DNA of 64,000 bases from Chloroflexota bacterium (GTDB lineage: Bacteria; Chloroflexota; UBA11872): NCBI GenBank assembly GCA_022824495.1, contig JAJDZU010000024.1, forward strand, positions 1 through 64,000, given 5' to 3'. The notes under the pieces were generated by a model. That model was not told the DNA's origin and made no database searches. It saw only the letters and a program-made list of their open reading frames with translations. A program made the translations under genes and the position numbers. Below are positions 1 through 64,000 of this stretch, piece after piece. Each line of letters opens with the position of its first letter. Positions within the stretch are counted from its first letter, which is position 1.

Positions 1-1
1 G

Positions 2-649
2 GAAGCATCACTGTCGCCCGTGGTGCGGGCCACCCAGAGTGAAGGGGTTCGTCACAACAGCTTTCTGCGGTCCCTCATCGACACCACGGCCCTGCGCCCC
101 CTGACCGGCCACCGGTTCCGCCCCCGGGATGACAGCCCGTACGAATCGTGGGCACCCGAACGCGTGCTCCACATGTTCGAGTTTCTGTCCGCGGCGCCCC
201 CGACGTCCGGGCCAGCGTTTGTCTTTGCCCACATCCTTAAGCCTCACAGACCGGCAACCTTTGATCGCCATGGAAATATGCGGATCAGTCATCGCAAGCA
301 GGACGAATTCAGCGACGACCACGACCCCACGGTGCCAGATGCCTACATCGGTCAGCTGATATTCACAAACTCCCTGGTGCTAAAAACCGTCGATCGTATC
401 CTGGAAAACCGCAGCCACAAACCGATCATCGTGCTTGCCTCTGATCACGCCTACTACGAGCCGGACAGGCACGCCATTCTGGCGGCATTTCATTTTCCTG
501 ACGGTGGCAGCTCGGTGCTTTATCCATCCATTAGCTCCGTAAATCACTTCCGGTCCATGCTGGACTTTTACTTCGGATTTGACCTTGGTCTTCTGGACGA
601 TATCGTGTTTGATCACGACTCCACTCAGTTTGATATTCCGTTGCCTTGA
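2..649 (+). CDS. sulfatase-like (alkaline phosphatase superfamily) protein, C-terminal part
   Basis: The reading frame is already open at the left edge, so the gene starts outside the window and only about the last 215 residues are seen. The block 'FVFAHILKPHRPATFD' followed by 'KPIIVLASDHA' fits the metal-site region of sulfatase/LTA-synthase-like hydrolases, which usually read 'H..PH.PF.FD..G' and 'IIL.SDHG'. Here the last motif is DHA rather than DHG, a small deviation. Such proteins are usually membrane-anchored at the N-terminus with an extracytoplasmic catalytic domain, but that part lies off the window. Substrate cannot be told. GC is a little lower than in the next genes. Confidence 0.6.
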   Translation, partial: EASLSPVVRATQSEGVRHNSFLRSLIDTTALRPLTGHRFRPRDDSPYESWAPERVLHMFEFLSAAPPTSGPAFVFAHILKPHRPATFDRHGNMRISHRKQDEFSDDHDPTVPDAYIGQLIFTNSLVLKTVDRILENRSHKPIIVLASDHAYYEPDRHAILAAFHFPDGGSSVLYPSISSVNHFRSMLDFYFGFDLGLLDDIVFDHDSTQFDIPLP

Positions 650-878
650 CCACGAATGCCGCAGCGCGCTAACGCCAGCGCTCGGACTGGAGACGCTGGC
701 CACCCTGGTCGCTCCATCCCGCTATCCGGCGTGAGCCTGGGATTACGCTAGGGGCGGACGGCTCTGGGCCGAGGTCTGGCTGCCGACAGCGGACAACGCG
801 CTGACGGAGCCGAGGCACCGGCGCCATGACAGATTGCGCCGCCTACAATGCCCGGCAACGATTCCCGAGGATGTTCGT

Positions 879-1508
879 ATGCGACGGCTCCTGGCAATTG
901 GACTGCTGCTCATCGCGCTGGCGGCGTGCGGTGAAGCCGAACCCGCCGCCGAGACATCGGAACCTGCGGAGGGTGGTGTGAAACAGTATTCGTCTCATCC
1001 GGGCACGGTCATCGAGGCCGGCAAGAGCTACACGGCCGTTATCAAGACCAACCTGGGCGACATGACGTTTGACCTGCTGGCGGACGAATCGCCGCTGGCG
1101 GTCAACAGCTTCGTCTTCCTGGCCCGCGAGGGGTATTTCGACGGCGTCATCTTCCACCGCATCATCCCCGGCTTCATGGGACAGAGCGGCGATCCCACCG
1201 GAACCGGCGGCGGCGGCCCCGGCTACAAGTACGACATCGAGACGCCCGGCCGCCCCTACATCCGCGGCTCCCTGGCGATGGCCAACGCGGGTCCCGGCAC
1301 CAACGGGTCGCAGTTCTTCATCGTGTTCGACAACCTGACGGAGCAAGGACGGCTGAGCCCGGACTACTCGCTCTTCGGACAGATGTCGGACGGCGAGCCT
1401 GCGCTGCAGGCGCTGGAAAGCGTGCCGGTGACCGCGAAACCCAGCGGTGAACGCTCACAGCCGCTCGAAGAGGTCCGCATCTCCACGATCGAGATCATCG
1501 AGCGCTAG
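879..1508 (+). CDS. cyclophilin-type peptidyl-prolyl isomerase, lipoprotein
   Basis: Catalyses cis-trans isomerisation of prolyl bonds, here probably outside the cytoplasmic membrane. The ATG at 879 is preferred over an upstream TTG at 834 because it follows a GAGG ribosome site and gives a clean lipoprotein signal, 'MRRLLAIG..' ending in the lipobox 'ALAAC'. After a short acidic linker the cyclophilin core is complete: 'VIFHRIIPGFMGQSGD', 'GTGGGGPGYKY' and 'MANAGPGTNGSQFFIVF', which carry the catalytic Arg (FHR) and substrate-pocket residues. Length is 209 aa, normal for a single-domain exported cyclophilin. It is followed after 3 nt by a DNA glycosylase gene. Confidence 0.93.
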   Translation: MRRLLAIGLLLIALAACGEAEPAAETSEPAEGGVKQYSSHPGTVIEAGKSYTAVIKTNLGDMTFDLLADESPLAVNSFVFLAREGYFDGVIFHRIIPGFMGQSGDPTGTGGGGPGYKYDIETPGRPYIRGSLAMANAGPGTNGSQFFIVFDNLTEQGRLSPDYSLFGQMSDGEPALQALESVPVTAKPSGERSQPLEEVRISTIEIIER

Positions 1509-1511
1509 CCG

Positions 1512-2453
1512 GTGGCCGTTGGCGCCGCGCCAGCGCTGCGCCTGGCGGTCGATCCCCCGTTCAGCCTGTGGACGGCGGCGCTTCTGCACGGCTGGTACGC
1601 GCTGGCCCCGTTCCGCTGGCTTCCCGAATCGGAGACGCTTGAACGCGTCGACCGGCTGCCGTCGGGGGCCGTCTACACCGTGCGCCTGCGGGCCGCACCA
1701 GACTTTACGGACGGGCGGCGTGCGCTCGAACTGGAGGCGCGCCCTACACCGTCCGCCGCGGATGCTCGAGAGCTCTCCGCCCGCGTCCGACGCATGCTGC
1801 GCCTGGACGAGGACCTGACCGACTTCCATGCCCGTTGCCGAGGTTCACGCACGTTGCAACCGGTGGCGGACCTGGGCGCTGGACGCCTGCTGCGCAGTCC
1901 GGACCTCTGGGAAGACGTAATGAAGGGCATCTGCACCACCAACGTCACCTGGGAGCGGACCAGGCGAATGGTGGAAGCGCTGACGATGCTGGGACCGACG
2001 CCGGTAGACGGGAGCGCCAGGGCGTTTCCCACGCCGACCGAAGTCCTGGAGGCCGGATCCGACTTCCTGCAGAAGCAGGCCGGCGCCGGCTACCGGGCGC
2101 GCTCCATGCTCAGGCTGGCCGAAGGCGTGGCCGACGGCACGATCGATCTATCGATTCCGGACAGCCCCGATGTGTCATCGGCCGAGCGCCTGGCCGCCTT
2201 GGAGGCGCTGCCGGGAATCGGCCCTGTCACGGCCGGCTACCTGGCCATGCTGCTCGGCTCCTACGACTTCCTGACCCTGGATAGCAGCACGCGGGCATTC
2301 GCCGTTCGAACCTTCGGCGAGGCGGCTGCCGACCATCGGAAACTCGCCCGGCATTACTCGCGCTTTGGCCGCTGGCGGGCGCTGGCCTTCTGGTGCCAGC
2401 GTTGGGTCGGCGGGGCGCAGGTGCAAGCCCGACTGGCAACGGAACTGGCATGA
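1512..2453 (+). CDS. HhH-GPD family DNA glycosylase (AlkA/OGG-like)
   Basis: Likely removes damaged bases in base-excision repair. The C-terminal half shows the helix-hairpin-helix 'LEALPGIGPVTAGYLAML' followed by 'DFLTLDSST', where the Asp fits the GPD catalytic aspartate. Upstream, 'FHARCRGSRTLQPV' and 'LWEDVMKGICTTNVTWERT' resemble the region of AlkA/OGG enzymes before the HhH. The N-terminal about 110 residues may be an AlkA-like beta domain. No Cys cluster for an iron-sulfur site is evident, so an EndoIII/MutY type is unlikely. The GTG start lies 3 nt after the cyclophilin stop, and the TGA stop overlaps the lspA ATG. Base specificity is unknown. Confidence 0.8.
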   Translation: MAVGAAPALRLAVDPPFSLWTAALLHGWYALAPFRWLPESETLERVDRLPSGAVYTVRLRAAPDFTDGRRALELEARPTPSAADARELSARVRRMLRLDEDLTDFHARCRGSRTLQPVADLGAGRLLRSPDLWEDVMKGICTTNVTWERTRRMVEALTMLGPTPVDGSARAFPTPTEVLEAGSDFLQKQAGAGYRARSMLRLAEGVADGTIDLSIPDSPDVSSAERLAALEALPGIGPVTAGYLAMLLGSYDFLTLDSSTRAFAVRTFGEAAADHRKLARHYSRFGRWRALAFWCQRWVGGAQVQARLATELA

Positions 2454-2959
2454 AGGACCCTGAGACTCCAGCCACGCACTCGCCGACGCACAGCAACGAG
2501 CTATCGGCAAACCTGCGACGGCTGCTCACGTTTGGACTAGGCGCCGCGGTGGCGGTGCTGGACCAGGTCGTAAAGGTCATCGTGGACAACGTCCTGTCGC
2601 CTTGGGGTGGGACCGTGGGACCGCTCTTCGACTTCCAGCGCGTCTACAACCCGGGCGTCAACTTCGGCCTGCTGTCCGACTTCCCGGAGGTTGTAATCGT
2701 CGCAACGCTCATGATTGGCGTTGGCTTCGCCGCGTACGCCCTGCTGCGCCCGCCGGAGCGTTGGACAACCATCGGCGGCTTCGCGCTGCTTCTAGGCGGC
2801 GGCTTCGGCAACCTGATCGACCGGTTCCGCATAGGCGCGGTGTTCGATTACCTGAACATCACCCCGTTCGTGGGCTACCTGAACCTGGCCGACCTGGCAA
2901 TCGGCGCCGGGGTGATCCTGCTACTACTGGACGCCATGCTTCGCCGCGACGCCACCTAG
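2450..2959 (+). CDS. lspA: lipoprotein signal peptidase (signal peptidase II)
   Basis: Membrane aspartyl protease that removes signal peptides from prolipoproteins; several lipoproteins in this window would be substrates. The ATG at 2450 overlaps the preceding TGA (ATGA). Four hydrophobic segments are visible. Family motifs are present: 'DQVVKVIVD' near the first segment, 'VYNPGVNFGLL' for the N-x-G block, 'GGGFGNLIDR' and 'VFDYLNI...LNLADLAI', the last two carrying the two catalytic Asp residues. The N-P-G-V-N-F-G version of the first Asn block differs from the common 'N.GAAF/S' form. Length (169 aa) is typical. Confidence 0.93.
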   Translation: MKDPETPATHSPTHSNELSANLRRLLTFGLGAAVAVLDQVVKVIVDNVLSPWGGTVGPLFDFQRVYNPGVNFGLLSDFPEVVIVATLMIGVGFAAYALLRPPERWTTIGGFALLLGGGFGNLIDRFRIGAVFDYLNITPFVGYLNLADLAIGAGVILLLLDAMLRRDAT

Positions 2960-2990
2960 CAACCGTCTGCCGAAGCTGTGCGGCACAACG

Positions 2991-3446
2991 TCAGTCGGCG
3001 CCTTTCTCGTCAAGCCGGCGGAGACGGCGATTTGATTCACGCGATTGGAGAAGTCCCCGGTTGACGATGGCGGAGCCATGCTCGTCACCCTGCAGCCCGA
3101 AGCCCTTCTCGTCCAGGAGTCGCGACACCCGCTCGTTGTGCCCCCAGAACTCGTCTTCCAGCCGCGCATTCTCGTCGGGATCAGGTGACATGGGGCGCAT
3201 CCCGTCCAGGCTCTCCAGCGATTCCACCCGCCCGTCCTCATGGACGCGCACGTGACTGTCGTTGGTCATCCGGTGCGAGGAGTAGTAGTCCAGGTACTCG
3301 CCATCCTCGTCGGATCCAAACTGGTACCAGATCGTCCACCCGGCCTCGAGGATTTTCCCGCGCTGCCTGTTATCGACGGCCTCGCGCGGGAGCTCAATGC
3401 GCCAAACCTGGAACCTCTGCCTGAAGTGCTCTTCGATTCGACGCAT
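2991..3446 (-). CDS. hypothetical protein, charged and soluble
   Basis: I do not recognise this family. The open frame extends upstream into tRNA-Arg, so the internal ATG at 3446 ('MRRIEEHFRQRFQ') is taken as the start. The 151-residue product is rich in Arg, Glu and Asp and has no membrane segment or signal peptide. 'GWTIWYQFGSDEDGEYLDYY' and 'MTNDSHVRVHEDG' look like beta-strand-rich structured sequence, while the C-terminal third is probably helical. It faces lspA convergently, with 31 nt between stops. The normal codon pattern argues that it is a real gene. Confidence 0.6.
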   Translation of the reverse strand: MRRIEEHFRQRFQVWRIELPREAVDNRQRGKILEAGWTIWYQFGSDEDGEYLDYYSSHRMTNDSHVRVHEDGRVESLESLDGMRPMSPDPDENARLEDEFWGHNERVSRLLDEKGFGLQGDEHGSAIVNRGLLQSRESNRRLRRLDEKGAD

Positions 3447-3534
3447 GCTCCGCCCCCAAAAACGTCTCAGTGTCCTCGCCGATCCCCTGGCGGCCTCAGC
3501 CAACAACGAGAGCACGGTCGGACCGCATAACCGG

Positions 3535-3606
<72 letters not shown>

Positions 3607-3641
3607 TGAACTGGACGCGCATTCTAATAAGCTGCGGTTCC

Positions 3642-4418
3642 ATGGAATCCTGGCGGCTGCTGGTCTCGCCCGCGGACCGCGGGGCGCGAAACCTCGCGAC
3701 CGATCAAGCCGTGGCCGAACACGTGCGCGACGGCGCCTCGCCCCCAACCCTGCGCTTCTACACCTGGCGTCCCGCCGCCCTCAGCCTGGGCTACGGCCAG
3801 CCGCTGACGGCGGTGGCTACCAATCTGGCCCGCCAATACGGGATTGACCTGATCCGACGGCCAACCGGCGGGCAGGCCATCTTGCACAACGACGAACTCA
3901 CCTACGCCCTCATGCTGCCGCGAACACACGCGCTGGCCGCCGGCGGCGTGCTGCGGTCGTACGAACGCTTGAGCGCCGGGTTCGAACGCGGGTTCGCCGC
4001 GCTCGGCCTGGACACGCGCCAGGGCGACTGGCAGTCCGACGCGGCCGACGGCGCGGGTCTCCTATGCTTCGCCTCACCCAGCACTCACGAGCTGTCGGCA
4101 AAGGGCGTCAAGATCATGGGCAGCGCGCAAACCCGGCTCCGAGGCGCGCTGCTGCAACATGGAAGCATCCCGTTCGCGCACGATCCGCGCATCTACGACC
4201 TGCTACGGCTGCCGCGCTCGCATACGCTCAACGCGCTGCGCGATCTCCTGGCCCCGGCCCCAACGGTCGGTGCGCTGATCGAAACGCTGGCAACGGGATT
4301 CAGCGACGCGTTGCAGGTCGCCCTGACGCCAGGCGGCCTCACCGGACCCGAGCGCAAACGCCGCGATGCGCTGATACGGAAACGATATGCCTGCGATGCC
4401 TGGCTTGCCCGACGCTGA
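3642..4418 (+). CDS. lipoate-protein ligase A family protein (LplA/LipM-like)
   Basis: Member of the BPL/LplA/LipB catalytic family, which attaches lipoyl or octanoyl groups to lysines of dehydrogenase E2 and GcvH proteins. Key motifs are 'DLIRRPTGGQAILHNDELTY' (the RR-x-T-G-G loop that binds the acyl chain) and 'LSAKGVKIMGSAQTR', whose Lys corresponds to the conserved catalytic lysine. The 258-aa length fits the short LplA/LipM form with no C-terminal accessory domain. Whether it acts as ligase or octanoyltransferase cannot be decided from sequence. Its end overlaps the next methyltransferase ORF by about 32 nt, suggesting coupled translation. Confidence 0.85.
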   Translation: MESWRLLVSPADRGARNLATDQAVAEHVRDGASPPTLRFYTWRPAALSLGYGQPLTAVATNLARQYGIDLIRRPTGGQAILHNDELTYALMLPRTHALAAGGVLRSYERLSAGFERGFAALGLDTRQGDWQSDAADGAGLLCFASPSTHELSAKGVKIMGSAQTRLRGALLQHGSIPFAHDPRIYDLLRLPRSHTLNALRDLLAPAPTVGALIETLATGFSDALQVALTPGGLTGPERKRRDALIRKRYACDAWLARR

Positions 4419-4959
4419 TCCACCATTGACCGAAGTCATGCAGCGCGCCCTGACCGTGCTGTGGGCGCTCGGTCCCAGGGTTGCGCTTGACCTTGGCTGC
4501 GGAACCGGCCGCGAAACGCTGGCCCTTGCCGCCCTGCCCGACGTGCGCGTGGTGGCCATCGACACGGATCGGGAAGCCCTGGCTGCCGGGCCGACGCAGG
4601 CCAACGTGCTGTACGTACAAGCGGACGCGACGCGTCTGCCGCTTGCCGACAACGCCGCGCAGGCCGCCTATAGCTTTGGCCTGTTGCAGGCGCTTGGTGG
4701 AAACAGCGACGCGCCGATTCGCAACCTGATGCAGGAGTTGCAGCGCGTCATCGACTCCTCCGGCGTCGCCATCATGGGAACGCTGGCCGACTTCCGCGGC
4801 ATCAAGCGGCCCGACCGCAGCCTGACCGGCGCCGAGGTTTCGAAAGCGCTGCGCGGGTGTTTTGTGCTCCAGGAACTCATCGGCTTGATTGACCGTGAGA
4901 ATGACGGGCAGCGCTGCCGCTACTGGTATATCGCCGCGACGCCGTTCGCGGATGGGTGA
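4387..4959 (+). CDS. class I SAM-dependent methyltransferase
   Basis: Small (190 aa) Rossmann-fold methyltransferase. Motif I is 'VALDLGCGTGRETLALA', motif II ends in 'VVAIDTD', and 'ADATRLPLADNAAQAAYS' fits motifs III-IV of the Methyltransf_11/25 type. No signal peptide or membrane segment is seen. The start overlaps the lipoate-ligase-like gene; another ATG lies three codons in. The substrate is unknown, and the neighbour does not necessarily imply a lipoate role. Confidence 0.8.
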   Translation: MPAMPGLPDADPPLTEVMQRALTVLWALGPRVALDLGCGTGRETLALAALPDVRVVAIDTDREALAAGPTQANVLYVQADATRLPLADNAAQAAYSFGLLQALGGNSDAPIRNLMQELQRVIDSSGVAIMGTLADFRGIKRPDRSLTGAEVSKALRGCFVLQELIGLIDRENDGQRCRYWYIAATPFADG

Positions 4960-4971
4960 TCGGCGGGTTCG

Positions 4972-5808
4972 CTAGCCGTAGTTGGAGAAAGGGTGCTCGC
5001 CCAGGTAGCGGCGTTGCCGCGGGGTGGCCTGAACCAGGATGTCCGGGTTGAAGCGGAAGTCCAGGTAGGGTGGGAACTTCTGCACGACCATTCGCCGGCC
5101 GTAGTGGACTTGTAGCAAGTAGCGGATTCGCGAACTGGTGTTGGCCGTGCCGCGATGCCAGACATCCGACCTGAACAGCACCACGTCGCCAGCGTTGCAG
5201 AGGATGTTCTGCCCTTCCACGCCTTGCCAACTCGTTTCGCCGTCCCTCGGCTTGCGGCCGGCGCGGTGACTGCCGGGAATGAAGTTGGTCGGGCCCAGCG
5301 CGTCGTCCAGATCATCCAGGTAGTAGTGAGCCGTGGCCGTAAACACCGGAATCTCCACGCGGGGATCGGCCATCACGTCGCTCGGGAGCTCGATCGGCTG
5401 GTAGTCCGAGTGAAAGTCCTGGTCCAGCCGCCCCGGCCCCGTCACCCAGCCCGTCATGCTGATGCAGTGGCAGTCCTCGCCCATCACCGCGTCGGCCACC
5501 TCGGCAACCGGCGCACGGTCCAGGAACTGGAGGAAGTAGGGGGAGCGGTTAAACAGCATGTTGACGACCTGCTGATAGAAGGTCGTTGCCTCGCCGCTGG
5601 CCGGATCGATGCCGCGCCGCTGGCTTTGTTCCCGTCGATCGTTCGTGCGCGGATCGGGCTCGACGCTATCGATCCGGCGCCGTAACTCAGTGACCTCGGC
5701 CGCGCTCAGGACGCCCGGCATGTAGGCAAAACCGTCGCGGCGCACGGCCTCGGCCAGTTCCGCCACGGTGTCGTAAGCGATAAGCGCAAGGCCGGGCATC
5801 GTCTCCAC
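4972..5808 (-). CDS. phytanoyl-CoA dioxygenase (PhyH) family protein, copy 1
   Basis: Fe(II)/2-oxoglutarate-dependent oxygenase of the PhyH family. The double-stranded beta-helix metal site is visible: 'DQDFHSDYQPIEL' carries the H-x-D pair, and 'DVWHRGTANTSSRIRYLLQ' carries the distal His and the Arg expected to bind 2-oxoglutarate. The 278-aa length is typical. It is strongly similar along its whole length to the adjacent upstream gene (5868-6692), including the N-terminal 'YDTVAELAEAVRRDGFA.MPGVLSA', so the pair is a tandem duplication. The order kinase, PhyH-2, PhyH-1 on the minus strand suggests one operon. The substrate is not predictable. Confidence 0.88.
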   Translation of the reverse strand: METMPGLALIAYDTVAELAEAVRRDGFAYMPGVLSAAEVTELRRRIDSVEPDPRTNDRREQSQRRGIDPASGEATTFYQQVVNMLFNRSPYFLQFLDRAPVAEVADAVMGEDCHCISMTGWVTGPGRLDQDFHSDYQPIELPSDVMADPRVEIPVFTATAHYYLDDLDDALGPTNFIPGSHRAGRKPRDGETSWQGVEGQNILCNAGDVVLFRSDVWHRGTANTSSRIRYLLQVHYGRRMVVQKFPPYLDFRFNPDILVQATPRQRRYLGEHPFSNYG

Positions 5809-5867
5809 CCTCCTGTTCAGGGCGTTTACTGTCGCAGCCGTCGGTTCGGCTCAGGAAGCGACGCCCC

Positions 5868-6692
5868 CTAGTCGTAGTTCGAGAACGGATGCTCGCCCAG
5901 GTAGCGCCGCTGCCGCGGTGTGGCTTCGGCCAGGATGTCCGGGTCGAAGTGGAAGTCCAGGTACGGCGGAAACTTCTGCACCACCATCCGCCGGCCGTAA
6001 TGAACCTGCAGCAGGTAGCGGGTCCTGGAACTGATGTTGGCCGTGCCGCGGTGCCAGACGTCCGAGCGGAAGAGCACCACGTCGCCCGCCTTGCAGAGGA
6101 TGTTCTGCCCTTCCACGCCTTGAAAGCTGGTCTCGCCCTCGCCCGGCGGTCGCCCCGCGCGGTGGCTGCCCGGGATGAACTGGGTCGGCCCCAGCGCGTC
6201 GTCCAGATCGCTCAGGTAGTAGTGCGCGGTGGCGGTGAACACGGGAATTTCCACGCGCGGGTCGGCCATGACCTCGGTGGGTAGCTCGATCGGCTGATAG
6301 TCGGAGTGGAAGCTCTGGTCCACGCGGCCGGGACCGGTAATCCAGCCCGTCATGCCGATGCTGTGGCAGTCGTCGCCCATCACCGCATCCGCCACGTCCG
6401 CCACCGGCGCCCGGTCCAGGAACTGCAGGAACCAAGGGTGTCGGTTGAACAGCAGCTTGGTGTGGACTTCGTAGAAAAAGCCCTCCGAATCGGAGCCGTC
6501 CGGGGCCCGCGGGCGCAGGTGGCGCCGGTCGTTGGCACGGGGATTCGGTTCAATCGCCTCGATCAAGTCGCGCATCTGATCGACTTCGTCGGCGCTCAGC
6601 ACGCCGGGCATAAAGGCGAATCCGTCCCGCCGAACGGCCTCGGCCAGTTCGGCCACGGTGTCGTAGGTCGTGAGTTCCAGGGCCATCGCCAT
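5868..6692 (-). CDS. phytanoyl-CoA dioxygenase (PhyH) family protein, copy 2
   Basis: Paralogue of the neighbouring PhyH gene with the same metal-binding set: 'DQSFHSDYQPIEL' (H-x-D) and 'DVWHRGTANISSRTRYLLQ' (distal His and Arg). The start is placed at the ATG 6692 or the ATG two codons later, because both follow an AGGAA-like site and the longer frame runs back into the upstream kinase stop. It begins only 8 nt after the PfkB kinase, so co-transcription is likely. The two copies differ mostly around residues 40-75, the variable helical region that often shapes substrate choice in PhyH enzymes. Confidence 0.88.
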   Translation of the reverse strand: MAMALELTTYDTVAELAEAVRRDGFAFMPGVLSADEVDQMRDLIEAIEPNPRANDRRHLRPRAPDGSDSEGFFYEVHTKLLFNRHPWFLQFLDRAPVADVADAVMGDDCHSIGMTGWITGPGRVDQSFHSDYQPIELPTEVMADPRVEIPVFTATAHYYLSDLDDALGPTQFIPGSHRAGRPPGEGETSFQGVEGQNILCKAGDVVLFRSDVWHRGTANISSRTRYLLQVHYGRRMVVQKFPPYLDFHFDPDILAEATPRQRRYLGEHPFSNYD

Positions 6693-6699
6693 AGCGTTC

Positions 6700-7665
6700 C
6701 TAGCCTTCCCGCTCCAGCCGGTCCACCGCGGCCCTGGTGACATCCTGCGGGCCGCCAGGTGATCTTACCGAGACGGCCCCCGCGGCGTTGCCCCGCCGGC
6801 AGGCCGCCTCAAGATCCGCGCCGGCCAGCCAGGCGCTCAGCAGACCGCCGGCAAAGGCGTCCCCGGCGCCGATGGGGTTGATGGCGTCCACCGCAAAGCC
6901 GGGCACGTGTCGCAGCGCCGCGTCCGGGCCCGGATCCAGCAGGCTGCCGCCCGCGCCCTGCTTGACCACCACCGGGCCGCCGAACCGCTCCCGCAACCGG
7001 TCGCGTCCTTCCTCATAACCGCAGCCCAGCGCCGCGGCGAATTCGGCCGTGCTGCCGATCAGCAGGTCCATCTCGGTGGCAATGGTGGCTATTTCGTCGA
7101 AATCCAGCGCCCCGGGCCCGCCCTGGCCGATGTCCAGGATTGCCCCCGCTCCAGCCGCGCGCGCCGCCCGGCCGAACGCGCGCGCGGCGTCCGTCAGCGG
7201 CCGTGGGAAGCAGAGATTGATCCCGCTCAGGTATACGTGCCCCGGGGTCCAGGCGCTCAGCAGCGCTTCGTGGTCCAGTGGCGGTCCGGGGTACCAGTAG
7301 GCCTGCCGCCGTCCGTCCACGCCCAGGGCTATGGTGTGCGTCGCCGTACTGCCGGCCCGTTCTCCCAGTACTTCGACCCCGTGATCGGCGAGCCCCGCGG
7401 CCATGAAGTCGCCGAACGGATCGGCGCCCAGCACCCCGCCAAGCTGGCATGCGCCGGTCAACCCCGCGAACACCATGGCCGTATTGGCCGCCGTGCCGCC
7501 GAGCAGCACGCGCGCCGGCTGTTCGTGGGACACGTCGCTGGCCTGGGTGAACTCCACGTCCGGCACGGGAAAGCGATCGAGACCCTGAATGCTGACGTCC
7601 ACCACCGTGCTGCCGACGCACAGCAGGCGGGTTAGATCGCTGCCGCTTTCGGCCGGCGGGCTCAC
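6700..7665 (-). CDS. PfkB-family carbohydrate/nucleoside kinase
   Basis: Ribokinase-fold sugar kinase, 321 aa. The N-terminal 'LLCVGSTVVDVSIQGLDRFP' and glycine-rich 'RVLLGGTAANTAMVFAGL' form the substrate-binding lid and first signature. The C-terminal 'INPIGAGDAFAGGLLSAWL' is the PfkB signature 2 with the catalytic Asp and anion hole. The sugar cannot be read from sequence. It appears to head a minus-strand set with two PhyH dioxygenases, an unusual pairing that might point to a common catabolic substrate, though this is only inference from position. Confidence 0.87.
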   Translation of the reverse strand: MSPPAESGSDLTRLLCVGSTVVDVSIQGLDRFPVPDVEFTQASDVSHEQPARVLLGGTAANTAMVFAGLTGACQLGGVLGADPFGDFMAAGLADHGVEVLGERAGSTATHTIALGVDGRRQAYWYPGPPLDHEALLSAWTPGHVYLSGINLCFPRPLTDAARAFGRAARAAGAGAILDIGQGGPGALDFDEIATIATEMDLLIGSTAEFAAALGCGYEEGRDRLRERFGGPVVVKQGAGGSLLDPGPDAALRHVPGFAVDAINPIGAGDAFAGGLLSAWLAGADLEAACRRGNAAGAVSVRSPGGPQDVTRAAVDRLEREG

Positions 7666-7720
7666 AACAGTCCGTCGCGGTCGATGCGCTCGGGCACGTA
7701 TGTCTGACCCACGAACAGCC

Positions 7721-8689
7721 CTAGTAGCGCGCGACGATTTCGTCCGTGGACAGCGGCAGTCCGGCCGTGCTGGATATCACGTCGCCAAACGCCCAGCCGA
7801 AGACTCCGCGCACATCCTCGCGATGATCGTTCCGGCAGGCAGTCTCGGCCTGGTCGCCGAACGTGCGCTGATAGATACCCACGTTGCCGAGATTGCCCAG
7901 GTGGTTCTCCACGATATCGTTGAGATCCACGCAATCGGTCGGCCACGCCAGGTCTGGCGTTCCTGGATCCGCGGACGGCCCCGTTTGATCGAAGGCCCAG
8001 CTAAACACCCCGCGCACATCGTCCCGGTGGTCGTTTTGGCAGCCCTGCTCGGCCTGGTCGCCAAAAACCCGTTGATAGATGCCCACGTTGCCATCGTTGC
8101 CCAGATGCGCCTCAACGATGTCGTTCAGATCGACACAGGTCGTCGGCCACTGCTGCGGCGCCGCCGTCGCGGTTGGCGTAGCCGCGGGCGCGGGCGACGC
8201 AGTTGGCGTAGCCGCGGGCGCGGGCGACGCAGTTGGCGATGCCGCGGGCGCGGGCGACGCGGTTGGCGTAGCTGCCGGAGCGGGCGCGGCCGTTGGCGTG
8301 GTCATGGCTCCGGCATGCAGCGGGGTATCGTCCAGCGTGGCCAGCGTCAGTTCCGCGTTGCCCGTAGCCTGGCCGCGCTGCGCCAGCATCCAGGCAATCA
8401 CGTCCAGGTACTGCCGCTCCGTCAACGACCCCTCGGCGGCCAGCGGCATGGTGGCGCTGGTGTAGTCGTACAACTCCCGCGTGGAGGCGAACCGCACCAA
8501 CGTGCCGGGCCCCTTGAGCGGCGTGGCAAACCCGTCGTCGCCGCTGGATCCGTGACAGGTAGCGCATGACTGTTCAAACACGGCCGCTCCGCGCGTTACT
8601 TGCGCATCGGTCAACCCAAGCACCACGCCGGCCGCCAGCAGCATCGCGCTCAGCGCAACGGCGATCCCCAGGCTCGTGGTTCGTCTCAT
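7721..8689 (-). CDS. exported cytochrome c-domain protein with Pro/Ala/Thr repeats and a duplicated C-terminal domain
   Basis: After an N-terminal membrane segment/signal, a class I cytochrome c domain carries one haem site, 'CATCH', with 'TMPLAAEGSLTERQYLDVIAWM' as the later Met-containing region. A linker of repeated TPTASPAPAA units follows. The C-terminus holds two tandem copies of a roughly 55-60 residue module, each reading 'W.T.CVDLNDIVE.HLGN', 'NVGIYQR.FGDQAE..C.NDH' and 'DVRGVF.WAF', each with two Cys. I do not recognise this module. The start is taken as the second ATG (8689). Likely an electron-transfer protein outside the membrane. Confidence 0.75.
   Translation of the reverse strand: MRRTTSLGIAVALSAMLLAAGVVLGLTDAQVTRGAAVFEQSCATCHGSSGDDGFATPLKGPGTLVRFASTRELYDYTSATMPLAAEGSLTERQYLDVIAWMLAQRGQATGNAELTLATLDDTPLHAGAMTTPTAAPAPAATPTASPAPAASPTASPAPAATPTASPAPAATPTATAAPQQWPTTCVDLNDIVEAHLGNDGNVGIYQRVFGDQAEQGCQNDHRDDVRGVFSWAFDQTGPSADPGTPDLAWPTDCVDLNDIVENHLGNLGNVGIYQRTFGDQAETACRNDHREDVRGVFGWAFGDVISSTAGLPLSTDEIVARY
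8172..8291. repeat. four tandem 30-bp repeats within the cytochrome gene
   Basis: Four head-to-tail 30-bp units begin at 8172, 8202, 8232 and 8262, each opening with GTTGGCG, and a partial fifth follows. In the coding sense they give a ten-residue Thr-Pro-Thr-Ala-Ser-Pro-Ala-Pro-Ala-Ala unit. Units 1 and 2 are nearly identical, so copy number could vary by slippage. Confidence 0.9.
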
Positions 8690-8700
8690 GCGGCGGCCTC

Positions 8701-9252
8701 TCACATTCGCGACCGTAGTTCGGCGATCAACTGCTCGGGCTCGGCTACGCCCAGCCAGACGCGGTCCACCCGCAGGAAGGGGAACAGCCAGGGGGTCCCC
8801 ATGCGCACGCGCCGCCGCAGGCTGACTTCCACCGCTCGCTCCAGGCGCCCCAGGCTGAACTCACGCCGCCGATAAGAAGGCGAAACGCCATAGCTGGATC
8901 GGGGCCGAGCGATCGGCCCGCCGACCAGATCAATGTCGGCGTACGGTATCGCGGTATCCACCAGAAACCCCACCCGCAAGTACAAGTCGTCCGCGCGTAG
9001 CTCCACAAATCCGTCACTGGCCGCGCGGAAGATGGCCACGATAAAGGGCACCACCGCAAACAGGGCCAGCGCCGTGGCCAGGTTGACGGAACGGCCCGGC
9101 GAGTCCGCCGGATTGCCCACGGCGCGCATGAGCGCAAAGCCCCCCAGCAGCGCCACGCCGCCAGCCAACAGGTAGAGCGCGTTACGGTCCACGCCGGTGC
9201 TCAGCCGCCAGCGGCGGCCGCGTGCGTCCAGCGGGGCCGGCTCAGGCGCCAT
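8701..9252 (-). CDS. membrane protein with two transmembrane segments and a PH-like C-terminal region
   Basis: Family not recognised with certainty. The start is set at the ATG 9252, which overlaps the stop of the Nudix gene; the longer frame is a shadow of that gene. The 183-residue product has two hydrophobic segments near residues 25-45 and 60-80 and then a soluble domain beginning 'GFVELRADDLYLRVGFL', ending with a long basic stretch. The strand pattern after the membrane pair resembles bPH/YdbT-like domains ('VELRADDLYLR'), but this is a weak match. It ends just before the cytochrome gene. Confidence 0.6.
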   Translation of the reverse strand: MAPEPAPLDARGRRWRLSTGVDRNALYLLAGGVALLGGFALMRAVGNPADSPGRSVNLATALALFAVVPFIVAIFRAASDGFVELRADDLYLRVGFLVDTAIPYADIDLVGGPIARPRSSYGVSPSYRRREFSLGRLERAVEVSLRRRVRMGTPWLFPFLRVDRVWLGVAEPEQLIAELRSRM

Positions 9253-10198
9253 GCAGACCCTCCATGCGGTCGATGGCCTGCGTGCCCAGCAGGCGCACGT
9301 TGTCGCGAATGTCGGGGCGGCAAAGCGCCTCGCGGTCAAACCATCCCACCCCGCGGTGTTCGGCGTTCGCTTGTCGAATTGTCCCGTCCACCGGGCGGAC
9401 AAAGTAGACCAGGTCGACGAGCGCGCGGTCATCCCCGATTTCGTGCAGCAGGAGAGTCTCCGGCCCGGGCAGGACGTGAACCCCCTGCTGGTCGATCACG
9501 GGACGCTCGGCCACGATCTCGATTTCAAAGCCCGTCTCCTCGCGCGCCTCGCGGTGCAGCGCCTCAATCGGGTCTTCATTGGGCTCGATGTGCCCGCCGA
9601 AAGGGAGCCACATGCGGAACTTGCGGTGGTTGAACAGCAGAACCTTTCCGTCACGCACGAGATAGCCCGAGCTGGTGAATCGTTTGTCGACGGCCGCTTC
9701 CATCTGATTGCGGCGTTCGCCCGCGGATTGTACGGACGACGCCGGTCCAGCGTTCTCCATGCGGTCGATCGCCCTGGCGCCCAGCCAGCGCACATCGCGG
9801 GTAAGGGCGGGATCGCAGAGCGCCTGGCGGTCAAACCAACGCATCTCGCTGTGCTCGGACTCCGCCAGCCGCTGCGCGCCGCCGACCGGACGGACGAAGT
9901 AGATCAGGTCGATGTGGACGTGTCCCGGCTCGATGTCCTCCAGCAGGATGGTCTCCGGCGCCGGCAGCACGTGAAGCCACGGCTGGTGGATCTCCGGTCG
10001 CTCCGCCACGATTTCGATGTCGAACCCGGTCTCCTCGCGCGCCTCACGGTGCAGGGCCTCGACAGGATCCTCGTTGGGCTCGATGTGCCCGCCAAAAGGC
10101 AGCCACATGCGCAGCTTGCGGTGGTTGACCAGCAGGACCTTGCCGTCACGGACGAGGAACCCCGTGCTCGTGAAGTGTCTGTCGACGGCCGCCACCAC
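9242..10198 (-). CDS. double Nudix hydrolase (two fused Nudix domains)
   Basis: Contains two complete, closely similar Nudix domains. Each has the box 'GGHIEPNEDPxEALHREARE' followed by ETGF, so both catalytic helices look intact; family members hydrolyse nucleoside diphosphates linked to another group. The start is set at GTG 10198 because it aligns with the internal ATG (9703) that begins domain 2, and the longer frame would run into the tmRNA gene. About 35 residues between the domains correspond to the upstream leader of copy 1 (shared CGCGGATTGTACGG), so the linker is former non-coding DNA. Domain 2 could also be translated separately from 9703. The substrate is unknown. Confidence 0.8.
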   Translation of the reverse strand: MVAAVDRHFTSTGFLVRDGKVLLVNHRKLRMWLPFGGHIEPNEDPVEALHREAREETGFDIEIVAERPEIHQPWLHVLPAPETILLEDIEPGHVHIDLIYFVRPVGGAQRLAESEHSEMRWFDRQALCDPALTRDVRWLGARAIDRMENAGPASSVQSAGERRNQMEAAVDKRFTSSGYLVRDGKVLLFNHRKFRMWLPFGGHIEPNEDPIEALHREAREETGFEIEIVAERPVIDQQGVHVLPGPETLLLHEIGDDRALVDLVYFVRPVDGTIRQANAEHRGVGWFDREALCRPDIRDNVRLLGTQAIDRMEGLHGA

Positions 10199-10254
10199 CT
10201 CAGTGCCGCGTGCGCGCGCGGATTGTACGGGCGGCGGCAGTCCCGTCGCCGCAT

Positions 10255-10610
10255 TGGTGGAGATGGGGGCGAGTTGAACGCCCCGTCCAGAACCTGTCAC
10301 CCCGATGCATCTACAGGTTTAGCCGGACTCTTAAGGTCTCGCCGTGGCGTCGCTATCCGGCCGCAACGGCGCACGACCAGCCCGCGTGCCTTAGTCGGTC
10401 TATGCGGGCGCCTTGACCGACGCACCCTAGATTCCTTGCGCCCGGAACGCCCCGCTAGGGACGGGCCGGCCGGACGTCGCGGGGCTTAAGCCGCGAGCGG
10501 GAGCTGTTGCTCTTCGCCAGTTACTTGATTGCCAGGGGGATTTACGAGCTCCCTAGCAGGCTCGACCTGCAGCATCGGACTTCGGGGCTCTGTCAAAACC
10601 CGTCATCCCC
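10255..10610 (-). ncRNA. ssrA: transfer-messenger RNA (tmRNA)
   Basis: Rescues stalled ribosomes with SmpB. The 5' end GGGGATG (10610 inward) pairs with CATCTCC at the 3' end, followed by A and an encoded CCA (10255-10257). The T arm reads GGGCG-TTCAACT-CGCCC. The tag frame ends at TAA (10486-10488) and can be read as GNQVTGEEQQLPLAA, with the usual LAA degradation tail; the resume codon (GGC at 10531-10533) is my estimate. The gene follows smpB by 12 nt in the same direction, a common arrangement. Length is 356 nt. Confidence 0.92.
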
Positions 10611-10622
10611 GCTGTGAAGACC

Positions 10623-11114
10623 TCAGCGCACGTAGCGAGCGATCTGCCGCGCCGCTTCGCGCGCTCGAATCTTCTCCCGATTATCGTACCGTCGCAGGCC
10701 GCGCACCAGTCCAATTTCCAGCTTGGCCCAGCCGCGGGCCAGGAACAGCCGCAACGGAATGGCGGTGCGACCCTTGGCGTTGATGTGTCCGGCCAGCATG
10801 TCGATCTCCGCTCGATGAAGGAGCAAGCGGCGCGGCCGGTCGGGATCGTGGTTGGCATGCGCCGCCGGCTTGTAACGCGCGATATGCACGTCGCGCAGAA
10901 ACGCCTCGCCCTCCTCCACGGTGATGAACCCCTGCGCCAGGCTGACCGAGCCGTTGCGGATGCTCTTGATCTCGGACCCGCGCAGCTCAATGCCCGCGGT
11001 CAGCGAGTCCAGCACCTCGTAGTCGCGGCGCGCACGGCGATTGACGGCCACCGTGCGCTGGCCCGACGGGACCGGCGTGGGACCTGCCCGGCGTCTACGC
11101 CGCTTTCGTGCCAC
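10623..11114 (-). CDS. smpB: SsrA-binding protein
   Basis: Binds tmRNA and brings it to stalled ribosomes. The core is conserved: 'RRARRDYEVLDSLTAGIELRGSEIKSI', 'GSVSLAQGFITVEEGEAFL' and 'LARGWAKLEIGLVRGLRRYD', ending in the basic tail 'KIRAREAARQIARYVR'. The GTG at 11114 is chosen over the ATG at 11153 because AGGAAAA lies just upstream and the product (163 aa, starting MARKRRRRR) then matches the usual size. It sits immediately before ssrA on the same strand. Confidence 0.95.
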   Translation of the reverse strand: MARKRRRRRAGPTPVPSGQRTVAVNRRARRDYEVLDSLTAGIELRGSEIKSIRNGSVSLAQGFITVEEGEAFLRDVHIARYKPAAHANHDPDRPRRLLLHRAEIDMLAGHINAKGRTAIPLRLFLARGWAKLEIGLVRGLRRYDNREKIRAREAARQIARYVR

Positions 11115-11200
11115 GTTTTCCTGGTGCGCGCTCCGCGCCTGCCAAAAGCCCAACGGCCTGGCACGCGCATTCTGCCGTGGCCGTCGGCGCTAGCGGCCGG

Positions 11201-11458
11201 TCAGACCGTCGCGAAGCCCCGTGCGGCCGGCGCCTCAACCATGTCGCTCATCAGCTTGGGCAGCGCCATCGTATGGCTGCACGTGCGCCAGCCCTGGAAG
11301 AACTCGCAGTTGCAGGTCCAGGATCCGTCAGCGTAGGTAACGATGTGACTACTGTTATCTCCCTCGAACCGGACACGGAGCGACTCGACGTGCACGCGCT
11401 CCGGCTCGGTGGCGTATTGATGCGCCTTTTGCACCTTGCTGATCAGGCTGGATTGCAC
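11201..11458 (-). CDS. small SWIM zinc-finger protein
   Basis: An 85-residue protein whose C-terminal half contains 'CNCEFFQGWRTCSH', matching the CxC...CxH metal-binding pattern of SWIM domains, which bind DNA or protein partners. The start is the GTG at 11458, preceded by a strong AGGAGG site 7 nt upstream; the longer frame lacks such a site. 'VHVESLRVRFEGDNSSHIVTY' forms the beta strands before the finger. No other domain is present, so it is a stand-alone finger. It lies upstream of smpB, and a minus-strand terminator separates it from the phosphoesterase gene. Confidence 0.75.
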   Translation of the reverse strand: MQSSLISKVQKAHQYATEPERVHVESLRVRFEGDNSSHIVTYADGSWTCNCEFFQGWRTCSHTMALPKLMSDMVEAPAARGFATV

Positions 11459-11495
11459 CCTGGAACCTCCTCGGCGGCATCGCCGCGCCGAAACC

Positions 11496-11523
11496 AAAAA
11501 CGCCCGGCCGCACGGGCCGGGCG
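11496..11523 (-). terminator. Rho-independent terminator
   Basis: A perfect 9-bp GC stem (CGCCCGGCC/GGCCGGGCG at 11501-11509 and 11515-11523) with a 5-nt loop is followed, on the minus strand, by five T residues (11496-11500). It lies about 95 nt downstream of the phosphoesterase stop and just before the SWIM gene, so it should end the phosphoesterase/murD-side transcript. Confidence 0.8.
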
Positions 11524-11618
11524 TATCACGCCACGAGAACCGACGCCCGCCCCCTCACAGTGTGGACTCTCGGTTCATGTTTCGAGTATAGCCCCGCCCG
11601 ACCGGCGGGGCCGTCCGG

Positions 11619-12356
11619 CTACGAACCGTAGTGCAACCGGAATGCCAGCCGCTCGGGCAGTCCCGCCGCGAACATGGCGGCCTGGGTGGCGGCGATGTCA
11701 TACGCCACCCGGTGAAACGTAAAGCGACCGGTCGCCGGCTCGTAGTGTGCGTAGGCCGCGCGCGGATCGCCGTCCCGCGGCTGTCCCACGCTGCCGGGAT
11801 TGAAGATCAGGCGGTCGGCCTCAGCGTCGATGGCGTCCTTGTCATTGGGCACGGTCGCGGAAAAGGCGCCGACCCCGCGGGCACCTTCGTGCCAGCGAAA
11901 CGTAATCGGCACGTGCGTGTGACCCACCAGGCAGACCTGCGTGCCGAAGTAGCCGAAGTTGATCTCCGCCAGGCGTACGTTCGTCAGGTACTCCCAGAGT
12001 GGATCGCGCGGGCTGCCGTGGGCCACGTGCACCGAGCCGAAGACCGACGAGGTGTCGAGCCCCATCAGGTACTCGCGGGTCTCGTGCTCCAGCGTCGCGT
12101 CCGTCCATTGACAGGCGGCGCGCGCGTCGGCGTTGAAGACTGCCAAGTCCGCCTGGCCGGTAGAGCCCCAGTCGTGATTGCCCGCCAGCGAACGAAACGG
12201 CAGCGATCGCAGCAACTGCACGACCTCGTTGGGATGCGGACCGTAGCCCACCAGGTCCCCCAGCGACCAGATCTCGTCCACCGATCCGGCATCCGCCAGC
12301 ACGGCCTCCAGCGCCGGCAGGTTGCCGTGGACGTCCGCAATGATCAGCACGCGCAC
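11619..12356 (-). CDS. metallophosphoesterase (YfcE/MJ0936-like)
   Basis: Calcineurin-like phosphoesterase, 245 aa, with the full metal-site series in order: 'IIADVHGN' (DxH), 'SLGDLVGYGPHP' (GDxxG), 'LAGNHDWG' (GNHD), 'VAHGSP' and 'VGHTHVP' (GHxH). These predict a two-metal phosphodiesterase or phosphatase acting in the cytoplasm; the substrate is not clear. It lies downstream of murD in the same direction with a gap of about 60 nt, and a terminator follows it. Confidence 0.9.
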   Translation of the reverse strand: MRVLIIADVHGNLPALEAVLADAGSVDEIWSLGDLVGYGPHPNEVVQLLRSLPFRSLAGNHDWGSTGQADLAVFNADARAACQWTDATLEHETREYLMGLDTSSVFGSVHVAHGSPRDPLWEYLTNVRLAEINFGYFGTQVCLVGHTHVPITFRWHEGARGVGAFSATVPNDKDAIDAEADRLIFNPGSVGQPRDGDPRAAYAHYEPATGRFTFHRVAYDIAATQAAMFAAGLPERLAFRLHYGS

Positions 12357-12416
12357 TGGCGAGCCTCCGCTGGCTGTGAACCGGCAGGCGCGCCGGCATG
12401 CCTCATTATGCGGCCG

Positions 12417-13730
12417 TCACCTGCCGGGGGACTCGGACGTCGGTTGCAGTCCGCGATCCCGCAAACGGGCCACGAACTGATCGCCACGGTCGAATTCGTT
12501 GCTGAAGAGCCCAAACGAGGCGCACGCCGGCGACAGCAGCACCGCGTCGCCCGGTCGGGCCAGTTCGAGCGCCCGGTCCACGGCCTCCGCCATGTCGTCC
12601 GCGTCCGAGATCCGGCAGCCGGTCAACTGCGGTCGCAATCGGTCGGTCCCGCGGCCCGGCAGCAGCACCACCCCGCGCAGGCCGTCGGCTGCGCGCAGGC
12701 GCTCGGCCAGGGGCGCAAAGTCCAGGCGCTTGTCGGACCCGCCCGCGATCAGCACCCATGGCCCGGGGATGGAAGCCAGGGCGGCCAGCGCGGCCTCCGG
12801 CGTCGTCGCCGTGGTGTCGTTGTACACACGCATGCCGTCGATAAATCCCACCAGTTCCTGCCGAGCCGCAACGCCGCCAAAGCCGCGCACCGCGCGTTCG
12901 ATCGCGACGTCGTCCACCCCCGCCTGCCGGGCGGCCGCGGCCGCCAGCGCCAGGTTGGCGCGGTTATGGCGACCCACCAGGGGCGCACTTCCCCATCCCG
13001 GCGGCGCCTGCTCGAGGTCAGGGCGCACCACGGTGCCACCGGCCCGCGCCGCGAACCAGTCCGGCCAGCCGCTCCCCGCTGGGATCACGGCCCAGTTGTC
13101 GGCGCGCTGGTTGGCCACCAGCGGCAGCTTGGCCTCGGCGTAGGCCTGCATGTCGGGGTAACGGTCCAGGTGGTCGGCCATCAGGTTGGTCACAATGGCG
13201 CCGCGCGTGCGCAGCCCGGTGCCCGCCAGCCCTTCCAACTGGGCGCTGGAGAGCTCCAGCACCACCGTCGATCCAGGCCGAATCTCGTGCAATTGGGCAA
13301 GTGCCGAGACGCGCATGTTCCCGGCCAGGACCGGCCGTTCGCCGCCCGCGGCCAGCATCGCGTGCAGCGCCGTGGCGGTGGTCGTCTTGCCGCGCGTGCC
13401 CGTGACGCCGATCACGCGCGCCTGTCGGCACCAGCGCAGAAACAGCGTGAACTCCATCTCGATATACGCCCCGGCGTCGCGGGCGGCCCGCAGGTACGGT
13501 GAGCCCGCCGGCACGGCCGGATTGCGTACCACGATGTCGGCGCGCTCGAAGTCGCCCGCGTCGTGCCGGCCCAGCACGTAGCGCACGCCCTGGGTTCCCA
13601 GGGCGGCCAGGCTGGGCGCCAATTCGACCTCCGATCGCAGGTCCGTCACCACCAGGTCGGCTCCGTGGTCGCGCATGAAGCGCGCCACGCCCAGGCCGCC
13701 GCTTTGCACGCCCAGGCCCATGACCACCAC
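12417..13730 (-). CDS. murD: UDP-N-acetylmuramoylalanine--D-glutamate ligase
   Basis: Adds D-Glu to UDP-MurNAc-L-Ala in cytoplasmic peptidoglycan synthesis. The N-terminal Rossmann motif 'VVMGLGVQSGGLGVARFM', the ATP-binding P-loop 'VIGVTGTRGKTTTATAL', 'VVLELSSAQLEGL', 'VGRHNRANLALAAAAA' and 'VYNDTTATTPEAALAAL' follow the Mur-ligase order. It is 437 aa, typical for MurD. The start used is GTG 13730; the frame stays open upstream, where only ATT/ATC/CTG codons are available. It is not part of an mra/dcw cluster here, since no other mur or fts genes adjoin it. Confidence 0.93.
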   Translation of the reverse strand: MVVMGLGVQSGGLGVARFMRDHGADLVVTDLRSEVELAPSLAALGTQGVRYVLGRHDAGDFERADIVVRNPAVPAGSPYLRAARDAGAYIEMEFTLFLRWCRQARVIGVTGTRGKTTTATALHAMLAAGGERPVLAGNMRVSALAQLHEIRPGSTVVLELSSAQLEGLAGTGLRTRGAIVTNLMADHLDRYPDMQAYAEAKLPLVANQRADNWAVIPAGSGWPDWFAARAGGTVVRPDLEQAPPGWGSAPLVGRHNRANLALAAAAARQAGVDDVAIERAVRGFGGVAARQELVGFIDGMRVYNDTTATTPEAALAALASIPGPWVLIAGGSDKRLDFAPLAERLRAADGLRGVVLLPGRGTDRLRPQLTGCRISDADDMAEAVDRALELARPGDAVLLSPACASFGLFSNEFDRGDQFVARLRDRGLQPTSESPGR

Positions 13731-14002
13731 GCGCCGACCGCGCAGCGCGCCGGGATCCTGTGCCCAGGCAGGCTGTGAAGAGTCGTTCAGATCGATTCCG
13801 CCTGTTGATCGAGCGTTAATCGCAGCGACAAACGGTTATGACAACTCGCGCCGGGAATATCAAGGATTTCGCCCTCGACATCGCGAAAGGCCGAACGATC
13901 TACGGACGCTTTGTCCACGTTATGAAGCAACAAAAGCTCCCGCCTCCAACGCCTTGAAATCAACCGGCGACCCGCCGGCTGCGGACGCTACCAGATTCAG
14001 TG

Positions 14003-14030
14003 TTGACGAAATCGTACCGAGACTTACACT
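14003..14030 (+). promoter_or_regulatory. possible sigma-70-type promoter
   Basis: TTGACG (14003-14008) and TACACT (14025-14030) are separated by 16 nt and lie upstream of a tiny ORF, a GC hairpin and the unknown gene at 14229. The match is by eye only. Confidence 0.4.
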
Positions 14031-14087
14031 GGTCCCAGTGCGGCAACGATTCGGACGTTGCTGCATAACGGGTTCAGGGAGGACGGT

Positions 14088-14123
14088 TTGATCGTGAGGC
14101 GTTACCACCGTCATCGCGATTAA
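14088..14123 (+). CDS. possible leader peptide
   Basis: An 11-codon ORF (TTG start; MIVRRYHRHRD) follows an AGGGAGG site at 14076-14082 by five bases. It is rich in Arg and His and ends ten bases before a strong hairpin. An RBS, short peptide and terminator-like stem in a row suggest attenuation of the downstream gene, but the ORF is too short for coding statistics. GTG at 14094 is an alternative start. Confidence 0.35.
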   Translation: MIVRRYHRHRD

Positions 14124-14132
14124 CTGAGACAT

Positions 14133-14157
14133 ACGCTCGCCCCCTCGGGGCGAGCGT
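14133..14157 (+). terminator. GC hairpin, terminator or attenuator
   Basis: An 11-bp perfect stem (ACGCTCGCCCC at 14133-14143 with its complement at 14147-14157) closes a 3-nt loop and is followed by the T-rich TGTTGTG. It sits between a possible leader peptide and the gene at 14229, so it could either end a short upstream transcript or act as an attenuator. Confidence 0.55.
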
Positions 14158-14228
14158 TGTTGTGTCAAGGGACCGAACCGTCTGCCTGGCGCTACGCAGG
14201 AACCACATGCACGGCGGGGAGGCACGGC

Positions 14229-14639
14229 ATGGCATCGGACTGCTCAACGTTTCACTCGGCGCTTTCCTGGTACTCAGGCAGACTCTCGGAGAAGAGGCGA
14301 TTCCCACCCGCGGAAGTCAAACGCCACCTGCGGTGGCTGCGTGAATTCGGCGAGTCGTTCCCCCAGCGCATGGATCCTGCCAACATCGGCCAGCGCGAAG
14401 TCGTGCTCTATTTCGCCGAGCACTGCGACGACTTTGGCGACCCGGTCGAGTGGTACTACCGCTATAAGGCAATCGAGACGTTCTACGAGGACATGTCGTC
14501 CGAGTTGGACATGCCCAACAACCAGATCAAGGGCCTGTACGACGAATCCGATCTCGACCCCGAACTGCTCGAGCGGATTCCCGATCGCCCGCGCATGGCT
14601 CCGGTGGACTGGTCGCGCGACGAACGCCACATGTACTAG
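14229..14639 (+). CDS. hypothetical protein, acidic, soluble
   Basis: Family not recognised. The ATG at 14229 has GGGGAGG upstream and avoids running through the hairpin at 14133-14157, so it is preferred over the longer frame. The 136-residue product begins 'MASDCSTFHSALSWYSGRL', is mostly helical in appearance, has no membrane segment, and has an acidic C-terminal half ('ESDLDPELLERIPDRP'). It lies upstream of panB in the same direction with about 90 nt between, and possibly downstream of a leader/attenuator. No catalytic motif is visible. Confidence 0.6.
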   Translation: MASDCSTFHSALSWYSGRLSEKRRFPPAEVKRHLRWLREFGESFPQRMDPANIGQREVVLYFAEHCDDFGDPVEWYYRYKAIETFYEDMSSELDMPNNQIKGLYDESDLDPELLERIPDRPRMAPVDWSRDERHMY

Positions 14640-14727
14640 CCGGCGTCGCCAGGCCATCGGCCCGGCGACGTTCCATTCGGGGCCGCGCTACCATCCGGTC
14701 ACGCCGCGACGCGCCTGGGTCTGACCG

Positions 14728-15549
14728 TTGACGGTTTCCGAATTCCGCGCGCGCAAGGGCGCCGAGGACTCCCTGGTCTGCGTCACCGCCTACGACGCGC
14801 CCTTCGCCCGGCTGGCCGAGCGGGCCGGCGTGGATGCGCTCCTGGTTGGCGACAGCGTGGGTCGCACGGTGCTCGGGCACGCCAACGAGTTGCCGGTCAC
14901 GGTCGACGACATCCTGCATCACACCGCCGCCGTGACCCGCGCGGTCACGTCCACGCTGGTGATCGCGGACCTTCCCTATATGTCCTATGCCACCGGCGAC
15001 ATCGCCCTGCGAAACGCCGCCCGGCTGCTACAGGCGGGCGGCGCGGACGCTGTCAAGCTGGAGGGCGGCGCGGAAACTGCGGACGTGACCGAAGCTCTCA
15101 CCAGCCGGGGGTTTCCCGTGATGGCCCACGTGGGCCTCACGCCGCAGACGGCCCACGCGCTGGGCGGCTATCGCGTCCAGGGCGTCAGGCTCTCGGCCGC
15201 CCAGGCCATCGTGGACGGCGCCCGCGCCCAGGCCGACGCCGGCGCCTTCGCCATCGTGCTGGAACTCATCCCCGCCGGACTGGCCCGGGCGATGACCGAG
15301 CACATGGACATTCCAACCATCGGAATCGGCGCCGGCCCGCACTGCGACGGCCAGATTCAAGTGCTCCACGACCTGTTCGGCTTCGCCGAGACCACGCACC
15401 GGCACACGCGCGTCTTCGCGGACGTTGCCGGGCTGGTCGAGTCCGCCTTGGCCGACTACGCCCGCGACGTTCGCCACGGCCGGTTCCCCGCGCCCGAACA
15501 GAACTTCAAGGGCAACCGCGGAGTCCTGGACCGCCTGAAGTTTGACTGA
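14728..15549 (+). CDS. panB: 3-methyl-2-oxobutanoate hydroxymethyltransferase
   Basis: First committed enzyme of pantothenate/CoA synthesis, transferring a hydroxymethyl group from methylene-THF to 2-ketoisovalerate. Typical TIM-barrel motifs are 'VTAYDAPFARLAERAGVDALLVGDS', here split into 'VTAYDAPFA' and 'LLVGDSVG' with the metal-binding Asp, then 'DLPYMSY', 'AVKLEGG' and 'VMAHVGLTPQ'. Length is 273 aa. TTG at 14728 is the best available start; no strong ribosome site is seen. panC/panD are not adjacent. Confidence 0.93.
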   Translation: MTVSEFRARKGAEDSLVCVTAYDAPFARLAERAGVDALLVGDSVGRTVLGHANELPVTVDDILHHTAAVTRAVTSTLVIADLPYMSYATGDIALRNAARLLQAGGADAVKLEGGAETADVTEALTSRGFPVMAHVGLTPQTAHALGGYRVQGVRLSAAQAIVDGARAQADAGAFAIVLELIPAGLARAMTEHMDIPTIGIGAGPHCDGQIQVLHDLFGFAETTHRHTRVFADVAGLVESALADYARDVRHGRFPAPEQNFKGNRGVLDRLKFD

Positions 15550-15550
15550 T

Positions 15551-17224
15551 TCAGTCGTTGACGCTGCTGTCCCGCGGCTCCTCGATGTAAAATCCGTGTT
15601 TCTTGGCCACGCGCTCACGGAAATGCTCATTCCAGCGATGGTATGAAGGCGAATCGCCAACCACCGCTTCGGACGTGATCAGCATGGCCGCGGCGCTCCC
15701 GGCATTGCGCAAGGCCGAGCGAGTCACCTTGAGCGGATCGATCACGCCAATCGCCACCAAATCCTCGTACTCGCCGGTGGCGGCATTGAAACCCATGCGC
15801 CCGTCCAACTGCAGAACCTCGTCAACCGCCACGGCGCCGTCGTAGCCGGCGTTATCGGCAATCACTTCCAGAGGCACGCGCAAGGACTCGCGCACAATCC
15901 GGCGACCAATGGCCTCGTCGCGCGAAAGCGACGGGTCGTCCTTGATCGCCTCCGAGGCGCGGGCCAGGGCCGTGCCGCCTCCGGGCACGACGCCTTCCTC
16001 CAGGCCGGCGCGAGTCGCCGAGATGGCGTCCTCGATCCGATGCTGCAACTCAAACCGCTCCACCGCGCTGGCCGCGCCCACCCAGATTTCGGCAAATGAC
16101 CCCGTCAGATTGTTGGCGCGCTCCTGGTGCTTCTCACGGTCGAAGTGGTTCTTCATCCGGCCGTGCTGCATCCAGATGTACTCCACCCGTTCGCGGATGG
16201 CCATTGGATCACCCTTGCCCTCCACGAAGAACGTCTGTTCTTTGGAACAGCGCACGCGCTCGGCGGTGCCAAGCACGTCCAGGCCAATCGCCCGCCACGG
16301 CTCGCCGGTCTCGTGGCCCACGATCGTTCCGCCGGTGAAGATCGCCAGGTCTTCCAGCATCCAGCGCTGCCGCTGCCCGAACACCGGCGCCTTGACGCAG
16401 ATGACCTCCAGATTGCCGGCCTTCTTGTTGGTCGCCAGCATCGTCACCACTTCGCCGATGATCTGCTTGGCCACGATCACCAGCTTCTTGCGCCCGCTGG
16501 CCGCGTACTGCTCCAGGAACGGCAGGAAGTCGCGCAGATGCTCAATCTCCCGGTCGGTGATCAGGATGTCCGGGCTCTCGATCAGCGCCTCGGTCTCGGC
16601 CGTGTCGGTGGCAAAGTGCGACGACAGGAATCCAGAATCCAGGCGCATGCCGTCCACGTACACGACTTCGGTCTTCAGGCCCTTGCCCTCGTCCACCGTG
16701 ATGGCGCCCTCGACGCCCTGACGTTCAAACACGTCGGCGATCAACTCGCCGACGAATTGGTCGTTCGCGGACATGCCCGCCATCCAGGCGACCTCTTGCC
16801 GTGACTCCGCCCGGATGGCTTGCTGGTAGAGCGCCGACTCGGCCTCGGCCAGCGCCGGGTCCATGCCGCGCCGAATCATCATGGGGTTGGCCCCGGCCAC
16901 GATGGCCTTGAACGCCTCGCTGTACATCGCCTGAGTCAGTACCGCCGCGGTCGTGGTGCCGTCGCCGGCCACCGTGTTGGTCTGGCGACAGGCCTCGTAG
17001 ACGATCTGCCCGCCCGTGTGGAGGAAAGTGTTCTCGACTTTGATGTCCCGCGCCACGGTCACGCCGTCGTTGGTAACCGTGGGCGGACCGAGGCTGGGCT
17101 TGTAGGCCACGTTGCGACCCTTCGGCCCCATGGTCACCTTGACGGCATTGGCCACCATGTCCACGCCCTCGCGCAGGGCGAGCCGGGCTTCGAGGTCGAA
17201 TACGACAGCGCGATCAAGTACCAC
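15551..17224 (-). CDS. groL: divergent 60-kDa chaperonin (GroEL paralogue)
   Basis: ATP-driven folding chaperone subunit, 557 aa. The equatorial ATP-site motifs are kept: 'VTMGPKGRNV', 'TNDGVTVARDI', 'AGDGTTTAAVL' and 'EDAISATRAGLEEGVVPGGG', including three Asp residues needed for hydrolysis. The apical and intermediate parts differ from standard GroEL: 'KAPVFGQRQ' replaces KAPGFGDRR, and 'LTGSFAEIWVGA' replaces the usual L(A/S)GGVAVI.VGA. The C-terminus lacks the GGM tail and ends in a charged sequence. No groES is adjacent. A clear AGGAGG precedes the GTG start. It may be a specialised second chaperonin. Confidence 0.85.
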   Translation of the reverse strand: MVLDRAVVFDLEARLALREGVDMVANAVKVTMGPKGRNVAYKPSLGPPTVTNDGVTVARDIKVENTFLHTGGQIVYEACRQTNTVAGDGTTTAAVLTQAMYSEAFKAIVAGANPMMIRRGMDPALAEAESALYQQAIRAESRQEVAWMAGMSANDQFVGELIADVFERQGVEGAITVDEGKGLKTEVVYVDGMRLDSGFLSSHFATDTAETEALIESPDILITDREIEHLRDFLPFLEQYAASGRKKLVIVAKQIIGEVVTMLATNKKAGNLEVICVKAPVFGQRQRWMLEDLAIFTGGTIVGHETGEPWRAIGLDVLGTAERVRCSKEQTFFVEGKGDPMAIRERVEYIWMQHGRMKNHFDREKHQERANNLTGSFAEIWVGAASAVERFELQHRIEDAISATRAGLEEGVVPGGGTALARASEAIKDDPSLSRDEAIGRRIVRESLRVPLEVIADNAGYDGAVAVDEVLQLDGRMGFNAATGEYEDLVAIGVIDPLKVTRSALRNAGSAAAMLITSEAVVGDSPSYHRWNEHFRERVAKKHGFYIEEPRDSSVND

Positions 17225-17260
17225 GCCAAGCCTCCTCGGTCAGCTTTCTGGGTAAGCGGC

Positions 17261-17288
17261 AAAAAAGGCGCGGCTCAATGGGCCGCGC
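17261..17288 (-). terminator. terminator-like hairpin in the groEL leader
   Basis: On the minus strand a 7-bp stem (17268-17274 with 17282-17288) is followed by six T residues (17266-17261), 37 nt before the groEL start. Placed upstream of groEL, it would act as an attenuator or end an upstream transcript. The rest of 17289-17576 holds no convincing gene. Confidence 0.55.
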
Positions 17289-17576
17289 GGGTTAATCATT
17301 GTCCGCTACTCGCGGCCTGCCGACAAGGACTCCTCGACCAAGGTTGCGGGGCGCGTCGGTCGCGTCCGCGGGGTGCTGAGGCGACCGCCCAACCCGGGCG
17401 GGCGGTGCGCGTGGAACTCGCGTCCATCCGCACCTGGCGAGCCGGCGAGGCGAGCGGATTCCGGAAGGGGATCGGACGCCTCGCGCACCACGGGCCGGCG
17501 ATGCCGGCGGCTAGAATCAAGGGAGGGTGGAAGCCGGGTTTCGGATCCCGCCTCGTACCTGGAACAGGGTCTGCCT

Positions 17577-18908
17577 ATGCGCCGGGGCATCGTCGTCGCC
17601 GGCGTTCTGGCCCTGGCCTGCCTCACCGGCTGGCAGACCGTCACGCCGGCCGCGGCCGACAGTCCAACCGTGTTGGTCATGGACGTCGAAGGCCCCATCA
17701 AGCAACTCACGGCCGACCACATTGCCCGGGGAATAGACACGGCGCATACCGACGACGTTGACCTCGTCGTCATTCGCCTCAACACACCGGGCGGGCTGCT
17801 TGAGCCGGTGCGGACCATCGTTCAGACGCTCCTTGACTCCGAGATTCCGGTCGTCGCCTACGTCTCGCCTGCCGGGGCCCATGCCGGATCCGCGGGAACC
17901 TTCGTCGCGGCCGCCGCCAACTTCGCGGTCATGGCGCCGGCGGCCAACATCGGCGCCGCCTCATCGCAGGAGTCCGTCGGAGGCAAGATCCGGGGAACCG
18001 AGGCGTACCGGCTCAGCCAGGACTTGCGCGCCTTCATCCGCAGCATCGCCGAAGCGCGCGGACGCAACGCCGACGCCCTGGAAGACACGGTGAGCAACGC
18101 GACCGCGTTCTCCGCCCAGGAAGCCCTGAGTCTCGGCGTCGTTGACCTGATTGCCCCCAACCTGCCCACGGCTCTCAACCAGCTCGACGGACGTCAGACC
18201 ACCACCGCGGCGGGCGCGACGACCGTCGAATCCCGCGATGCTCACGTTCGCCACCTGGGACCCACCGTGCTCGAGTACCTCATGGGCTTGATCACCCGGC
18301 CCGAGGTCGTGTTCATCCTGTTTGTGACCAGTTGCCTCGCCTTGCTCGTGGAGGTGCTGTTTCCCGGTTTGATCATTCCCAGCCTCATGGGTGTGATCGG
18401 ACTGGCCCTGGCGATCCTGGGCTTTCTGAACCTGCCCGGCAGTTGGCTGGGAGTTGTGTTTATCGTCTTCGCCGCCGCCCTGTTCTACGGGGAAACCACG
18501 GTCCCGGGTTTCGGTTTTTTCGGCGCGGGGGGCGTCCTGTTCCTGGTCCTCGGCGGGATCTTCCTCTTCGGCGACTTCTTCCGCCCGTCGGACCTGCCGG
18601 AACCCAGCTTCATGGTGAATCCCCTGGTGATCGCGGTGATGGGCGGAATCGCGGCGGTCGCGTGGCTCGTGTTCCTTCGTCTCGCTCGCGCTGACGGTGG
18701 GGAGGCCAGCGGCTTTCAGTCCGCCGCCGATGCGGCGCTCGTGGGGCGCAGGGGCGTCACGGTCTCCGATTTGCGACCGTCGGGACGCGTGCTCATCGGC
18801 GAGACGGAGTGGGTCGCCACGGCCGATTCCGGTGTGTTGATTCGCCAGGGCGAACAGGTCCGCGTCAGGGCCGTATACGGGCAGGTGCTCAAAGTCGAGA
18901 GAGCTTGA
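17577..18908 (+). CDS. NfeD family membrane-bound ClpP-class serine protease
   Basis: The long NfeD type. A signal peptide (residues 1-27) precedes a ClpP-like domain with 'VVIRLNTPGGLL', the nucleophile region 'GAHAGSAGTFVAAAA' (Ser in GSAG) and 'ASSQESVGGKIRGTEA', whose Lys fits the Ser-Lys dyad. A multi-span membrane region (about residues 225-370) and a C-terminal OB-fold NfeD domain ('GRRGVTVSDLRPSGRVLIGE') follow. Such proteases cleave stomatin C-termini and are usually next to a stomatin gene; none is adjacent here. The ATG at 17577 is chosen since the longer frame is unlike protein. Confidence 0.9.
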   Translation: MRRGIVVAGVLALACLTGWQTVTPAAADSPTVLVMDVEGPIKQLTADHIARGIDTAHTDDVDLVVIRLNTPGGLLEPVRTIVQTLLDSEIPVVAYVSPAGAHAGSAGTFVAAAANFAVMAPAANIGAASSQESVGGKIRGTEAYRLSQDLRAFIRSIAEARGRNADALEDTVSNATAFSAQEALSLGVVDLIAPNLPTALNQLDGRQTTTAAGATTVESRDAHVRHLGPTVLEYLMGLITRPEVVFILFVTSCLALLVEVLFPGLIIPSLMGVIGLALAILGFLNLPGSWLGVVFIVFAAALFYGETTVPGFGFFGAGGVLFLVLGGIFLFGDFFRPSDLPEPSFMVNPLVIAVMGGIAAVAWLVFLRLARADGGEASGFQSAADAALVGRRGVTVSDLRPSGRVLIGETEWVATADSGVLIRQGEQVRVRAVYGQVLKVERA

Positions 18909-18968
18909 GCGTCCGCACCGGATACCGTCGAGCACCCTGCGGCTGGCCGCCAGGCTGCACCGGATGCC

Positions 18969-19709
18969 CTACCAGTCGCTCGGCGGAAACTCCTTCATCA
19001 GCTCACGCTCCTCGTCGGACGGAGCGCAACCGTCCAGCAAGTCGGGACGCCGACGCTGGGTCCGGTGCAGCGCCTGCGCCCGGCGCCATTGCTCCACGCG
19101 CGCGTGGTGTCCGCTGAGCAGCACCGCAGGCACGCGCAGATCCCGAAACTCCTCAGGCCTCGTGAACTGTGGGTGGGAGAGACGCCCCCCGGCGTGCGAC
19201 TCGCCAACCAGTGAGTCGGCGTCGCCGACGACGCCGGGCACCAGCCGGGCCGCCGCGTCGATCACCACCATGGCGGCCACCTCGCCGCCGCTGAGCACGT
19301 AGTCGCCCACGCTGATCTCCTCGTCCACGACCAGTGGGCGCACCCGCTCGTCCACGCCCTCGTAGCGTCCGCAGATCAGGATCAGGTGCGGCCGCGCCGC
19401 CAGTGCCGCCACGCCCGCCTGCCTGAGCGGCCGCCCCTGTGGGGACAGCAGGCCAACCCAGGCGTCAGGTCCGCGCAGGTCCTCGACCGCCGCAACAATC
19501 GGCTCGGCCTTCAGCACCATGCCGGGGCCGCCGCCGTACGCGTAGTCGTCCGTGACTCGATGCGGCGGGTCGGCCCAGTCCCGCAGGTTGTGTACCCGCA
19601 CGTCAACGGTTCCCGCCGCGCGCGCCTTCCCCAGCAGGCTCACGTCCAGGAAGCCCGCAAAGCTCTCGGGAAAGATCGTAATCACGTCCACCCGCCAGAT
19701 CGGCGTCAC
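18969..19709 (-). CDS. trmD: tRNA (guanine-N1-)-methyltransferase
   Basis: Methylates G37 of tRNAs with SAM, preventing frameshifts. The SPOUT trefoil-knot core is clear: '[14 protein letters not shown]', 'LLSPQGRPL', '[15 protein letters not shown]' and '[13 protein letters not shown]', with the C-terminal '[23 protein letters not shown]' region. The GTG start overlaps the rimM stop (GTGA), showing translational coupling. It is the last gene of the rpsP-khpA-rimM-trmD operon; rplS is separate in this genome. Confidence 0.95.
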
Positions 19710-20212
19710 GCGCGCAGTCCTTCGATCAGCTCAACCGTCAGTTCCCGGCGCTCGGGGTCGAACCCCTGCACCACGTCGGCAATTGCCGGAACAAGAACCT
19801 CGCCATCCGGACCACGCACCACGTAGACGTCATTGCTGCCCGTGGCGATCACCTCGCGCAGGATGCCGATTGATTCGCCGGTCAGCGCCACTACGCGCAC
19901 GCCAATCATCTCGGCTTCGTAATAGCTGCCGTCGGGGAGTGGGACCGCCTCCGTCAGCGGCACCGCAATCTCGGCGCCGCGCATGTCTCGCGCCTCCTCG
20001 CGCGTCTCAATGCCCTGGAGCTTGAGCCGCGGTTTCACGCCCGAGTGGAAAGCCACAACTGCCGTGGGCGTTCGGCTCGGGCCGACGTACACGCGTCGGC
20101 CGGCCTCCAGGTTGGCCAGCACGTCGGTCTCCAGGCGTACTCTCACTTCACCACGAACCCCAAACGCCCCCAGCACAGTAGCGAGGACGATTTCCGTGGC
20201 CGTATCCGTCAG
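19706..20212 (-). CDS. rimM: ribosome maturation factor RimM, probable CTG start
   Basis: Assists 30S assembly by binding S19. '[13 protein letters not shown]', '[19 protein letters not shown]', '[13 protein letters not shown]' and '[17 protein letters not shown]' follow the RimM N-domain/PRC-barrel order. The first conventional start (GTG 20176) would delete the opening beta strand. In frame upstream, CTG at 20212-20210 overlaps the khpA stop as CTGA and is preceded by AGGAG at six-base spacing, restoring the usual opening '[17 protein letters not shown]'. I therefore place the start there. Confidence 0.85.
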
Positions 20213-20445
20213 CGGCTCTCCTGGATATCGAGCGCCAATCGCCGATCCCCGCCGACCGGCGCGGCGTGCATGACCGCCCGGATAGCCCGGGCCACACGCC
20301 CCTGTCGGCCGATGACTCGGCCCATGTCCGATGGGTGAACGTAAAGCTTGTAAATGCTCAGATAATTCCGCTGGACCCGGTTTACGCGTACCGCGTCCGG
20401 CTCGGTCGCCAGGTTGCGAGCGATGAACTCAACCAGCTCGTCCAT
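20209..20445 (-). CDS. khpA: KH-domain RNA-binding protein KhpA
   Basis: Small (78 aa) single KH-domain protein that binds RNA, typically as a dimer with KhpB. The GXXG loop is 'RVIGRQGRVARAIR', and the N-terminus 'LVEFIARNLATEPDAVRV' is typical of KhpA. It lies between rpsP and rimM as in many bacteria, six bases after rpsP, and its TGA overlaps the probable CTG start of rimM. Confidence 0.93.
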   Translation of the reverse strand: MDELVEFIARNLATEPDAVRVNRVQRNYLSIYKLYVHPSDMGRVIGRQGRVARAIRAVMHAAPVGGDRRLALDIQESR

Positions 20446-20451
20446 GCGACG

Positions 20452-20727
20452 CTACGCGCCGGGCCCGGTGGCCGCGGCAGGCGGCTGCGGCATATTCCTG
20501 GCGATCTCCAGCAGCTTCCGCACCCGCTCCGTGGGCTGCGCGCCCTTGCGGATCCAGTCCTCGGTCGCCGCCACGTCCAGCCGGATCGTGGAAGGGTCGG
20601 TCAGGGGATCGTAATAGCCCAATTCGGCGATGCGCCGGCCGTCGCGCGCCCAGCGCGCCTCGGCCACCACCACCCGGTAGCTGGGGCGCTTCTTGCGTCC
20701 GGTGCGGGTCAGTCGAATCTTCAGCAT
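20452..20727 (-). CDS. rpsP: 30S ribosomal protein S16
   Basis: Small-subunit assembly protein, 91 aa. 'MLKIRLTRTGRKKRPSYRVVVAEAR', shown here by its ends 'MLKIRLTRTG' and 'YRVVVAEARWARDGR', with 'ELGYYDPL' and 'WIRKGAQPTERV', is diagnostic. It is the first gene of the rpsP-khpA-rimM-trmD operon. The C-terminus carries a short Ala/Pro-rich extension, common in high-GC genomes. Confidence 0.97.
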   Translation of the reverse strand: MLKIRLTRTGRKKRPSYRVVVAEARWARDGRRIAELGYYDPLTDPSTIRLDVAATEDWIRKGAQPTERVRKLLEIARNMPQPPAAATGPGA

Positions 20728-21027
20728 GTGGAAAAGACTCCAGAGAACTCGTGGGGATCACCGGCGGCGGGCCCTACACCCCTCAAGCGCGCCGGCTCCC
20801 CGATCATACCCACGCCACCCGCCCCTGTCACCGGCGAATGCCCTGAAGTCGGCGGCTCGCCGGGTGGGACCGTTCGACCGACGCGAGGAGCCGAGTGCCC
20901 GTGCCATCCGTGTCTCCACCAACCCCGCTGGTGTTTGTTCTCTACTACCATGTCGTTGGGCGTTCTCGGGGTTTGGTCGTGTTGACCGTCCACGGCGCTC
21001 AGCCCGAACGTAGGAGACTTGATCGAA

Positions 21028-21219
21028 ATGGCAGCTCAAGAGGTAAGCGTCCGGGTAGCGAACGAACGGCGACGCGAGATCCGGTCGACGCTACGTGACC
21101 TGGCACGGTGTCCGCTGGAGCAGCGCCACCGTGTGCTGCGCGATGCGCAGATCGCCGTGGACCCTGGCGAGACTCGCGCGTGGGACACGGCCCTGATTGA
21201 CTTGGTTCATCAGCCGTAG
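21028..21219 (+). CDS. probable antitoxin of a MazEF-like pair
   Basis: A 63-residue, charged, mostly helical protein directly upstream (8 nt) of a MazF/PemK-type gene, the position of an antitoxin. It does not show a clear AbrB or RHH motif, so the call rests mainly on context and size. ATG 21028 lies 11 nt after an AGGAG site; a TTG at 21019 is too close to that site. The C-terminal half ('DPGETRAWDTALIDLVHQP') could be the toxin-binding tail. Confidence 0.6.
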   Translation: MAAQEVSVRVANERRREIRSTLRDLARCPLEQRHRVLRDAQIAVDPGETRAWDTALIDLVHQP

Positions 21220-21227
21220 AACCGTCC

Positions 21228-21587
21228 TTGGCCAACGATTCACCGACTCGGGGCGAGGTCTGGCTGGTTCGTCTGCCTCGTGCGGTCGGAGTCGAGGTGC
21301 AGCGCGATCGCCCCGCCGTCGTGATGAGCTTGCCGGCCCTTGACGCAGTACCCATTCGCATCGTTGATCCGCTGACAACGTGGCGCGACGAGTACGAAGG
21401 CCGAATAAACAAGCTGCGGATAGCGGCAAACGACCGTAACGGGCTGCACGCGGAATCTGCCGCCGACTTTCTCCAGGTGCGCAGCGTGTCCACCGAGCGG
21501 TTCATTCGCCAAATCGGCGCGCTCGAGGCCGATGATGTCGAGGAGATCGTGGCCGGCGTAGCTATCGCCATTGACTACGTAGGCTGA
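21228..21587 (+). CDS. MazF/PemK-like toxin endoribonuclease
   Basis: Toxin of a type II pair, expected to cut mRNA and stop growth when free. 'RGEVWLVRLPRAVGVEVQRDRPAVVMS' begins with the typical RGE.W and the RPA-V-M/V strand (key parts 'RGEVWLV' and 'RDRPAVVMS'); 'ADFLQVRSVSTERFI' matches the later conserved D..QVR(S/T)V...R strand with the catalytic-region Arg/Ser/Thr. Length 119 aa is normal. It starts at TTG 21228, 8 nt after the antitoxin candidate, so the two are likely co-transcribed. Confidence 0.8.
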   Translation: MANDSPTRGEVWLVRLPRAVGVEVQRDRPAVVMSLPALDAVPIRIVDPLTTWRDEYEGRINKLRIAANDRNGLHAESAADFLQVRSVSTERFIRQIGALEADDVEEIVAGVAIAIDYVG

Positions 21588-21634
21588 CGGTGCCGACGGC
21601 TAGACTTCGCCGTCCGAATTAGGAGCTTGCGCCC

Positions 21635-22684
21635 ATGGCCGTTCGGGTTGGGGTAATCGGAGCCGGGGCCTACGCCCAGCGTGCCCACCTGCCGCCCCTG
21701 CTGGAGCATCCGGGCGCCGAAGTCGCCGCGCTCTGCCGCCGCAACCCGGTTCGACTGGCCGAAGCCGCCGACACGTTTGATGTCGCCGGCCGCTATACCG
21801 ACTACCTGGATCTGCTGGCCGACGAGTCGCTGGACGCGGTCACAATCTCGCTGCCGCACAACCTCCACTACCAGGCTGCCCGCGCGGCGCTCGATCGCGG
21901 CCTCCACGTGCTGGTGGACAAGCCCCTCACCCTGCGGACGGACCACGCCCAAGAGCTGATGACGCTGGCCGAACAGCGTGGCCTGACGCTGATGGTCGCC
22001 TTCAACCGCCACTACGAACCGCCGTTCACCAGGGCGCGGGACCTGCTGGCCGACGGCGCCATCGGCGACTTACGGCTCATCCAGGCCTACATGGCCTACG
22101 ACTGGGACCTCTGGATGCAACCGTCCGAGCGTCGCTTCACCGGCGCGGGCGCCGCCATGCTGGACGGCGTGTCGGACACCCAGGCCACGCTGCTCCACGA
22201 AACCAGTTTTCGGAGCGATGCCGCGGCCAACGGCGGCGGCTTCTTCGCGGATGGCGGCGCGCACGTGCTGGAGGCTTGTCTCTGGCTGGCCGACTCGCCG
22301 GCCTCCACCGTCTTCGCGCTGATGGACTCGCCGCACGCCGACCTGTACACCGCCCTGAACCTGCAACTCCAGTCCGGCGTGCTGTGCAGCCTCGCCTGTG
22401 TGGGCGACACCCCAACGCCGCGCGACTTCGGTTTCCACCTCTACGGGTCGACCGGCGCCATCCACATGCGCTGGGACCACCTGACCCTGGAACGTGAGTT
22501 GCGAGACGCCGAGACCTTTGACAACACATCCATGCCGTTCATGGGCAGCGCCCCGGCCAATTTCATCGACGTAATCCTTGGGCGCGCCGAGCCGCGGGCG
22601 ACGGCCAACGACGGCCTGCGCCAGGTCGCCGCTATGGAAGCCGCCTACCGCTCGGCGCGAACCGGCGCCCCAGTGCGCGTCTAG
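21635..22684 (+). CDS. Gfo/Idh/MocA family oxidoreductase
   Basis: NAD(P)-dependent sugar or inositol-type dehydrogenase, 349 aa. The Rossmann fingerprint is 'VGVIGAGAYAQRAHLPPL'; 'HVLVDKPLTLRTDHAQEL' contains the conserved E/D-K-P block with the catalytic Lys, and the C-terminal beta-sheet domain includes 'GGGFFADGGAHVLEACLWL' with the DxxxH-like metal/catalytic His position. AGGAG lies upstream of the ATG. The stop overlaps the convergent VanW gene by four bases. The substrate cannot be assigned. Confidence 0.88.
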   Translation: MAVRVGVIGAGAYAQRAHLPPLLEHPGAEVAALCRRNPVRLAEAADTFDVAGRYTDYLDLLADESLDAVTISLPHNLHYQAARAALDRGLHVLVDKPLTLRTDHAQELMTLAEQRGLTLMVAFNRHYEPPFTRARDLLADGAIGDLRLIQAYMAYDWDLWMQPSERRFTGAGAAMLDGVSDTQATLLHETSFRSDAAANGGGFFADGGAHVLEACLWLADSPASTVFALMDSPHADLYTALNLQLQSGVLCSLACVGDTPTPRDFGFHLYGSTGAIHMRWDHLTLERELRDAETFDNTSMPFMGSAPANFIDVILGRAEPRATANDGLRQVAAMEAAYRSARTGAPVRV

Positions 22685-24618
22685 CTCTGGCCGGCGCTCT
22701 GATCCGACCCTGACGAGCCCTCTGCCGGAGGCTGCTCGTCGGTTGGCGGCGAGCCGTCGCCTTGTGCCTCGGCCTCCGCCGCGGCCTGCGCCTCCGCGTA
22801 CCCCGGCACTAGCGTCGGATCAAAGTTCCCGTCCTCGTCCTGCCCGACTTCCCAGCGCTCGGCCCATGGGAGGAATACCGAGGGGAAGCGGTCCTTGAAC
22901 AGCACCCGCCCGCCCAGCTTGACGTGCCGGGTAATGACGGTCCGCAAGCCGGGAATCGCGCTGTCGGTCTTTTCGATCTCGCCTGGCGCTAGCTCTGTAC
23001 TGGCCTCCACCCGCAGCGGCGGCGGCTCGATCTCCTCGCCCCGCCACGAGTCCAACGTGACCTCGCGTTCGAGCGACGGTCCCAACAACCGAAACGACAG
23101 GGTATTCCGGTGCAGGTCGAGGATGCGCCGAATGAGGATGTGGCTCGGCGTGTCGTTGGTGAACGCCAGGTCCTGGGCCGGCTGCCAGATCGCCGCGTCA
23201 AACCCGGGCGGATTGCCGGGGCCAAGTTCGTAGTACCCGACGCGGTAGGCATGTTGCCAGCGCTCGCTGATCGGCAAGCCGGCCCAGAACGCCGCCCGAA
23301 ACAGCGTGGTCGACACTTGGCAGATTCCGCCGCCGATGCCCGGCTCGGTCCGCGTGGGGGCGATCACCAGGCCCTCCACAAACCCGTTGCCCGGGGTGAT
23401 TGGCCCCACCGTGGCGTTGAACGAAAACGTTTCGCCGGGCGGGATCACCGTACCGTCGATCAGCCGCGATCCGTTGTTGATGTTGTGGATGCGGTTGTCG
23501 CTGGATCCGCTGAAGCGCGAGACGCCTTGCGCGATCAGGTTGTCGAACTGCAATTCGCTCGCGCTCAGCCGCGTAATGGATGGCTGGATGATCACGAGCG
23601 GTACATTCACCCGCCGCTGCCCGTTGTCGAAGGCCGTCCGAATGCCAGACCAGAGGCCCTCGGCGTCGATCGTGCGGCCCGGCGTGCCCTGCACCAGGGG
23701 GACAATGTTGCCCTCGCGGTCCACCCTGATCTTCGGCTCCACGGCCGCAACCCGCAGCGTCTCGGCAATCTCCCGCGCCACCCGTTCAAACGCCCGATAG
23801 CTCACGTCCACGGCGACATCGGGAGCGTCGGCCGGCCCGACCACGCGCATGTCCTCGGCCAGGTCCTCGCGCGCGATCGACCATCGTTGACCGGGTGCGA
23901 CCAGCTCGATGTGGCCCTGCATCAACTCGCGTGCGCGTTCGGCGGCCGGCGTCACGTCGGCCGTGGCCACCTGGGGCGCCAGCGGGCGCGACTGCAGATC
24001 AACAATCAGCCGCTGCGGCGTATCGAACCGTCGGCTCATCACCGCCAGCACGTCCGCCGGTACCAGTTCGCGACCTTCGCTCGACGGGTAGACCCGGGCC
24101 AGGCGTTGGCCGCCCTGAGTTTCGATCCGCAGTGCGGCGTCAGTCGGCGCCTGCGAAATCTCGGCGCCAATGCGCTCGACATACGCCATAAAGACGGGCG
24201 GATCAAAACTGACCGTCGTTCGCCAGTCCAGCGGCGCCTCCAGGGTCTGCTGCTGTTGTCGGAGACGCGCCTCCCAGCTACCCCGTCGTCCCCAGCCGTA
24301 CGCATGCGTAAGCGGGGTGGTGTAGTCGACCTCAATACCGACTTCACGTCCAGTGGGGTTCCACGTTCGCCCATCCAGCCGAAAGATGACCGGGGAATCG
24401 CGGAACCCGTCCCAGCGCGCCGACAGCCTCGCCTGCGCCTCCGCCCAGGTCAGGCCGCCCACATCTTCGCCGTCCAGTTGCACACCCGGATAAAACCGGT
24501 CGGCGTAGCGCGCTTCCCCAATCGCCACGAATGCCGTGACGCCGGCGGCGGCCGCCGCCGCGCTGCCCAGTACGCCCGACCCGGCAGCCACCAGGATCGT
24601 GCGTCGGCTGATGTGCAT
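22681..24618 (-). CDS. VanW family protein with peptidoglycan-binding-4 domains
   Basis: A YoaR-like exported wall protein of 645 aa. A twin-arginine-looking N-terminus ('SRRTILVAAGSGVLG') gives a signal/anchor. The region to about residue 300 has two YoaR/PG_binding_4 domains ('LDGEDVGGLTWAEAQARLS' and related). The VanW domain follows, with 'RIHNINNGSRLIDGTVI', 'GETFSFNATVGP' and 'GIGGGICQVSTTLFRAAF'. The C-terminus is Ala/Glu/Pro-rich. VanW-like proteins are widespread in monoderm bacteria, and the name does not imply vancomycin resistance. No van operon is present. Confidence 0.88.
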   Translation of the reverse strand: MHISRRTILVAAGSGVLGSAAAAAAGVTAFVAIGEARYADRFYPGVQLDGEDVGGLTWAEAQARLSARWDGFRDSPVIFRLDGRTWNPTGREVGIEVDYTTPLTHAYGWGRRGSWEARLRQQQQTLEAPLDWRTTVSFDPPVFMAYVERIGAEISQAPTDAALRIETQGGQRLARVYPSSEGRELVPADVLAVMSRRFDTPQRLIVDLQSRPLAPQVATADVTPAAERARELMQGHIELVAPGQRWSIAREDLAEDMRVVGPADAPDVAVDVSYRAFERVAREIAETLRVAAVEPKIRVDREGNIVPLVQGTPGRTIDAEGLWSGIRTAFDNGQRRVNVPLVIIQPSITRLSASELQFDNLIAQGVSRFSGSSDNRIHNINNGSRLIDGTVIPPGETFSFNATVGPITPGNGFVEGLVIAPTRTEPGIGGGICQVSTTLFRAAFWAGLPISERWQHAYRVGYYELGPGNPPGFDAAIWQPAQDLAFTNDTPSHILIRRILDLHRNTLSFRLLGPSLEREVTLDSWRGEEIEPPPLRVEASTELAPGEIEKTDSAIPGLRTVITRHVKLGGRVLFKDRFPSVFLPWAERWEVGQDEDGNFDPTLVPGYAEAQAAAEAEAQGDGSPPTDEQPPAEGSSGSDQSAGQS

Positions 24619-24832
24619 GGAACTCGGGCCGTCCGCGCGGCCAACACTCGTAGCCGCGTCGATTCAACTATAGGCGGCGCAAGAGAAAACGCTACGAAAT
24701 CACCGGCAAAATGCGACCGGCCGCCCTTTGCCCCTGTGCTATCGTCAACCCTGCCGACCGACCGGTTGGCGGCCCTTTGACCGACCCTATGTTCGTGGCG
24801 CCTCGCGCCGCTCGTTCACCGGCAAATCACCC

Positions 24833-25180
24833 ATGGCGACCTTGATCCAGGAACTCGAAAAAACCTACCTCAAGCCCGACGTGCCCGACTTCAGCGTCGG
24901 CGACACCGTGCGCGTAAATGTGAAGGTGCGCGAGGGTGAACGCGAGCGCGTCCAGGTCTTCGAAGGCACCGTCATTCGTCGCCGCGCCGGCGGCGTCAAC
25001 GAGAACTTCACGGTCCGGCGCCTCTCCGGCGGCATCGGCGTCGAGCGGACTTTCTTCCTGCACTCACCGATCGTCGACGACATTCAGGTCGTTCGCTACG
25101 GCAAGGTCCGGCGCGCCAAGCTCTACTACTTGCGCGACCGGGTCGGCCGCGCGGCGCGCGTCAAGGAGCGGCGCGCCTAG
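24833..25180 (+). CDS. rplS: 50S ribosomal protein L19
   Basis: Large-subunit protein at the 30S-50S interface. The 115-aa product contains '[20 protein letters not shown]', '[21 protein letters not shown]' (shown in part: 'FEGTVIRRR') and '[19 protein letters not shown]', typical of L19. The start is ATG 24833; the longer frame upstream is not protein-like. No strong ribosome site precedes it. It heads rplS-rnhB-yraN, an order seen in many bacteria. Confidence 0.97.
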
Positions 25181-25249
25181 CCGGCGCGGGAGGCCAGACC
25201 AGTCCCCACCCTCCCGCTCAGGCTCCCACCGCCGCACCGGGAACGCCGG

Positions 25250-25876
25250 TTGCTGCGGGAGGGGCATCGCCTGATCGCGGGGGTGGACGAAGCCGGACGC
25301 GGCGCCTGGGCGGGCCCGCTGACCGCGGCGGCCGTCATCCTGCCGCCCGTGGCTTACGCCGACCCCCGGCTGTTCGCCGGTGTTGCCGACTCCAAGCAGC
25401 TGACGCCCCGCGCCCGCGAACGCCTGGCCCGCCTGATTCACGCCCGCGCCGCTGCTGTCGGCGTGGCGCACGCCTCCCCGCGTGAAATCGACGAGTCCGG
25501 CATCGCCGCCGCCGGGCGCCTGACCATGCACCGGGCGCTCCGGCGCCTCGGGCTCGACCCCGACCACGTGATTGTGGACGCCTTTCCGCTGGATCCCACC
25601 AGCCGCTTCGCCGACCGTCAGACGGCGGTCATCCGCGCCGACGCCTCCTGCCTGGCCGTCGCTGCCGCCTCAATCTGCGCCAAGGTCGCCCGCGACCGCC
25701 TGATGCGGCAGCTTGGCCGCCGCTTCCCGGACTACGCCTTCCAGCGCAACAAGGGCTACGGCACCGCCCGGCACCGCACCGCCCTGCAGTCGCTTGGCCC
25801 CATCGCCCTCCATCGACAGAGCTTCGCCCCGGTTCGAGAGGCCCATGCCGCGCGTTCCCTGGCCCTGGCGGTCTAG
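25250..25876 (+). CDS. rnhB: ribonuclease HII
   Basis: Removes RNA from RNA-DNA hybrids and mis-inserted ribonucleotides. Active-site residues are visible in 'IAGVDEAGRGAWAGPL' (D-E), 'HVIVDAF' (D) and 'VIRADASCLAVAAASICAKVARD' (D; key part 'RADASCLAVAAASICAK'). At 208 aa the length is normal. TTG at 25250 is the only usual start in frame after the upstream stop. It overlaps the YraN gene by 32 nt. Confidence 0.93.
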   Translation: MLREGHRLIAGVDEAGRGAWAGPLTAAAVILPPVAYADPRLFAGVADSKQLTPRARERLARLIHARAAAVGVAHASPREIDESGIAAAGRLTMHRALRRLGLDPDHVIVDAFPLDPTSRFADRQTAVIRADASCLAVAAASICAKVARDRLMRQLGRRFPDYAFQRNKGYGTARHRTALQSLGPIALHRQSFAPVREAHAARSLALAV

Positions 25877-26249
25877 GCCCCGTGCGCCCACCGAGCGAGC
25901 CGAACTGGGCCGGTGGGGCGAAGATATCGCCGTGCGCGAACTCAAGCGGCGCAAATACAAGATCGTCGACCGCAACGTTCGCGTCGGCCGTGGCGAGCTC
26001 GATATCGTCGCCACCGACCGCGACGAGTTCGTCTTCGTGGAGGTCAAGACTCGCCGAGACCAGGCCTTTGGCGGTGCTCGCGCCGCCCTCACCTACACCA
26101 AGGCTCGCCAGCTGGAGCGCCTCGCCCAGACCTATCTGCGCCAGCACGGGGACTGGTCCGGCGCGTACCGTATCGATGTCGTCGCCATTGATGTTGAATC
26201 CACCGGCGACTATTCCGTGGACGTAATCCCAAATGCCGTGCAGTTCTGA
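25845..26249 (+). CDS. YraN/UPF0102 family endonuclease-like protein
   Basis: Restriction-endonuclease-fold protein often next to rnhB. The PD-(D/E)XK-type core is visible: 'LGRWGEDIAVRELKRRKYKI' (E), 'GRGELDIVATD' (E-L-D) and 'FVFVEVKTRRD' (E-x-K). The ATG at 25845 gives 134 aa, a typical size, overlapping rnhB. Function is not established for the family, though roles in DNA processing are suspected. Confidence 0.88.
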   Translation: MPRVPWPWRSRPRAPTERAELGRWGEDIAVRELKRRKYKIVDRNVRVGRGELDIVATDRDEFVFVEVKTRRDQAFGGARAALTYTKARQLERLAQTYLRQHGDWSGAYRIDVVAIDVESTGDYSVDVIPNAVQF

Positions 26250-26258
26250 CGCACTGAC

Positions 26259-27890
26259 ATGACGGCCCCCGAGCTCGAAGGACCTGATCGCCGCATGTCC
26301 GATCCCGCGCGAACCCGGGCGCCAGGCGCCAGGCCTTCATTCGGGCGCTGGCTGCGGCGCGCGTCCCTCGCGGGGGTGCTGGCGCTCCTGGCGGTCGCGA
26401 CCGTGGCGACGGCTGACGCCGACACCGGCGACTATCCGACCGAAGGCGGCCGCGTCTTCACCCAGGCCGCCGAAACCGACGTCCCCGACGCCGGCTTCGC
26501 CGTTACCGACGCCGGCGGAATCCCCTTCTGGACCGAGTTTCAGCGCCTCGGCGGCGTACAGGCGCTGGGTTTCCCGCTCTCGCATCGCTTCGAGTGGGAC
26601 GGCTTCACCGTCCAGGTGTTTCAGAAAGTGGTCCTGCAATGGCGCCCGGAAAACAGCACGTTCATGTTTGTAAACGTGTTCGACCGGCTCAGTCTCGAGG
26701 GCTACGACGACACCCTGGAAGATCTGCTGATCCCCCCATGGGAGCACTTCGAGGAAACCGGCTTCATCTGGGACCAGATCATCGCGAGCCGGCAGGCGCT
26801 GCTGGACGCCAACCCGGCGCTGCGCGATGCCTACTTCGCCGTCGACGACCCGCTGCGCTGGTACGGACTGCCAACCTCGCGGATCGTCACCTACGACCAC
26901 GTCCATAGCATCCGGCTGCAGCGCGCGGTCTTGCACCATTGGCTGGTCGATCTGCCCTGGGCCTCGGCCGGCGAGGTCACGGTCGCCAACGGCGGCGATC
27001 TGGCCCGCGGCGCAAACATCTTTCCGGCCGACGTCCTGCAACCCCTGGTTTTCCGGCAAACCGCCGGACCATCGCCGCAGGCGACGCCCCAACCAACGGC
27101 CGCCCCGCCCCCGCTGCCCGACATGTACGGCCCCGTCACCGCCCTGCGGGCCGCCCTCGGGCTGCCGTCCCTGATCGAAAGTCCGGAACTCATGCAGGCG
27201 GCCCAGGGTCACGCCGACTACTTCATCGCCCACCTGGACGACCCCAACTCCGGCGGCCTGCACACGCAGGTGTTCGGCTATGCGGGCTTCACCGGCCGCA
27301 CCATCGGCGACCGGGCCCGCGCCGCCCGGTATCCGTTGGGCTGGGTTGACGAAGTGTTTGCCTTCTTCAATCCCGCCGACACGGTGGCCTGGGCCCTCGA
27401 AACCGTCTGGCACCGCTACATGTTCATTCACCCGTCGGCGGTACACGTCGGCTATGGGACCGCGACTGCTGGCGACACCACGGTGACCGTGTTCAACGTG
27501 GGCCTGTCGCCTCAGCACACTGCCGACGCCCCGCTGCCGGCCGTGGTTCCGCTTAACGGAGCTACCGACGTGCCGCTCAGTTGGGCCGGCTGGGAGTCGC
27601 CCAACCCCGCCCCCGGCGCGCTCCGCCCCTTCGGACCGCCGGTCTCACTGCAATTCGGCTTGGACGACGAGGTGGCCTGGGGCGACGCCGCCCTCTACGG
27701 TCCGGACGATTCGGTTGTCACCACGGCCCGCACCACCAGCGAATGGCGGCGCGCCCTGTCAATCGTCCCGCACGATCCGCTGACCCCGGCCACGACCTAC
27801 ACAGTCCGCGTCACCGGAACTCGCAACGGCACAGCCTTCACCGTCGAATCCAGCTTTACCACCCGCCAGACTGGGCCACCACTACGATGA
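26259..27890 (+). CDS. exported CAP-domain protein
   Basis: A secreted 543-aa protein. After a basic stretch, a hydrophobic segment near residues 32-52 acts as signal or anchor. Residues about 75-260 form a region with 'GGIPFWTEFQRLGGVQALGF' and 'VQVFQKVVLQWRPE', found in several exported proteins of Chloroflexota as far as I know. A Pro-rich linker leads to a CAP/SCP-like domain ('ALRAALGLPSLIESPELMQAAQGHA', shown in part: 'MQAAQGHADYF') and a C-terminal Ig-like domain ('PATTYTVRVTG'). A second ATG at 26295 is also possible. The role is unknown; CAP domains often bind lipids or wall components. Confidence 0.75.
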   Translation: MTAPELEGPDRRMSDPARTRAPGARPSFGRWLRRASLAGVLALLAVATVATADADTGDYPTEGGRVFTQAAETDVPDAGFAVTDAGGIPFWTEFQRLGGVQALGFPLSHRFEWDGFTVQVFQKVVLQWRPENSTFMFVNVFDRLSLEGYDDTLEDLLIPPWEHFEETGFIWDQIIASRQALLDANPALRDAYFAVDDPLRWYGLPTSRIVTYDHVHSIRLQRAVLHHWLVDLPWASAGEVTVANGGDLARGANIFPADVLQPLVFRQTAGPSPQATPQPTAAPPPLPDMYGPVTALRAALGLPSLIESPELMQAAQGHADYFIAHLDDPNSGGLHTQVFGYAGFTGRTIGDRARAARYPLGWVDEVFAFFNPADTVAWALETVWHRYMFIHPSAVHVGYGTATAGDTTVTVFNVGLSPQHTADAPLPAVVPLNGATDVPLSWAGWESPNPAPGALRPFGPPVSLQFGLDDEVAWGDAALYGPDDSVVTTARTTSEWRRALSIVPHDPLTPATTYTVRVTGTRNGTAFTVESSFTTRQTGPPLR

Positions 27891-27921
27891 CGACAATTCA
27901 CCCTCGATTGGTAAACCCGCG

Positions 27922-28533
27922 ATGCACCTGATCTCCGAGCTTGGCCACTGGGTCCTGGCCTGGGGCGATTCGCCCTGGGGCGGCCTGGCACTCTTCGTCC
28001 TGGCCTTTTGGGAGTCCAGCTTCTTCCCCATCCCGCCGGACGGCCTGATGATCGCGCTGGCCGCCGGGAACCTTCAGTTCGCGCTGGGTTTTTCCGCCAT
28101 CGCAACCGTCGGATCCTTGCTCGGCGCCATGCTCGGCTACTGGTTCGGCCTGCGCGGCGGCCGTCCCCTGTTGGACCGGCTGTTCGCCGAGCAGCGCGTG
28201 CTCTACGTCGAGCGCCAGTACCAGCGCCGCGATGTCTGGGCCGTCACCATCGCGGCCTTCACCCCGATCCCCTACAAGGTCTTCGCCATCGGCGCCGGCG
28301 CCTTCAGGCTGAACTTCCGCCGCTTCATGCTGGCCTCGCTGGTCGGACGCGGCGGGCGCTTCTTCCTGGTCGGCATCCTGATGACGATTTTCGGCACGCA
28401 GGTCGAAGCCGTCATCGACGAGTACTTCGACGTCCTCGCCATCGCCTTCGTCGTGCTCCTGGTCCTTGGCTTCGTCGTCATCCGCTTCGTCATGCGCCCG
28501 CGCGCCTCGGCGGCCGACGCCTCGTCCGACTAG
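27922..28533 (+). CDS. DedA/VTT-family membrane protein
   Basis: A 203-aa multi-span protein with the VTT-like blocks 'WESSFFPIPPDGLMIALAAG' and 'FTPIPYKVFAIGAGAFRLNF', where the F-(T/P)-P-(I)-P-.-K and G-.-.-.-(M)-.-F elements are typical of the YqaA branch of the DedA superfamily. These proteins are thought to move lipids across the membrane. It lies between the CAP gene and a Nudix gene, all on the plus strand with short gaps. Confidence 0.85.
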   Translation: MHLISELGHWVLAWGDSPWGGLALFVLAFWESSFFPIPPDGLMIALAAGNLQFALGFSAIATVGSLLGAMLGYWFGLRGGRPLLDRLFAEQRVLYVERQYQRRDVWAVTIAAFTPIPYKVFAIGAGAFRLNFRRFMLASLVGRGGRFFLVGILMTIFGTQVEAVIDEYFDVLAIAFVVLLVLGFVVIRFVMRPRASAADASSD

Positions 28534-28537
28534 CCCC

Positions 28538-28987
28538 ATGCCCGCGCCCAGCCGCTACGCCGTGGCGGCCGACGTGGTGGTCGTTGCCGAATCGCCGGAA
28601 CCTTCGGTCCTGCTGATCCGCCGCCGCAATCCCCCGCTCGGCTGGGCCATCCCCGGCGGCTTCGTCGAACCCGACGAGGATCTCATCGACGCCGCCCGCC
28701 GCGAACTCTTCGAGGAGACTGGCCTCGAACCCCGGGAGCTCCAGCAACTCGCAACCTTCGGCCATCCCAACCGCGACCCCCGCGGCCGCACCGTCTCCGT
28801 CGTCTATGGCGCCCGTCTCCAGCACGCCGCCCTCCCCGCCGCCGGGGACGACGCAGCCGCCGCCCGCTGGTTCCCCCTCACCGCCCTCCCCTCCACCCTC
28901 GCCTTCGACCACGCCACCATCCTGGCCCAGGTCCTTCCGCAGCTCATGGATGCAAACTTTGCCGAACGCTCGTCCCAGTTGCCGTAA
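28538..28987 (+). CDS. Nudix hydrolase
   Basis: A single-domain Nudix protein, 149 aa. The Nudix box is 'GGFVEPDEDLIDAARRELFE' followed by ETGL, complete with the metal-binding glutamates. The preceding 'VLLIRRRNPPLGWAIPGGF' and the following 'TFGHPNRDPRGRTVSVVY' are typical of ADP-ribose pyrophosphatase-like members (NrtR/ADPRase type). The ATG at 28538 begins 5 nt after the DedA-like gene, so they are probably co-transcribed. Confidence 0.88.
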   Translation: MPAPSRYAVAADVVVVAESPEPSVLLIRRRNPPLGWAIPGGFVEPDEDLIDAARRELFEETGLEPRELQQLATFGHPNRDPRGRTVSVVYGARLQHAALPAAGDDAAAARWFPLTALPSTLAFDHATILAQVLPQLMDANFAERSSQLP

Positions 28988-29017
28988 CCGGTCGCGCGCC
29001 GTAGCGTGCCTACCGTC

Positions 29018-30478
29018 ATGGCCGCAGTAACCGAGTCACAAACCACCGCCCCCGCCGCCCTGCTGGCCGATCTGCGCCGCATCGTCGGCGACGCCTGGGT
29101 CCTGTCGGACCCCGACGACCTCCTCCTTTACGAGTACGACGGCTCCGTCGACCGCGCCCTGCCAGACGCCGTCGTCTTCCCCGACACCACCGAGCAGGTC
29201 CAGGCCATCGTCCAATCCGGGTTGCGGCACGGCGTGCCCGTTGTGGCGCGCGGCGCCGGCACCGGGCTCAGCGGCGGGGCCATCGCCCGTTGCGGCGGAA
29301 TCGTGGTCGCCACCTCGCGCATGAACCGCATTCTCGAAGTCGACACCCGCAACCGCCGCGCCATCGTTGAACCGGGTGTCGTCAACGCCGATCTCAGCGC
29401 CCACACCCATCGCTACGGCTTCCACTACGCCCCCGACCCCTCCAGCCAGTACGCCTGCACCCTGGGCGGCAACATCGCCACCAACGCCGGCGGGCCCCAC
29501 ACCCTGCTCTACGGCGTCACCACCAACCACGTGCTGGGCATCGAGTTCGTCACCATGGACGGCCGCGTGGTCACCACCAGCGCCCTGCCCGACGGCCCCG
29601 GCTACGACCTCACCGGCCTCTTCTGCGGCAGCGAGGGCACCTTCGGCATCGTCACCCGGGCCGTCGTCCAACTGGTCCACACCCCCGCCGGCGTGCGCAC
29701 CCTGCTGGCCTCGTTCGACTCGGTAGCCGCCTGCAGCGCCGCCGTGTCCGGCATCGTGGCTGCTGGCATCGTCCCGGCCGCCGTCGAGATGATGGACCAA
29801 CTGGCCCTGGAAGCCGTGGCCGCCTTCATCCCGCGAGCCAACCTGCCGGTGGACGCCGCTGCCGTGCTCCTGCTGGACGTCGACGGCGTGCCCGCCGAAC
29901 TGAACGACCGCGAGGCTGAAATCCGCCGCGTGCTCCTCGCCAACGAGGCCCGCGACATCCGCGTCGCCCAGAACGATGCCGAGCGCAACCTCTTCTGGCT
30001 CGGCCGCAAGAGCGCCTTCGGCGCCATGGGCCGCATCTCGCCCGACTACTACGTGCAGGACGGCGTGATCCCTCGCACCACCATTGCCTACGTATTGGAC
30101 GAGATCCGCCGCATCAGCAAGACATTCGACCTGCCCATCGCCAACGTCTTCCACGCCGGCGACGGCAACCTGCACCCCCTCCTGCTCTTCGACAATCGCG
30201 TGCCCGGCGAACTGGACCGCGTGCTCGACGCCGGCACCGCCATCCTGCAGGTCTGCGTGGATGTCGGCGGCATGCTCAGCGGCGAACACGGCATCGGCAT
30301 GGAGAAACAAGCCGCCATGCCCCTGGTCTACGGCCCCGACGACTTGGACGCCATGCGCCGCGTCCAGCAGGTCTTTGACCCGCACGCCCTCTTCAACCCG
30401 AACAAGATCCTTCCGGCCCCTGTCGGCTGCGCCGAGGTCACCAACCTGCGGCGGTCGGGCCCGGAGGTCTCCGGCTGA
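29018..30478 (+). CDS. glcD: FAD-linked oxidase, glycolate oxidase subunit GlcD-like
   Basis: Flavoprotein that oxidises glycolate, D-lactate or a similar 2-hydroxy acid. The FAD_binding_4 (PCMH) domain shows 'VPVVARGAGTGLSGGAIA', 'LGGNIATNAGGPHTLLYG' and 'GLFCGSEGTFGIVTRAVV'. The C-terminal cap has 'NVFHAGDGNLHPLLLFD' and 'GMLSGEHGIGMEKQ', the conserved substrate-site blocks. Length is 486 aa from ATG 29018; GTG 29006 is an alternative. No GlcE/GlcF subunits are adjacent. The TGA overlaps the probable start of the next gene. Confidence 0.9.
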   Translation: MAAVTESQTTAPAALLADLRRIVGDAWVLSDPDDLLLYEYDGSVDRALPDAVVFPDTTEQVQAIVQSGLRHGVPVVARGAGTGLSGGAIARCGGIVVATSRMNRILEVDTRNRRAIVEPGVVNADLSAHTHRYGFHYAPDPSSQYACTLGGNIATNAGGPHTLLYGVTTNHVLGIEFVTMDGRVVTTSALPDGPGYDLTGLFCGSEGTFGIVTRAVVQLVHTPAGVRTLLASFDSVAACSAAVSGIVAAGIVPAAVEMMDQLALEAVAAFIPRANLPVDAAAVLLLDVDGVPAELNDREAEIRRVLLANEARDIRVAQNDAERNLFWLGRKSAFGAMGRISPDYYVQDGVIPRTTIAYVLDEIRRISKTFDLPIANVFHAGDGNLHPLLLFDNRVPGELDRVLDAGTAILQVCVDVGGMLSGEHGIGMEKQAAMPLVYGPDDLDAMRRVQQVFDPHALFNPNKILPAPVGCAEVTNLRRSGPEVSG

Positions 30479-31161
30479 CCCAGGCCTGGCCTCCCGCGCG
30501 TCGCCTCCTCGGCTCGGCCGAAGGCGTGGGAATCGTGGTCGCTGCCGTGTTCGCGGCCGCCATCCTGCTGCTGGCCACCCTGTGGACCGTCGAAGTCGGA
30601 ACCGGCCAGGAACTGGATCCCAACTTCGAACTCGGCCCCCTGGGACCGGACCGCGTGCTCGTGCAGGAAGTCACCGTGCGGCGCCCCGACATGATCGGCT
30701 TGCAGATCGCGGCCCGCGCCGAGGGCACCGTTCAGCCGCTGACCGTACAAGCCGACCTGCTCGCCGAGTACACCCTTATCGCTACTCGCACGCTCCAGGT
30801 GTTCCCCTCCACGACGCTCCAACTCCAACGCTTGGCCTTCGACCGCCCCGCGCCCGTCGGCCCCGCGGCGGTGCGGTTGCAGGTCGAAGCGGGACAGTCT
30901 GGAGGCGTCGTCTACGGAGCCACGCGGGACGACCGACAACCGGGCGGCTTCTTGCGCCTGGATGGGCAGGTAGAGTTCGCCGACCAGGACCTCGCCCTGC
31001 GGGTGCTCCACCGCCGCTCGCTCTGGACGCATGTCGAAGCCCTGGTCGGCGACCTGCGCGCTGCCCGCACCGTCGCCGCGCTCACCCTGGCGGCCATAGC
31101 GGCCGGCCTCGGCCTCATCGCAACCGCGACCACACGCGCCCTTCGCGCGGGCCAGCCATGA
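30475..31161 (+). CDS. membrane protein, two transmembrane segments
   Basis: Family not recognised. The first ordinary start is GTG 30526, but CTG at 30475 overlaps the GlcD stop (CTGA), has GGAGG seven bases upstream, and would add a basic leader ('TQAWPPARRLLGSAEG') before the first membrane segment, which fits the positive-inside rule. The product has an N-terminal membrane helix, a soluble beta-rich domain of about 150 residues, and a C-terminal membrane helix. This topology suggests an extracytoplasmic domain held by both ends. Its stop overlaps the next ATG (ATGA). Confidence 0.6.
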   Translation: MTQAWPPARRLLGSAEGVGIVVAAVFAAAILLLATLWTVEVGTGQELDPNFELGPLGPDRVLVQEVTVRRPDMIGLQIAARAEGTVQPLTVQADLLAEYTLIATRTLQVFPSTTLQLQRLAFDRPAPVGPAAVRLQVEAGQSGGVVYGATRDDRQPGGFLRLDGQVEFADQDLALRVLHRRSLWTHVEALVGDLRAARTVAALTLAAIAAGLGLIATATTRALRAGQP

Positions 31162-31799
31162 GCGCGCCGCCGCCCCGCCTGGCCGCCATCCTGCTCGCCG
31201 CCGGCGAGTCCACCCGCATGGGCCAGCCCAAGGCCCTGCTGCCGTGGGGCGGCGTGCCCCTGGTGCGGCACCAGGCGGACCTGCTGACAGCCCACCCGGC
31301 CATCGATCAACTCCTGGTCGTCGTCGGAAGCCTTCAGGACGAAGTGAGCGATGCGCTGAAAGACACCCCGGCCCGCGTCATCGTCAATCCCCGCTTCCGC
31401 GAAGGCCGCGCCACCTCCCTCGCCGCCGGCGCTCGCGCCTTCCAGGGCAGCCCAACCAGCATCCTCGTGGCCAACGTCGATCAACCACTCGAAGCCAATC
31501 TCCTCGAACCCCTGGTCGCCGCCTGGCGCACCAATCCCGCCGCCCTCTGGCGGCCCAGCTACAAGGGCAGCGGCGGCCACCCCCTCATCATCCCCGCCGA
31601 CGTCGCCCCCGAACTGAGCCACGTCACCGAGGCCACCCAGGGCCTTCGCGCCGTCGTTACCCGCCATCGCCCTCGCCTGCGCTCCGTCCCCGTTGACTCC
31701 CAGCTCGCCGTCCTCAACCTCAACACCCCCGCCGACTACGCCGCCGCCCAACCCTCCAGCGATCCCGCCCCATCGCCTAAACTGTCGGCGGGCCCATAG
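31158..31799 (+). CDS. MobA/MocA-like nucleotidyltransferase
   Basis: NTP transferase of the molybdenum-cofactor cytidylyl/guanylyltransferase type, 213 aa. 'AAILLAAGESTRMGQPKALL' is the nucleotide-binding signature; 'SILVANVDQPLEANLL' carries the metal-binding Asp, and 'GGHPLIIPADV' is typical of MocA. A role in molybdopterin cytosine dinucleotide synthesis is likely but no molybdo-enzyme is nearby. The ATG overlaps the previous TGA. The TAG stop (31797-31799) lies inside the tRNA-Ala gene. Confidence 0.85.
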   Translation: MSAPPPRLAAILLAAGESTRMGQPKALLPWGGVPLVRHQADLLTAHPAIDQLLVVVGSLQDEVSDALKDTPARVIVNPRFREGRATSLAAGARAFQGSPTSILVANVDQPLEANLLEPLVAAWRTNPAALWRPSYKGSGGHPLIIPADVAPELSHVTEATQGLRAVVTRHRPRLRSVPVDSQLAVLNLNTPADYAAAQPSSDPAPSPKLSAGP

Positions 31800-31862
31800 C
31801 TCAGCTGGAAGAGCGCCTCAATGGCATTGAGGAGGTCGTCGGTTCGAATCCGATTGGGTCCA
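31790..31862 (+). tRNA. tRNA-Ala (anticodon GGC)
   Basis: Acceptor GGGCCCA pairs with TGGGTCC (one G-U), D arm contains 'GCTCAGCTGGAAGAGC', anticodon stem CCTCA/TGAGG closes loop ATGGCAT with anticodon GGC, and the T arm is CGTCGG-TTCGAATCCG. The discriminator is A and CCA is not encoded. Positions 8-10 (TAG) of the tRNA serve as the stop codon of the preceding CDS, a ten-base overlap. Confidence 0.96.
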
Positions 31863-31928
31863 CCGACCGTCGGCGCCGCTGGCTCAGCCCCGCGCGAACA
31901 CTAGCGAGCACAGGACCTCCGTTCACCC

Positions 31929-31959
31929 TTGGGTCGGGGGCACGCCCCGTTCCTACAAT
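31929..31959 (+). promoter_or_regulatory. possible promoter for the YCII-type gene
   Basis: TTGGGT (31929-31934) and TACAAT (31954-31959) are separated by 19 nt and lie about 50 nt before the start at 32008. The -10 match is good, the -35 weak and the spacing long. Confidence 0.35.
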
Positions 31960-32007
31960 GAGCGCCGGCCGACCAGGCAAACCACGAGAGGCAGGTAGGA
32001 CACGACG

Positions 32008-32400
32008 ATGCGCGTAATGGTTCTGATCAAGGCAACCGAGGACAGCGAAGCCGGCGTCATGCCATCCATGGAACTCATCCAGGCCATGGGTGCCTACAAC
32101 CAGGAACTAATCGACGCCGGCATCATGCGCGACGGCGACGGTCTCAAGCCGACGTCCCAGGGCAAGCGCGTGGCCTTTGACGGCGACAGCCGCACCGTCA
32201 TCGACGGACCCTTCGACGCCACCAGCGAGTTGGTTGCCGGCTTCTGGCTGTGGCAGGTCAGGGACATGGACGAGGCCGTCGAGTGGATCAAGCGCTGCCC
32301 CAATCCCATGCTCGGCCCCAGCGAAGTCGAAATCCGCCCTCTCTACGAACCCGCCGACTTCATCGAGTCCATGACTCCCGAGTCCGGCGAAAGCGCGTAA
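32008..32400 (+). CDS. YCII/DGPF-domain protein
   Basis: A 130-aa ferredoxin-like-fold protein of the YCII-related (DGPF) family. 'MRVMVLIKATEDSEAG' and the naming motif region 'VIDGPFDATSELVAGFWLWQ' are clear. Family members are small cytosolic proteins, often next to ECF sigma factors, and most have no proven function. Here the neighbour is a MarR regulator convergent with it, so there is no sigma-factor link. A GGTAGGA site precedes the ATG. Confidence 0.88.
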   Translation: MRVMVLIKATEDSEAGVMPSMELIQAMGAYNQELIDAGIMRDGDGLKPTSQGKRVAFDGDSRTVIDGPFDATSELVAGFWLWQVRDMDEAVEWIKRCPNPMLGPSEVEIRPLYEPADFIESMTPESGESA

Positions 32401-32459
32401 AGCCCCCGCGACCAACCGGCCGGCGCACGGGTCCTTGGCCCCCGCCCGTGGCACGCCGG

Positions 32460-32933
32460 TCAGTCGTCCTCGGCATACACGGCGATTTCTGCGTTTTCCA
32501 GCATGCGCCGGATCGTCTGCAGCACGGATTCCTGCTCAGGCTCGTCAATACCGGCCAGAAACTTCGCGTTGTTGGACTGAACTCGCAGGGCCAATTCCGG
32601 CACCAGGCGGTTTCCCGCATCTGTAAGGGACAGTCGCACGCGACGTCGATCCCGCGTGCTGCGCCGTCGTTGAACGAGTCCCCCCTGTACCAGCCTGTCC
32701 ACGTGTCGGCTGATGGATGCGGCGTCGAGAGGAATAACGCGCGACAGGCTTGTAAGCGTATCCGCCTCCCCTTCATGGCATGCATCCAGGATCGCCCACT
32801 GGGCGGACGAGATATTGAAGGAGGCCAACTCCCGGTCCAGCCCGGTTCGCATCGCGGAAGCCAGAGTGCCGACTAGATATCCAAGCTCCCGCTGGATGTC
32901 GGGGCGCCTTGATCTGGACCGCATGGCCCGCAT
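32460..32933 (-). CDS. MarR family transcriptional regulator
   Basis: Winged-helix dimeric regulator, 157 aa. 'ISSAQWAILDACHEGEADTLTSLSRVI' begins the wHTH (parts 'SSAQWAILDAC' and 'TSLSRVIPLDAASISRHVDR'), the recognition helix is 'DAASISRHVDRLVQGGLV', and the wing is 'RRSTRDRRRVRLSLTDAG'. The ATG at 32933 is used; the longer frame upstream is not protein-like. It is divergent from the two ATPase genes starting at 33145, and the intergenic stretch has repeated GTTGCCAAC palindromes that could be its operator. Confidence 0.88.
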   Translation of the reverse strand: MRAMRSRSRRPDIQRELGYLVGTLASAMRTGLDRELASFNISSAQWAILDACHEGEADTLTSLSRVIPLDAASISRHVDRLVQGGLVQRRRSTRDRRRVRLSLTDAGNRLVPELALRVQSNNAKFLAGIDEPEQESVLQTIRRMLENAEIAVYAEDD

Positions 32934-33092
32934 CTTCCCCAACAGAAGATCGCTTGGCAGATCAATGATTGCAGCCGGGATTTTCAACCTCCCGGCCCGG
33001 ACGCCCCAGCCCTTCGAACCGCGCGCCCCGCTCCCACAGAGCCTCACCCAACCGCGCCGCACCCTCCCAACGCACCTCTTCCCAACAACCCC

Positions 33093-33129
33093 GTTGCCAA
33101 CAAATCTGTTGCCAACAATCTTGTTGGCA
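33093..33129. promoter_or_regulatory. operator-like repeat cluster
   Basis: Two direct copies of GTTGCCAACAA start at 33093 and 33108 (15-bp period), each with a GTTG-C-CAAC palindromic core. The second overlaps an inverted repeat TGCCAACA (33110-33117) with TGTTGGCA (33122-33129). A weaker CCCAACAACC lies just upstream at about 33081. The cluster ends 15 nt before the ATPase start and lies between a divergent MarR gene and the ATPases, as expected for a MarR operator. Confidence 0.6.
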
Positions 33130-33144
33130 TGCTACGGTCCACTC

Positions 33145-34404
33145 ATGACCACCCAACTCAGAAAAGCTGGCGCCAACTGGGTCGACGGCGACCGGTTCTT
33201 TGACCGTGAGGCTGAACTCGAAGAACTACGCGAGCGCGTCCAGAACGGCGCCCACACGCTCCTGACCGCGCAACGTCGCATGGGCAAGACCAGCCTCGTC
33301 CGCGAACTCCTGCGTCAATTGGAGGACGATGGGCACTACGCCACCGTTTTCGTTGACCTGGAAGCGGCGAACGACCCGGCCGACGCGATTGCCGAGATTG
33401 CGATTCGGGCGAAACCGGTTCAGGCCGTCTGGCGACGAATTCAGTCCTTCTTCGCCAACCACCTTCGAACTGTCGGCGGCCGCATCGACGAGGTTGCGTT
33501 GTCCGAACTGAAGGTGAGGCTCCGCGCCGGCATTGACGCCGGAAACTGGCAGCATCAGGGCGATCAGGTCTTCGCAGCCCTGGCGGCGAGCGAAAGGCCG
33601 GTCGTGCTCGCCATCGACGAACTCCCCATCCTGGTCAACCGCCTGCTGAAGGGTGCTGACTACCGCCTGACCGCGGAGCGGAGAGCCGCAACGGACGAGT
33701 TTCTCGCCTGGCTCCGGAAGACCGCCCAGGAGCATCGCGATGCGGTGGTTCTGATCCTCTCCGGGAGCGTCGGCCTCGAACCGGTCCTTCTCCAAGCCGA
33801 CCTCAGCGCCCACGCCAACATCTATCAGCCCCTTGAGTTGCACCCCTGGAGCCACGACACGTCAAGCCAATGTCTCGCCGCCCTGGCGCAGACCTACAGC
33901 CTGGACCTTCCGGACGAAACGCGAGCAGAAATCTGCCGACAGCTGCGTTGCTGCGTCCCTCACCACGTCCAGCAGTTCTTCGACTACCTGCATCAGCATC
34001 TCCGCCGGAACCACAGGAACTCGGCGACGATCGACGACATCCGGCTGGTGTACGAACGCGACTTTCTAGGAGTTCGCGGACAAGTCGACCTCGAGCATTA
34101 CGAGGGGCGGCTGCGCATGGTGTTAGGGGTCGAGGGCTACACCACGGCGCTCGCTCTGCTCACCGAAGCCGCAGTCAATGATGGCCTCCTGACTGACAAC
34201 GCGATCCGCCTCTACCGCAACGCAATTGCCTCATCAGGCACCGACAACACCGTTCCCATTGAAGTCGTGCTCTACTCGCTGGAACACGACGGTTATCTCG
34301 AAGTCCGTCCCGACGGTTACAGGTTCGTATCCAGGCTCCTTGAGGACTGGTGGCGTGCCCGACACGGCCGGTTCTTCACTCCCATCCAGGATCGACCCAT
34401 ATAG
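33145..34404 (+). CDS. P-loop ATPase of the archaeal-ATPase/STAND type
   Basis: A 419-aa AAA-like NTPase. 'RFFDREAELEELRERV' is the typical lead-in. Walker A is 'TAQRRMGKTSLVRELL', without the usual first Gly but matching the RRMGKT form of archaeal-type ATPases; Walker B is 'PVVLAIDELP', and 'VVLILSGSVGLEPV' fits sensor 1. The C-terminal third looks like winged helices ('LYSLEHDGYLEVRPDGYRF'). No effector domain or membrane segment is seen. It is 15 nt upstream of a second ATPase and is probably co-transcribed with it, possibly under MarR control. Confidence 0.8.
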   Translation: MTTQLRKAGANWVDGDRFFDREAELEELRERVQNGAHTLLTAQRRMGKTSLVRELLRQLEDDGHYATVFVDLEAANDPADAIAEIAIRAKPVQAVWRRIQSFFANHLRTVGGRIDEVALSELKVRLRAGIDAGNWQHQGDQVFAALAASERPVVLAIDELPILVNRLLKGADYRLTAERRAATDEFLAWLRKTAQEHRDAVVLILSGSVGLEPVLLQADLSAHANIYQPLELHPWSHDTSSQCLAALAQTYSLDLPDETRAEICRQLRCCVPHHVQQFFDYLHQHLRRNHRNSATIDDIRLVYERDFLGVRGQVDLEHYEGRLRMVLGVEGYTTALALLTEAAVNDGLLTDNAIRLYRNAIASSGTDNTVPIEVVLYSLEHDGYLEVRPDGYRFVSRLLEDWWRARHGRFFTPIQDRPI

Positions 34405-34419
34405 AAGGAATTAGCTGCA

Positions 34420-36522
34420 ATGGCGGTAGCAGTTAAGAAATACAATCCCGGCTTCCTGAGCGACGACGAGATCGTTGCGTCGTTCTGCGTCAGAACCGCG
34501 GAATTCGATACGCTCGTCGAGTCCCTGCGCGAATGCGACGCCAGCTCCAGCCCACACTCGCTGGTCATTGGACCCCGCGGCAGCGGCAAGACCCACCTGC
34601 TGCTTCGGGTTGCCGCCGAAGTAAGGCGTAACCCTGTCCTTTCTGGACTCTTTCCAGTCTCATTTGCCGAAGAAAGCTACGAGGTCACGACCTGCGGCGA
34701 ATTCTGGCTGGAGTGCCTGGGCCGTCTGGCCGACCAGGGACCCAGCGAGGAGCGCGACAACTTGCGCCTTACGTATGACGAGCTTCGCACCGTCACCGAC
34801 GATCAATCATTAGCCGACCGCTGTATCGGCTCCCTGCTTGACTTCGCGGATCGTCATGAGACGCGCCTGTTATTGCTCGTTGAAAACCTCAACATGCTCT
34901 TCAACGACATCAGCGACCCCGATGTCGGCTGGCGGCTGCGCCAGCCCCTCCAAACCGAGCCCCGCTTCATCCTCTTAGGCAGCGCCACCAGCCGCTTCGA
35001 CGAAATCGACAACCCCGACCACGCCCTCTACGACCTCTTCCGCATCATCACCCTGCACCCACTCGACACCGCCGAATGCCACGCTCTTTGGCAATCCATC
35101 GCTGGCAGGTGCTCCACCACCGAGGCAGTTCGGCCACTTGAGATCCTCACCGGCGGCAACCCCCGCCTCCTGACCATCATCGCCCGCATCGGCGCCGACC
35201 GCTCCTTCCGCGACCTCATGGAAAACCTCCTTCACCTCGTCGACGACCACACCGAGTACTTCAAAAGCCACCTCGAGGCCTTGCCTGCCCAGGAACGCCG
35301 TGTCTACCTAGCCCTCGCCCGCCTCTGGAAACCCTCCACCACCAGGGACATCGCCAATCTCGCCCGTCTCAACACCAGCACTTGCAGCGCCCAACTTAAG
35401 CGCCTCGTCGAACGTGGTGCCGTCACCATCGAAGGCGGCACTCCCCGCCGACGCCAGTACTACCTCACCGAGCGCCTCTACAACATCTACTACTTGCTCC
35501 GCCGAGGCACGGGCACTGACAGTGTCGTTCAAGCCTTGATCGAGTTTATGGTGTGCCTGTATTCGCCATCTGAGATTGGAGACATAGTCGCCAGTCTCCT
35601 GGAGTCATCGTATGACTTCAGTGTTCTTTCTGAGATGATTGGCCCGGAGATAGCCGGCACCCTGCTGAACGAGGCGAATGCACTTCAGGAGATGGGAAGG
35701 TACGACGACGCTATCGCGCTCTACGACCAAGTGATTGAGAGATTTGGACCTGGTCGCGCCGGAAGCGAACTGCAGGTAGGTGTCGCCCTAACAAACAAAT
35801 CGTCGCTTCTCATTCAGCTTGGTCGCAGCCACGAAGCTATCGTCACTTGCGAGGAAGTCATGGGCAAGTACCTAACAGACCGGGATGTGTCCTCAGCGGT
35901 GCTTTCGGTATCTGCGCTTTGGGTTAAAGGTTCGGCACTTTTCGTCGTGGACAGTCCTGCCATGGCTCTTGATTCCTTCAATCGCGCGTTGGCGCAAGTC
36001 GACACTCTCGATGCTCCGATCCCTAACTTCATTTTGGCCGGCCTTCTTCATAGCAAGGGACTGGTTTTGGTTCGGCTTAGTGAGCTTGACAGTGCGCTCG
36101 CCACATTCGACGAGGCGTTGACACGATACGGCATGGACGTGGAACTTCAGCAGAACGGCACGACAGCAATGATATTGATAAGCAAGGCCCTCGTCTTGGA
36201 TCAATTCGGTCATACGATTAGCCTGACTGATTTCTCGTGGCTACTTGAGAGCCTGGCCAAGCACGGCAGCGTTCTGCCCGGCACTAGTGAGGCGCTGACT
36301 CCCTTGGTTGCCGCCCTTGAACCGTCTACGGCCCTCGGCCTCCTCCAGGCCTCACCCGCAGCTCACCTCCTTCTGCCCCTGATCACCGCCCTCCAACAGG
36401 AGCTCGGGCAGGCCTCCGAAGTCGCGAAGGAGGTCGCTGAAGTCGCTCGCGATGTGCGGGCCCGACTGGCCGAGGCCAGAGCCGAGCAGACAGAATCCCG
36501 GGCCGAAGAGGGTGCACCCTGA
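34420..36522 (+). CDS. large P-loop ATPase with winged-helix and TPR-like regions
   Basis: A 700-aa STAND-like protein. Walker A is 'LVIGPRGSGKTHLLLRV' at residues 47-60; the Walker-B strand is 'RLLLLVENLNMLF', with VEN where most members have (D/E)E; 'FILLGSATSRFDEI' fits sensor 1. A winged helix follows ('STRDIANLARLNTSTCSAQL', 'GAVTIEGGTPRRRQYYL'). From about residue 400 the protein has TPR-like repeats ('ALQEMGRYDDAIALYDQVI', 'LDSALATFDEALTRYG') and ends in a charged coiled coil. AAGGA lies before the ATG. The TPR half is visibly poorer in GC than the ATPase half, suggesting a mosaic origin. Confidence 0.8.
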   Translation: MAVAVKKYNPGFLSDDEIVASFCVRTAEFDTLVESLRECDASSSPHSLVIGPRGSGKTHLLLRVAAEVRRNPVLSGLFPVSFAEESYEVTTCGEFWLECLGRLADQGPSEERDNLRLTYDELRTVTDDQSLADRCIGSLLDFADRHETRLLLLVENLNMLFNDISDPDVGWRLRQPLQTEPRFILLGSATSRFDEIDNPDHALYDLFRIITLHPLDTAECHALWQSIAGRCSTTEAVRPLEILTGGNPRLLTIIARIGADRSFRDLMENLLHLVDDHTEYFKSHLEALPAQERRVYLALARLWKPSTTRDIANLARLNTSTCSAQLKRLVERGAVTIEGGTPRRRQYYLTERLYNIYYLLRRGTGTDSVVQALIEFMVCLYSPSEIGDIVASLLESSYDFSVLSEMIGPEIAGTLLNEANALQEMGRYDDAIALYDQVIERFGPGRAGSELQVGVALTNKSSLLIQLGRSHEAIVTCEEVMGKYLTDRDVSSAVLSVSALWVKGSALFVVDSPAMALDSFNRALAQVDTLDAPIPNFILAGLLHSKGLVLVRLSELDSALATFDEALTRYGMDVELQQNGTTAMILISKALVLDQFGHTISLTDFSWLLESLAKHGSVLPGTSEALTPLVAALEPSTALGLLQASPAAHLLLPLITALQQELGQASEVAKEVAEVARDVRARLAEARAEQTESRAEEGAP

Positions 36523-36557
36523 ATCACGCCGCGACTGACGAGGCAGAGAGCGTGGCC

Positions 36558-36881
36558 CTACTGCATCGGCGAAAACCCCGTCGGCGTCATATAGCTATTG
36601 ATCACCCGCGCCACGATCTGGCCGCTGGCTTCCGTTTCGGCTCGGACTTCTAGCCACTCCGGGTCGGACTGGAACGCCGTCCACTTGGCCTCGCGGTCGG
36701 CCTGGCTGTCGAAGCGCGTGATGTAGACCAGCCGGTCGCTGCGCCCCACCACTTCCTGCCAGAACCCCACCACCTCGATGTCCAGGCGTTCGAAGATGCG
36801 CATCGTGTGCTGGGAGAAGCGGGCCATGATGGCGTCCATCCGTCCGGGCAGGATTTCGTAGATCCGCAGTTCGTAAAGCAT
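36558..36881 (-). CDS. NIPSNAP-family protein
   Basis: A 107-aa dimeric alpha/beta-barrel type protein. 'MLYELRIYEILPGRMDAIMA' at the start and 'VVGFWQEVVGRSDRLVYITRF' (parts 'GFWQEVVG' and 'RLVYITRF') in the middle are typical of NIPSNAP. The ATG at 36881 gives the canonical opening; the longer frame does not fit. Function in bacteria is unknown. It is convergent with the ATPase operon. Confidence 0.88.
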   Translation of the reverse strand: MLYELRIYEILPGRMDAIMARFSQHTMRIFERLDIEVVGFWQEVVGRSDRLVYITRFDSQADREAKWTAFQSDPEWLEVRAETEASGQIVARVINSYMTPTGFSPMQ

Positions 36882-36993
36882 CGGCTGGCGTCCTCGATTA
36901 ACGAGCTTCGTCGCAGCATGCCCCACCGTCCCGCCGCTTGCGTACTATGGCCGCCCGGCACTTCGCCAGGAACGCACGGAGGGTCAGGTCGCG

Positions 36994-37431
36994 GTGTACG
37001 CCATCGTCATCGGCTGCGGGCGCGCCGGCGCCGAAATCGCCAGCCGCATGTGCGAGCAGGGTCACTCCGTGGTGGTGATTGACCGCGACCGCGCGGCCTT
37101 CCACCGGCTCTCGGACAGCTTCTCCGGCACCACCATCGTCGGCCATGCCATTGACGAGGACTGCCTCGTCTCCGCCGGTATCGAGCGAGCCGACGCCCTG
37201 ATCGCCACCACCTACGGCGACAACTCCAACCTCATCGCCGTCCAACTGGCCCGCAAGCGCTTCAACGTCCAGCGCGCCATCGCCCGCGTCAAGGATTCGG
37301 TGCGGGCCTCAGCCTTCGAACGGTTGGGCTTCGAGACCATTCCCTCTACCACCATCGTTGGCGACGCCTTCGAGCAGGCCCTGGGCTGGGAGCCGCATCA
37401 GCCCAACGGCTCCCCGGAGAACGGGAGTTAA
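36994..37431 (+). CDS. TrkA-N (RCK) domain protein
   Basis: Regulatory NAD-binding protein for a potassium transporter or channel, 145 aa. 'AIVIGCGRAGAEIASRMCEQGHSVVVID' shows the GxGxxG Rossmann fold (here 'VIGCGRAGAEIASRM') and 'SGTTIVGHAIDEDCLVSAGI' the next conserved block. It has only the N-terminal TrkA domain; the C-terminal domain is in the next gene. It starts with GTG. The next TrkA gene begins 6 nt downstream. Confidence 0.85.
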   Translation: MYAIVIGCGRAGAEIASRMCEQGHSVVVIDRDRAAFHRLSDSFSGTTIVGHAIDEDCLVSAGIERADALIATTYGDNSNLIAVQLARKRFNVQRAIARVKDSVRASAFERLGFETIPSTTIVGDAFEQALGWEPHQPNGSPENGS

Positions 37432-37437
37432 TTCCTC

Positions 37438-38112
37438 GTGTTCGTCATCATCGCCGGCGGCGGCAAGGTTGGCGGTCAGCTTGCGCGCGACCTTATGGCC
37501 GAGCGCCACGAGGTCGTGGTCATGGAATCCAACCCCGGCAAGGCGCGCGCGCTGCAGGACGAAATCGGCGACGCCGTCGTTCCGCACGACGCCTCCGAGG
37601 GCCGCTGGCTCATCGATGCCGGCATCGGCCGCGCCGACTTGCTGATCGCGGTCACCGGCGACGACGAGGACAACATCGTCATCTGCCAACTCGGCGAGGC
37701 TCTCTCCGAGGGTCGCGCCCGCACCATCACCCGCATCAACAACCCCAAGAACAGCGACACCTTCCGCACCCTCGGCATCGAAGCCATCGTCAACGCCACC
37801 GACCTGGTGATGACCATGATCGAGCGCGACGTCAGTGTCGCCCCGGTCGTCCACCTCATGCGCCTGCGCAGCGCCGGCCTGGAGCTGGTGGAAATGACCG
37901 TGGCCGAAGGATCGGCGGCCGACGGCGCCACCCCGGAAGAGTTACGGCTGCCCGAGCAGGGCGGGCGTATCAGCGTCATCCTGCGCAGTGGCGAGGCCGT
38001 GTTTCCCTCGCCAACCACCCGCCTGCACGCCGGTGACTCGATCGTGCTCGTCGCTCAGACCGAGTTCGAAGAAGCTCTCGGCCGCCAGTTCGCGGCCCCC
38101 ACCATCGTCTAG
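37438..38112 (+). CDS. TrkA family protein (TrkA-N and TrkA-C)
   Basis: Full-length RCK protein, 224 aa. The Rossmann part is 'FVIIAGGGKVGGQLARDL' with 'GIGRADLLIAVTGDDEDNIV', and the C-terminal TrkA-C domain holds 'GRISVILRSGEAVFPSPTT' and 'LHAGDSIVLVAQ'. With the preceding half-length gene it forms a pair like KtrA/CeoBC-type subunits. No TrkH/KtrB transporter is in the window, so the partner is elsewhere. GTG start, 6-nt gap. Confidence 0.88.
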   Translation: MFVIIAGGGKVGGQLARDLMAERHEVVVMESNPGKARALQDEIGDAVVPHDASEGRWLIDAGIGRADLLIAVTGDDEDNIVICQLGEALSEGRARTITRINNPKNSDTFRTLGIEAIVNATDLVMTMIERDVSVAPVVHLMRLRSAGLELVEMTVAEGSAADGATPEELRLPEQGGRISVILRSGEAVFPSPTTRLHAGDSIVLVAQTEFEEALGRQFAAPTIV

Positions 38113-38286
38113 CGCTAGCACCCGTACGCGCGGATCCGGCTGGCCGAGCGTCCATTCCTGCGATGCGTAGGCCCAGGCTGCATGGCCCGACTGGAGCCGT
38201 TCGTACGAACCGGGCGGCGGGATTCCCCGACGGAAGTTGGCCGGACGCGGGCTGGAACCCGCCGTAAGATCTTCCGCAGCAAAACA

Positions 38287-39687
38287 ATGTCCCTGTTCAA
38301 CCGCTCCGGCTGGGCTGGCCGCCTGCTCATCGGCGCTGTGACCTTCTGGTGGGGCGGCGTCGTGGCGCCTCGTCTCATCAGTCTGGCGGCGCCGGCACGC
38401 CTGCCGCCCGAGGCAATTCCCGCATGGACTGACCCTCATTGGGACGGGCAACTCGCAGACCTGGTCTTGGCCGCATCCCTGCTCAGCGCGGCTCTCTTGT
38501 CACTGGCGGCTTGCCTCCGACCAGGAACCCCGCGGGCCGGGCTTTTTGCGCGCGGCGGCTGGGCGACTCTCGCCGCGACCGTCCTGTATCTCAGTTGGGC
38601 GGAAATCTCGGACCTCCACATGCTGGGCCTGGGTCGCCTGCAGCTGGAGGTGCTCGGAGCGCGCCTGTTCGAGTCGTCGCAAGCACGCGCCTCGGTCGCC
38701 GGCTTTTACCCGCTGATCCTCGTGTTTGTTCTGGGGATGAGCTTGTTCCTGTGGAAGGGAGTGCGTGACCGGTCGATTCGGTTCCTGCTGGCCGTTGGCC
38801 TTCTCGCCTGGTTTTTCGCCGTTGTGCTCGATGAGACCTATTACGGACTGTCTCAGGGCGCAGCCACCGATCTGGTCTGGCTCTGCGAAGAAACCTTGGA
38901 GTTCAGCGGAGCCCTGCTGGTTGGATGGGCCGCGGTTGTGGCCTTGAGACAAAGAGTCCGCCTGGCAGATCGTGGTGCTGCCGATTGCTGGCGCAAGCCC
39001 CTGCTTCTGTCGGCGCTCGTCGTCACCCTTCTCGGCAGCCTTGCGTTAGCGCTTCTCTTTCGGCCTCCGCTGGCCGACTCCAGGTCCCCGCCAAACTCCC
39101 GCGCCGGAGCATTTGACATGGTCCTGTCTGACGACGGTTCCGTTCTTCAGGAACTCGGCGTGCTTCCCGCGCCGCTCGGAGGCGTTGACTTGCGCATGTC
39201 GAGCAATGATCCGGCTGGGCGCGGGCACGCCATTTGGCGCATAGCACGTGTCGGCACCGAAGGTCCCGGTCGCTTCGTGGTCCAGGGGCGAACGGAGTTG
39301 CCTGGCGGAACTATCCCCCGTGAAATCTCGCTTACCTTTCCGCCAATCGCGGATGCGACCGTGCGCTCGTTAGCCATTCAGGTCGTGGCCGACGTGGCGT
39401 TGGGTTCCGACCTCCGAATCGGCGCCACGAACAGTGACCGTTACCGGGAAGGGATGCTCTGGATCAATGGCGAGGCTGTTTGGCCGGACCAGAACCTCGA
39501 ATTCGTAGCCTACGGTGCCCCTGAACTCTCGTTGGACAAGCTGCGCGCGCTCGGCCATCTGTTTGCACTGGGCTGGCGTTGGCCTTCGTTGCTGGCTCTG
39601 CTTTGGGCTTCCCTGATCCTGGTCTGTTTCGTCCCGTCCCTTCTAACGACTGAGGCACTCGGCCAAACTGGTGCCATCCGCGGCTAG
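38287..39687 (+). CDS. hypothetical polytopic membrane protein
   Basis: Family not recognised. The ATG at 38287 follows a long in-frame extension that is not protein-like. The 466-aa product starts with a membrane helix ('LLIGAVTFWWGGVVAPRLI'), then about six more hydrophobic segments to residue 275, a large soluble domain of about 130 residues with strands such as 'GPGRFVVQGRTELPGG', and a final membrane helix near the C-terminus. The layout suggests an extracytoplasmic domain between membrane parts. No operon link is evident. Confidence 0.65.
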   Translation: MSLFNRSGWAGRLLIGAVTFWWGGVVAPRLISLAAPARLPPEAIPAWTDPHWDGQLADLVLAASLLSAALLSLAACLRPGTPRAGLFARGGWATLAATVLYLSWAEISDLHMLGLGRLQLEVLGARLFESSQARASVAGFYPLILVFVLGMSLFLWKGVRDRSIRFLLAVGLLAWFFAVVLDETYYGLSQGAATDLVWLCEETLEFSGALLVGWAAVVALRQRVRLADRGAADCWRKPLLLSALVVTLLGSLALALLFRPPLADSRSPPNSRAGAFDMVLSDDGSVLQELGVLPAPLGGVDLRMSSNDPAGRGHAIWRIARVGTEGPGRFVVQGRTELPGGTIPREISLTFPPIADATVRSLAIQVVADVALGSDLRIGATNSDRYREGMLWINGEAVWPDQNLEFVAYGAPELSLDKLRALGHLFALGWRWPSLLALLWASLILVCFVPSLLTTEALGQTGAIRG

Positions 39688-40019
39688 CGTCGCCGTACCT
39701 GCCAGCCCCGGGGCAGCGCGCCGCCCACCCGTTCGCTAACCGCGGCTCAATCGCGCCCTACGCTTGCCCACGGTAATCGGGGCGGGTGAAGTCCAGCGTC
39801 GCTCTCCGCTGTGCCCTGGACGCCGTCTGCCAGGGTTGAGCACGGCTGCAGGAACACACGTCAGGACTGTCGCCGCCTGCGCCAGCCCGCAGCTCGAGAG
39901 TTCAATCACCAACTGCGTGAACAACAGCCGCCACCCGGGTTCAACGGATGTGACACGCATTGGAGCAGTGCGCGCCGAAGGACCGGCGTCGTGAGGTAGC
40001 GCGGCACTGGCCGCAGTTT
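39688..40019. other. intergenic region, nothing recognised
   Basis: This 330-base gap between convergent genes holds no convincing CDS, tRNA or terminator. I checked it by eye for RNase P and SRP RNA motifs and found none. Confidence 0.5.
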
Positions 40020-40700
40020 CTACGAGCTTCCGGCCTCGGTCGGGGTCTCGACGGCGCCCTCCGGCGCTTCCTCGGACGGCTCGGCGCCTTCCTCCAGCGG
40101 AATCTCCTCCAGCTCGTCCACTTCCTCGTCCTCTTCCACGGTGCGCGCCGCCGTCACCTGAACAACGATCACATCCGGATCGTCCAGCGGCTCGTAGGTG
40201 CCGTCCTCGGCCCTCAGGTCTCCCACGACCACCTCGTCGCCCACGTCAACAAGATCGGACACGTCGGCGATTAGGCTTGACGGAATCTCGATAGGAAGGG
40301 CTGAGACCTCCACCTCTTGCAGGTGATGAATTACCACCAGCTCCGAGTTATCGCTAGCCGGCGCGCGACCCTCCAGCGTCACCCGCACCATCACGTTGAT
40401 CGCCTTTGTGAGGTCAACCTTGCGCAGCGTCAGATGCACCAGGCGATTCGTCAGGGTGTCGATCTCCACCGAATCCATCAGCACCGGCTCGCTGATATCC
40501 GGCGACTCCAGGTCCACCAGGTGGCCGGTCGCCTGGGCGCGAACCAGGTCGGCCAGCTCCCGCTCCGACACCTGCATGGCAATTGATGCATGCCCCGCCT
40601 GCACCAGGTTGGCCGGAATCACGCCTTCCCGCCGCAGGCGTCGCACTTTCTTGCCCAGGACGGTGCGGGGTTCCGCCGCCAGGCGATGACGTTCGGGCAC
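40020..40700 (-). CDS. rplY: 50S ribosomal protein L25/general stress protein Ctc
   Basis: 5S rRNA-binding protein in the long L25/TL5/CTC form, 226 aa. 'GKKVRRLRREGVIPANLV' is the L25 signature, and 'VDLTKAINVMVRVTLEG' with 'IEIPSSLIADVSDLVDVGDEV' (part 'SSLIADVSDLVDVG') is the CTC C-terminal domain. An acidic tail ends the protein. The start is GTG 40700, nine bases after GAGGAG; the longer frame upstream is not L25-like. Confidence 0.92.
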   Translation of the reverse strand: MPERHRLAAEPRTVLGKKVRRLRREGVIPANLVQAGHASIAMQVSERELADLVRAQATGHLVDLESPDISEPVLMDSVEIDTLTNRLVHLTLRKVDLTKAINVMVRVTLEGRAPASDNSELVVIHHLQEVEVSALPIEIPSSLIADVSDLVDVGDEVVVGDLRAEDGTYEPLDDPDVIVVQVTAARTVEEDEEVDELEEIPLEEGAEPSEEAPEGAVETPTEAGSS

Positions 40701-40862
40701 GGCTGACTGCTCCTCGGATCGGGCGGCGGCGCGACCTCGCGATAAAACTCTGGGTCGGCGCGGAAACGACACGCAGCGCCGCTACCGGTGAGTCTAGAAA
40801 GGCGCCCCGCCGGGCGTCAACGGTTCGTATGGCGTCGCGCGGGCGTGGCGGGATTGTGGACA

Positions 40863-41123
40863 ATGGGCCGCCGGCGCTTCAGAAGCGCCCGCTTGCCGCA
40901 AGAAACTGGTGACCACTTGGCTTCCCGACGACGCGTATCGCTCAGTGACCTGTATGCCGATGCCTGCCGGCGCATGGACATCACGCCGGAGGAGGCGCTC
41001 GGCTGCGAACGCCAGCCTGACCGCCTGCGCTTGATGATCACCCAGGACCGCTGGGTGGACTTCGAACTGGTCGACGACCCGGAAAACGACCGCTTGGTGC
41101 TCGGGGCAACCCTGGACTCGTAG
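40863..41123 (+). CDS. small hypothetical protein
   Basis: Family not recognised. From ATG 40863 it is 86 aa; a TTG at 40919 would give 67 aa starting at 'ASRRRVSLSDLYADACRRMD'. The C-terminal part 'RLRLMITQDRWVDFELVDD' alternates hydrophobic and charged residues like a small beta-sheet domain. The clear codon bias argues that it is coding. It lies alone between two minus-strand genes. Confidence 0.5.
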   Translation: MGRRRFRSARLPQETGDHLASRRRVSLSDLYADACRRMDITPEEALGCERQPDRLRLMITQDRWVDFELVDDPENDRLVLGATLDS

Positions 41124-41192
41124 CAGCGTCACGCGTGGGGCCTGCTGCGGCCCCGCCACCGCGAACCCTCCGGGTTCCCGTCCGTTCCGACC

Positions 41193-42110
41193 CTACGCCC
41201 CGCCAAACTGAAGAATCGCCCAACTCACGGCGACCCACACAACCACCGACGCCAGGATCCCCGGGTCGCCTAGCAGCACCCGCTCGGGCTCCTCGCCGGA
41301 TCCGTTGTTCTGCAACAGATAGACGTAGCGCAAGATCCCGTACAGCACGATCGGAACCGTAATCATCATCAGGTGGTTCGCCGGCAGGTTGGGTGCCGAA
41401 AACGTGTACAGGGCGTAGCTGAGCGGGGCCGCCGCGGCCGTTATCACGACCAGCGTGTGCAGAAACTCCGCCGTGTATCGATCCAGCACCGGTCGGGCCG
41501 CGGAAGACCGCGCTTCACCGGCTAGCTCGGCCCACCGCTTCCCCACGGCCAGGAACAGCGCCAGCAGGAAGGTGCAGGTATAGAGCCAGGGCGAAACCGG
41601 CACCTCGATCACCAGGGCGCCGGCCACCGCCCGAATCACGAAACCGATCGCGATGGCCAGCAAATCCAGGATCACCAGGTGCTTGAGCACCAGCGAATAG
41701 CCCACTTGTAGGCCCAGGTACACCGCCAGCGCCACGCCGAACGGCCAGGCCAGCACGGCCGCCAGCGCCACCGCCGCGGCCGAGACTACGATCCCGGCAC
41801 CCACGGCCAGGCCAACCGGCACCAGCCCGGCCGCGATTGGACGATGACGCTTCACCGGGTGCTCGCGGTCGCGCGTCGCGTCAATAGCGTCGTTCAGCAG
41901 GTACAGGCCCGCGGTGGCGAGCGTGAAGATGGCCGCCGCCGCCACGGCCGCCAGCAAGCTGGAACTCTGGTGGTACTCGCCCGAAAACAGCACGGCCGCC
42001 AGCACCAGCAGGTTCTTCGGCCACTGCCGCGGCCGGCTGCTGCGCGCCAGCCCGATCAGGCGAGCCTGCAGCCCCGGCCCTGGTTCACGGGTACCCGAGG
42101 TCGATGTCAT
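41193..42110 (-). CDS. UbiA-family prenyltransferase (decaprenyl-phosphate phosphoribosyltransferase-like)
   Basis: Integral membrane prenyltransferase, 305 aa with eight to nine membrane segments. The Asp-rich motif 'NDAIDATRDREHPVKRHRP' (NDxxDxxxDxxHPxKxxRPI) is typical of the branch that makes decaprenylphosphoryl-5-phosphoribose, and 'RSSRPRQWPKNLLVLAAVLF' is the usual lead-in ('RPRQWPKNLLV'). The start is ATG 42110; the longer frame overlaps the upstream gene. Whether the organism makes arabinan-like polymers is unknown. Confidence 0.82.
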   Translation of the reverse strand: MTSTSGTREPGPGLQARLIGLARSSRPRQWPKNLLVLAAVLFSGEYHQSSSLLAAVAAAAIFTLATAGLYLLNDAIDATRDREHPVKRHRPIAAGLVPVGLAVGAGIVVSAAAVALAAVLAWPFGVALAVYLGLQVGYSLVLKHLVILDLLAIAIGFVIRAVAGALVIEVPVSPWLYTCTFLLALFLAVGKRWAELAGEARSSAARPVLDRYTAEFLHTLVVITAAAAPLSYALYTFSAPNLPANHLMMITVPIVLYGILRYVYLLQNNGSGEEPERVLLGDPGILASVVVWVAVSWAILQFGGA

Positions 42111-42126
42111 GAGCGGATCGCTCGCG

Positions 42127-42921
42127 TCAACCGCCGAACCGGCGGTCCAGCACCGCGTTCGCCGCCCGCACCACGAGGGCAAAAGCCACCAGCAGCCCGA
42201 TCAGCGTGCCGGCCGTGCCCCAGGCCTCACCCTCCGCCGCCCAGGTGATCAGGGCAAACACCCCCCAGGCCGAGCCCACCAGGCCCAGGATGATCAGCGG
42301 GAAAATCACCCCGATGGCCATCACCGTATAGCCAACCGTCTGCCGCTCCAGGCCGTCGTCCACGACCCGAAAGGCGCGCCGGCTGGCGCGGTCCAGGTGA
42401 TACGCCGCCGTAAACCAGAAGACCCCCAGCACCAGCGGCGCGCCCACCCAGGCCGCCGCCACCAGGCTGGTCGATCGATGCACACGCGGATCGTCGGGCG
42501 CCGGAATCGCCGGCCAGCCCACGTCCAGCGTCAGCGCCGCCTGGACCGACTCCACGATCCCGCCCGACCATGGCACCGCCACCGAAACCAGCCCCCAGGT
42601 CAGCGCCCCCATCACCACGACGCCCAGAATCGTCAGCCCCGTCCCTCGCCACGTCCCCTCCAGGCGCCGCAGGCGGTCCTGGATCATGTCCAGGGTCTCT
42701 TGCAGCGTCAGTGGACGGTACGGATCGGCTGAAGCGGCCGACCCCGGCGCCTCAACCGGAGCCGATATCGGTCCGGCACGCTCGCCTGCGTCGCGGTCCC
42801 CATCCGCCTCCGCCCCCCGCACACGCCTGATAACCAGCGACGGTGACTCCGTCGGTGGCTCGTCGATGGCGTCCTCGCCAGACTCGGCGTCGGACCCGCG
42901 CCCGGGAACCGTTGCCGCCAT
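42127..42921 (-). CDS. membrane protein with acidic/Pro-rich N-terminus
   Basis: Family not recognised. The open frame reaches 43110, but its first part translates a dispersed DNA repeat, so I place the start at ATG 42921. The product has a charged N-terminal tail, then 'LTLQETLDMIQDRLRRLEG' (helical), and four to five hydrophobic segments, including 'TLIGLLVAFALVVRAANAVL' at the end. It lies 16 nt upstream of the UbiA gene on the same strand, so the two may be co-transcribed. Confidence 0.6.
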   Translation of the reverse strand: MAATVPGRGSDAESGEDAIDEPPTESPSLVIRRVRGAEADGDRDAGERAGPISAPVEAPGSAASADPYRPLTLQETLDMIQDRLRRLEGTWRGTGLTILGVVVMGALTWGLVSVAVPWSGGIVESVQAALTLDVGWPAIPAPDDPRVHRSTSLVAAAWVGAPLVLGVFWFTAAYHLDRASRRAFRVVDDGLERQTVGYTVMAIGVIFPLIILGLVGSAWGVFALITWAAEGEAWGTAGTLIGLLVAFALVVRAANAVLDRRFGG

Positions 42922-43050
42922 TGGTTCCGCCTCGGCGCGTTCGACGGGCGGTTCTTCCGACGGCTGCCCGGGGCGCACCTCAGCATCGCGGTCAGGAGAG
43001 GCCTCGGCAGAACCCCCGCGTCCCCCGAGCTCTGGCCGCTCTTCCTCCGT

Positions 43051-43120
43051 CTCCCCCTGGGAGAGGGTTGGGGTGAGGGTCTTCCGGGCAACCAAGCCGG
43101 GGTCAGGCAACGGTCTCTCG
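43051..43120 (+). repeat. dispersed GC-rich repeat, copy 1
   Basis: Contains GGGAGAGGGTTGGGGTGAGG followed by GGTCTTCCGGGCAACCAAGC and a GGTCTCTC end. The same order recurs twice at 56985-57122. The unit is about 70 bp and all three copies are in the same orientation. Confidence 0.7.
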
Positions 43121-43130
43121 CGAGAGACCG
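43111..43130. repeat. perfect 20-bp palindrome
   Basis: CGGTCTCTCGCGAGAGACCG is fully self-complementary with no loop and lies at the 3' edge of the dispersed repeat, about 140 bp upstream of a methyltransferase gene. Confidence 0.6.
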
Positions 43131-43269
43131 GAGGCGGGTCCTCCGTCGGCCGGTCGGCTTCGGTCCTGGATGACCGGTCTCGACGCGGACGCGGCGGTCG
43201 CGGACGGCTGGGGATAGGTCGGTCCTCTGGTCCAAGCGCTGTGGGCCGATTCTACGGAGACGCGCAGGC

Positions 43270-43938
43270 GTGACCGGCGCCTCGCCCCCGCCGGAGCGGC
43301 CTCCCGGCGATCCCGACGCCTGGGTCCGCACCCATCGCGCCACCTACGAGCGCATGGCCGTCGACTACACCCGCCGCATCGACGACTACGCCGCCGCGGA
43401 CGAAGCCGAACGCTTTGTCGACTTGGCAGCCCCCTCCGAATGGACAGGTCCGCGCGTCCTGGACGCCGGCTGCGGCCCCGGACGCGACGCCGCCCTGCTC
43501 CGGCTCGCCGGCGCCCAGGTCGTCGGCCTCGACCTCGCCCGCGCCATGCTCCGGCAAGCCCGTTCGCTGGACGACTCCGGCCATGTCTGCCAGGGCGACC
43601 TCCGCCGCCTCCCCTTCCGCGCGGCTTCGTTCGACGCCGTCTGGTGCTTCGCCGCCCTCGGCCACCTGCCGCCCACGGCCATACCCATAGCGCTCGCCGA
43701 ATTCCGTCGCGTCCTCAACGGCGGCTGGCTCTACATCGTCGTCCGCCAGGGCTCAGGCGTCCGCACCGCCTCCTGGCAAGGCTCCCTCCCCCGCTATTTC
43801 ACCGACCTCACACCCCAAACCCTCACCACCGCCCTCCACGCCGCCAACTTCACCATCCACCACCAAACCACCTGGCCCGCCCCCAACCAAACCCCCTGGC
43901 TCCACACCATCGCCCGACGCGACCGACAGGAGGGGTGA
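43270..43938 (+). CDS. class I SAM-dependent methyltransferase
   Basis: A 222-aa Methyltransf_11-type enzyme. Motif I is 'VLDAGCGPGRDAALLRLAGA', motif II ends 'VVGLDLA', and 'GDLRRLPFRAASFDAVWCF' forms motifs III-IV. The opening helix 'RATYERMAVDYTRRIDDY' is typical. GTG start. No substrate can be assigned. The last third is unusually rich in C-ending codons. The next gene begins a GC-poorer stretch. Confidence 0.82.
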   Translation: MTGASPPPERPPGDPDAWVRTHRATYERMAVDYTRRIDDYAAADEAERFVDLAAPSEWTGPRVLDAGCGPGRDAALLRLAGAQVVGLDLARAMLRQARSLDDSGHVCQGDLRRLPFRAASFDAVWCFAALGHLPPTAIPIALAEFRRVLNGGWLYIVVRQGSGVRTASWQGSLPRYFTDLTPQTLTTALHAANFTIHHQTTWPAPNQTPWLHTIARRDRQEG

Positions 43939-44022
43939 ACCACATAGGCTCGAAGTATGCTGCGGGCTGATCCAGCGGCCCCGGCCGACGCTATCGAAGC
44001 GGCTGACTAGGAGAGACCGAAA

Positions 44023-44610
44023 ATGCCCATAGGCCGTCGACCTGAGCCGACCCCTGAGAAAGACGAAGCCAGCGAAGCCCAAGAAGAGCAGTTCACGGAG
44101 GCACAGAGATCAATCGCCGAAAGAGTCCAATTCTGGGAAGAACAAGACAAAATCAACCAGGAAGTCATCCCACGCATGATCCGACAGCACGAGATTCTCG
44201 CGCAGCATCTCCACAATCATCCGGACGTTCCTCAAATCTCAGCAGTCGTAGACCGAGCGCTGGCCGGAGCCTCCAGAGAGCTTCGGAGAGAGTACGATGA
44301 CGCCCTTGCATCAGCCGAACAGCGGTGGGAGGCCGACTTTCGGAAGCAGCGCATTTATTATCAAGAGGCCAATGCTTCCAACAGTCGCGAGTGTCAGCAA
44401 ACTCTCCAGGCCGCTCTGAGCACCGAGAGTTCCAACCTACGTAGCTACTGCCAAGCAGAGTTGCACCAAGCGATTGCCTACATCCGCCAAGACTTCCCCA
44501 AAGGAGGTAAGCGGCTCAACCCGATTCTCAAGATCGCCCTCATAATCAACATACTTCTCAGCATCGGCAGCTTAGCCTTGATTATCTACTTAATGGTGCG
44601 CATTCTCTAG
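44023..44610 (+). CDS. charged helical protein with C-terminal membrane anchor
   Basis: Not recognised. The 195-aa product is rich in Glu, Gln and Lys and looks helical or coiled-coil for residues 1-160 ('AEQRWEADFRKQRIYYQEA'), then has one strong membrane segment at the C-terminus, 'ILKIALIINILLSIGSLALI', so it is probably tail-anchored and faces the cytoplasm. AGGAGA lies before the ATG. GC is visibly lower than in flanking genes, and a second unknown gene follows 20 nt later, suggesting one acquired unit. Confidence 0.65.
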   Translation: MPIGRRPEPTPEKDEASEAQEEQFTEAQRSIAERVQFWEEQDKINQEVIPRMIRQHEILAQHLHNHPDVPQISAVVDRALAGASRELRREYDDALASAEQRWEADFRKQRIYYQEANASNSRECQQTLQAALSTESSNLRSYCQAELHQAIAYIRQDFPKGGKRLNPILKIALIINILLSIGSLALIIYLMVRIL

Positions 44611-44630
44611 GCGTATAGCTGACTACAACA

Positions 44631-45773
44631 TTGAAATCCCTTAATCAGCTACCGGCACTGCACAAGCTGCCCTATTCCTCACCCCCACACCGAAGCTCCA
44701 CCCGGCAGCAACTGGCCGACTTAGTCGAAGCTGATCGTAGATTACAAGCAGTGGAAACATCAGCCGCAGCCGCCTTTAGTCTATGGACTATGGTATCACA
44801 GGCAAATGTCGATGACCGTCTGTTTGACGCGTACGAAGCAGCGTACCCAAATCTTGCCGCTGATCACTCCCTATACGATCACTATCAAGAAGTAACTACG
44901 GCAGGCGGAGAGTCATTGACGGGCTTTATTTCTGGCCTTAAGGGAAAGATGGCCGAATTTCACGCCGCAGATATTCTTCAGCAGAACGGGTACACTGACG
45001 TTCGAATAGCCGACGACCCAACTCAGTCGGTATGGGACATTAGCGCCATTGGCCCCTCCGGCGAATCGGTCGTATTCCAGGTCAAGACTGGTTCAGACAC
45101 TTACGCGCCCCAAGTTGAGTCGTCCCTAGAGGGTCAGGCTGACGTGCAATTCATGCTCAGCTCTGAGATATACAACAATATCGGCCTTGATTCCCCCGAA
45201 TACTTCGATCAAATGACCGATATAGGTCATGACCATATCTTAGTAAGAGACGTCGAAGACGGCCTCAGCACCCTCAGCAACAACATGGGTGTCGACATTC
45301 CTGACGGTATTCTGGAGGCCCTACCTTACGCCGCAACCATCATTGCTGCTGCTCGCCTCATGCAGAGTGTCATAAGAACGGAGAAGGAGTTTAATGCCGC
45401 CGACCGGACTACGACAAATAAAGTGCAGGTAGTACGCACTGTCACTCTGATGTCTAGGTTTGGCGTCAGCAGCGTACTAACAATGGCGGGTGGAATCAGC
45501 GGTGCTGCAGCGGGCAGCATAGCGCCAGTCGGCGGAAACGTAGTCGGGGGTATTGCCGGCATTGCTGGCGGCGCCGTCATAGCAGATTATCTGAACAAGC
45601 ACCTCGAGCCCCGCATGCTGGATCTCGCGCTCAGCATCACCGAACTTACTTATGACGACCTCTTCTACTACAAGAACAAGAACCGCATCGACAAAGCTGC
45701 CATGCGCTTCCATGAGACCGCCCGGACACTTGCCGCGCCAAACCGACGCCTGCCTGCAAAGCGCCACTCCTAG
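44631..45773 (+). CDS. PD-(D/E)XK-like nuclease domain joined to glycine-zipper membrane segment
   Basis: No known family recognised. Residues about 100-165 contain 'GLKGKMAEFHAADILQQNGY', 'QSVWDISAIGPSG' and 'VVFQVKTGSD': an E ... D ... (Q)xK series like the core of restriction-endonuclease-fold nucleases. Around residues 270-325 are Gly/Ala-rich hydrophobic segments ('GGISGAAAGSIAPVGG', 'GGIAGIAGGAVIADYL') typical of glycine zippers that enter membranes. A nuclease core with a membrane segment is an unusual combination. It follows the anchored helical protein by 20 nt in the same GC-poor stretch. TTG 44631 is assumed; a later ATG start is possible. Confidence 0.65.
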   Translation: MKSLNQLPALHKLPYSSPPHRSSTRQQLADLVEADRRLQAVETSAAAAFSLWTMVSQANVDDRLFDAYEAAYPNLAADHSLYDHYQEVTTAGGESLTGFISGLKGKMAEFHAADILQQNGYTDVRIADDPTQSVWDISAIGPSGESVVFQVKTGSDTYAPQVESSLEGQADVQFMLSSEIYNNIGLDSPEYFDQMTDIGHDHILVRDVEDGLSTLSNNMGVDIPDGILEALPYAATIIAAARLMQSVIRTEKEFNAADRTTTNKVQVVRTVTLMSRFGVSSVLTMAGGISGAAAGSIAPVGGNVVGGIAGIAGGAVIADYLNKHLEPRMLDLALSITELTYDDLFYYKNKNRIDKAAMRFHETARTLAAPNRRLPAKRHS

Positions 45774-45804
45774 CTCCACAGCAACCCCGGACCGAATGAA
45801 CTCT

Positions 45805-46473
45805 TCAGTCGTTCAACCAGGCCTCATCCGGCGCCTCGCGCGGGCGGCCGCCGGCGGCGCTGTGGCGCTCGATGGCCGCCACGACGGCTCGCAGAAACCC
45901 GTCCAGTTCCTCCAGGTGCCCGCGCAACGCCTCGGCCACCGGCGCGCGACCGATCGGCCCCGGCACTCGATCCGACTCACCCTCGCGAAACGTCACTGGC
46001 GACTGGCTCACCCGCCTCCCGATACCCGAAATATCGCCCAGCCAGATCCGTCGATCCTGCAGCGCCGACCCCAGCGCAGGGTCCAGGAACATCAGGCGGC
46101 CCACCAGCTCACGACCGCCGGGATCCGGACGCACGCGCGGCGACAGCCGAAGGTCAAACGCTTCGGCCAGCCAGCGGCCCGCTTGCCAGACGCTGTCCGC
46201 CACGTGCCGCAGGGCCGTCCCCGCCAGCAGGTCAAACTCCGCGGTGGCCGGATCGGCCTGGGCCGCCCGCGCCGCCGCTACGGCTGCCAGCCGGTAGTGC
46301 CCAAACACGCTCCACGCGCAATCCGAAGCCGTGGTACCAGCCTCGCCCGCATACGACTCCAGCAGCGCCCAGGCGAACGCCATGTCGACTTCGACACCAC
46401 CAGGCAACGGCCGCCGCAACGCCCCCAAATCAGGCGGCGCAGCCGCCGGTCGACTCCCGAACAGATTGTCCAC
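45805..46473 (-). CDS. hypothetical soluble protein
   Basis: Family not recognised. A 222-aa protein with a normal high-GC codon pattern, no membrane segment or signal. The central part ('FGHYRLAAVAAARAAQADPA', 'ALRHVADSVWQAGRWLAEAF') is helical, and 'LDPALGSALQDRRIWLGDISG' precedes a charged C-terminus. GTG start. It lies just downstream of an NYN-domain gene on the same strand, 28 nt apart, so they may be co-transcribed. Confidence 0.55.
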   Translation of the reverse strand: MDNLFGSRPAAAPPDLGALRRPLPGGVEVDMAFAWALLESYAGEAGTTASDCAWSVFGHYRLAAVAAARAAQADPATAEFDLLAGTALRHVADSVWQAGRWLAEAFDLRLSPRVRPDPGGRELVGRLMFLDPALGSALQDRRIWLGDISGIGRRVSQSPVTFREGESDRVPGPIGRAPVAEALRGHLEELDGFLRAVVAAIERHSAAGGRPREAPDEAWLND

Positions 46474-46501
46474 AAGACGGCCCGTCCTTCTTATCCGATC
46501 G

Positions 46502-47131
46502 CTACCAACCGGGCGGTTTGGCGATCACGCCAGTCTCGTCTGTCAGCGTGTCGAGGAGTTGGCTTCGTCGCAGGTGGCTGACCCAGAGCCGCTTCACGTA
46601 GGTCGCGGCATCCGCTAGTTCTCTGGGGCTGGTGTTACTGGGGTCAGGATTGACCAGGACGACCCGAAGGTCCAGGTTGTCTCGCACATATTGCATCGCG
46701 CCGGCAAAGTCGGCGTCGTTGGACACCACGACCGCCTGTTCGTACTCCCCGTTGAATCCGTCCACCAGCAGTCGCGTGGCCAGATTTACGTCCGACCCCT
46801 TTTCCTCCGAATCCTTGAACAGCATATGGGTCGGCAGGCCCGGCGCGGGCTCCGCCAGCGGACGCCGCTTGACCCCGGATCGGAATCTTCCGTAGTAAGT
46901 GTCCAATCCAGGCAGCGTCGCCAGCGCTCTCAAGTACACGAGTTGACGACGAGGTTGATTGGGATTCCCCGGCCGGGCGACGAGCCGGGCGGTGAAGTAG
47001 CAGACTCTATGGATGGAGTCCTGCGGAAAGAGAATCTCGGCCAGCTTCCGCAGATCCAGCCACCTGAACGGTGTGTCTTTGAGAGCGCGGTAGTAAAGAT
47101 TGAAGCCGTCAACGTAGACGTTGGTGACCAA
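46502..47131 (-). CDS. NYN-domain (PIN-like) nuclease
   Basis: LabA/DUF88-type protein, 209 aa. The acidic residues of the NYN active site are visible: 'NVYVDGFNLYYRAL' (Asp in VDG), 'EEKGSDVNLATRLLVDGF' (Asp in SDVNLA) and 'QAVVVSNDADFAGAM' (SND-D). NYN proteins cut RNA, for example in tRNA or mRNA processing or defence. Specificity is unknown. It starts at TTG 47131, 3 nt downstream of a possible small ORF. Confidence 0.85.
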   Translation of the reverse strand: MVTNVYVDGFNLYYRALKDTPFRWLDLRKLAEILFPQDSIHRVCYFTARLVARPGNPNQPRRQLVYLRALATLPGLDTYYGRFRSGVKRRPLAEPAPGLPTHMLFKDSEEKGSDVNLATRLLVDGFNGEYEQAVVVSNDADFAGAMQYVRDNLDLRVVLVNPDPSNTSPRELADAATYVKRLWVSHLRRSQLLDTLTDETGVIAKPPGW

Positions 47132-47134
47132 CCG

Positions 47135-47332
47135 CTAGTCTCTCGCAATGACAGAGACCGCCCCGAAGGACGGTCTCGACCCTACCGGCGAAGCGATAGG
47201 GGTGGTACGTGACCCTACGGCGAGCCCCATGCGGCCGTCAACTGGTGTTTCTTTTGCGGGGTCGTTGCCAGATTCCCTCAACGCCTCCACATAAGGCGCA
47301 GCAATCTCCCGCGGTCCTCCGAACAGATTCAT
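47135..47332 (-). CDS. possible small protein upstream of the NYN gene
   Basis: A 65-codon ORF with ATG 47332 preceded by GGAG at four-base spacing, ending just before the NYN start. The first half ('MNLFGGPREIAAPYVEALR') looks like protein, the second half is less clear. It could be a small partner of the NYN nuclease, or chance. There is no family match that I can name. Confidence 0.35.
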   Translation of the reverse strand: MNLFGGPREIAAPYVEALRESGNDPAKETPVDGRMGLAVGSRTTPIASPVGSRPSFGAVSVIARD

Positions 47333-47426
47333 GAGACTCCAACGCAGCCCCCGTCGGTCGTCCGCAGCCTAGCCGCGACCGCCCGGCCCGGCGAGCGAGA
47401 CAGACCGACGCCTCACGACCACTGCC

Positions 47427-47448
47427 GGATGTTTCACGTGAAACATCC
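47427..47448. promoter_or_regulatory. parS site (ParB-binding centromere)
   Basis: The exact consensus TGTTTCACGTGAAACA lies at 47430-47445, and the palindrome extends three more bases on each side. This sequence is the near-universal chromosomal ParB target, bound for chromosome segregation and usually found near the origin. It is in the intergenic stretch before proS. No parA/parB is in the window. Confidence 0.92.
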
Positions 47449-47535
47449 GCCGCCACCAACCACCAGCCACTGAAGCGCTACCTCCCACGGCTACACTGAG
47501 CGGTCTCTCTCGCCCCCACTCCTGGCCCTATCCCC

Positions 47536-49299
47536 ATGCAACGCATGTCGCGGCTCTTTGCCCGCACGCTTCGCGACGATCCCGCCGAGGCGTCGATCGT
47601 CTCCCACCGCCTGCTCCTGCGCGCCGGCTACATCCGGCCCTTGGGCGCCGGCATCTACAGCCTGTTGCCGCTGGGCTGGCGGGTGCACTGCCGCGTGGTG
47701 CAGATCGTGCGTGAGGAGATGGACCGCATCGGCTGCCAGGAACTGCTGATGCCCGTCGTCCACCCTTCGGACCTCTGGGAGCGCACCGGCCGGTTCCACA
47801 CGGTCGGCTCCGAGATGGCCCGCCTCAAGGACCGCTGGGGCCGCGACATGGTCCTGGCCATGACCCACGAGGAGGTCGCCACCGAGCTTGGCCAGTGGGT
47901 CGCCTCCTCCTACCGCCAGCTGCCCGTCTGCATCTACCACTTCCAGACCAAGTTCCGCGACGAACCGCGCCCCCGCGGCGGCCTGCTGCGAGTCCGCGAG
48001 TTCACCATGAAAGATGCCTACAGCTTCGACACCGACCTGGAGACCCAGGAGGCCACCTACCAGGACTTCATGGAGGCCTACCTGCGCTCCTTCCGCCGCT
48101 GCGGCATCGAACCGGCCATCGTCGAGTCCGACGCCGGCGCCATGCGCGGTTCCGGCGCCCACGAGTTCCACTGCCTCACCGAGGCCGGCGAAGACACGCT
48201 GGTCGTCAGCGCCTCGGGCGACTACGCCGCCAACATCGAGATTGCCACGGCCCAGAAGCCCGTCTTCGACCACGGCGAACCGCAACCCGTCGAAAGGGTC
48301 GCCACGCCCGGCCAGGAAACCATCGACGACGTGGCCGCCTTCCTGGGCGTGGAAACTCACCAGACCCTCAAGGCCGTCTTCTACTGGACCGGCGACGCCC
48401 TGGCCTTCGTCGCCATCCGCGGCGACCTGCAGGTCAACGAGGCCAAACTCCGCACCCTCCTGCAAGCCCCCGACCTGCGCCTCGCCGCCGACCAGGAGCT
48501 TGAAGCCGCCGGCCTCGTCGCCGGCTACGCCTCACCCGTCGGCCTGTCCAACGTCACCGTCGTCGTCGACGACTCCGTCGAGTCCGCCACCAACCTCGTC
48601 GCCGGGGCCAACGAGCCCGGCTACCACCTCACCAACGTCAACTTTCCGCGCGACTTCCAGGCCGACCTGCGCGGCGACATCGCCCAGGTGCGCTCCGGCG
48701 ACCGCAGCATTGATGGCGACGAGCCGCTGCAGCTGATGACCGGCATCGAGATCGGCAACACCTTCAAGCTCGGCACCTTCTACAGCGACAAGCTGGACGC
48801 CCAGTACCTGGGCGCCGACGGCCGCCGCCACCCCTTCGTCATGGGCTCCTACGGTATCGGCATCGGTCGCCTCGCCGCCTCGGTGGTGGAGCGCTACCAC
48901 GACAGTGACGGCATCGTCTGGCCCGTCAGCGTCGCCCCCTACGACGTCCACATCGTGCAACTGGGTAAAGGTGACGTAGCCGCTGACGCCGAGCGCCTGG
49001 CCGGGGAACTGGAAGAAGCCGGCCTCTCCGTCCTGCTGGACGACCGCGGCGACAGCGCCGGCGTCAAGTTCAACGACGCCGACCTCATCGGCCTGCCCTT
49101 CCGCTGCACCGTCAGCCGCCGCACCCTGGCCGCCTCCGCCGTCGAGTTCAAACCCCGCGCCGCCAGCGACCGCCAGTCCATCCCCCGCGACCAGATCGTC
49201 AGCACCGTGCTTGAGGCCCGCGCCGAGGCCCTAGCCGCCTTGACCCCGGACGCACCCGTATCGATGCCCCCGATCAGCACATCCGGAGGCAACCCCTAG
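47536..49299 (+). CDS. proS: prolyl-tRNA synthetase (bacterial type)
   Basis: Charges tRNA-Pro. The 587-aa product has class II motif 1 around 'GIYSLLPLGWRVHCRV', motif 2 in 'FQTKFRDEPRPRGGLLRVRE' and motif 3 in 'VMGSYGIGIGRLAASVVE'. Between motifs 2 and 3 lies the YbaK-type editing insertion ('DDVAAFLGVETHQTLKAVFY', 'LSNVTVVVDDSVE'), which marks the bacterial form. The anticodon-binding domain ends the protein, with a Pro/Ser tail. ATG 47536 or 47545 are both possible starts. Confidence 0.96.
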   Translation: MQRMSRLFARTLRDDPAEASIVSHRLLLRAGYIRPLGAGIYSLLPLGWRVHCRVVQIVREEMDRIGCQELLMPVVHPSDLWERTGRFHTVGSEMARLKDRWGRDMVLAMTHEEVATELGQWVASSYRQLPVCIYHFQTKFRDEPRPRGGLLRVREFTMKDAYSFDTDLETQEATYQDFMEAYLRSFRRCGIEPAIVESDAGAMRGSGAHEFHCLTEAGEDTLVVSASGDYAANIEIATAQKPVFDHGEPQPVERVATPGQETIDDVAAFLGVETHQTLKAVFYWTGDALAFVAIRGDLQVNEAKLRTLLQAPDLRLAADQELEAAGLVAGYASPVGLSNVTVVVDDSVESATNLVAGANEPGYHLTNVNFPRDFQADLRGDIAQVRSGDRSIDGDEPLQLMTGIEIGNTFKLGTFYSDKLDAQYLGADGRRHPFVMGSYGIGIGRLAASVVERYHDSDGIVWPVSVAPYDVHIVQLGKGDVAADAERLAGELEEAGLSVLLDDRGDSAGVKFNDADLIGLPFRCTVSRRTLAASAVEFKPRAASDRQSIPRDQIVSTVLEARAEALAALTPDAPVSMPPISTSGGNP

Positions 49300-49359
49300 G
49301 CACCGGCATCAGGCTGCACATCGGCCCCCGTTTCCAAGCCGCGGCTCGGAGCGTACGAA

Positions 49360-50187
49360 TCAGCCCTGCGGCTTGTAGGCGATGCTCTCGCCGTAGGCCA
49401 CGGCGCCAAACGCGCCCGGGTGGCTCATCCACCGCTTCAGCGCCTGCTCCAGGTTATCCAGCTGCTGCTGCGTCGCCACGCCGTACGCCGTCGCCGAGGA
49501 GCGAACATCGGCCGAGAAGAACCAGTTTTCGATGACGCGGGAGAAATAGCCAATGTCTGCTTCTGTTGTGTAACACGTGAACGAAGCCGTCGCCCTTACG
49601 TCGGTGAACCCCGCGTCCAACAGATGGCGCTTCAGGTCCCGTCCGATATTGGGGTGCCCGTCATCGGCGGTCATGAGCTCTGCCAGCGTGAGCCACGCGT
49701 CGTTGATGACTTCGAAGTCCGGCGCCAGAAACGAATTCTCGAGGATCCACTCCCGCACGGAAATCAGCCCGCCGGGCTTCAACACCCGCTTCGCCTCGGC
49801 AAGCACGGCCTCGGTATCGGGAACATGGGCAAGGATCGCGTGGCCGTGAACGACATCGAATCGGTCGTCGTCGAACGCGAGCCCGGTCACGTCGCCAACC
49901 CGGAACGTCGCGTTGTCGTGCCCGCCCGCTTCAGCGACCGACCTCGCCAGGTCCACCTGCGACGGCTCCATGTCTACGCCGTACAACGCCCCGGGGGCTA
50001 TCGCCTCGGCCAAGCCAACCGACAGGGTGCCCGGTCCACATCCCAGGTCAAGTACCCGCAGGCCGGGCTTCAGGTGCGGGAGCAGATGCGCGGCGTGGGA
50101 GTGCACCGTGTGCCGCCGGAGATGCTGGAGCATGCTCTCACTGAAGCCGAACGTGTAATACGGCGTGCCGGACGTCTCGTCGGTCAT
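49360..50187 (-). CDS. UbiE/Methyltransf_11-type methyltransferase
   Basis: SAM-dependent methyltransferase, 275 aa. 'LRVLDLGCGPGTLSVGLAEA' is motif I, 'LYGVDMEPSQVDLAR' motif II, 'FDVVHGHAILAHVPD' motif IV and 'EAKRVLKPGGLISVREW' motif VI. The N-terminal 'MLQHLRRHTVHSHAAHLLPHL' is typical of a group of bacterial methyltransferases with unknown substrates. It is convergent with proS. Confidence 0.85.
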   Translation of the reverse strand: MTDETSGTPYYTFGFSESMLQHLRRHTVHSHAAHLLPHLKPGLRVLDLGCGPGTLSVGLAEAIAPGALYGVDMEPSQVDLARSVAEAGGHDNATFRVGDVTGLAFDDDRFDVVHGHAILAHVPDTEAVLAEAKRVLKPGGLISVREWILENSFLAPDFEVINDAWLTLAELMTADDGHPNIGRDLKRHLLDAGFTDVRATASFTCYTTEADIGYFSRVIENWFFSADVRSSATAYGVATQQQLDNLEQALKRWMSHPGAFGAVAYGESIAYKPQG

Positions 50188-50498
50188 CAGTGCTCTCAGA
50201 CCCTGCGGGGGTCGACTCGCAACCCTCCGGGCAGCCCGCGATTGTCAAGCCGCCGCCGCCCACGGGTCAAATCCACCGGCGCACCCTGGCCGCTCTGACT
50301 CCGGCCGCACCCGGGTGGCCACCCCTCCACTCGAAGCCACGGCCGTTGTCCGCCAACGATTCGTCCTTGGGGCGGCCTGGACCGAGCATCCGTCAGTTCA
50401 TTCCGAGTCGCGGGCCTGGCCCCATTCGCCGGATGTCACCCCGCGCCTAGAATGTCCCCGATCCCGCCACCTGACGCGGCGGCTGATAGGGCGTGGGC
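50188..50498. other. intergenic region
   Basis: About 310 bases between divergent genes, presumably holding both promoters. No clear RNA gene, repeat or hairpin with T-tract is seen. The last 40 bases before 50499 should hold the leader of the first array gene. Confidence 0.4.
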
Positions 50499-51611
50499 AT
50501 GTCGTGGATTAGAGATCCGCAACGCGATTCGCGCGAAGACATTCGCGCGGCTCAGCAGGCCCTGGTGTACGCGGGCTATCCGCACGGCGATGCCGTGGCC
50601 GCGGTCACGACCCACCTCCATCGCGTCCGCGCCGCCCTGGCCGCCCCGCGCCATGCCGCCGTTGCCGGATTCCTGACCGGCGCGTCCATGGTATTCGGCG
50701 CGTTTCTGGTGCTCACCCTGGCGCTGGGTGGCCTTGGCCTGGTGATGGGCGCTACCGGAGATTCAGGGACTCCCGGCCAACTCGTTCCCGCCCCACCCGC
50801 CGCGCCCTCAGCCCCGCAAGCCGACCCGGACCCCGGATCGCCGCTTGGGGTCCTGCCGGCGGTGGCGGTGGCCGCGCCGGTCCTGGGCCTGGCCGGCGCG
50901 GGCATGTCGCGCGTCACGCGCAACCGCTGGCGCCGCGCCGGCGTCCTGCAAACCTTCGGCGACCTGCGCCAGCGCCGCCGATATCTCCTGGAAACCGCCG
51001 TCGTCTGGCTGGCCGTGGCCGGGCTCATCGTGCTGATCGTCTGGGCCATGGCCGGCCCTGAATTGGGCGCCACCGTGGCGCAGATGCTGGCCTTCTTTGG
51101 AGTGCCGGTCGGCGCGGCCGCCTTCGCCGCCTGGTTCCCCAAGCTCTATGCCTGGATCCTGCCGCGGGTGAGCCCGGTCGACGCCGCCGCGGCCGCCCGG
51201 CCAATCATCGAACGCGAGGCCGCGCGACAGATCAAGACCGAGCGCGACTTCTACGGCGCCAGCGGCTACGACCGCACCGCCTACGACCGCAACCGCTGGG
51301 CCGACGAGATCCTGGGGACGGAATCCCAGGGCTACTTCGCCGAGGCCCAGCGCCGCGAAGACAGGGCCCGCGACATCGCCCAGCGTTCCGGGTCGTATTC
51401 GTACGGCCTGTCGGTCGGACGCCGGCTCGCGCGCTACGCCCTGATCACGGGCGTGGCCACGCTGGCCATGTGGTTCTTCATCAGCCGGCTCCTCTGGATC
51501 ATGCTCGTAGATGAGCCTGGCCCCGGGGCGGGCGTCCTGGCCCTGTTCCTCGGCGCCGTCATAGGCCTCGGCCTCACCTGGCTCTACGCCCGCTACTTCG
51601 AGGGCCTATGA
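50499..51611 (+). CDS. DPQRDSR-family membrane protein, full-length copy 1
   Basis: First full member of a family repeated across 50.5-56.9 kb; I do not recognise it as a named family. Order of parts (370 aa): signature 'WIRDPQRDSREDIRAAQQAL'; a helical 'VTTHLHRVRAAL'; a membrane segment; a Pro-rich loop; a second membrane segment; 'RNRWRRAGVLQTFGDL'; two more membrane segments; then 'FPKLYAWILPRVSPVDAAAA', 'ARPIIEREAARQIKTERDFY', and a C-terminal module of two membrane helices ending 'LTWLYARYFEGL'. ATG 50499 (GTG 50493 possible). The role is unknown; the soluble parts probably face the cytoplasm. Confidence 0.7.
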   Translation: MSWIRDPQRDSREDIRAAQQALVYAGYPHGDAVAAVTTHLHRVRAALAAPRHAAVAGFLTGASMVFGAFLVLTLALGGLGLVMGATGDSGTPGQLVPAPPAAPSAPQADPDPGSPLGVLPAVAVAAPVLGLAGAGMSRVTRNRWRRAGVLQTFGDLRQRRRYLLETAVVWLAVAGLIVLIVWAMAGPELGATVAQMLAFFGVPVGAAAFAAWFPKLYAWILPRVSPVDAAAAARPIIEREAARQIKTERDFYGASGYDRTAYDRNRWADEILGTESQGYFAEAQRREDRARDIAQRSGSYSYGLSVGRRLARYALITGVATLAMWFFISRLLWIMLVDEPGPGAGVLALFLGAVIGLGLTWLYARYFEGL

Positions 51612-51642
51612 TCGCCCGGTCGGCACCGCCACCCCGGTCACC

Positions 51643-52095
51643 ATGAGTTCCAGGCGCCGAGCGGACCGCGATCGCGTGCATCGCCCGTTTGCCGATCCGC
51701 TGGAAACCTTCACCGAAAATCCAAGCCGGCCGTCTCGAACCCAGCGTCACCGTGCGGAGGCGGAACGCCGGCAGCAGGCGGAACGCGACGTCGATCGCCT
51801 CGCCGCCGGCCACGATGCGCCGCGCGGCCAACGGCTGCTGATCTACGGGCTGCTCACCGCCCTGATCACCATCATCGGCTGGCGCATGCTGCATTGGTTC
51901 GTCCACTTCAGCTCCGTCAAACCCCTCAGCGGCGGAGGAGCCATCGTGGGCCGCAGCGGCCGCGACATCATCGCCTCCGGCTTCGAGATCCCACCGCCGC
52001 CGCCCGCCTGGATCGATCCCGTCGGCCTCGCCCTCGGCCTGGCCCTGGGCCTCCTCGTCACCTGGATATACGCCCGCTACTTCCAAAACCTGTGA
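51643..52095 (+). CDS. C-terminal-module protein of the DPQRDSR family
   Basis: A 150-aa protein. A charged Arg-rich N-terminus ('RTQRHRAEAERRQQAERDVD') precedes two membrane helices, the second ending 'LLVTWIYARYFQNL', which matches the end of full-length family members ('LTWLYARYFEGL'). It thus equals the C-terminal module without the DPQRDSR head. It begins 31 nt after the first full-length gene and is probably co-transcribed. Role unknown. Confidence 0.65.
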   Translation: MSSRRRADRDRVHRPFADPLETFTENPSRPSRTQRHRAEAERRQQAERDVDRLAAGHDAPRGQRLLIYGLLTALITIIGWRMLHWFVHFSSVKPLSGGGAIVGRSGRDIIASGFEIPPPPPAWIDPVGLALGLALGLLVTWIYARYFQNL

Positions 52096-52187
52096 GCGCC
52101 CGGGATCGCCGGCGGCGGCGTAGCCCACATCGCGGATTCTCAAGGCTTTGCCACCGTTCTCGTCTCGCCCGGCGAGAGAGCTAGCTC

Positions 52188-52592
52188 GTGCAGCTCGACT
52201 TCGCCTTCATCTGCGACTACGCCGACAGCACCTCCAAGGTTGTGGCCATAGGCATCGGGTTCGACCGGATTCATGCCCCCAGCCTCCCCACCCGCCATCC
52301 CCGCCTCTGCGTCGTCGCCCGTTTCCGCGCGCACAAGACTGAAATCGGCTGCAAGCAGGCACGGGTCGTCATCATGGACGCCGACGGCTCCGAAACCGCG
52401 GCGGTCCAGGGCGACGTCGAGTTCACCGACCCGATCGACCGCCTCGAAACCACCGCCACCCTGGTCGTCAACTTCGACAACCTCACCTTCGACCACTACG
52501 GCCCCTACTCCGCCCACGTCCTCCTCGACGGCAACGAAATGCACCGCATGCCCTTCGAAGTCTCCGAACCTCCGGCCAGGGACGACCCGTAG
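52188..52592 (+). CDS. DUF6941-like hypothetical protein
   Basis: A 134-aa soluble protein, 'LDFAFICDYADSTSKVVAIG' followed by 'FDRIHAPSLPTRHPRLCVVA' and 'ARVVIMDADGSETAAVQG', which resembles a small conserved family I associate with DUF6941, seen in many actinobacteria and Chloroflexota. It is beta-strand rich and of unknown function. It starts with GTG and lies between array members, possibly only by chance. Confidence 0.6.
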   Translation: MQLDFAFICDYADSTSKVVAIGIGFDRIHAPSLPTRHPRLCVVARFRAHKTEIGCKQARVVIMDADGSETAAVQGDVEFTDPIDRLETTATLVVNFDNLTFDHYGPYSAHVLLDGNEMHRMPFEVSEPPARDDP

Positions 52593-52608
52593 CGGGGGAG
52601 TTGAGTTC

Positions 52609-53727
52609 ATGCCCTGGCTCTCCGACCCCCAACGCGACTCCCGCGACGACTTCCACACCGCGCCCGACCGGCGCAGGTCGCTTGCGCTTGTGCGAACAGT
52701 CGTGGTCGTCCTGGGCCTTGGCTTGTTTGCGGCTTCCGGGGTCCCGGCGTGCGCCCCCCAGGCATCCACGCCCACCCCGACACCCGTCGCCGCCACGACC
52801 CTGACACTCGCCGCCACCGCGACACCCACCGCCACTGCGACACCCACCGCTACTGCGACCGCGACCCCCACGCCCACCGCCAGCCCCACGCCAACTCCGC
52901 ACGTACGGCCCGACGACCGAGCCGTCCTGGTTGCCCTGTACGAGGCAACCGGCGGCCCGACATGGGTGAACAACACGGGCTGGCTCGGTGACACGTCAAT
53001 CGGCGCTTGGTACGGCGTAATAGTTGACCGTCGCAACCGCGTGATTGAGCTCGACCTGAGCCACAACGGGCTCGAAGGTCCGATACCTGCCGAACTGGGC
53101 CGTCTCGACAGGCTGGAGTGGCTCGACCTCAGCGACAATCGACTCGAGGGGGCCATCCCGGTCGAACTGACCCACATCGCGAGCCTGGAATGGCTCGATC
53201 TCAGCGTCAACCGCCTGCAAGGGCCGATTCCCCCGGAGTTCGCTCGCCTGACCAGGCTCCGCTCGCTGTACCTCGACGAAAACCGGTTGACCGGCGGGGT
53301 CCCGCCTGGACTCGGCGACCTCTACAGGCTGGAGACATTGGTGTTGAGCGAAAACTCCCTTACCGGAGACATCCCCGTGGAGCTCACCAGCCTCGGCAGG
53401 CTTGAGTTTCTGTCGCTGTGGAGCAACCGCTTGACCGGTCCAATCCCGCCCGAGCTCGGTCAACTCACCTACCTTGAGTACCTGGACCTTGGCGGAAACT
53501 CGCTAGAAGGTCCCATACCCTCCACGTTAGGCCACCTGAGCAACCTCGAACTGCTGGAACTGGCTGTCGGGCGAGATTCCAGCGGAACTGGCCGATCTCG
53601 CGTACCTGTCGGATCTGTATGTCCTAGGGAATCGGCTGAGTGGCTGCATACCCCGGGATCTCCAACAGATCGAAAGCAACGACTTTGCCGAGGTTGGTCT
53701 GCCGGTCTGCGAGTCCTGAAGGTGTAG
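52609..53727 (+). pseudogene. leucine-rich-repeat lipoprotein with chimeric N-terminus and C-terminal frameshift
   Basis: The frame from ATG 52609 opens with 'MPWLSDPQRDSRDDFHTA', the DPQRDSR-family head, then changes to a lipoprotein signal ('VLGLGLFAASGVPAC'), a Thr/Pro/Ala linker, and seven 24-residue LRRs of the 'LDLS.N.L.GPIP.EL' type. In repeat eight, at 53561-53570, 11 bases are missing compared with the repeat rule. The shifted frame continues as 'SGEIPAELADLAYLSDLYVL' to a TGA at 53719, whereas the present frame ends at 53727 with unrelated residues. GTG 52690 would give a plain lipoprotein start. Sequencing error cannot be excluded. Confidence 0.75.
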
Positions 53728-53810
53728 GGGACTCCACGCTCGCTGGCCACCATCAGCCGCGCGTTCTGATTGACACGACCCTACGTCGGGAGGTGCCCCA
53801 CGGTCCCGGC

Positions 53811-53894
53811 GTCGTAAAGTAGCCGCGCCACAACGGGCCGTCAGTCCTCCGGGAACAGTTGGGCACGGCGGCCCGCCCGGCGGGGATTGCCTTC
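53811..53894 (+). repeat. conserved leader of the array, copy A
   Basis: From GTCGTAAAGTAGCC to the ATG at 53895 this 84-bp non-coding stretch matches 56275-56358 in sequence and spacing, sharing GCCACAACG, GGCGGCCCG and CCGGCGGGGATTG. A shorter trace (CGTCGTAAAGTA at about 54831) precedes the next gene. Confidence 0.75.
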
Positions 53895-54773
53895 ATGCCT
53901 TGGCTCTCCAACCCCCACCGCGACTCGCGCGAGGACATCCGCGCCACCCAGCAGGCCCTGGTCTACGCGGGCCATCCACGCCGCGAGGCCGTGGCTGAAC
54001 TCGACCTCCATCTGCACCGTGTCCGGGTCGCATTGGCCTCGCCGCGCGACACCGTCCTGGCCGGCTTCCTGGCCGGTGCCGCCATCGCCGTGGCGCTGGC
54101 CCTGGTGGTGGTCGTGACGACGTTAGTGATCGTGGTGGCGATCGGCCCTGGAGTCCCGGTCCAGACGTCTGGCGGCGTCGTCGTTGTGCGCGGAGCGGAA
54201 AGTCCTGGGGCAGCGGACAGGCCGGCCACCGACCCCGGCGATGCTAACCGCGGGCCATCGCTCGACATGCTTGTCTCGGCGGCGGCAATCGAGGTGCTAC
54301 TAGGCTTGGCCGGCGCCGGTTTGGCCTTGGTCTCGCGCAACCGCTGGCGTCGCGCCGGCGCGCTTGAAACCTTCACGGACCTCGACACGCAGCGGAGCTA
54401 CCTGCTCCAGGCCCTGGCGGTCTGGGTCCCGGTCGGTGCGCTCATGCTGCTGGCTGTTGCCGTGCAAGGCGGCGAGCAGGTGGTCGGGGGCGCCGTCATC
54501 GCGCTGGCCTTTGTCGGAGTTCCACTGCTGGCCGTCCTGTTCGACTACGTGTTTCCCAGCCTCTACAAGTGGTTCCTGCCCCGCGTCAGTCGGCTGGACG
54601 CCGCCGCCTTCGCGCGGCCCATCATCGAGCTTGAGTCAGCACGGCGGATCAAGGCCGAGCGCGAGACGTTCCGGCGCGGCGCCTACCACCGTGCCCCCGA
54701 CGACCGAGGCGCCTGGGCAGACGAAGTCCTGGCCCGACTCGACAAGTCCCGCACCACCCGACGCCGACACTAG
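53895..54773 (+). CDS. DPQRDSR-family membrane protein, copy 2
   Basis: A 292-aa paralogue of the gene at 50499. Conserved blocks: 'PWLSNPHRDSREDIRATQQAL', 'LDLHLHRVRVALASPRDTVL' (part 'LHLHRVRVAL'), 'SRNRWRRAGALETFTDLDTQ', 'FPSLYKWFLPRVSRLDAAAF' and 'ARPIIELESARRIKAERETF'. It has four membrane segments but lacks the C-terminal two-helix module ('YARYF') of copy 1, ending with a basic tail. ATG 53895 is set by alignment with the other copies and the conserved leader. Confidence 0.72.
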   Translation: MPWLSNPHRDSREDIRATQQALVYAGHPRREAVAELDLHLHRVRVALASPRDTVLAGFLAGAAIAVALALVVVVTTLVIVVAIGPGVPVQTSGGVVVVRGAESPGAADRPATDPGDANRGPSLDMLVSAAAIEVLLGLAGAGLALVSRNRWRRAGALETFTDLDTQRSYLLQALAVWVPVGALMLLAVAVQGGEQVVGGAVIALAFVGVPLLAVLFDYVFPSLYKWFLPRVSRLDAAAFARPIIELESARRIKAERETFRRGAYHRAPDDRGAWADEVLARLDKSRTTRRRH

Positions 54774-54908
54774 GCCGAGCGCCTCGCTCCGGCAGCCGGA
54801 TCCTCCCGGTGGAGCACCCCGCAGCCTCAGCGTCGTAAAGTAATCAGGGCACGACTGTTCCCAGCGCACCAGGACCGCGGCGCCCGCGGCCCGATCGGCG
54901 GCGAAGAG

Positions 54909-56228
54909 ATGCATCGGCTCTTTGACGCGCAGCGCATCTTCCGCGACGCAGCACTGCCCGACCAAGCGCGACGCCCGACGCTCATCCGCTGGCTGCGGGG
55001 CCCACACGTCGACTCGCCCCACGACATCCAAGCGGCCCGGGAAGCCTTGGTCAGCGTGGGCTATAGCCCCTCGGAAGCAGACCGGGCGCTAACGCGCTAC
55101 GTACGTCGCATTCGCGGCGCTCTAGCCAATCCGGCCGACACCGCCCTGGCGGGGCTGCTAAGTGCTGCGGCAATGGCCATGGCTGTACTGGCCTTACTGA
55201 TCCTGGCGCTGGAAGTGCCCGTGCGCCGTTGGGAGCTTGGGGGGTACTTCGGCTCCTTATACGCCTATGCCAGCGCGCCGCTTGTACCCAACATCATGCC
55301 CGAGGCGCTGCTTGTCCTGGTGGCGCTGTGCGTGGTCGGTGCCAGCACGGCGCTCGTCCTCCGTCATCGCTGGCGGCGTGCGGATCTTCTGAACACCTTC
55401 GATCGCCCGTCCCCATCGCGCATCGCCGTACCTGCCTGGCTAGGCGCAGCCGGACTCCTGCTCCTGGAGGCTGGCCTGACCGTGTTCGTTGGCTGGTGGC
55501 TAATCGTCGTCGACCTTGTGGGCGAGTCGACGCAGTTGCTAACGCTCCAAGCGGTTGTTCGGCGTCCGCTGATTGGCACGCTTGCACAAGCCTTGATCTT
55601 CTTGGGTATTCCGCTAGGCGCCCTGGCATTCGCGACTTGGTTCCCGGGCCTCCACGCCTGGATCCTGCCGCGGGTGACTCAGGTGAACGCCGCCGCCCAC
55701 GCGCGGCCCATCGTCGAGCGTGAAGCCGCTCGCCAAGCCGCCGCGGCCCGCGAACTCTACTCGCGCAGCGCCTACCGCTGGGCCAACCATGTGACCCGCA
55801 CATCACGCCCCCGATCTGGCAGAGCGTCGCACGCCCCCGAATTATCCAGACCCCGCACCGCCCATAGGTCCAGGGCTCGTCGGAGCGCGGCCCGTCGCTG
55901 GCGGTCGCTGGGATGGAGTTCCCGGCTGCTGCGCCTGAGCCGCTACGGCCTGCTCACGAGCGTCATTACACTTGCGGTCTGGCGTCTCCCGCACATCTTG
56001 TCCTGGATCTACAGACCTGAGTCTGTCGGAAGATACGGCCACGTCATCGGTCACCCTATTCCCGGATACGGAGCCTTTGTTACCCGCACCAAGGCTGAAG
56101 TAGCCGATGCTGGGCTTCTAGCTAGTTCCGAATTTGCCGCTTGGGTAGACCCGCTTGCTCTGCTGGGTGGGCTGGCGCTGGGTGCGGGCGTCACTTGGGC
56201 CTACGCCCGGTATGTTGGGAATCCTTGA
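54909..56228 (+). CDS. DPQRDSR-family membrane protein, divergent copy 3
   Basis: A 439-aa member with an N-terminal extension of about 25 residues before 'LIRWLRGPHVDSPHDIQAAREAL', a degenerate signature. Later blocks are kept: 'RHRWRRADLLNTFDR', 'FPGLHAWILPRVTQVNAAAH' and 'ARPIVEREAARQAAAARELY', followed by a C-terminal module ending 'GVTWAYARYVGNP'. About six membrane segments are predicted. It is the most diverged full-length copy. No clear ribosome site; ATG 54909 follows GAAGAG. Confidence 0.68.
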   Translation: MHRLFDAQRIFRDAALPDQARRPTLIRWLRGPHVDSPHDIQAAREALVSVGYSPSEADRALTRYVRRIRGALANPADTALAGLLSAAAMAMAVLALLILALEVPVRRWELGGYFGSLYAYASAPLVPNIMPEALLVLVALCVVGASTALVLRHRWRRADLLNTFDRPSPSRIAVPAWLGAAGLLLLEAGLTVFVGWWLIVVDLVGESTQLLTLQAVVRRPLIGTLAQALIFLGIPLGALAFATWFPGLHAWILPRVTQVNAAAHARPIVEREAARQAAAARELYSRSAYRWANHVTRTSRPRSGRASHAPELSRPRTAHRSRARRSAARRWRSLGWSSRLLRLSRYGLLTSVITLAVWRLPHILSWIYRPESVGRYGHVIGHPIPGYGAFVTRTKAEVADAGLLASSEFAAWVDPLALLGGLALGAGVTWAYARYVGNP

Positions 56229-56274
56229 GCGCCAGTATCCGGCTTGGCTTCCCGCACGCCGACAGCGTCTGGTA

Positions 56275-56358
56275 GTCGTACAGTAGCCACGCCACAACGA
56301 GTCGCCGATGCTCCGCGAACGGAGGCCCGCGGCGGCCCGACCGGCGGGGATTGGCTTC
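56275..56358 (+). repeat. conserved leader of the array, copy B
   Basis: Counterpart of 53811-53894, starting GTCGTACAGTAGCC and ending 84 bp later at the ATG 56359. The equal spacing and shared blocks show that the duplications carried upstream DNA with the genes. Confidence 0.75.
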
Positions 56359-56625
56359 ATGCCCTGGTTCTCCGACCCCCAACGCGACTCCCGCGACGAC
56401 ATCCACGCCGCTCAGCAGGCGCTGGTATTCGCCGGCTGCCCGCATTCCCTGGCCGTGGCCGCCTACGAGACCTACTCGCGCTGGAATTTGGCCGGACCGG
56501 GCCACGCCCCGGACCTGGCGCCCCGGTCCGCAGGCCTCGGATCCGACCTCGCCGGGCTAGGCGTGGGCCTGATCCTCGGCGTCGGCCTAACCTGGATACA
56601 CGCCCCCTATCTGGAAGTCCCCTGA
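56359..56625 (+). CDS. DPQRDSR-family protein, internally deleted copy
   Basis: An 88-aa mini-member: the head 'PWFSDPQRDSRDDIHAAQQAL' runs for about 40 residues, then joins, after a short Pro/Arg stretch, to a C-terminal module end 'LGVGLTWIHAPYLEVP'. All middle membrane segments are gone, leaving one hydrophobic segment. It looks like an internal deletion of a full-length gene. Its conserved leader suggests it is still expressed. The stop overlaps the next ATG (TGATG). Confidence 0.6.
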   Translation: MPWFSDPQRDSRDDIHAAQQALVFAGCPHSLAVAAYETYSRWNLAGPGHAPDLAPRSAGLGSDLAGLGVGLILGVGLTWIHAPYLEVP

Positions 56626-56858
56626 TGCAGCGGCTTTCGGATTGCGCGCTTCTCACGGGCGGGACGACGCTCGCCGTCTGGTTCCTGACTCGCTGGGTCG
56701 TTGCCTTGGCCATCCACACGGCTGGCCGGCGGACGGCTCCCATGAACTTCGAACCGCTTGCGAATGGGCTCGGAGTGAATCTGGCAGGCTTGGCCCTTCG
56801 CGTCGTGGTGGGGCTCGGAATCGCCTGGTTCTACACCAACTACGTGGAGGGTCTGTGA
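56625..56858 (+). CDS. C-terminal-module protein of the DPQRDSR family, copy 2
   Basis: A 77-aa protein of two hydrophobic helices, 'GGTTLAVWFLTRWVVALAIH' and 'VVVGLGIAWFYTNYVEGL', matching the C-terminal module of full-length copies. The ATG overlaps the previous stop. With the deletion copy it may be one gene split into head and tail, since head plus tail equals a short full-length member. The TGA overlaps the GTG of a solute-binding-protein fragment. Confidence 0.58.
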   Translation: MQRLSDCALLTGGTTLAVWFLTRWVVALAIHTAGRRTAPMNFEPLANGLGVNLAGLALRVVVGLGIAWFYTNYVEGL

Positions 56859-56935
56859 GCCCCCCACCGCCTCGCCTCAACCGCCGCCGGGCCCTCGCCC
56901 TCGAAGGTGCCGCCGCTCTTGCTCCCGCTCCTGGG
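56855..56935 (+). pseudogene. 5' fragment of the solute-binding-protein gene
   Basis: Starting at GTG 56855 (overlapping the preceding TGA) the sequence reads 'MSPPPPRLNRRRALALEGAA', close to the start of the gene at 57133 ('MNTPRPRLNRRRALAAGAAS'). Similarity ends after about 27 codons; the frame then runs through the dispersed repeats to a TGA overlapping the GTG at 57133. It is a duplicated, non-functional start. Confidence 0.7.
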
Positions 56936-56984
56936 AGACTGTTGCAAAATGCTCTCGTGCCCTCGAACGCGGGGCGGCTCTTGC

Positions 56985-57122
56985 CCCCTCTCCCCGTGGG
57001 AGAGGGTTGGGGAGAGGGTCTTCCGGGCTACCAATCATGGGTTACGCAAAGGTCTCTCCAGGGCGAGAGGGTTGGGCTGAGGGATCTTCCCGGCAACCAA
57101 CTCGGGCTACGCAAGGATCCCT
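56985..57122 (+). repeat. dispersed GC-rich repeat, copies 2 and 3 in tandem
   Basis: Two about 70-bp units (56985-57058 and 57059-57122) share GAGAGGGTTGGG, TCTTCC-GGC, ACCAA and TACGCAA in the same order as 43051-43120. They lie between the fragment start at 56855 and the intact gene start at 57133. Confidence 0.7.
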
Positions 57123-57132
57123 CGGAGCGCCT

Positions 57133-58587
57133 GTGAACACCCCTCGTCCTCGTCTCAACCGCCGCCGCGCCCTCGCCGCCGGCGCGGCCTCCCTGGGCGC
57201 GCTCGCCCTGGCCGCCTGCGGGGAGTCGCCGGCCGAAGAGGCCGCCGGGGCTTTGCCGCATGGCCTCCAGGCCGAGTTGCAACGCAACCTGGAACGCGCC
57301 CGCTCCGAGGCCCGCAACGTCACCGCCGCCGCGCCCCGGTCCGCCGTCAAACTGCCCACCCCCGGCGCCAAGCATCCCGTCACGGTCGCCATGTATCCCA
57401 CCAACCGCATCGGCGGCAGCCTGTTCGGCCAGTTCGTCAATGGTCTGGCCGCGGCCCGCGAGCGCGGCGAGGACCGTTACACCTACGAGGAGGCGTCGCT
57501 GGACTACGGGCGCAACGCCTCCACCTTCAGCATCAGTACCTCACTGGACGCCCTGCAGAACCAAAAGCCGGATCTGGTCATCTTCTTTAGGGCCGACCAG
57601 GCCGACCTGCTGGCCAACGACCGGCTGGCGCCGCTGGACGACCTTCTCGTTTCGGACCCCGACTTCAACGCCGCCGACTTCTGGCCGGGACTGCTGGAGA
57701 CCGGCAAACACGAAGGCGTGCAGTTCGGGATGCCGGTGGCGGTCTCGCCCCATGTGCTGTTGTTCAGTCGCCAGTGGGCGCTCGAGCAACAGGTCGAACC
57801 GCCCGCCCCCGATCCGCAGACCTTCGACGCTGAAGTCTTCCTCGACACCGTGCGCGCCCTCCACGTGGAGCCGCCGCCTTCGGGCGGCTTGGGCGGCATG
57901 GGCTACATCTCGCGCTTCACGCCGGAGCCCGATGGCCAGGGCGACTACTCGGCCTCGCCGTCGCCATACGAGTTGTTGCAGTCGGCCGTCGGCGACCTTC
58001 GGGGACCCGACAACGACTTCGCGCCCCTCACCTCGCCGCCCGCCGTCCAGGTCGCCGAGTTCCTGCGCGCCTGGGTGCACGACCACCGCCTGGCCATCAC
58101 CGATGGCCGCTCCACCCGCTCATTTCAGCGCACCGGCCAGTTCGGCTTCGCCGGCACCATCCTGGCCTTTATCCCGCCAAGCCGGCTTATCGGCAGCAAC
58201 ATTGATATCTATCCGCTGCCCAACATGGGCACCGGCCGCAGCCCCGTCTTCGTCCACGCCATGCTCGGCGTGCTGGCCGATTCGCCGAACCCCGACCTCG
58301 CCTACGACGCCATGCGCCATCTCACCGCCGGCCTCCGCGCCAGTTCAATCCTCCCGGCCACCCGCATCTCCGCCGAGGGCGTCGCCGCCCGCGCCACCGA
58401 ACTGCCCCCCGAAGGCGCCAACCTCGTCGAGCTACTCATGAGGAACGCCACCTACTCCACCCTCAGCCGCCGCCAGGCCGGCCTCATCACCAACGGCATC
58501 GTCGGCAACATCATCTTCGGCGACCAACACCCCGAAGATGCCCTCCAAGCCATCGTCGATCAGCTACGCGCCGAGGACGCTGAGTAG
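57133..58587 (+). CDS. exported lipoprotein, ABC-type extracellular solute-binding protein-like
   Basis: A 484-aa lipoprotein. 'RLNRRRALAAGAASLGALAL' followed by 'AACGE' combines a twin-arginine-like motif with a lipobox. The body has the periplasmic-binding-protein pattern: 'LDALQNQKPDLVIFFRADQA', 'GMPVAVSPHVLLFSRQWALE' and 'DLAYDAMRHLTAGLRAS'. It resembles bacterial type 1 (sugar/oligosaccharide) binding proteins, but no ABC permease or ATPase is adjacent, so the transport link is only by fold. GTG 57133 follows GGAG; the longer frame runs through the DNA repeats. A hairpin at 58587-58612 follows. Confidence 0.75.
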   Translation: MNTPRPRLNRRRALAAGAASLGALALAACGESPAEEAAGALPHGLQAELQRNLERARSEARNVTAAAPRSAVKLPTPGAKHPVTVAMYPTNRIGGSLFGQFVNGLAAARERGEDRYTYEEASLDYGRNASTFSISTSLDALQNQKPDLVIFFRADQADLLANDRLAPLDDLLVSDPDFNAADFWPGLLETGKHEGVQFGMPVAVSPHVLLFSRQWALEQQVEPPAPDPQTFDAEVFLDTVRALHVEPPPSGGLGGMGYISRFTPEPDGQGDYSASPSPYELLQSAVGDLRGPDNDFAPLTSPPAVQVAEFLRAWVHDHRLAITDGRSTRSFQRTGQFGFAGTILAFIPPSRLIGSNIDIYPLPNMGTGRSPVFVHAMLGVLADSPNPDLAYDAMRHLTAGLRASSILPATRISAEGVAARATELPPEGANLVELLMRNATYSTLSRRQAGLITNGIVGNIIFGDQHPEDALQAIVDQLRAEDAE

Positions 58588-58654
58588 CGTCTCGTTATGA
58601 TTTGAGAGACGCGACGGGACCGGGCCGGCGCGGCCTACACGCAAGGAGGGGCCG

Positions 58655-58930
58655 ATGGGCAGCGTGAAGCCACGAGCCACGCTGGAACAAAATATCGCGG
58701 CCTACGAGCGCATGCAGGATCAACTCGAGACCGAACATATGGGTCAGTGGGTCGTGGTCGACAACGAACAGCTCATCAACGCCTTCGACGACTTTCAGGA
58801 CGCCGCCGACCTTGTGATTGAGACGATTGGGCCTGGATGCCTCTTGCGACAAGTTGGGCGGCCGCCGGCGCGGCTGCCCGCCCTTCCAATCGCCCGCCTG
58901 ACGTCGCCAACTTGGTCGACCAGCAACTGA
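58655..58930 (+). CDS. DUF5678-like small helical protein, orphan copy
   Basis: A 91-aa protein with 'LEQNIAAYERMQDQLETEHM' then 'QWVVVDNEQLINAFDDFQDA', the pattern of the gene at 59447-59713 ('LDENIEAYERRRDEMEAKYR', 'QWVVFVDEEFVEAFDDFQEA'). The ending 'RQVGRPPARLPALPIARL' also aligns, so the copy looks complete. AAGGAGG lies before the ATG. The retropepsin gene that follows the other copy is missing here; a fragment of another gene comes instead. Confidence 0.65.
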   Translation: MGSVKPRATLEQNIAAYERMQDQLETEHMGQWVVVDNEQLINAFDDFQDAADLVIETIGPGCLLRQVGRPPARLPALPIARLTSPTWSTSN

Positions 58931-58972
58931 TCAACGCCACCTACTCCACCCTCAACCACCGCCAACTCGACG
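58904..58972 (+). pseudogene. 3' fragment of a solute-binding-protein gene
   Basis: 'NLVDQQLINATYSTLNHRQL' matches the segment 'NLVELLMRNATYSTLSRRQA' near the end of the gene at 57133, with nearly identical DNA over the ATYST core. It has no start of its own and lacks flanking family sequence, so it is a remnant. Confidence 0.65.
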
Positions 58973-59013
58973 CTACAGAGGGTCGGCCCCTGTCAGGGCA
59001 GCCCTTTCGCTCG

Positions 59014-59460
59014 TCACCCGACCGACTCCAGGTGAACAGTCCCGGTGGGCCCGTCGTACTCGAGACGGTAGAACACCAGCAGGTCTCGACCGATCAAAAG
59101 CTGGCAATCGCGAAGTCGGTCTTGGAGCGGGAGGCCGCTGAACGCCCAGTGATAGACATGCGCGAAATCGGGCAGATACAGGTGCGCCGTGAAGCGACGT
59201 GAGTCGTAAGGCTCACCGACAACGCCCCGAAGTGAATCGCGCTCGTGGCTCGGAAGGCCCAGACGCTCCGCAAGGTCCTCGTCGATGCACGAGGTCGACG
59301 CCCCTGTATCAATCAGGGCACCCCGCCGGTCATCCGGGATGTTCGGTCGTCCGACGGGTTGGTGAAAGCGCGGATCGAACCCAACCTGCACGTCCAGGCG
59401 GGGACCGATTCGCGCAAGGTAGTCCCGGCCATTGGGTAACCCACACCTAACGCGCGGCAT
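59014..59460 (-). CDS. retropepsin-like aspartic protease
   Basis: A 148-aa single-domain aspartic protease candidate. 'GALIDTGASTSCIDEDLAER' has the DTGA active-site motif with the following hydrophobic-hydrophobic-x pattern, and 'CQLLIGRDLLVFYRLEYDG' contains the conserved 'IGRD' turn of bacterial retropepsin-like proteins. As a single-lobed protease it should act as a homodimer. It overlaps the preceding DUF5678-like gene by 14 nt, so the two are translationally linked. AGG precedes the ATG. Confidence 0.8.
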   Translation of the reverse strand: MPRVRCGLPNGRDYLARIGPRLDVQVGFDPRFHQPVGRPNIPDDRRGALIDTGASTSCIDEDLAERLGLPSHERDSLRGVVGEPYDSRRFTAHLYLPDFAHVYHWAFSGLPLQDRLRDCQLLIGRDLLVFYRLEYDGPTGTVHLESVG

Positions 59461-59713
59461 CCAACGACCTGCTGATGAGCGACATCGGGATCATTCGCGG
59501 TTCCTCGCCCACCAGCCGGATGAGATACGGTCCTCTCCCCCAGCGTCGGATGGCCATCATGGCTGCTTCTTGGAAGTCATCGAATGCCTCAACGAATTCT
59601 TCGTCAACAAACACGACCCACTGGTCCCGATATTTCGCTTCCATTTCATCTCGCCGACGCTCGTACGCCTCGATATTCTCGTCCAGCGTCGCCAGCTCTA
59701 CGACTTCAGCCAT
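59447..59713 (-). CDS. DUF5678-like small helical protein
   Basis: An 88-aa protein, 'LDENIEAYERRRDEMEAKYR' followed by 'QWVVFVDEEFVEAFDDFQEA' and 'RPYLIRLVGEE'-like ending ('GPYLIRLVGEEPRMIPMSL'). This fits the small proteins annotated as DUF5678 that often sit next to retropepsin-like proteases, as here. ATG 59713 follows GGAGG at eight bases and is preferred over 59731. Role unknown; it may regulate or be cut by the protease. Confidence 0.7.
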   Translation of the reverse strand: MAEVVELATLDENIEAYERRRDEMEAKYRDQWVVFVDEEFVEAFDDFQEAAMMAIRRWGRGPYLIRLVGEEPRMIPMSLISRSLDAAR

Positions 59714-60507
59714 CGGCATCACCTCCGGCAACGCAGCCTCCCCGCCTCGGATGCCCGCATGCTTCCACTACATGCATCGCGTGTGACACCCAGAACGCTC
59801 ATAGGCTGCTCCTTCATGGTGTCACCGTAATTTCGTCAAGCGCAACCTTGTTCGCTACACCCAAGACGTTCTTTCAAGTGCCTCGCCGGCAGACAAATCT
59901 GGCGGATCCGGACGCGCTGGACTGCTGACGGTCAGACCCACAAACTCGACCTCCGCCTCGAAGACCACGTTGCTGACGTCAGCCTGCGACAACACGGCGA
60001 TCGCCCAGGCCACTCCCTTCAGCGCCTGACCGTCGAGGTGCACGGGCATCTGGAGGGCCCCGCAATACCTGCTGCTCACCGGCACCTCGCATCGCTAGGG
60101 CCCACGGCCAGGGGTCCAGGTGAGGGCGCCGTTGCAGGTATCGCCCGGCTAGATCACGCCGACCGTCCGCAGATCGGCAAGGCTGCCCCGACTGCGCTTC
60201 CGCACCCCTGCGGCTATACCTACGTCCACCGCCGGCAACCGCAAGCCTGAGGAAATCATCCGGGCGGCGTGGCCTGAGGTCTGACCGTCAACGGCTCTAC
60301 TCGGACTCGTGCTGCCTCATCCCCTGCCTCAATGGGCACGCGATGCGTTCAGAGCCGCGCCATGACCGGCCTGCAAACCATCCCCAACCGCCGCTGTACC
60401 CCGCCCGCCTGGCCGCAATCGATCCATGCGCCCCGCGGTGTGCTCGCGCGGCGCGTCCACTCACGGCGCCGAATCTCTTCGCCGTCCACCCCAAAATCCG
60501 GCCCAAG
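59714..60507. other. mostly non-coding region
   Basis: About 790 bases with no firm gene. A minus-strand ORF (59855-60085) has a protein-like middle ('VSNVVFEAEVEFVGLTVSS') but no clear start or family; it may be a gene remnant. Nothing else is recognised before the hairpin at 60508. Confidence 0.4.
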
Positions 60508-60556
60508 CTGTCTCTGGCCAGCCCGACCCCTTGGGGGTCGGGCTGGCCAGAGACAG
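60508..60556. repeat. perfect 23-bp inverted repeat with 3-nt loop
   Basis: Bases 60508-60530 are exactly complementary to 60534-60556, with the loop TTG. The stem is GC-rich and followed by TTCCCCCC rather than a T-tract, so a simple terminator is not obvious. It lies about 100 bp upstream of pepF. Confidence 0.85.
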
Positions 60557-60654
60557 TTCCCCCCTTCACCCCAGACCAAATTGCGACCCCGCGCCCGTCC
60601 CAAACCGCCGATAATGCAGGCAGACACTGACCGCACGCCCACCAGGGAGCACGA

Positions 60655-62466
60655 ATGACTACCACCGCCACGGCGCCGAGCAGCAGCGCGGACGGGGTGA
60701 CCTGGGACCTCAGCATCCTCTACGACAGCCCCGACGACCCCAAGATCGTGGCGGACCTGGACGCGGTGACGGAGCGTGCCACGGCATTCGAAAAGCGCTA
60801 CCGCGGGCAGGTGGCCGGGCTGGATGCCGCCGGCCTGCGCGACGCCGTGACCGAGCTGCAGGACCTCCACGAGGCCATGGACCACCCGGCCATCTACGCC
60901 CACCTGCTGCACGCCGGCAAGACCGATGAGCCAACCCACGGCCGCCTGGTGGCCCTCACCCAGGAACGCGGCACCGCCATCAACCGCCACCTGATCTTCT
61001 TCGACCTGGAGTGGATCGAGGTGGACGACGAGCGCGCCGAGGAACTGCTGGCCGACCCGGTCCTGAAGGACTTCGCCTACCTGCTGCGCCTCGAACGCCG
61101 CTACAAGCCCCACCGGCTGTCCGAGGGCGAAGAGCAGTTGATGGACGAGAAGGCCAACACCGGCAGCCGCGCCTGGAGCCGTCTCTTCGGGGAACTCACC
61201 AGCCGCCTGACCTGCGACGTCACCATTGAGGGCGAGACCCGCACGCTCACCGAAGCCGAAACCCTGGCCCTCAGCTACCACCCCGACCGCGACACCCGGA
61301 GGTCCGCCGCCGACGGCATGACGCAAGCCCTCCGCGACAGCCTCCACCCCCTCACCTACGTCTTCAACGTCCGCCTCCAGGACCACGCCACCGACGACCG
61401 CCTGCGCAGCTATCCCACCGCCATGGCCTCCCGCAACCTCGCCAACCAGATCACCCAGGAGTCGGTGGACGCCCTGGTCGCCGCCTGCGTGCGCGGCTTC
61501 CCGATCGTCGGCCGCTACTACCGCCTCAAGCGCCGCCTGCTGGGCCTGGACGAGCTGTTCGACTACGACCGCTACGCCCCGCTCAGTTCCGACCTGCCCT
61601 CATACGACTGGGCCACCGGCAAGGAAGTCGTGCTGGAGAGCTACCACGCCTTCTCGGAGACCCTCGGCGGCATCGCCCAGCGCGCCTTCGACGAGCGCTG
61701 GATCGACGCCGAGCTACGCCCGGCCAAGCGCGGCGGCGCCTTCAGCATGGGCGGTACTCCCAGCACCCACCCCTACATCCTGGCCAGCTACACCGACACC
61801 GTCCGCGACGTGATGACGCTGGCCCACGAGCTCGGTCACACCGTCCATCAGTACCTGTCCTACGGCGTTGGCTACCTGCAGGCCCACACGCCGCTGACCA
61901 CGGCCGAAACCGCCTCGGTGTTCGGCGAGATGATCGTCTTCCGCCGCCTGCTCGACGCCCAGCCCTCGGCCGCCGCCCGCCTGGGCCTGCTGGCCAGCAA
62001 GATCGAGGACCACTTCGCCACCGTCTTCCGCCAGATCGCCATGCACAACTTCGAGTTCCGCGCCCACCAGGCCCGCCGCGAAGAGGGCGAACTCTCCTCG
62101 GACCGCCTCAGCGAGCTCTGGTTCCAGGCCAACGGCGAGATGTTCGACGGCTCGGTCACCCTGCGCGACGACTACCGCATCTGGTGGAGCTACATCCCGC
62201 ACTTCATCGGCTCGCCCTTCTACGTCCACGCCTACGCCTTCGGCGACCTGCTGGTGCTCGGCCTCTTGCAGCGCTACCAGGAGCAGGGCGACGAGTTCGA
62301 GCCCCGCTACATCGAAATGCTGTCCAAGGGCGGCTCCGTCAGCCCGATTGCGTTGCTCGAGCCTTTCGGCATCGACCTGGCCGACCCGAAGTTCTGGGAC
62401 GGCGGCGTGCAGGTCCTGAGCGACCTCGTGACCGAAGCCGAGGCGATGGCCGAGGAGGCTTCATGA
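60655..62466 (+). CDS. pepF: M3-family oligoendopeptidase F
   Basis: Zinc metallopeptidase that cleaves short peptides in the cytoplasm; 603 aa. The active site is 'LAHELGHTVHQYLS' (HExxH) with the third ligand in 'TTAETASVFGEMI' 24-28 residues later. The N-terminal 'WDLSILYDSPDDPKIVADLD' is typical of PepF, and 'DSLHPLTYVFNVRLQD' belongs to the helical M3 core. No signal peptide. Its TGA overlaps the LarA-like ATG, so the two are coupled. Confidence 0.94.
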   Translation: MTTTATAPSSSADGVTWDLSILYDSPDDPKIVADLDAVTERATAFEKRYRGQVAGLDAAGLRDAVTELQDLHEAMDHPAIYAHLLHAGKTDEPTHGRLVALTQERGTAINRHLIFFDLEWIEVDDERAEELLADPVLKDFAYLLRLERRYKPHRLSEGEEQLMDEKANTGSRAWSRLFGELTSRLTCDVTIEGETRTLTEAETLALSYHPDRDTRRSAADGMTQALRDSLHPLTYVFNVRLQDHATDDRLRSYPTAMASRNLANQITQESVDALVAACVRGFPIVGRYYRLKRRLLGLDELFDYDRYAPLSSDLPSYDWATGKEVVLESYHAFSETLGGIAQRAFDERWIDAELRPAKRGGAFSMGGTPSTHPYILASYTDTVRDVMTLAHELGHTVHQYLSYGVGYLQAHTPLTTAETASVFGEMIVFRRLLDAQPSAAARLGLLASKIEDHFATVFRQIAMHNFEFRAHQARREEGELSSDRLSELWFQANGEMFDGSVTLRDDYRIWWSYIPHFIGSPFYVHAYAFGDLLVLGLLQRYQEQGDEFEPRYIEMLSKGGSVSPIALLEPFGIDLADPKFWDGGVQVLSDLVTEAEAMAEEAS

Positions 62467-63782
62467 TGCTCTCCGCCAGGGTTCTGGAGGCCATCGGCTC
62501 GCCCGCCATCGACATGGCGGACGTGGCCGGGCTAGTCGACGAGGCCCTGCGCGGCTCGCCCGCCGGCGAGCGCCGCTTCCTGGTTCTGGTCCCGGACTCG
62601 ACGCGCAAGGCCCCGGTGGCCGACGTCTTCCGCGCCATCCACGACGCCGTCGACGGTCGCGCCGACCGCGTCGACGCCATGATCGCCCAGGGCACCCACG
62701 GACCCATGTCCGAAGCCGAGAAGTCCGCCTGGGTCTTCGGCGGCCACGTCTATCCCCGCAGCACCGTCTTCGACCACGATTGGGACGACCCCAACGCGCT
62801 TACCCCGCTGGGCGTGGTCCCGCTGGACGACCAGTTGGACCGTTTCGGCGAAAACCGCCAGTACGCCTCACTGCTCGGCTTCGACGACGACATGCGCATC
62901 CGCGTCAACGCGAAGCTGCTCGAGTACGACCGGCTGGTGCTGCTCACCCGCGTGCAGCCGCACGAGGTTGCGGGCTTCGCCGGCGGAGCCAAGCAGATAT
63001 TCCCCGGCGTCTCCGGCCCGGAGATGATCAGCCTGCTGCACGCCATCGGCAGCCTGCGCACCAATCGCGGCATCCACGGCGTCATGCCCAACCCCGTGCG
63101 CGACCTGATCGACGACATGGCGCTGAATCTCCCCGTGCCCATCACCACCATCGGGCTCGTCATCGACGACGACAGCGATGCCATCAACGGCGCCTTCGTG
63201 CAGCCGGACGGCTGGCGCGAGTGCGTGGAGCAAGCGGCCGAACTCAGCGCCGCCGTCAACATCCGCTACGTCCCGCGCCGGGTCCGCCGCGTGGTCGCGG
63301 CCCTGCCCCAGCGCAAGGACGGCACTTGGCTCTACCCCGACTTCTGGACCGGCGCCAAGGGTGTGCTCAAAACCGAGGACGCCGTCGCCGACGGCGGCGA
63401 ACTGGTGGTCTGGGCGCCCAACATCAATTCCATCTCCGACGCCCACGGCGAGCTGATCAGCGCCATCGGCTACCACACTTACGCCTACTTCCTGTCGCGG
63501 CCCGAGTCCTGGCAGCGCGCCGGCGCGACCCCGCTGGCCCTCAACGGCAGCGCCCTGGTGAAAGGCGAGGGCCGCATGGATGGCGACCGTGAAGTCCCCC
63601 GCATCGACGTGCGCATCGCCACCGCCATCCCGCCCGAGGCCTGCGCCCTCATGAACATCGGCTACGAGGACCCCGACGCCGTCGCCGCCGAAATCGCCGC
63701 CACGCCTCCCAACGCAATCACCGACGACCGCCTCATCGTCCGCGACGCCGGCGGCGTCCTCTGGCGCCACCGGGCCGGCTAG
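62463..63782 (+). CDS. LarA-like (nickel-pincer lactate racemase family) protein
   Basis: A 439-aa protein of the lactate-racemase superfamily, which uses a nickel-pincer cofactor for racemisation or epimerisation of 2-hydroxy acids. 'LVPDSTRKAP' and 'MIAQGTHGPMSE' correspond to the LarA D.TRP.P and G(T/S)H.PM blocks, and 'QPHEVAGFAGGAKQIFPGVS' to the HxxxGFSGGxKxIxPG block with a metal/catalytic His. The substrate may differ from lactate. larB/C/E maturation genes are not in the window. ATGA overlap with pepF. Confidence 0.82.
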   Translation: MMLSARVLEAIGSPAIDMADVAGLVDEALRGSPAGERRFLVLVPDSTRKAPVADVFRAIHDAVDGRADRVDAMIAQGTHGPMSEAEKSAWVFGGHVYPRSTVFDHDWDDPNALTPLGVVPLDDQLDRFGENRQYASLLGFDDDMRIRVNAKLLEYDRLVLLTRVQPHEVAGFAGGAKQIFPGVSGPEMISLLHAIGSLRTNRGIHGVMPNPVRDLIDDMALNLPVPITTIGLVIDDDSDAINGAFVQPDGWRECVEQAAELSAAVNIRYVPRRVRRVVAALPQRKDGTWLYPDFWTGAKGVLKTEDAVADGGELVVWAPNINSISDAHGELISAIGYHTYAYFLSRPESWQRAGATPLALNGSALVKGEGRMDGDREVPRIDVRIATAIPPEACALMNIGYEDPDAVAAEIAATPPNAITDDRLIVRDAGGVLWRHRAG

Positions 63783-63808
63783 ACGACGCGGGCTTTCTGG
63801 AGAAACAA

Positions 63809-64000
63809 ATGCTGAACGCTCAGGCCTTCTTCTTTGACCTCGACGACACCCTGGTCGACTTCGGCAAGGCCCGCCGCAAGGGCCTCATCGCCCTGGCGGG
63901 CCAACTGGCCTCCCGCATCCCCAACCAGTCACCCGACCAGCTACGGGAACTCCAGTCACGCATCGTCGAGGACCGCACGCGGCGCGGAAGCGGCATGCCC
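63809..64000 (+). CDS. HAD-family hydrolase, N-terminal part
   Basis: The gene runs off the right edge; 64 codons are visible. 'AFFFDLDDTLVDF' right after the start is HAD motif I with the nucleophile Asp. GGAG lies before the ATG. The following helical cap ('ARRKGLIALAGQLASRIPNQ') fits a phosphoglycolate-phosphatase-like or haloacid-type enzyme. It may be co-transcribed with the LarA-like gene 26 nt upstream. Confidence 0.85.
   Translation, partial: MLNAQAFFFDLDDTLVDFGKARRKGLIALAGQLASRIPNQSPDQLRELQSRIVEDRTRRGSGMP

Follow-up and report, generated by a model that had tools for sequence, protein, structure and literature searches.

A modular, apparently undescribed membrane-protein family in a variable gene array of one Chloroflexota genus

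The 64,000-nucleotide stretch of DNA analysed here (hereafter the window) carries, within 6.4 kb, seven open reading frames (ORFs) that an initial annotation had grouped into one membrane-protein family, and all seven are present at their positions (Table 1). That annotation had overlooked a DUF6941 gene within the array, the SBP-like gene at its end and a short element upstream of members. The locus raises the question of what these proteins are, how the array came about and what its products may do.

Table 1 Features of the array and its flanks in the window
Feature	Positions	Strand	Description
proS	47536..49299	+	left array flank, in 7/10 arrays (those whose contig reaches proS)
methyltransferase-like gene	49360..50187	-	between proS and array; 7/10 array loci
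gene A	50499..51611	+	full-length member, six predicted transmembrane helices, N-in/C-in; alternative GTG start 50493
gene Ct	51643..52095	+	stand-alone two-helix member; homologue of the C-terminal pair of A
DUF6941 gene (PF22091)	52188..52592	+	profile match, E 3.6e-29
head-LRR fusion	52609..53727	+	family head (~20 aa) and leucine-rich-repeat (LRR) lipoprotein
element GTCGTAMAGTA	53811..53821	+	84 bp upstream of gene B
gene B	53895..54773	+	four-helix member without C-terminal pair
element GTCGTAMAGTA	54832..54842	+	77 bp upstream of gene C
gene C	54909..56228	+	diverged full-length member
element GTCGTAMAGTA	56275..56285	+	84 bp upstream of D
D	56359..56625	+	P1-type paralogue remnant, in-frame internal deletion of ~870 bp
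gene E	56625..56858	+	stand-alone two-helix member; ATG overlaps D stop by one base
SBP-like lipoprotein gene, orphan	57007..58587	+	array end; internal start 57127 likely

Sequence relations and the search for a known family

Shared sequence modules had been claimed for the whole set, and most pairs bear this out: phmmer scores were 233 bits for A-B, 152 for A-C, 55 for A-D, 26 for A-Ct, 21 for A-E and 21-24 for the LRR fusion with D, against a best score of 11.2 bits among 700 shuffled sequences. The pairs LRR-B (10.5 bits) and C-E (2.5-4.3 bits) do not exceed the shuffled level, nor do B-Ct and B-E, B having no helix pair. Since LRR-B is within the shuffled level and LRR-D is above it, assignment of the head in the LRR gene depends on D. 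The fusion of a head to an LRR lipoprotein is real and also occurs in genome G006. Whereas the fused LRR domain is of the type found in the LRR proteins of these bacteria, with many matches across the genus, the gene bears the head and, in G006, also the leader of a membrane-protein gene. Relative to the G006 orthologue, the last part of the window fusion is out of frame. The fused LRR protein resembles a lipoprotein.

An 11-bp element, GTCGTAMAGTA, precedes member starts by 74-84 bp. A control pattern in reverse matched 32 times. Only 1 of 14 pairs in the common leader showed two-sided change, with a covariation term of +0.5, and an RNA structure of the leader is therefore not supported; promoter and terminator scans returned no more than shuffles did.

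As initially stated, the family could not be matched. For gene A and the other membrane members, nothing convincing came from Pfam, NCBIfam, PHROGs, PADLOC or the sequences and folds of the PDB, and the family matches in the first four libraries are confined to the two non-membrane ORFs, LRR and DUF6941. The profile and structure checks proposed for the product of gene A placed it in no known family; in the PDB fold search, 0 of 39 matches reached E <= 0.001 with a query model of mean pLDDT only 67.7. Weak NCBIfam matches were YccF (0.021) to A, cytochrome ExtP (0.11) and RuvA (0.17) to C, and FxsA (0.016) to a dispersed relative in a 485-codon frame (hereafter the 485 type). Besides these, Pfam searches gave scattered matches only. 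Seven weak PDB profile matches to a GPCR (E 0.14 to 1) were judged to be chance. No relative of A was found in viral contigs, phages or plasmids, which argues against a phage or plasmid origin. Among 400 genomes, 15 were positive for the family, and 13 of these 15 belong to one Chloroflexota genus. Within the reach of the compared libraries, these results support a membrane-protein family not described before; it has no name to search by, and we do not claim its absence from print. The literature search retrieved no paper on DUF6941.

Predicted topology and conservation pattern

Gene A is predicted to encode six helices with both termini inside, and positive charges per loop run 7/0/9/0/18/0/1. 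We consider that the core of the complex proposed below would be such a six-helix protein, in which a helical-hairpin head in the cytoplasm is followed by a body of four helices and a helix pair at the C terminus. The body also occurs separately, in gene B and in a dispersed 277-codon type, as does the pair, in Ct and E.

In the array-family alignment (26 rows), conservation is high in the head (0.64), the loop after helix 2 (0.62), the segment after helix 4 (0.71) and the tail (0.70), with the helices at 0.35-0.54 and the rest of the long inner loop at 0.50 (0.23 on a diverse set). The predicted outer loops of A, of 33, 7 and 6 residues, are its least conserved parts (0.35/0.31/0.27), and the outer loop of Ct is conserved. 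The polar fraction is 0.05-0.10 in helices 1-4 and 6 and 0.22 in the fifth helix (TM5), and no helix has a conserved charged residue.

Confidence in the predicted models is low to middling (mean pLDDT 67.7 and 62.4), and they are silent on assembly. In the model of A, the head forms two helices with block-mean pLDDT of 81-87 over residues 11-60. The same model merges helices 3 and 4 (H161-224), at odds with the hydropathy topology.

The small conserved head in front of the first helix would suit a sensor in the membrane that either retains a transcription regulator or lets it go, and the upstream element common to several members could also be read in this way. We take the head to resemble that of HAAS-TM proteins (PF08006), in which a small cytoplasmic helical head likewise precedes a membrane body. 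The HAAS profile matched nothing in 41 genomes, but the search was silent in 14 control genomes as well, so that this is hardly a clean negative. HAAS was not among the matches of other profile searches either, in which the head had no family match. Inspection by eye recognised no gene for a regulator next to the array, and such a regulator-holding sensor seems unlikely.

Array history across the genus

The array is present in 10 of the 13 genus genomes and ends in all ten at the orphan SBP-like lipoprotein gene, whose match to SBP_bac_8 in the window (22.8 bits) is under the curated cut-off of 27; in G007, the contig stops about where the array would begin. A and Ct are constant, and the remaining genes vary. 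An A orthologue occurs in 10/10 arrays (median dN/dS 0.22), directly followed in each by a Ct orthologue of 149-158 aa (median dN/dS 0.37). The DUF6941 gene is found in 7/10 arrays, B in 7/10 with a relaxed dN/dS of 0.43, and C in 2/10. Arrays hold 3 to 8 ORFs and 2-4 bodies, so that copy number varies between the related genomes, whose comparison the initial annotation had advised.

This comparison also refines how the individual copies are understood. Three members had been called full-length, which holds for A and C but not for B, which ends after the fourth predicted helix, without the last helix pair, like its orthologues in all seven genomes that have B. The internal deletion ascribed to D is borne out: it is in frame, and of the 9 other arrays 5 have the P1 paralogue at full length, and 8 have some full-length P-like copy. 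Ct and E do carry only the two-helix module, but Ct is not a shortened copy, being orthologous in all ten arrays, and a lone 76-aa relative of both stands between proS and the SBP gene at the same site in the array-less genome G002. Because this gene stands there alone, we do not regard the two-helix genes as debris. The site appears in several states: proS is followed by pepF in the sister genus, by the SBP gene in G003, and by a two-helix gene and then the SBP gene in G002, whereas the ten others carry arrays there.

Array make-up varies between species via duplication, deletion and gene fusion. Besides the 2-4 bodies and the common upstream element, the comparison revealed one head swap, an LRR gene that landed in a paralogue and one internal deletion, in keeping with the duplication and recombination originally suggested. 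To call these processes active is stronger than the data allow, because each paralogue type groups in a clade of its own across species, although later rearrangements did occur. Remnants are D, a G005 copy with an internal stop, and a P tail in G006.

Such remnants, together with the out-of-frame LRR end, the dN/dS of B and the near restriction to one genus, would fit lineage-specific membrane genes under weak constraint, whose expansion and decay would have little to do with function. We consider this account doubtful, given that A persists in every array at low dN/dS and Ct does so with a conserved outer loop. The initial suggestion of a surface protein diversified by copy number is very improbable. 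Copy number does vary between genomes, and the lipoprotein-like LRR fusion would fit; however, the suggestion is unsupported because of the predicted N-in/C-in topology and the mainly cytoplasmic-side conservation. The outer loops of A are short and its least conserved parts, most of its hydrophilic mass is cytoplasmic, and the outer loop of Ct, the exception, is conserved rather than diversified.

Gene neighbours and a candidate membrane complex

Beyond the array, the 485 type occurs in 6 genomes, and in 5/5 of its loci read it overlaps the gene for a second SBP paralogue by ~34 bp (start as assigned in G010); identity between this SBP and that of the array is 36%. Another dispersed relative, the M-type, lies downstream of MoxR/VWA genes on the same strand in 12 of the 13 genus genomes, and in G002 the M-type gene is 24 kb from VWA. 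One of these neighbours encodes a MoxR-like AAA_5 protein, the other a VWA protein with a DISGS motif. The array loci read have no MoxR/VWA genes nearby. More distant relatives, at order and class level, have the AAA/VWA pair without the family: in the four f2 loci read it is not followed by a membrane gene, in three f4 loci an unrelated multi-helix protein comes next, and no homologous membrane gene was recognised downstream in either set. Likewise, no SBP gene was recognised beside the 277-codon type or the M-type in the loci read, and no two-helix partner gene beside the 277-codon type in G000 or G002.

SBP-dependent tripartite transporters include TRAP and TTT. The array resembles them in having an SBP-like lipoprotein gene beside small multi-helix proteins, and a new type of SBP-dependent transporter, loosely TRAP/TTT-like, might be imagined in which the lipoprotein captures a solute and the six-helix and two-helix proteins form its path. 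The repeated linkage to SBP-like lipoproteins at two loci would fit, as would the outcome of an inspection by eye of the window genome, where none of the SBP genes has a recognised ABC permease as its direct neighbour. One dispersed SBP gene, however, has an ABC ATPase/permease pair ~4.5 kb away and may therefore not be a true orphan. Unlike in TRAP/TTT, the array has no recognised large permease gene and no family match. The scarcity of polar helix residues, the lack of a conserved charge in the helices, the cytoplasmic location of the conservation, the fold search without a significant match to the modest-confidence model, and the 277-type and M-type loci read, in which no SBP gene was recognised, also speak against a transporter, which we regard as unlikely.

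We tentatively prefer another possibility, namely that the ORFs encode parts of a lineage-specific modular inner-membrane complex with a lipoprotein outside and cytoplasmic partners inside. Since body and pair exist as separate proteins, each would probably bind the other as well as the fused forms. The neighbouring SBP-like lipoprotein would probably sit on the outer face, while in the M-type branch the cytoplasmic face is probably where a MoxR AAA+ ATPase acts together with a VWA protein. The role of such a complex may be that of a scaffold or a sensor, coupling the lipoprotein outside, and perhaps its ligand, to cytoplasmic partners. In its favour are the predicted topology, the cytoplasmic-side conservation, the split and fused forms, the lone two-helix gene of G002, the SBP linkage at two loci and the MoxR/VWA linkage of the M-type. 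Against it count the lack of co-variation between B and Ct (Ct in ten arrays, B in seven), the array loci read without MoxR/VWA genes nearby, the distance of M-type from VWA in G002, the AAA/VWA pairs of relatives that lack the family, the less conserved rest of the long inner loop, the modest model confidence and the ABC pair near one dispersed SBP gene. Partnership cannot be proved from gene neighbourhood.

As precedents, NorQ/NorD work on a client in the membrane by way of the MIDAS site of VWA (PMC9976466), and the site of action of RavA/ViaA is the inner membrane (PMC9489729). The M-type branch resembles NorQ/NorD with cNOR and RavA/ViaA in lying downstream of MoxR-like AAA_5 and VWA genes. 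In contrast, the array is unlinked to MoxR/VWA in the loci read, and no sequence relation of the family to a known client was found.

It is rather doubtful that all this amounts to a modular inner-membrane machine of a new class that arose in one Chloroflexota genus, with split and fused four-helix/two-helix subunits, an SBP cap and, in one branch, MoxR/VWA, and with a leader-plus-head cassette that recombines onto other genes, including that of an LRR lipoprotein. The array site offers a traceable example of an orphan membrane-protein family arising and spreading at one locus. Should its links to MoxR/VWA and to the lipoproteins prove real, the family would point to a lineage-specific envelope machine in a mostly uncultured group.

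Gene content and rearrangement of the array

The seven ORFs that the initial annotation had grouped between 50499 and 56858 do share modules, namely a predicted cytoplasmic N-terminal head, a four-helix body and a C-terminal two-helix pair. In phmmer comparisons, the pairs A-B (233 bits), A-C (152), A-D (55), A-Ct (26), A-E (21) and LRR-D (21-24) scored above the maximum of 700 shuffled sequences (11.2 bits), and LRR-B (10.5 bits) and C-E (2.5-4.3 bits) did not. All seven ORFs are present, but one more gene, encoding DUF6941, had been overlooked; a search of one paper library found no publication on DUF6941.

Genes of the array in the window
Gene	Position	Strand	Description
A	50499-51611	+	370 aa counted from ATG
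Ct	51643-52095	+	150 aa
DUF6941 gene	52188-52592	+	PF22091, E 3.6e-29
Head-LRR fusion	52609-53727	+	
B	53895-54773	+	292 aa
C	54909-56228	+	439 aa
D	56359-56625	+	88 aa
E	56625-56858	+	77 aa

The array occurs in 10 of the 13 genus genomes, counting the window, with 2 to 4 head-bearing bodies each. A, Ct and the terminal SBP-like lipoprotein gene (22.8 bits, under the Pfam cut-off of 27) are found in all ten, DUF6941 and B in seven, a full-length P-like paralogue in eight, E in three, and C and head-LRR in two each; seven loci have a methyltransferase-like gene. proS lies at the left in 7/10 arrays, and the contigs of G006, G009 and G010 end before reaching it. A head DNA pattern gave 18 matches in the 13 genomes, every one inside an array, versus 0 for a control pattern.

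B, previously taken as full-length, extends no further than the fourth predicted helix, in the window as in each of the 7 genomes that have it. Nor is Ct a shortened copy, as had been supposed: it directly follows A in every array, its nine other copies are 51-91% identical to that of the window, and its median dN/dS is 0.37 (45 pairs). D is internally deleted, as first described: what is left of this paralogue is its head and its tail, with about 870 bp gone in frame. Its closest relatives in the tree are of type P1, which is full-length in 5 of the 9 other arrays (G001, G004, G008, G011 and G012); when all P-like types are counted, 8/9 carry a full-length copy. The P-like gene of G006 is reduced to a tail, and G005 has an extra copy with an internal stop.

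Recombination is directly visible in four cases, among them the D deletion and the upstream element, which just 1/7 B genes carries (window B only). In G009, the P-like copy shows a head swap, with an A-like head on a divergent body: the DNA of this head matches A of the same genome at 85% identity and the A genes of G008 and G005 at 92%, and the body reaches ≤59% with any other body. The LRR gene of G006 landed within P, with P leader and head in front of it and P tail and E behind; the end of the window LRR gene (53560-53727) is out of frame relative to this orthologue.

The element GTCGTAMAGTA was observed three times in the window, versus 0.01 expected, and has 13 exact matches in the 13 genomes, 10 in arrays and 3 elsewhere. 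Since a reversed control pattern gave 32 matches across ten genomes, its location is notable, not its rarity: every array copy begins 74-84 bp upstream of a start codon. An alignment of 11 leaders, in which the G004 leader was included on the basis of its position and differs once in the core, contains an additional, mostly conserved GC-rich block near the start and gave no support for RNA structure. GTCGTAMAGTA is a putative shared promoter or operator.

In the tree, A, two P types, B, C and the dispersed 277, 485 and M types form separate clades, which makes the main types older than the species; deep branching is weak, and the head-swap copy of G009 and a copy of G005 lie near A on long branches.

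Origin of the site and distribution of the family

We read the corresponding site in 4 of 6 sister-genus genomes, naming genes by eye. In three, an oligoendopeptidase-like gene directly follows proS; in the fourth, one opposite-strand 219-codon ORF lies between them. G002 (single contig) and G003 (site on one contig) have no array here. G003 has an SBP-like gene between proS and the oligoendopeptidase-like gene; in G002, proS and the SBP-like gene are in addition separated by a two-helix gene of 76 aa, which matches family profile positions 263-333 (E 5e-9) and window Ct, A, E and C (tblastn without composition correction). Since this lone gene occurs in a genome without the array, the two-helix module at the proS-SBP site probably predates the array. 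The G007 contig stops about where A would begin; elsewhere in that genome, the search with protein A found, besides the dispersed types, only a weak partial match broken by a stop (E 0.0014).

A search with protein A matched 14/61 genomes, namely 13/13 of the genus and one of the six of the sister genus, the latter with a stop-broken fragment. A profile of ten diverse members matched 15/400 phylum genomes, the 14 above plus a single weak hit (E 3e-4); it scored at most 5 candidates per genome and may miss weak relatives. A scan of a species-genome collection, able to detect only close relatives, found nine loci, every one in a Chloroflexi or Chloroflexota MAG. RHO and COS in bin names hint at Rhopaloeides and Coscinoderma, two of the sponges that PMC8163846 sampled. 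Searches of viral contigs, phages and plasmids yielded no relative of A, and none of the membrane members had a convincing match to a described family in Pfam, NCBIfam, PHROGs or PADLOC or to PDB sequences.

G005 (L064, 6062-6619) and the sister-genus genome G017 (L063, 5008-5564) carry stop-broken remnants of the C-terminal half, adjoining short repeated stretches. Their near identity suggests that the broken piece recently moved between genera.

Predicted topology, possible partners and possible role

Hydropathy predicts six helices in A. The positive charges per loop (7, 0, 9, 0, 18, 0 and 1) fall on alternate loops, so the predicted topology is N-in/C-in. Across the array family, conservation is 0.62-0.71 in the head, the loop after helix 2, the segment after helix 4 and the tail, 0.50 in the remaining long inner loop, 0.35-0.54 in the helices and 0.27-0.35 in the outer loops. 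Ten diverse rows give a similar order at weaker values (head 0.38, segment after helix 4 0.39, helices 0.19-0.35, outer loops 0.24-0.26, remaining inner loop 0.23). Such poorly conserved outer loops in A argue against the surface protein guessed at initially, which we rank as the least likely reading. Unlike that of A, the outer loop of Ct is conserved (0.73; residues 98-123, 0.81), although less so than helix 2 (0.87) and the tail (0.95), and Ct is the array's best candidate for contact with an outer lipoprotein, if any. AlphaFold modeled A with middling confidence (pLDDT 67.7, pTM 0.57; head residues 11-60 at 81-87) and merged helices 3 and 4 into a single helix; the model gave no PDB fold match at E ≤ 0.001. 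The Ct model is weaker (pLDDT 62.4, pTM 0.25).

Among the dispersed relatives, the 277-codon-frame type lies near asd-like and dapA-like genes (by eye). In 12/13 genomes, M is found on the same strand as a MoxR-like AAA gene and a VWA gene and downstream of both, the evidence in G005 and G011 being partial matches ~260 bp past VWA; in G002, M is 24 kb away. The DISGSM motif of the VWA protein fits the MIDAS form quoted in PMC9976466. The 485-codon-frame type overlaps an SBP-like gene by ~34 bp (start as assigned in G010) in the 5/5 loci read (G007 and G009-G012) of the six genomes with this type, the sixth being G008. This second SBP is 36% identical to that of the array. The window genome has four SBP paralogues, including the second locus, where no 485 gene was found.

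In the window genome (L016, 4715-8308), the M-type gene and a neighboring dehydrogenase gene are duplicated, whole or in part, and a stretch matching the VWA gene end repeats between the copies. LRR matches are abundant in the genus, up to 38 per genome at E ≤ 1e-25 (G010; several per protein), and one LRR gene adjoins the M-type gene of G002. In genomes of another family of the class (L136-L138), an unrelated multi-helix protein, for which 6-7 helices are predicted, is encoded after the AAA/VWA pair.

Since the modules occur both split (B and the 277 type; Ct and E) and fused (A, C, P, M and 485), the four-helix body and two-helix pair may work together. The SBP-like lipoprotein, linked at two unrelated loci, would be the outer partner, and MoxR/VWA, linked to M, the inner one. 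The simplest role suggested by these arrangements would be a membrane scaffold or sensor linking the outer and inner sides. Counting against it, the array loci read have no MoxR neighbor, B (7/10 arrays) and Ct (10/10) do not co-vary, and relatives have AAA/VWA without the membrane family. Possible alternatives are orphan genes under weak constraint, a sensor that binds a regulator, and a transporter; inspection of our gene calls by eye showed no ABC permease directly next to the three dispersed SBP genes, but one of the three has an ABC ATPase/permease pair ~4.5 kb away. Orphan membrane families restricted to one lineage are a familiar phenomenon, and what is unusual about this one is its split and fused modules, movable leader-plus-head and double linkage.
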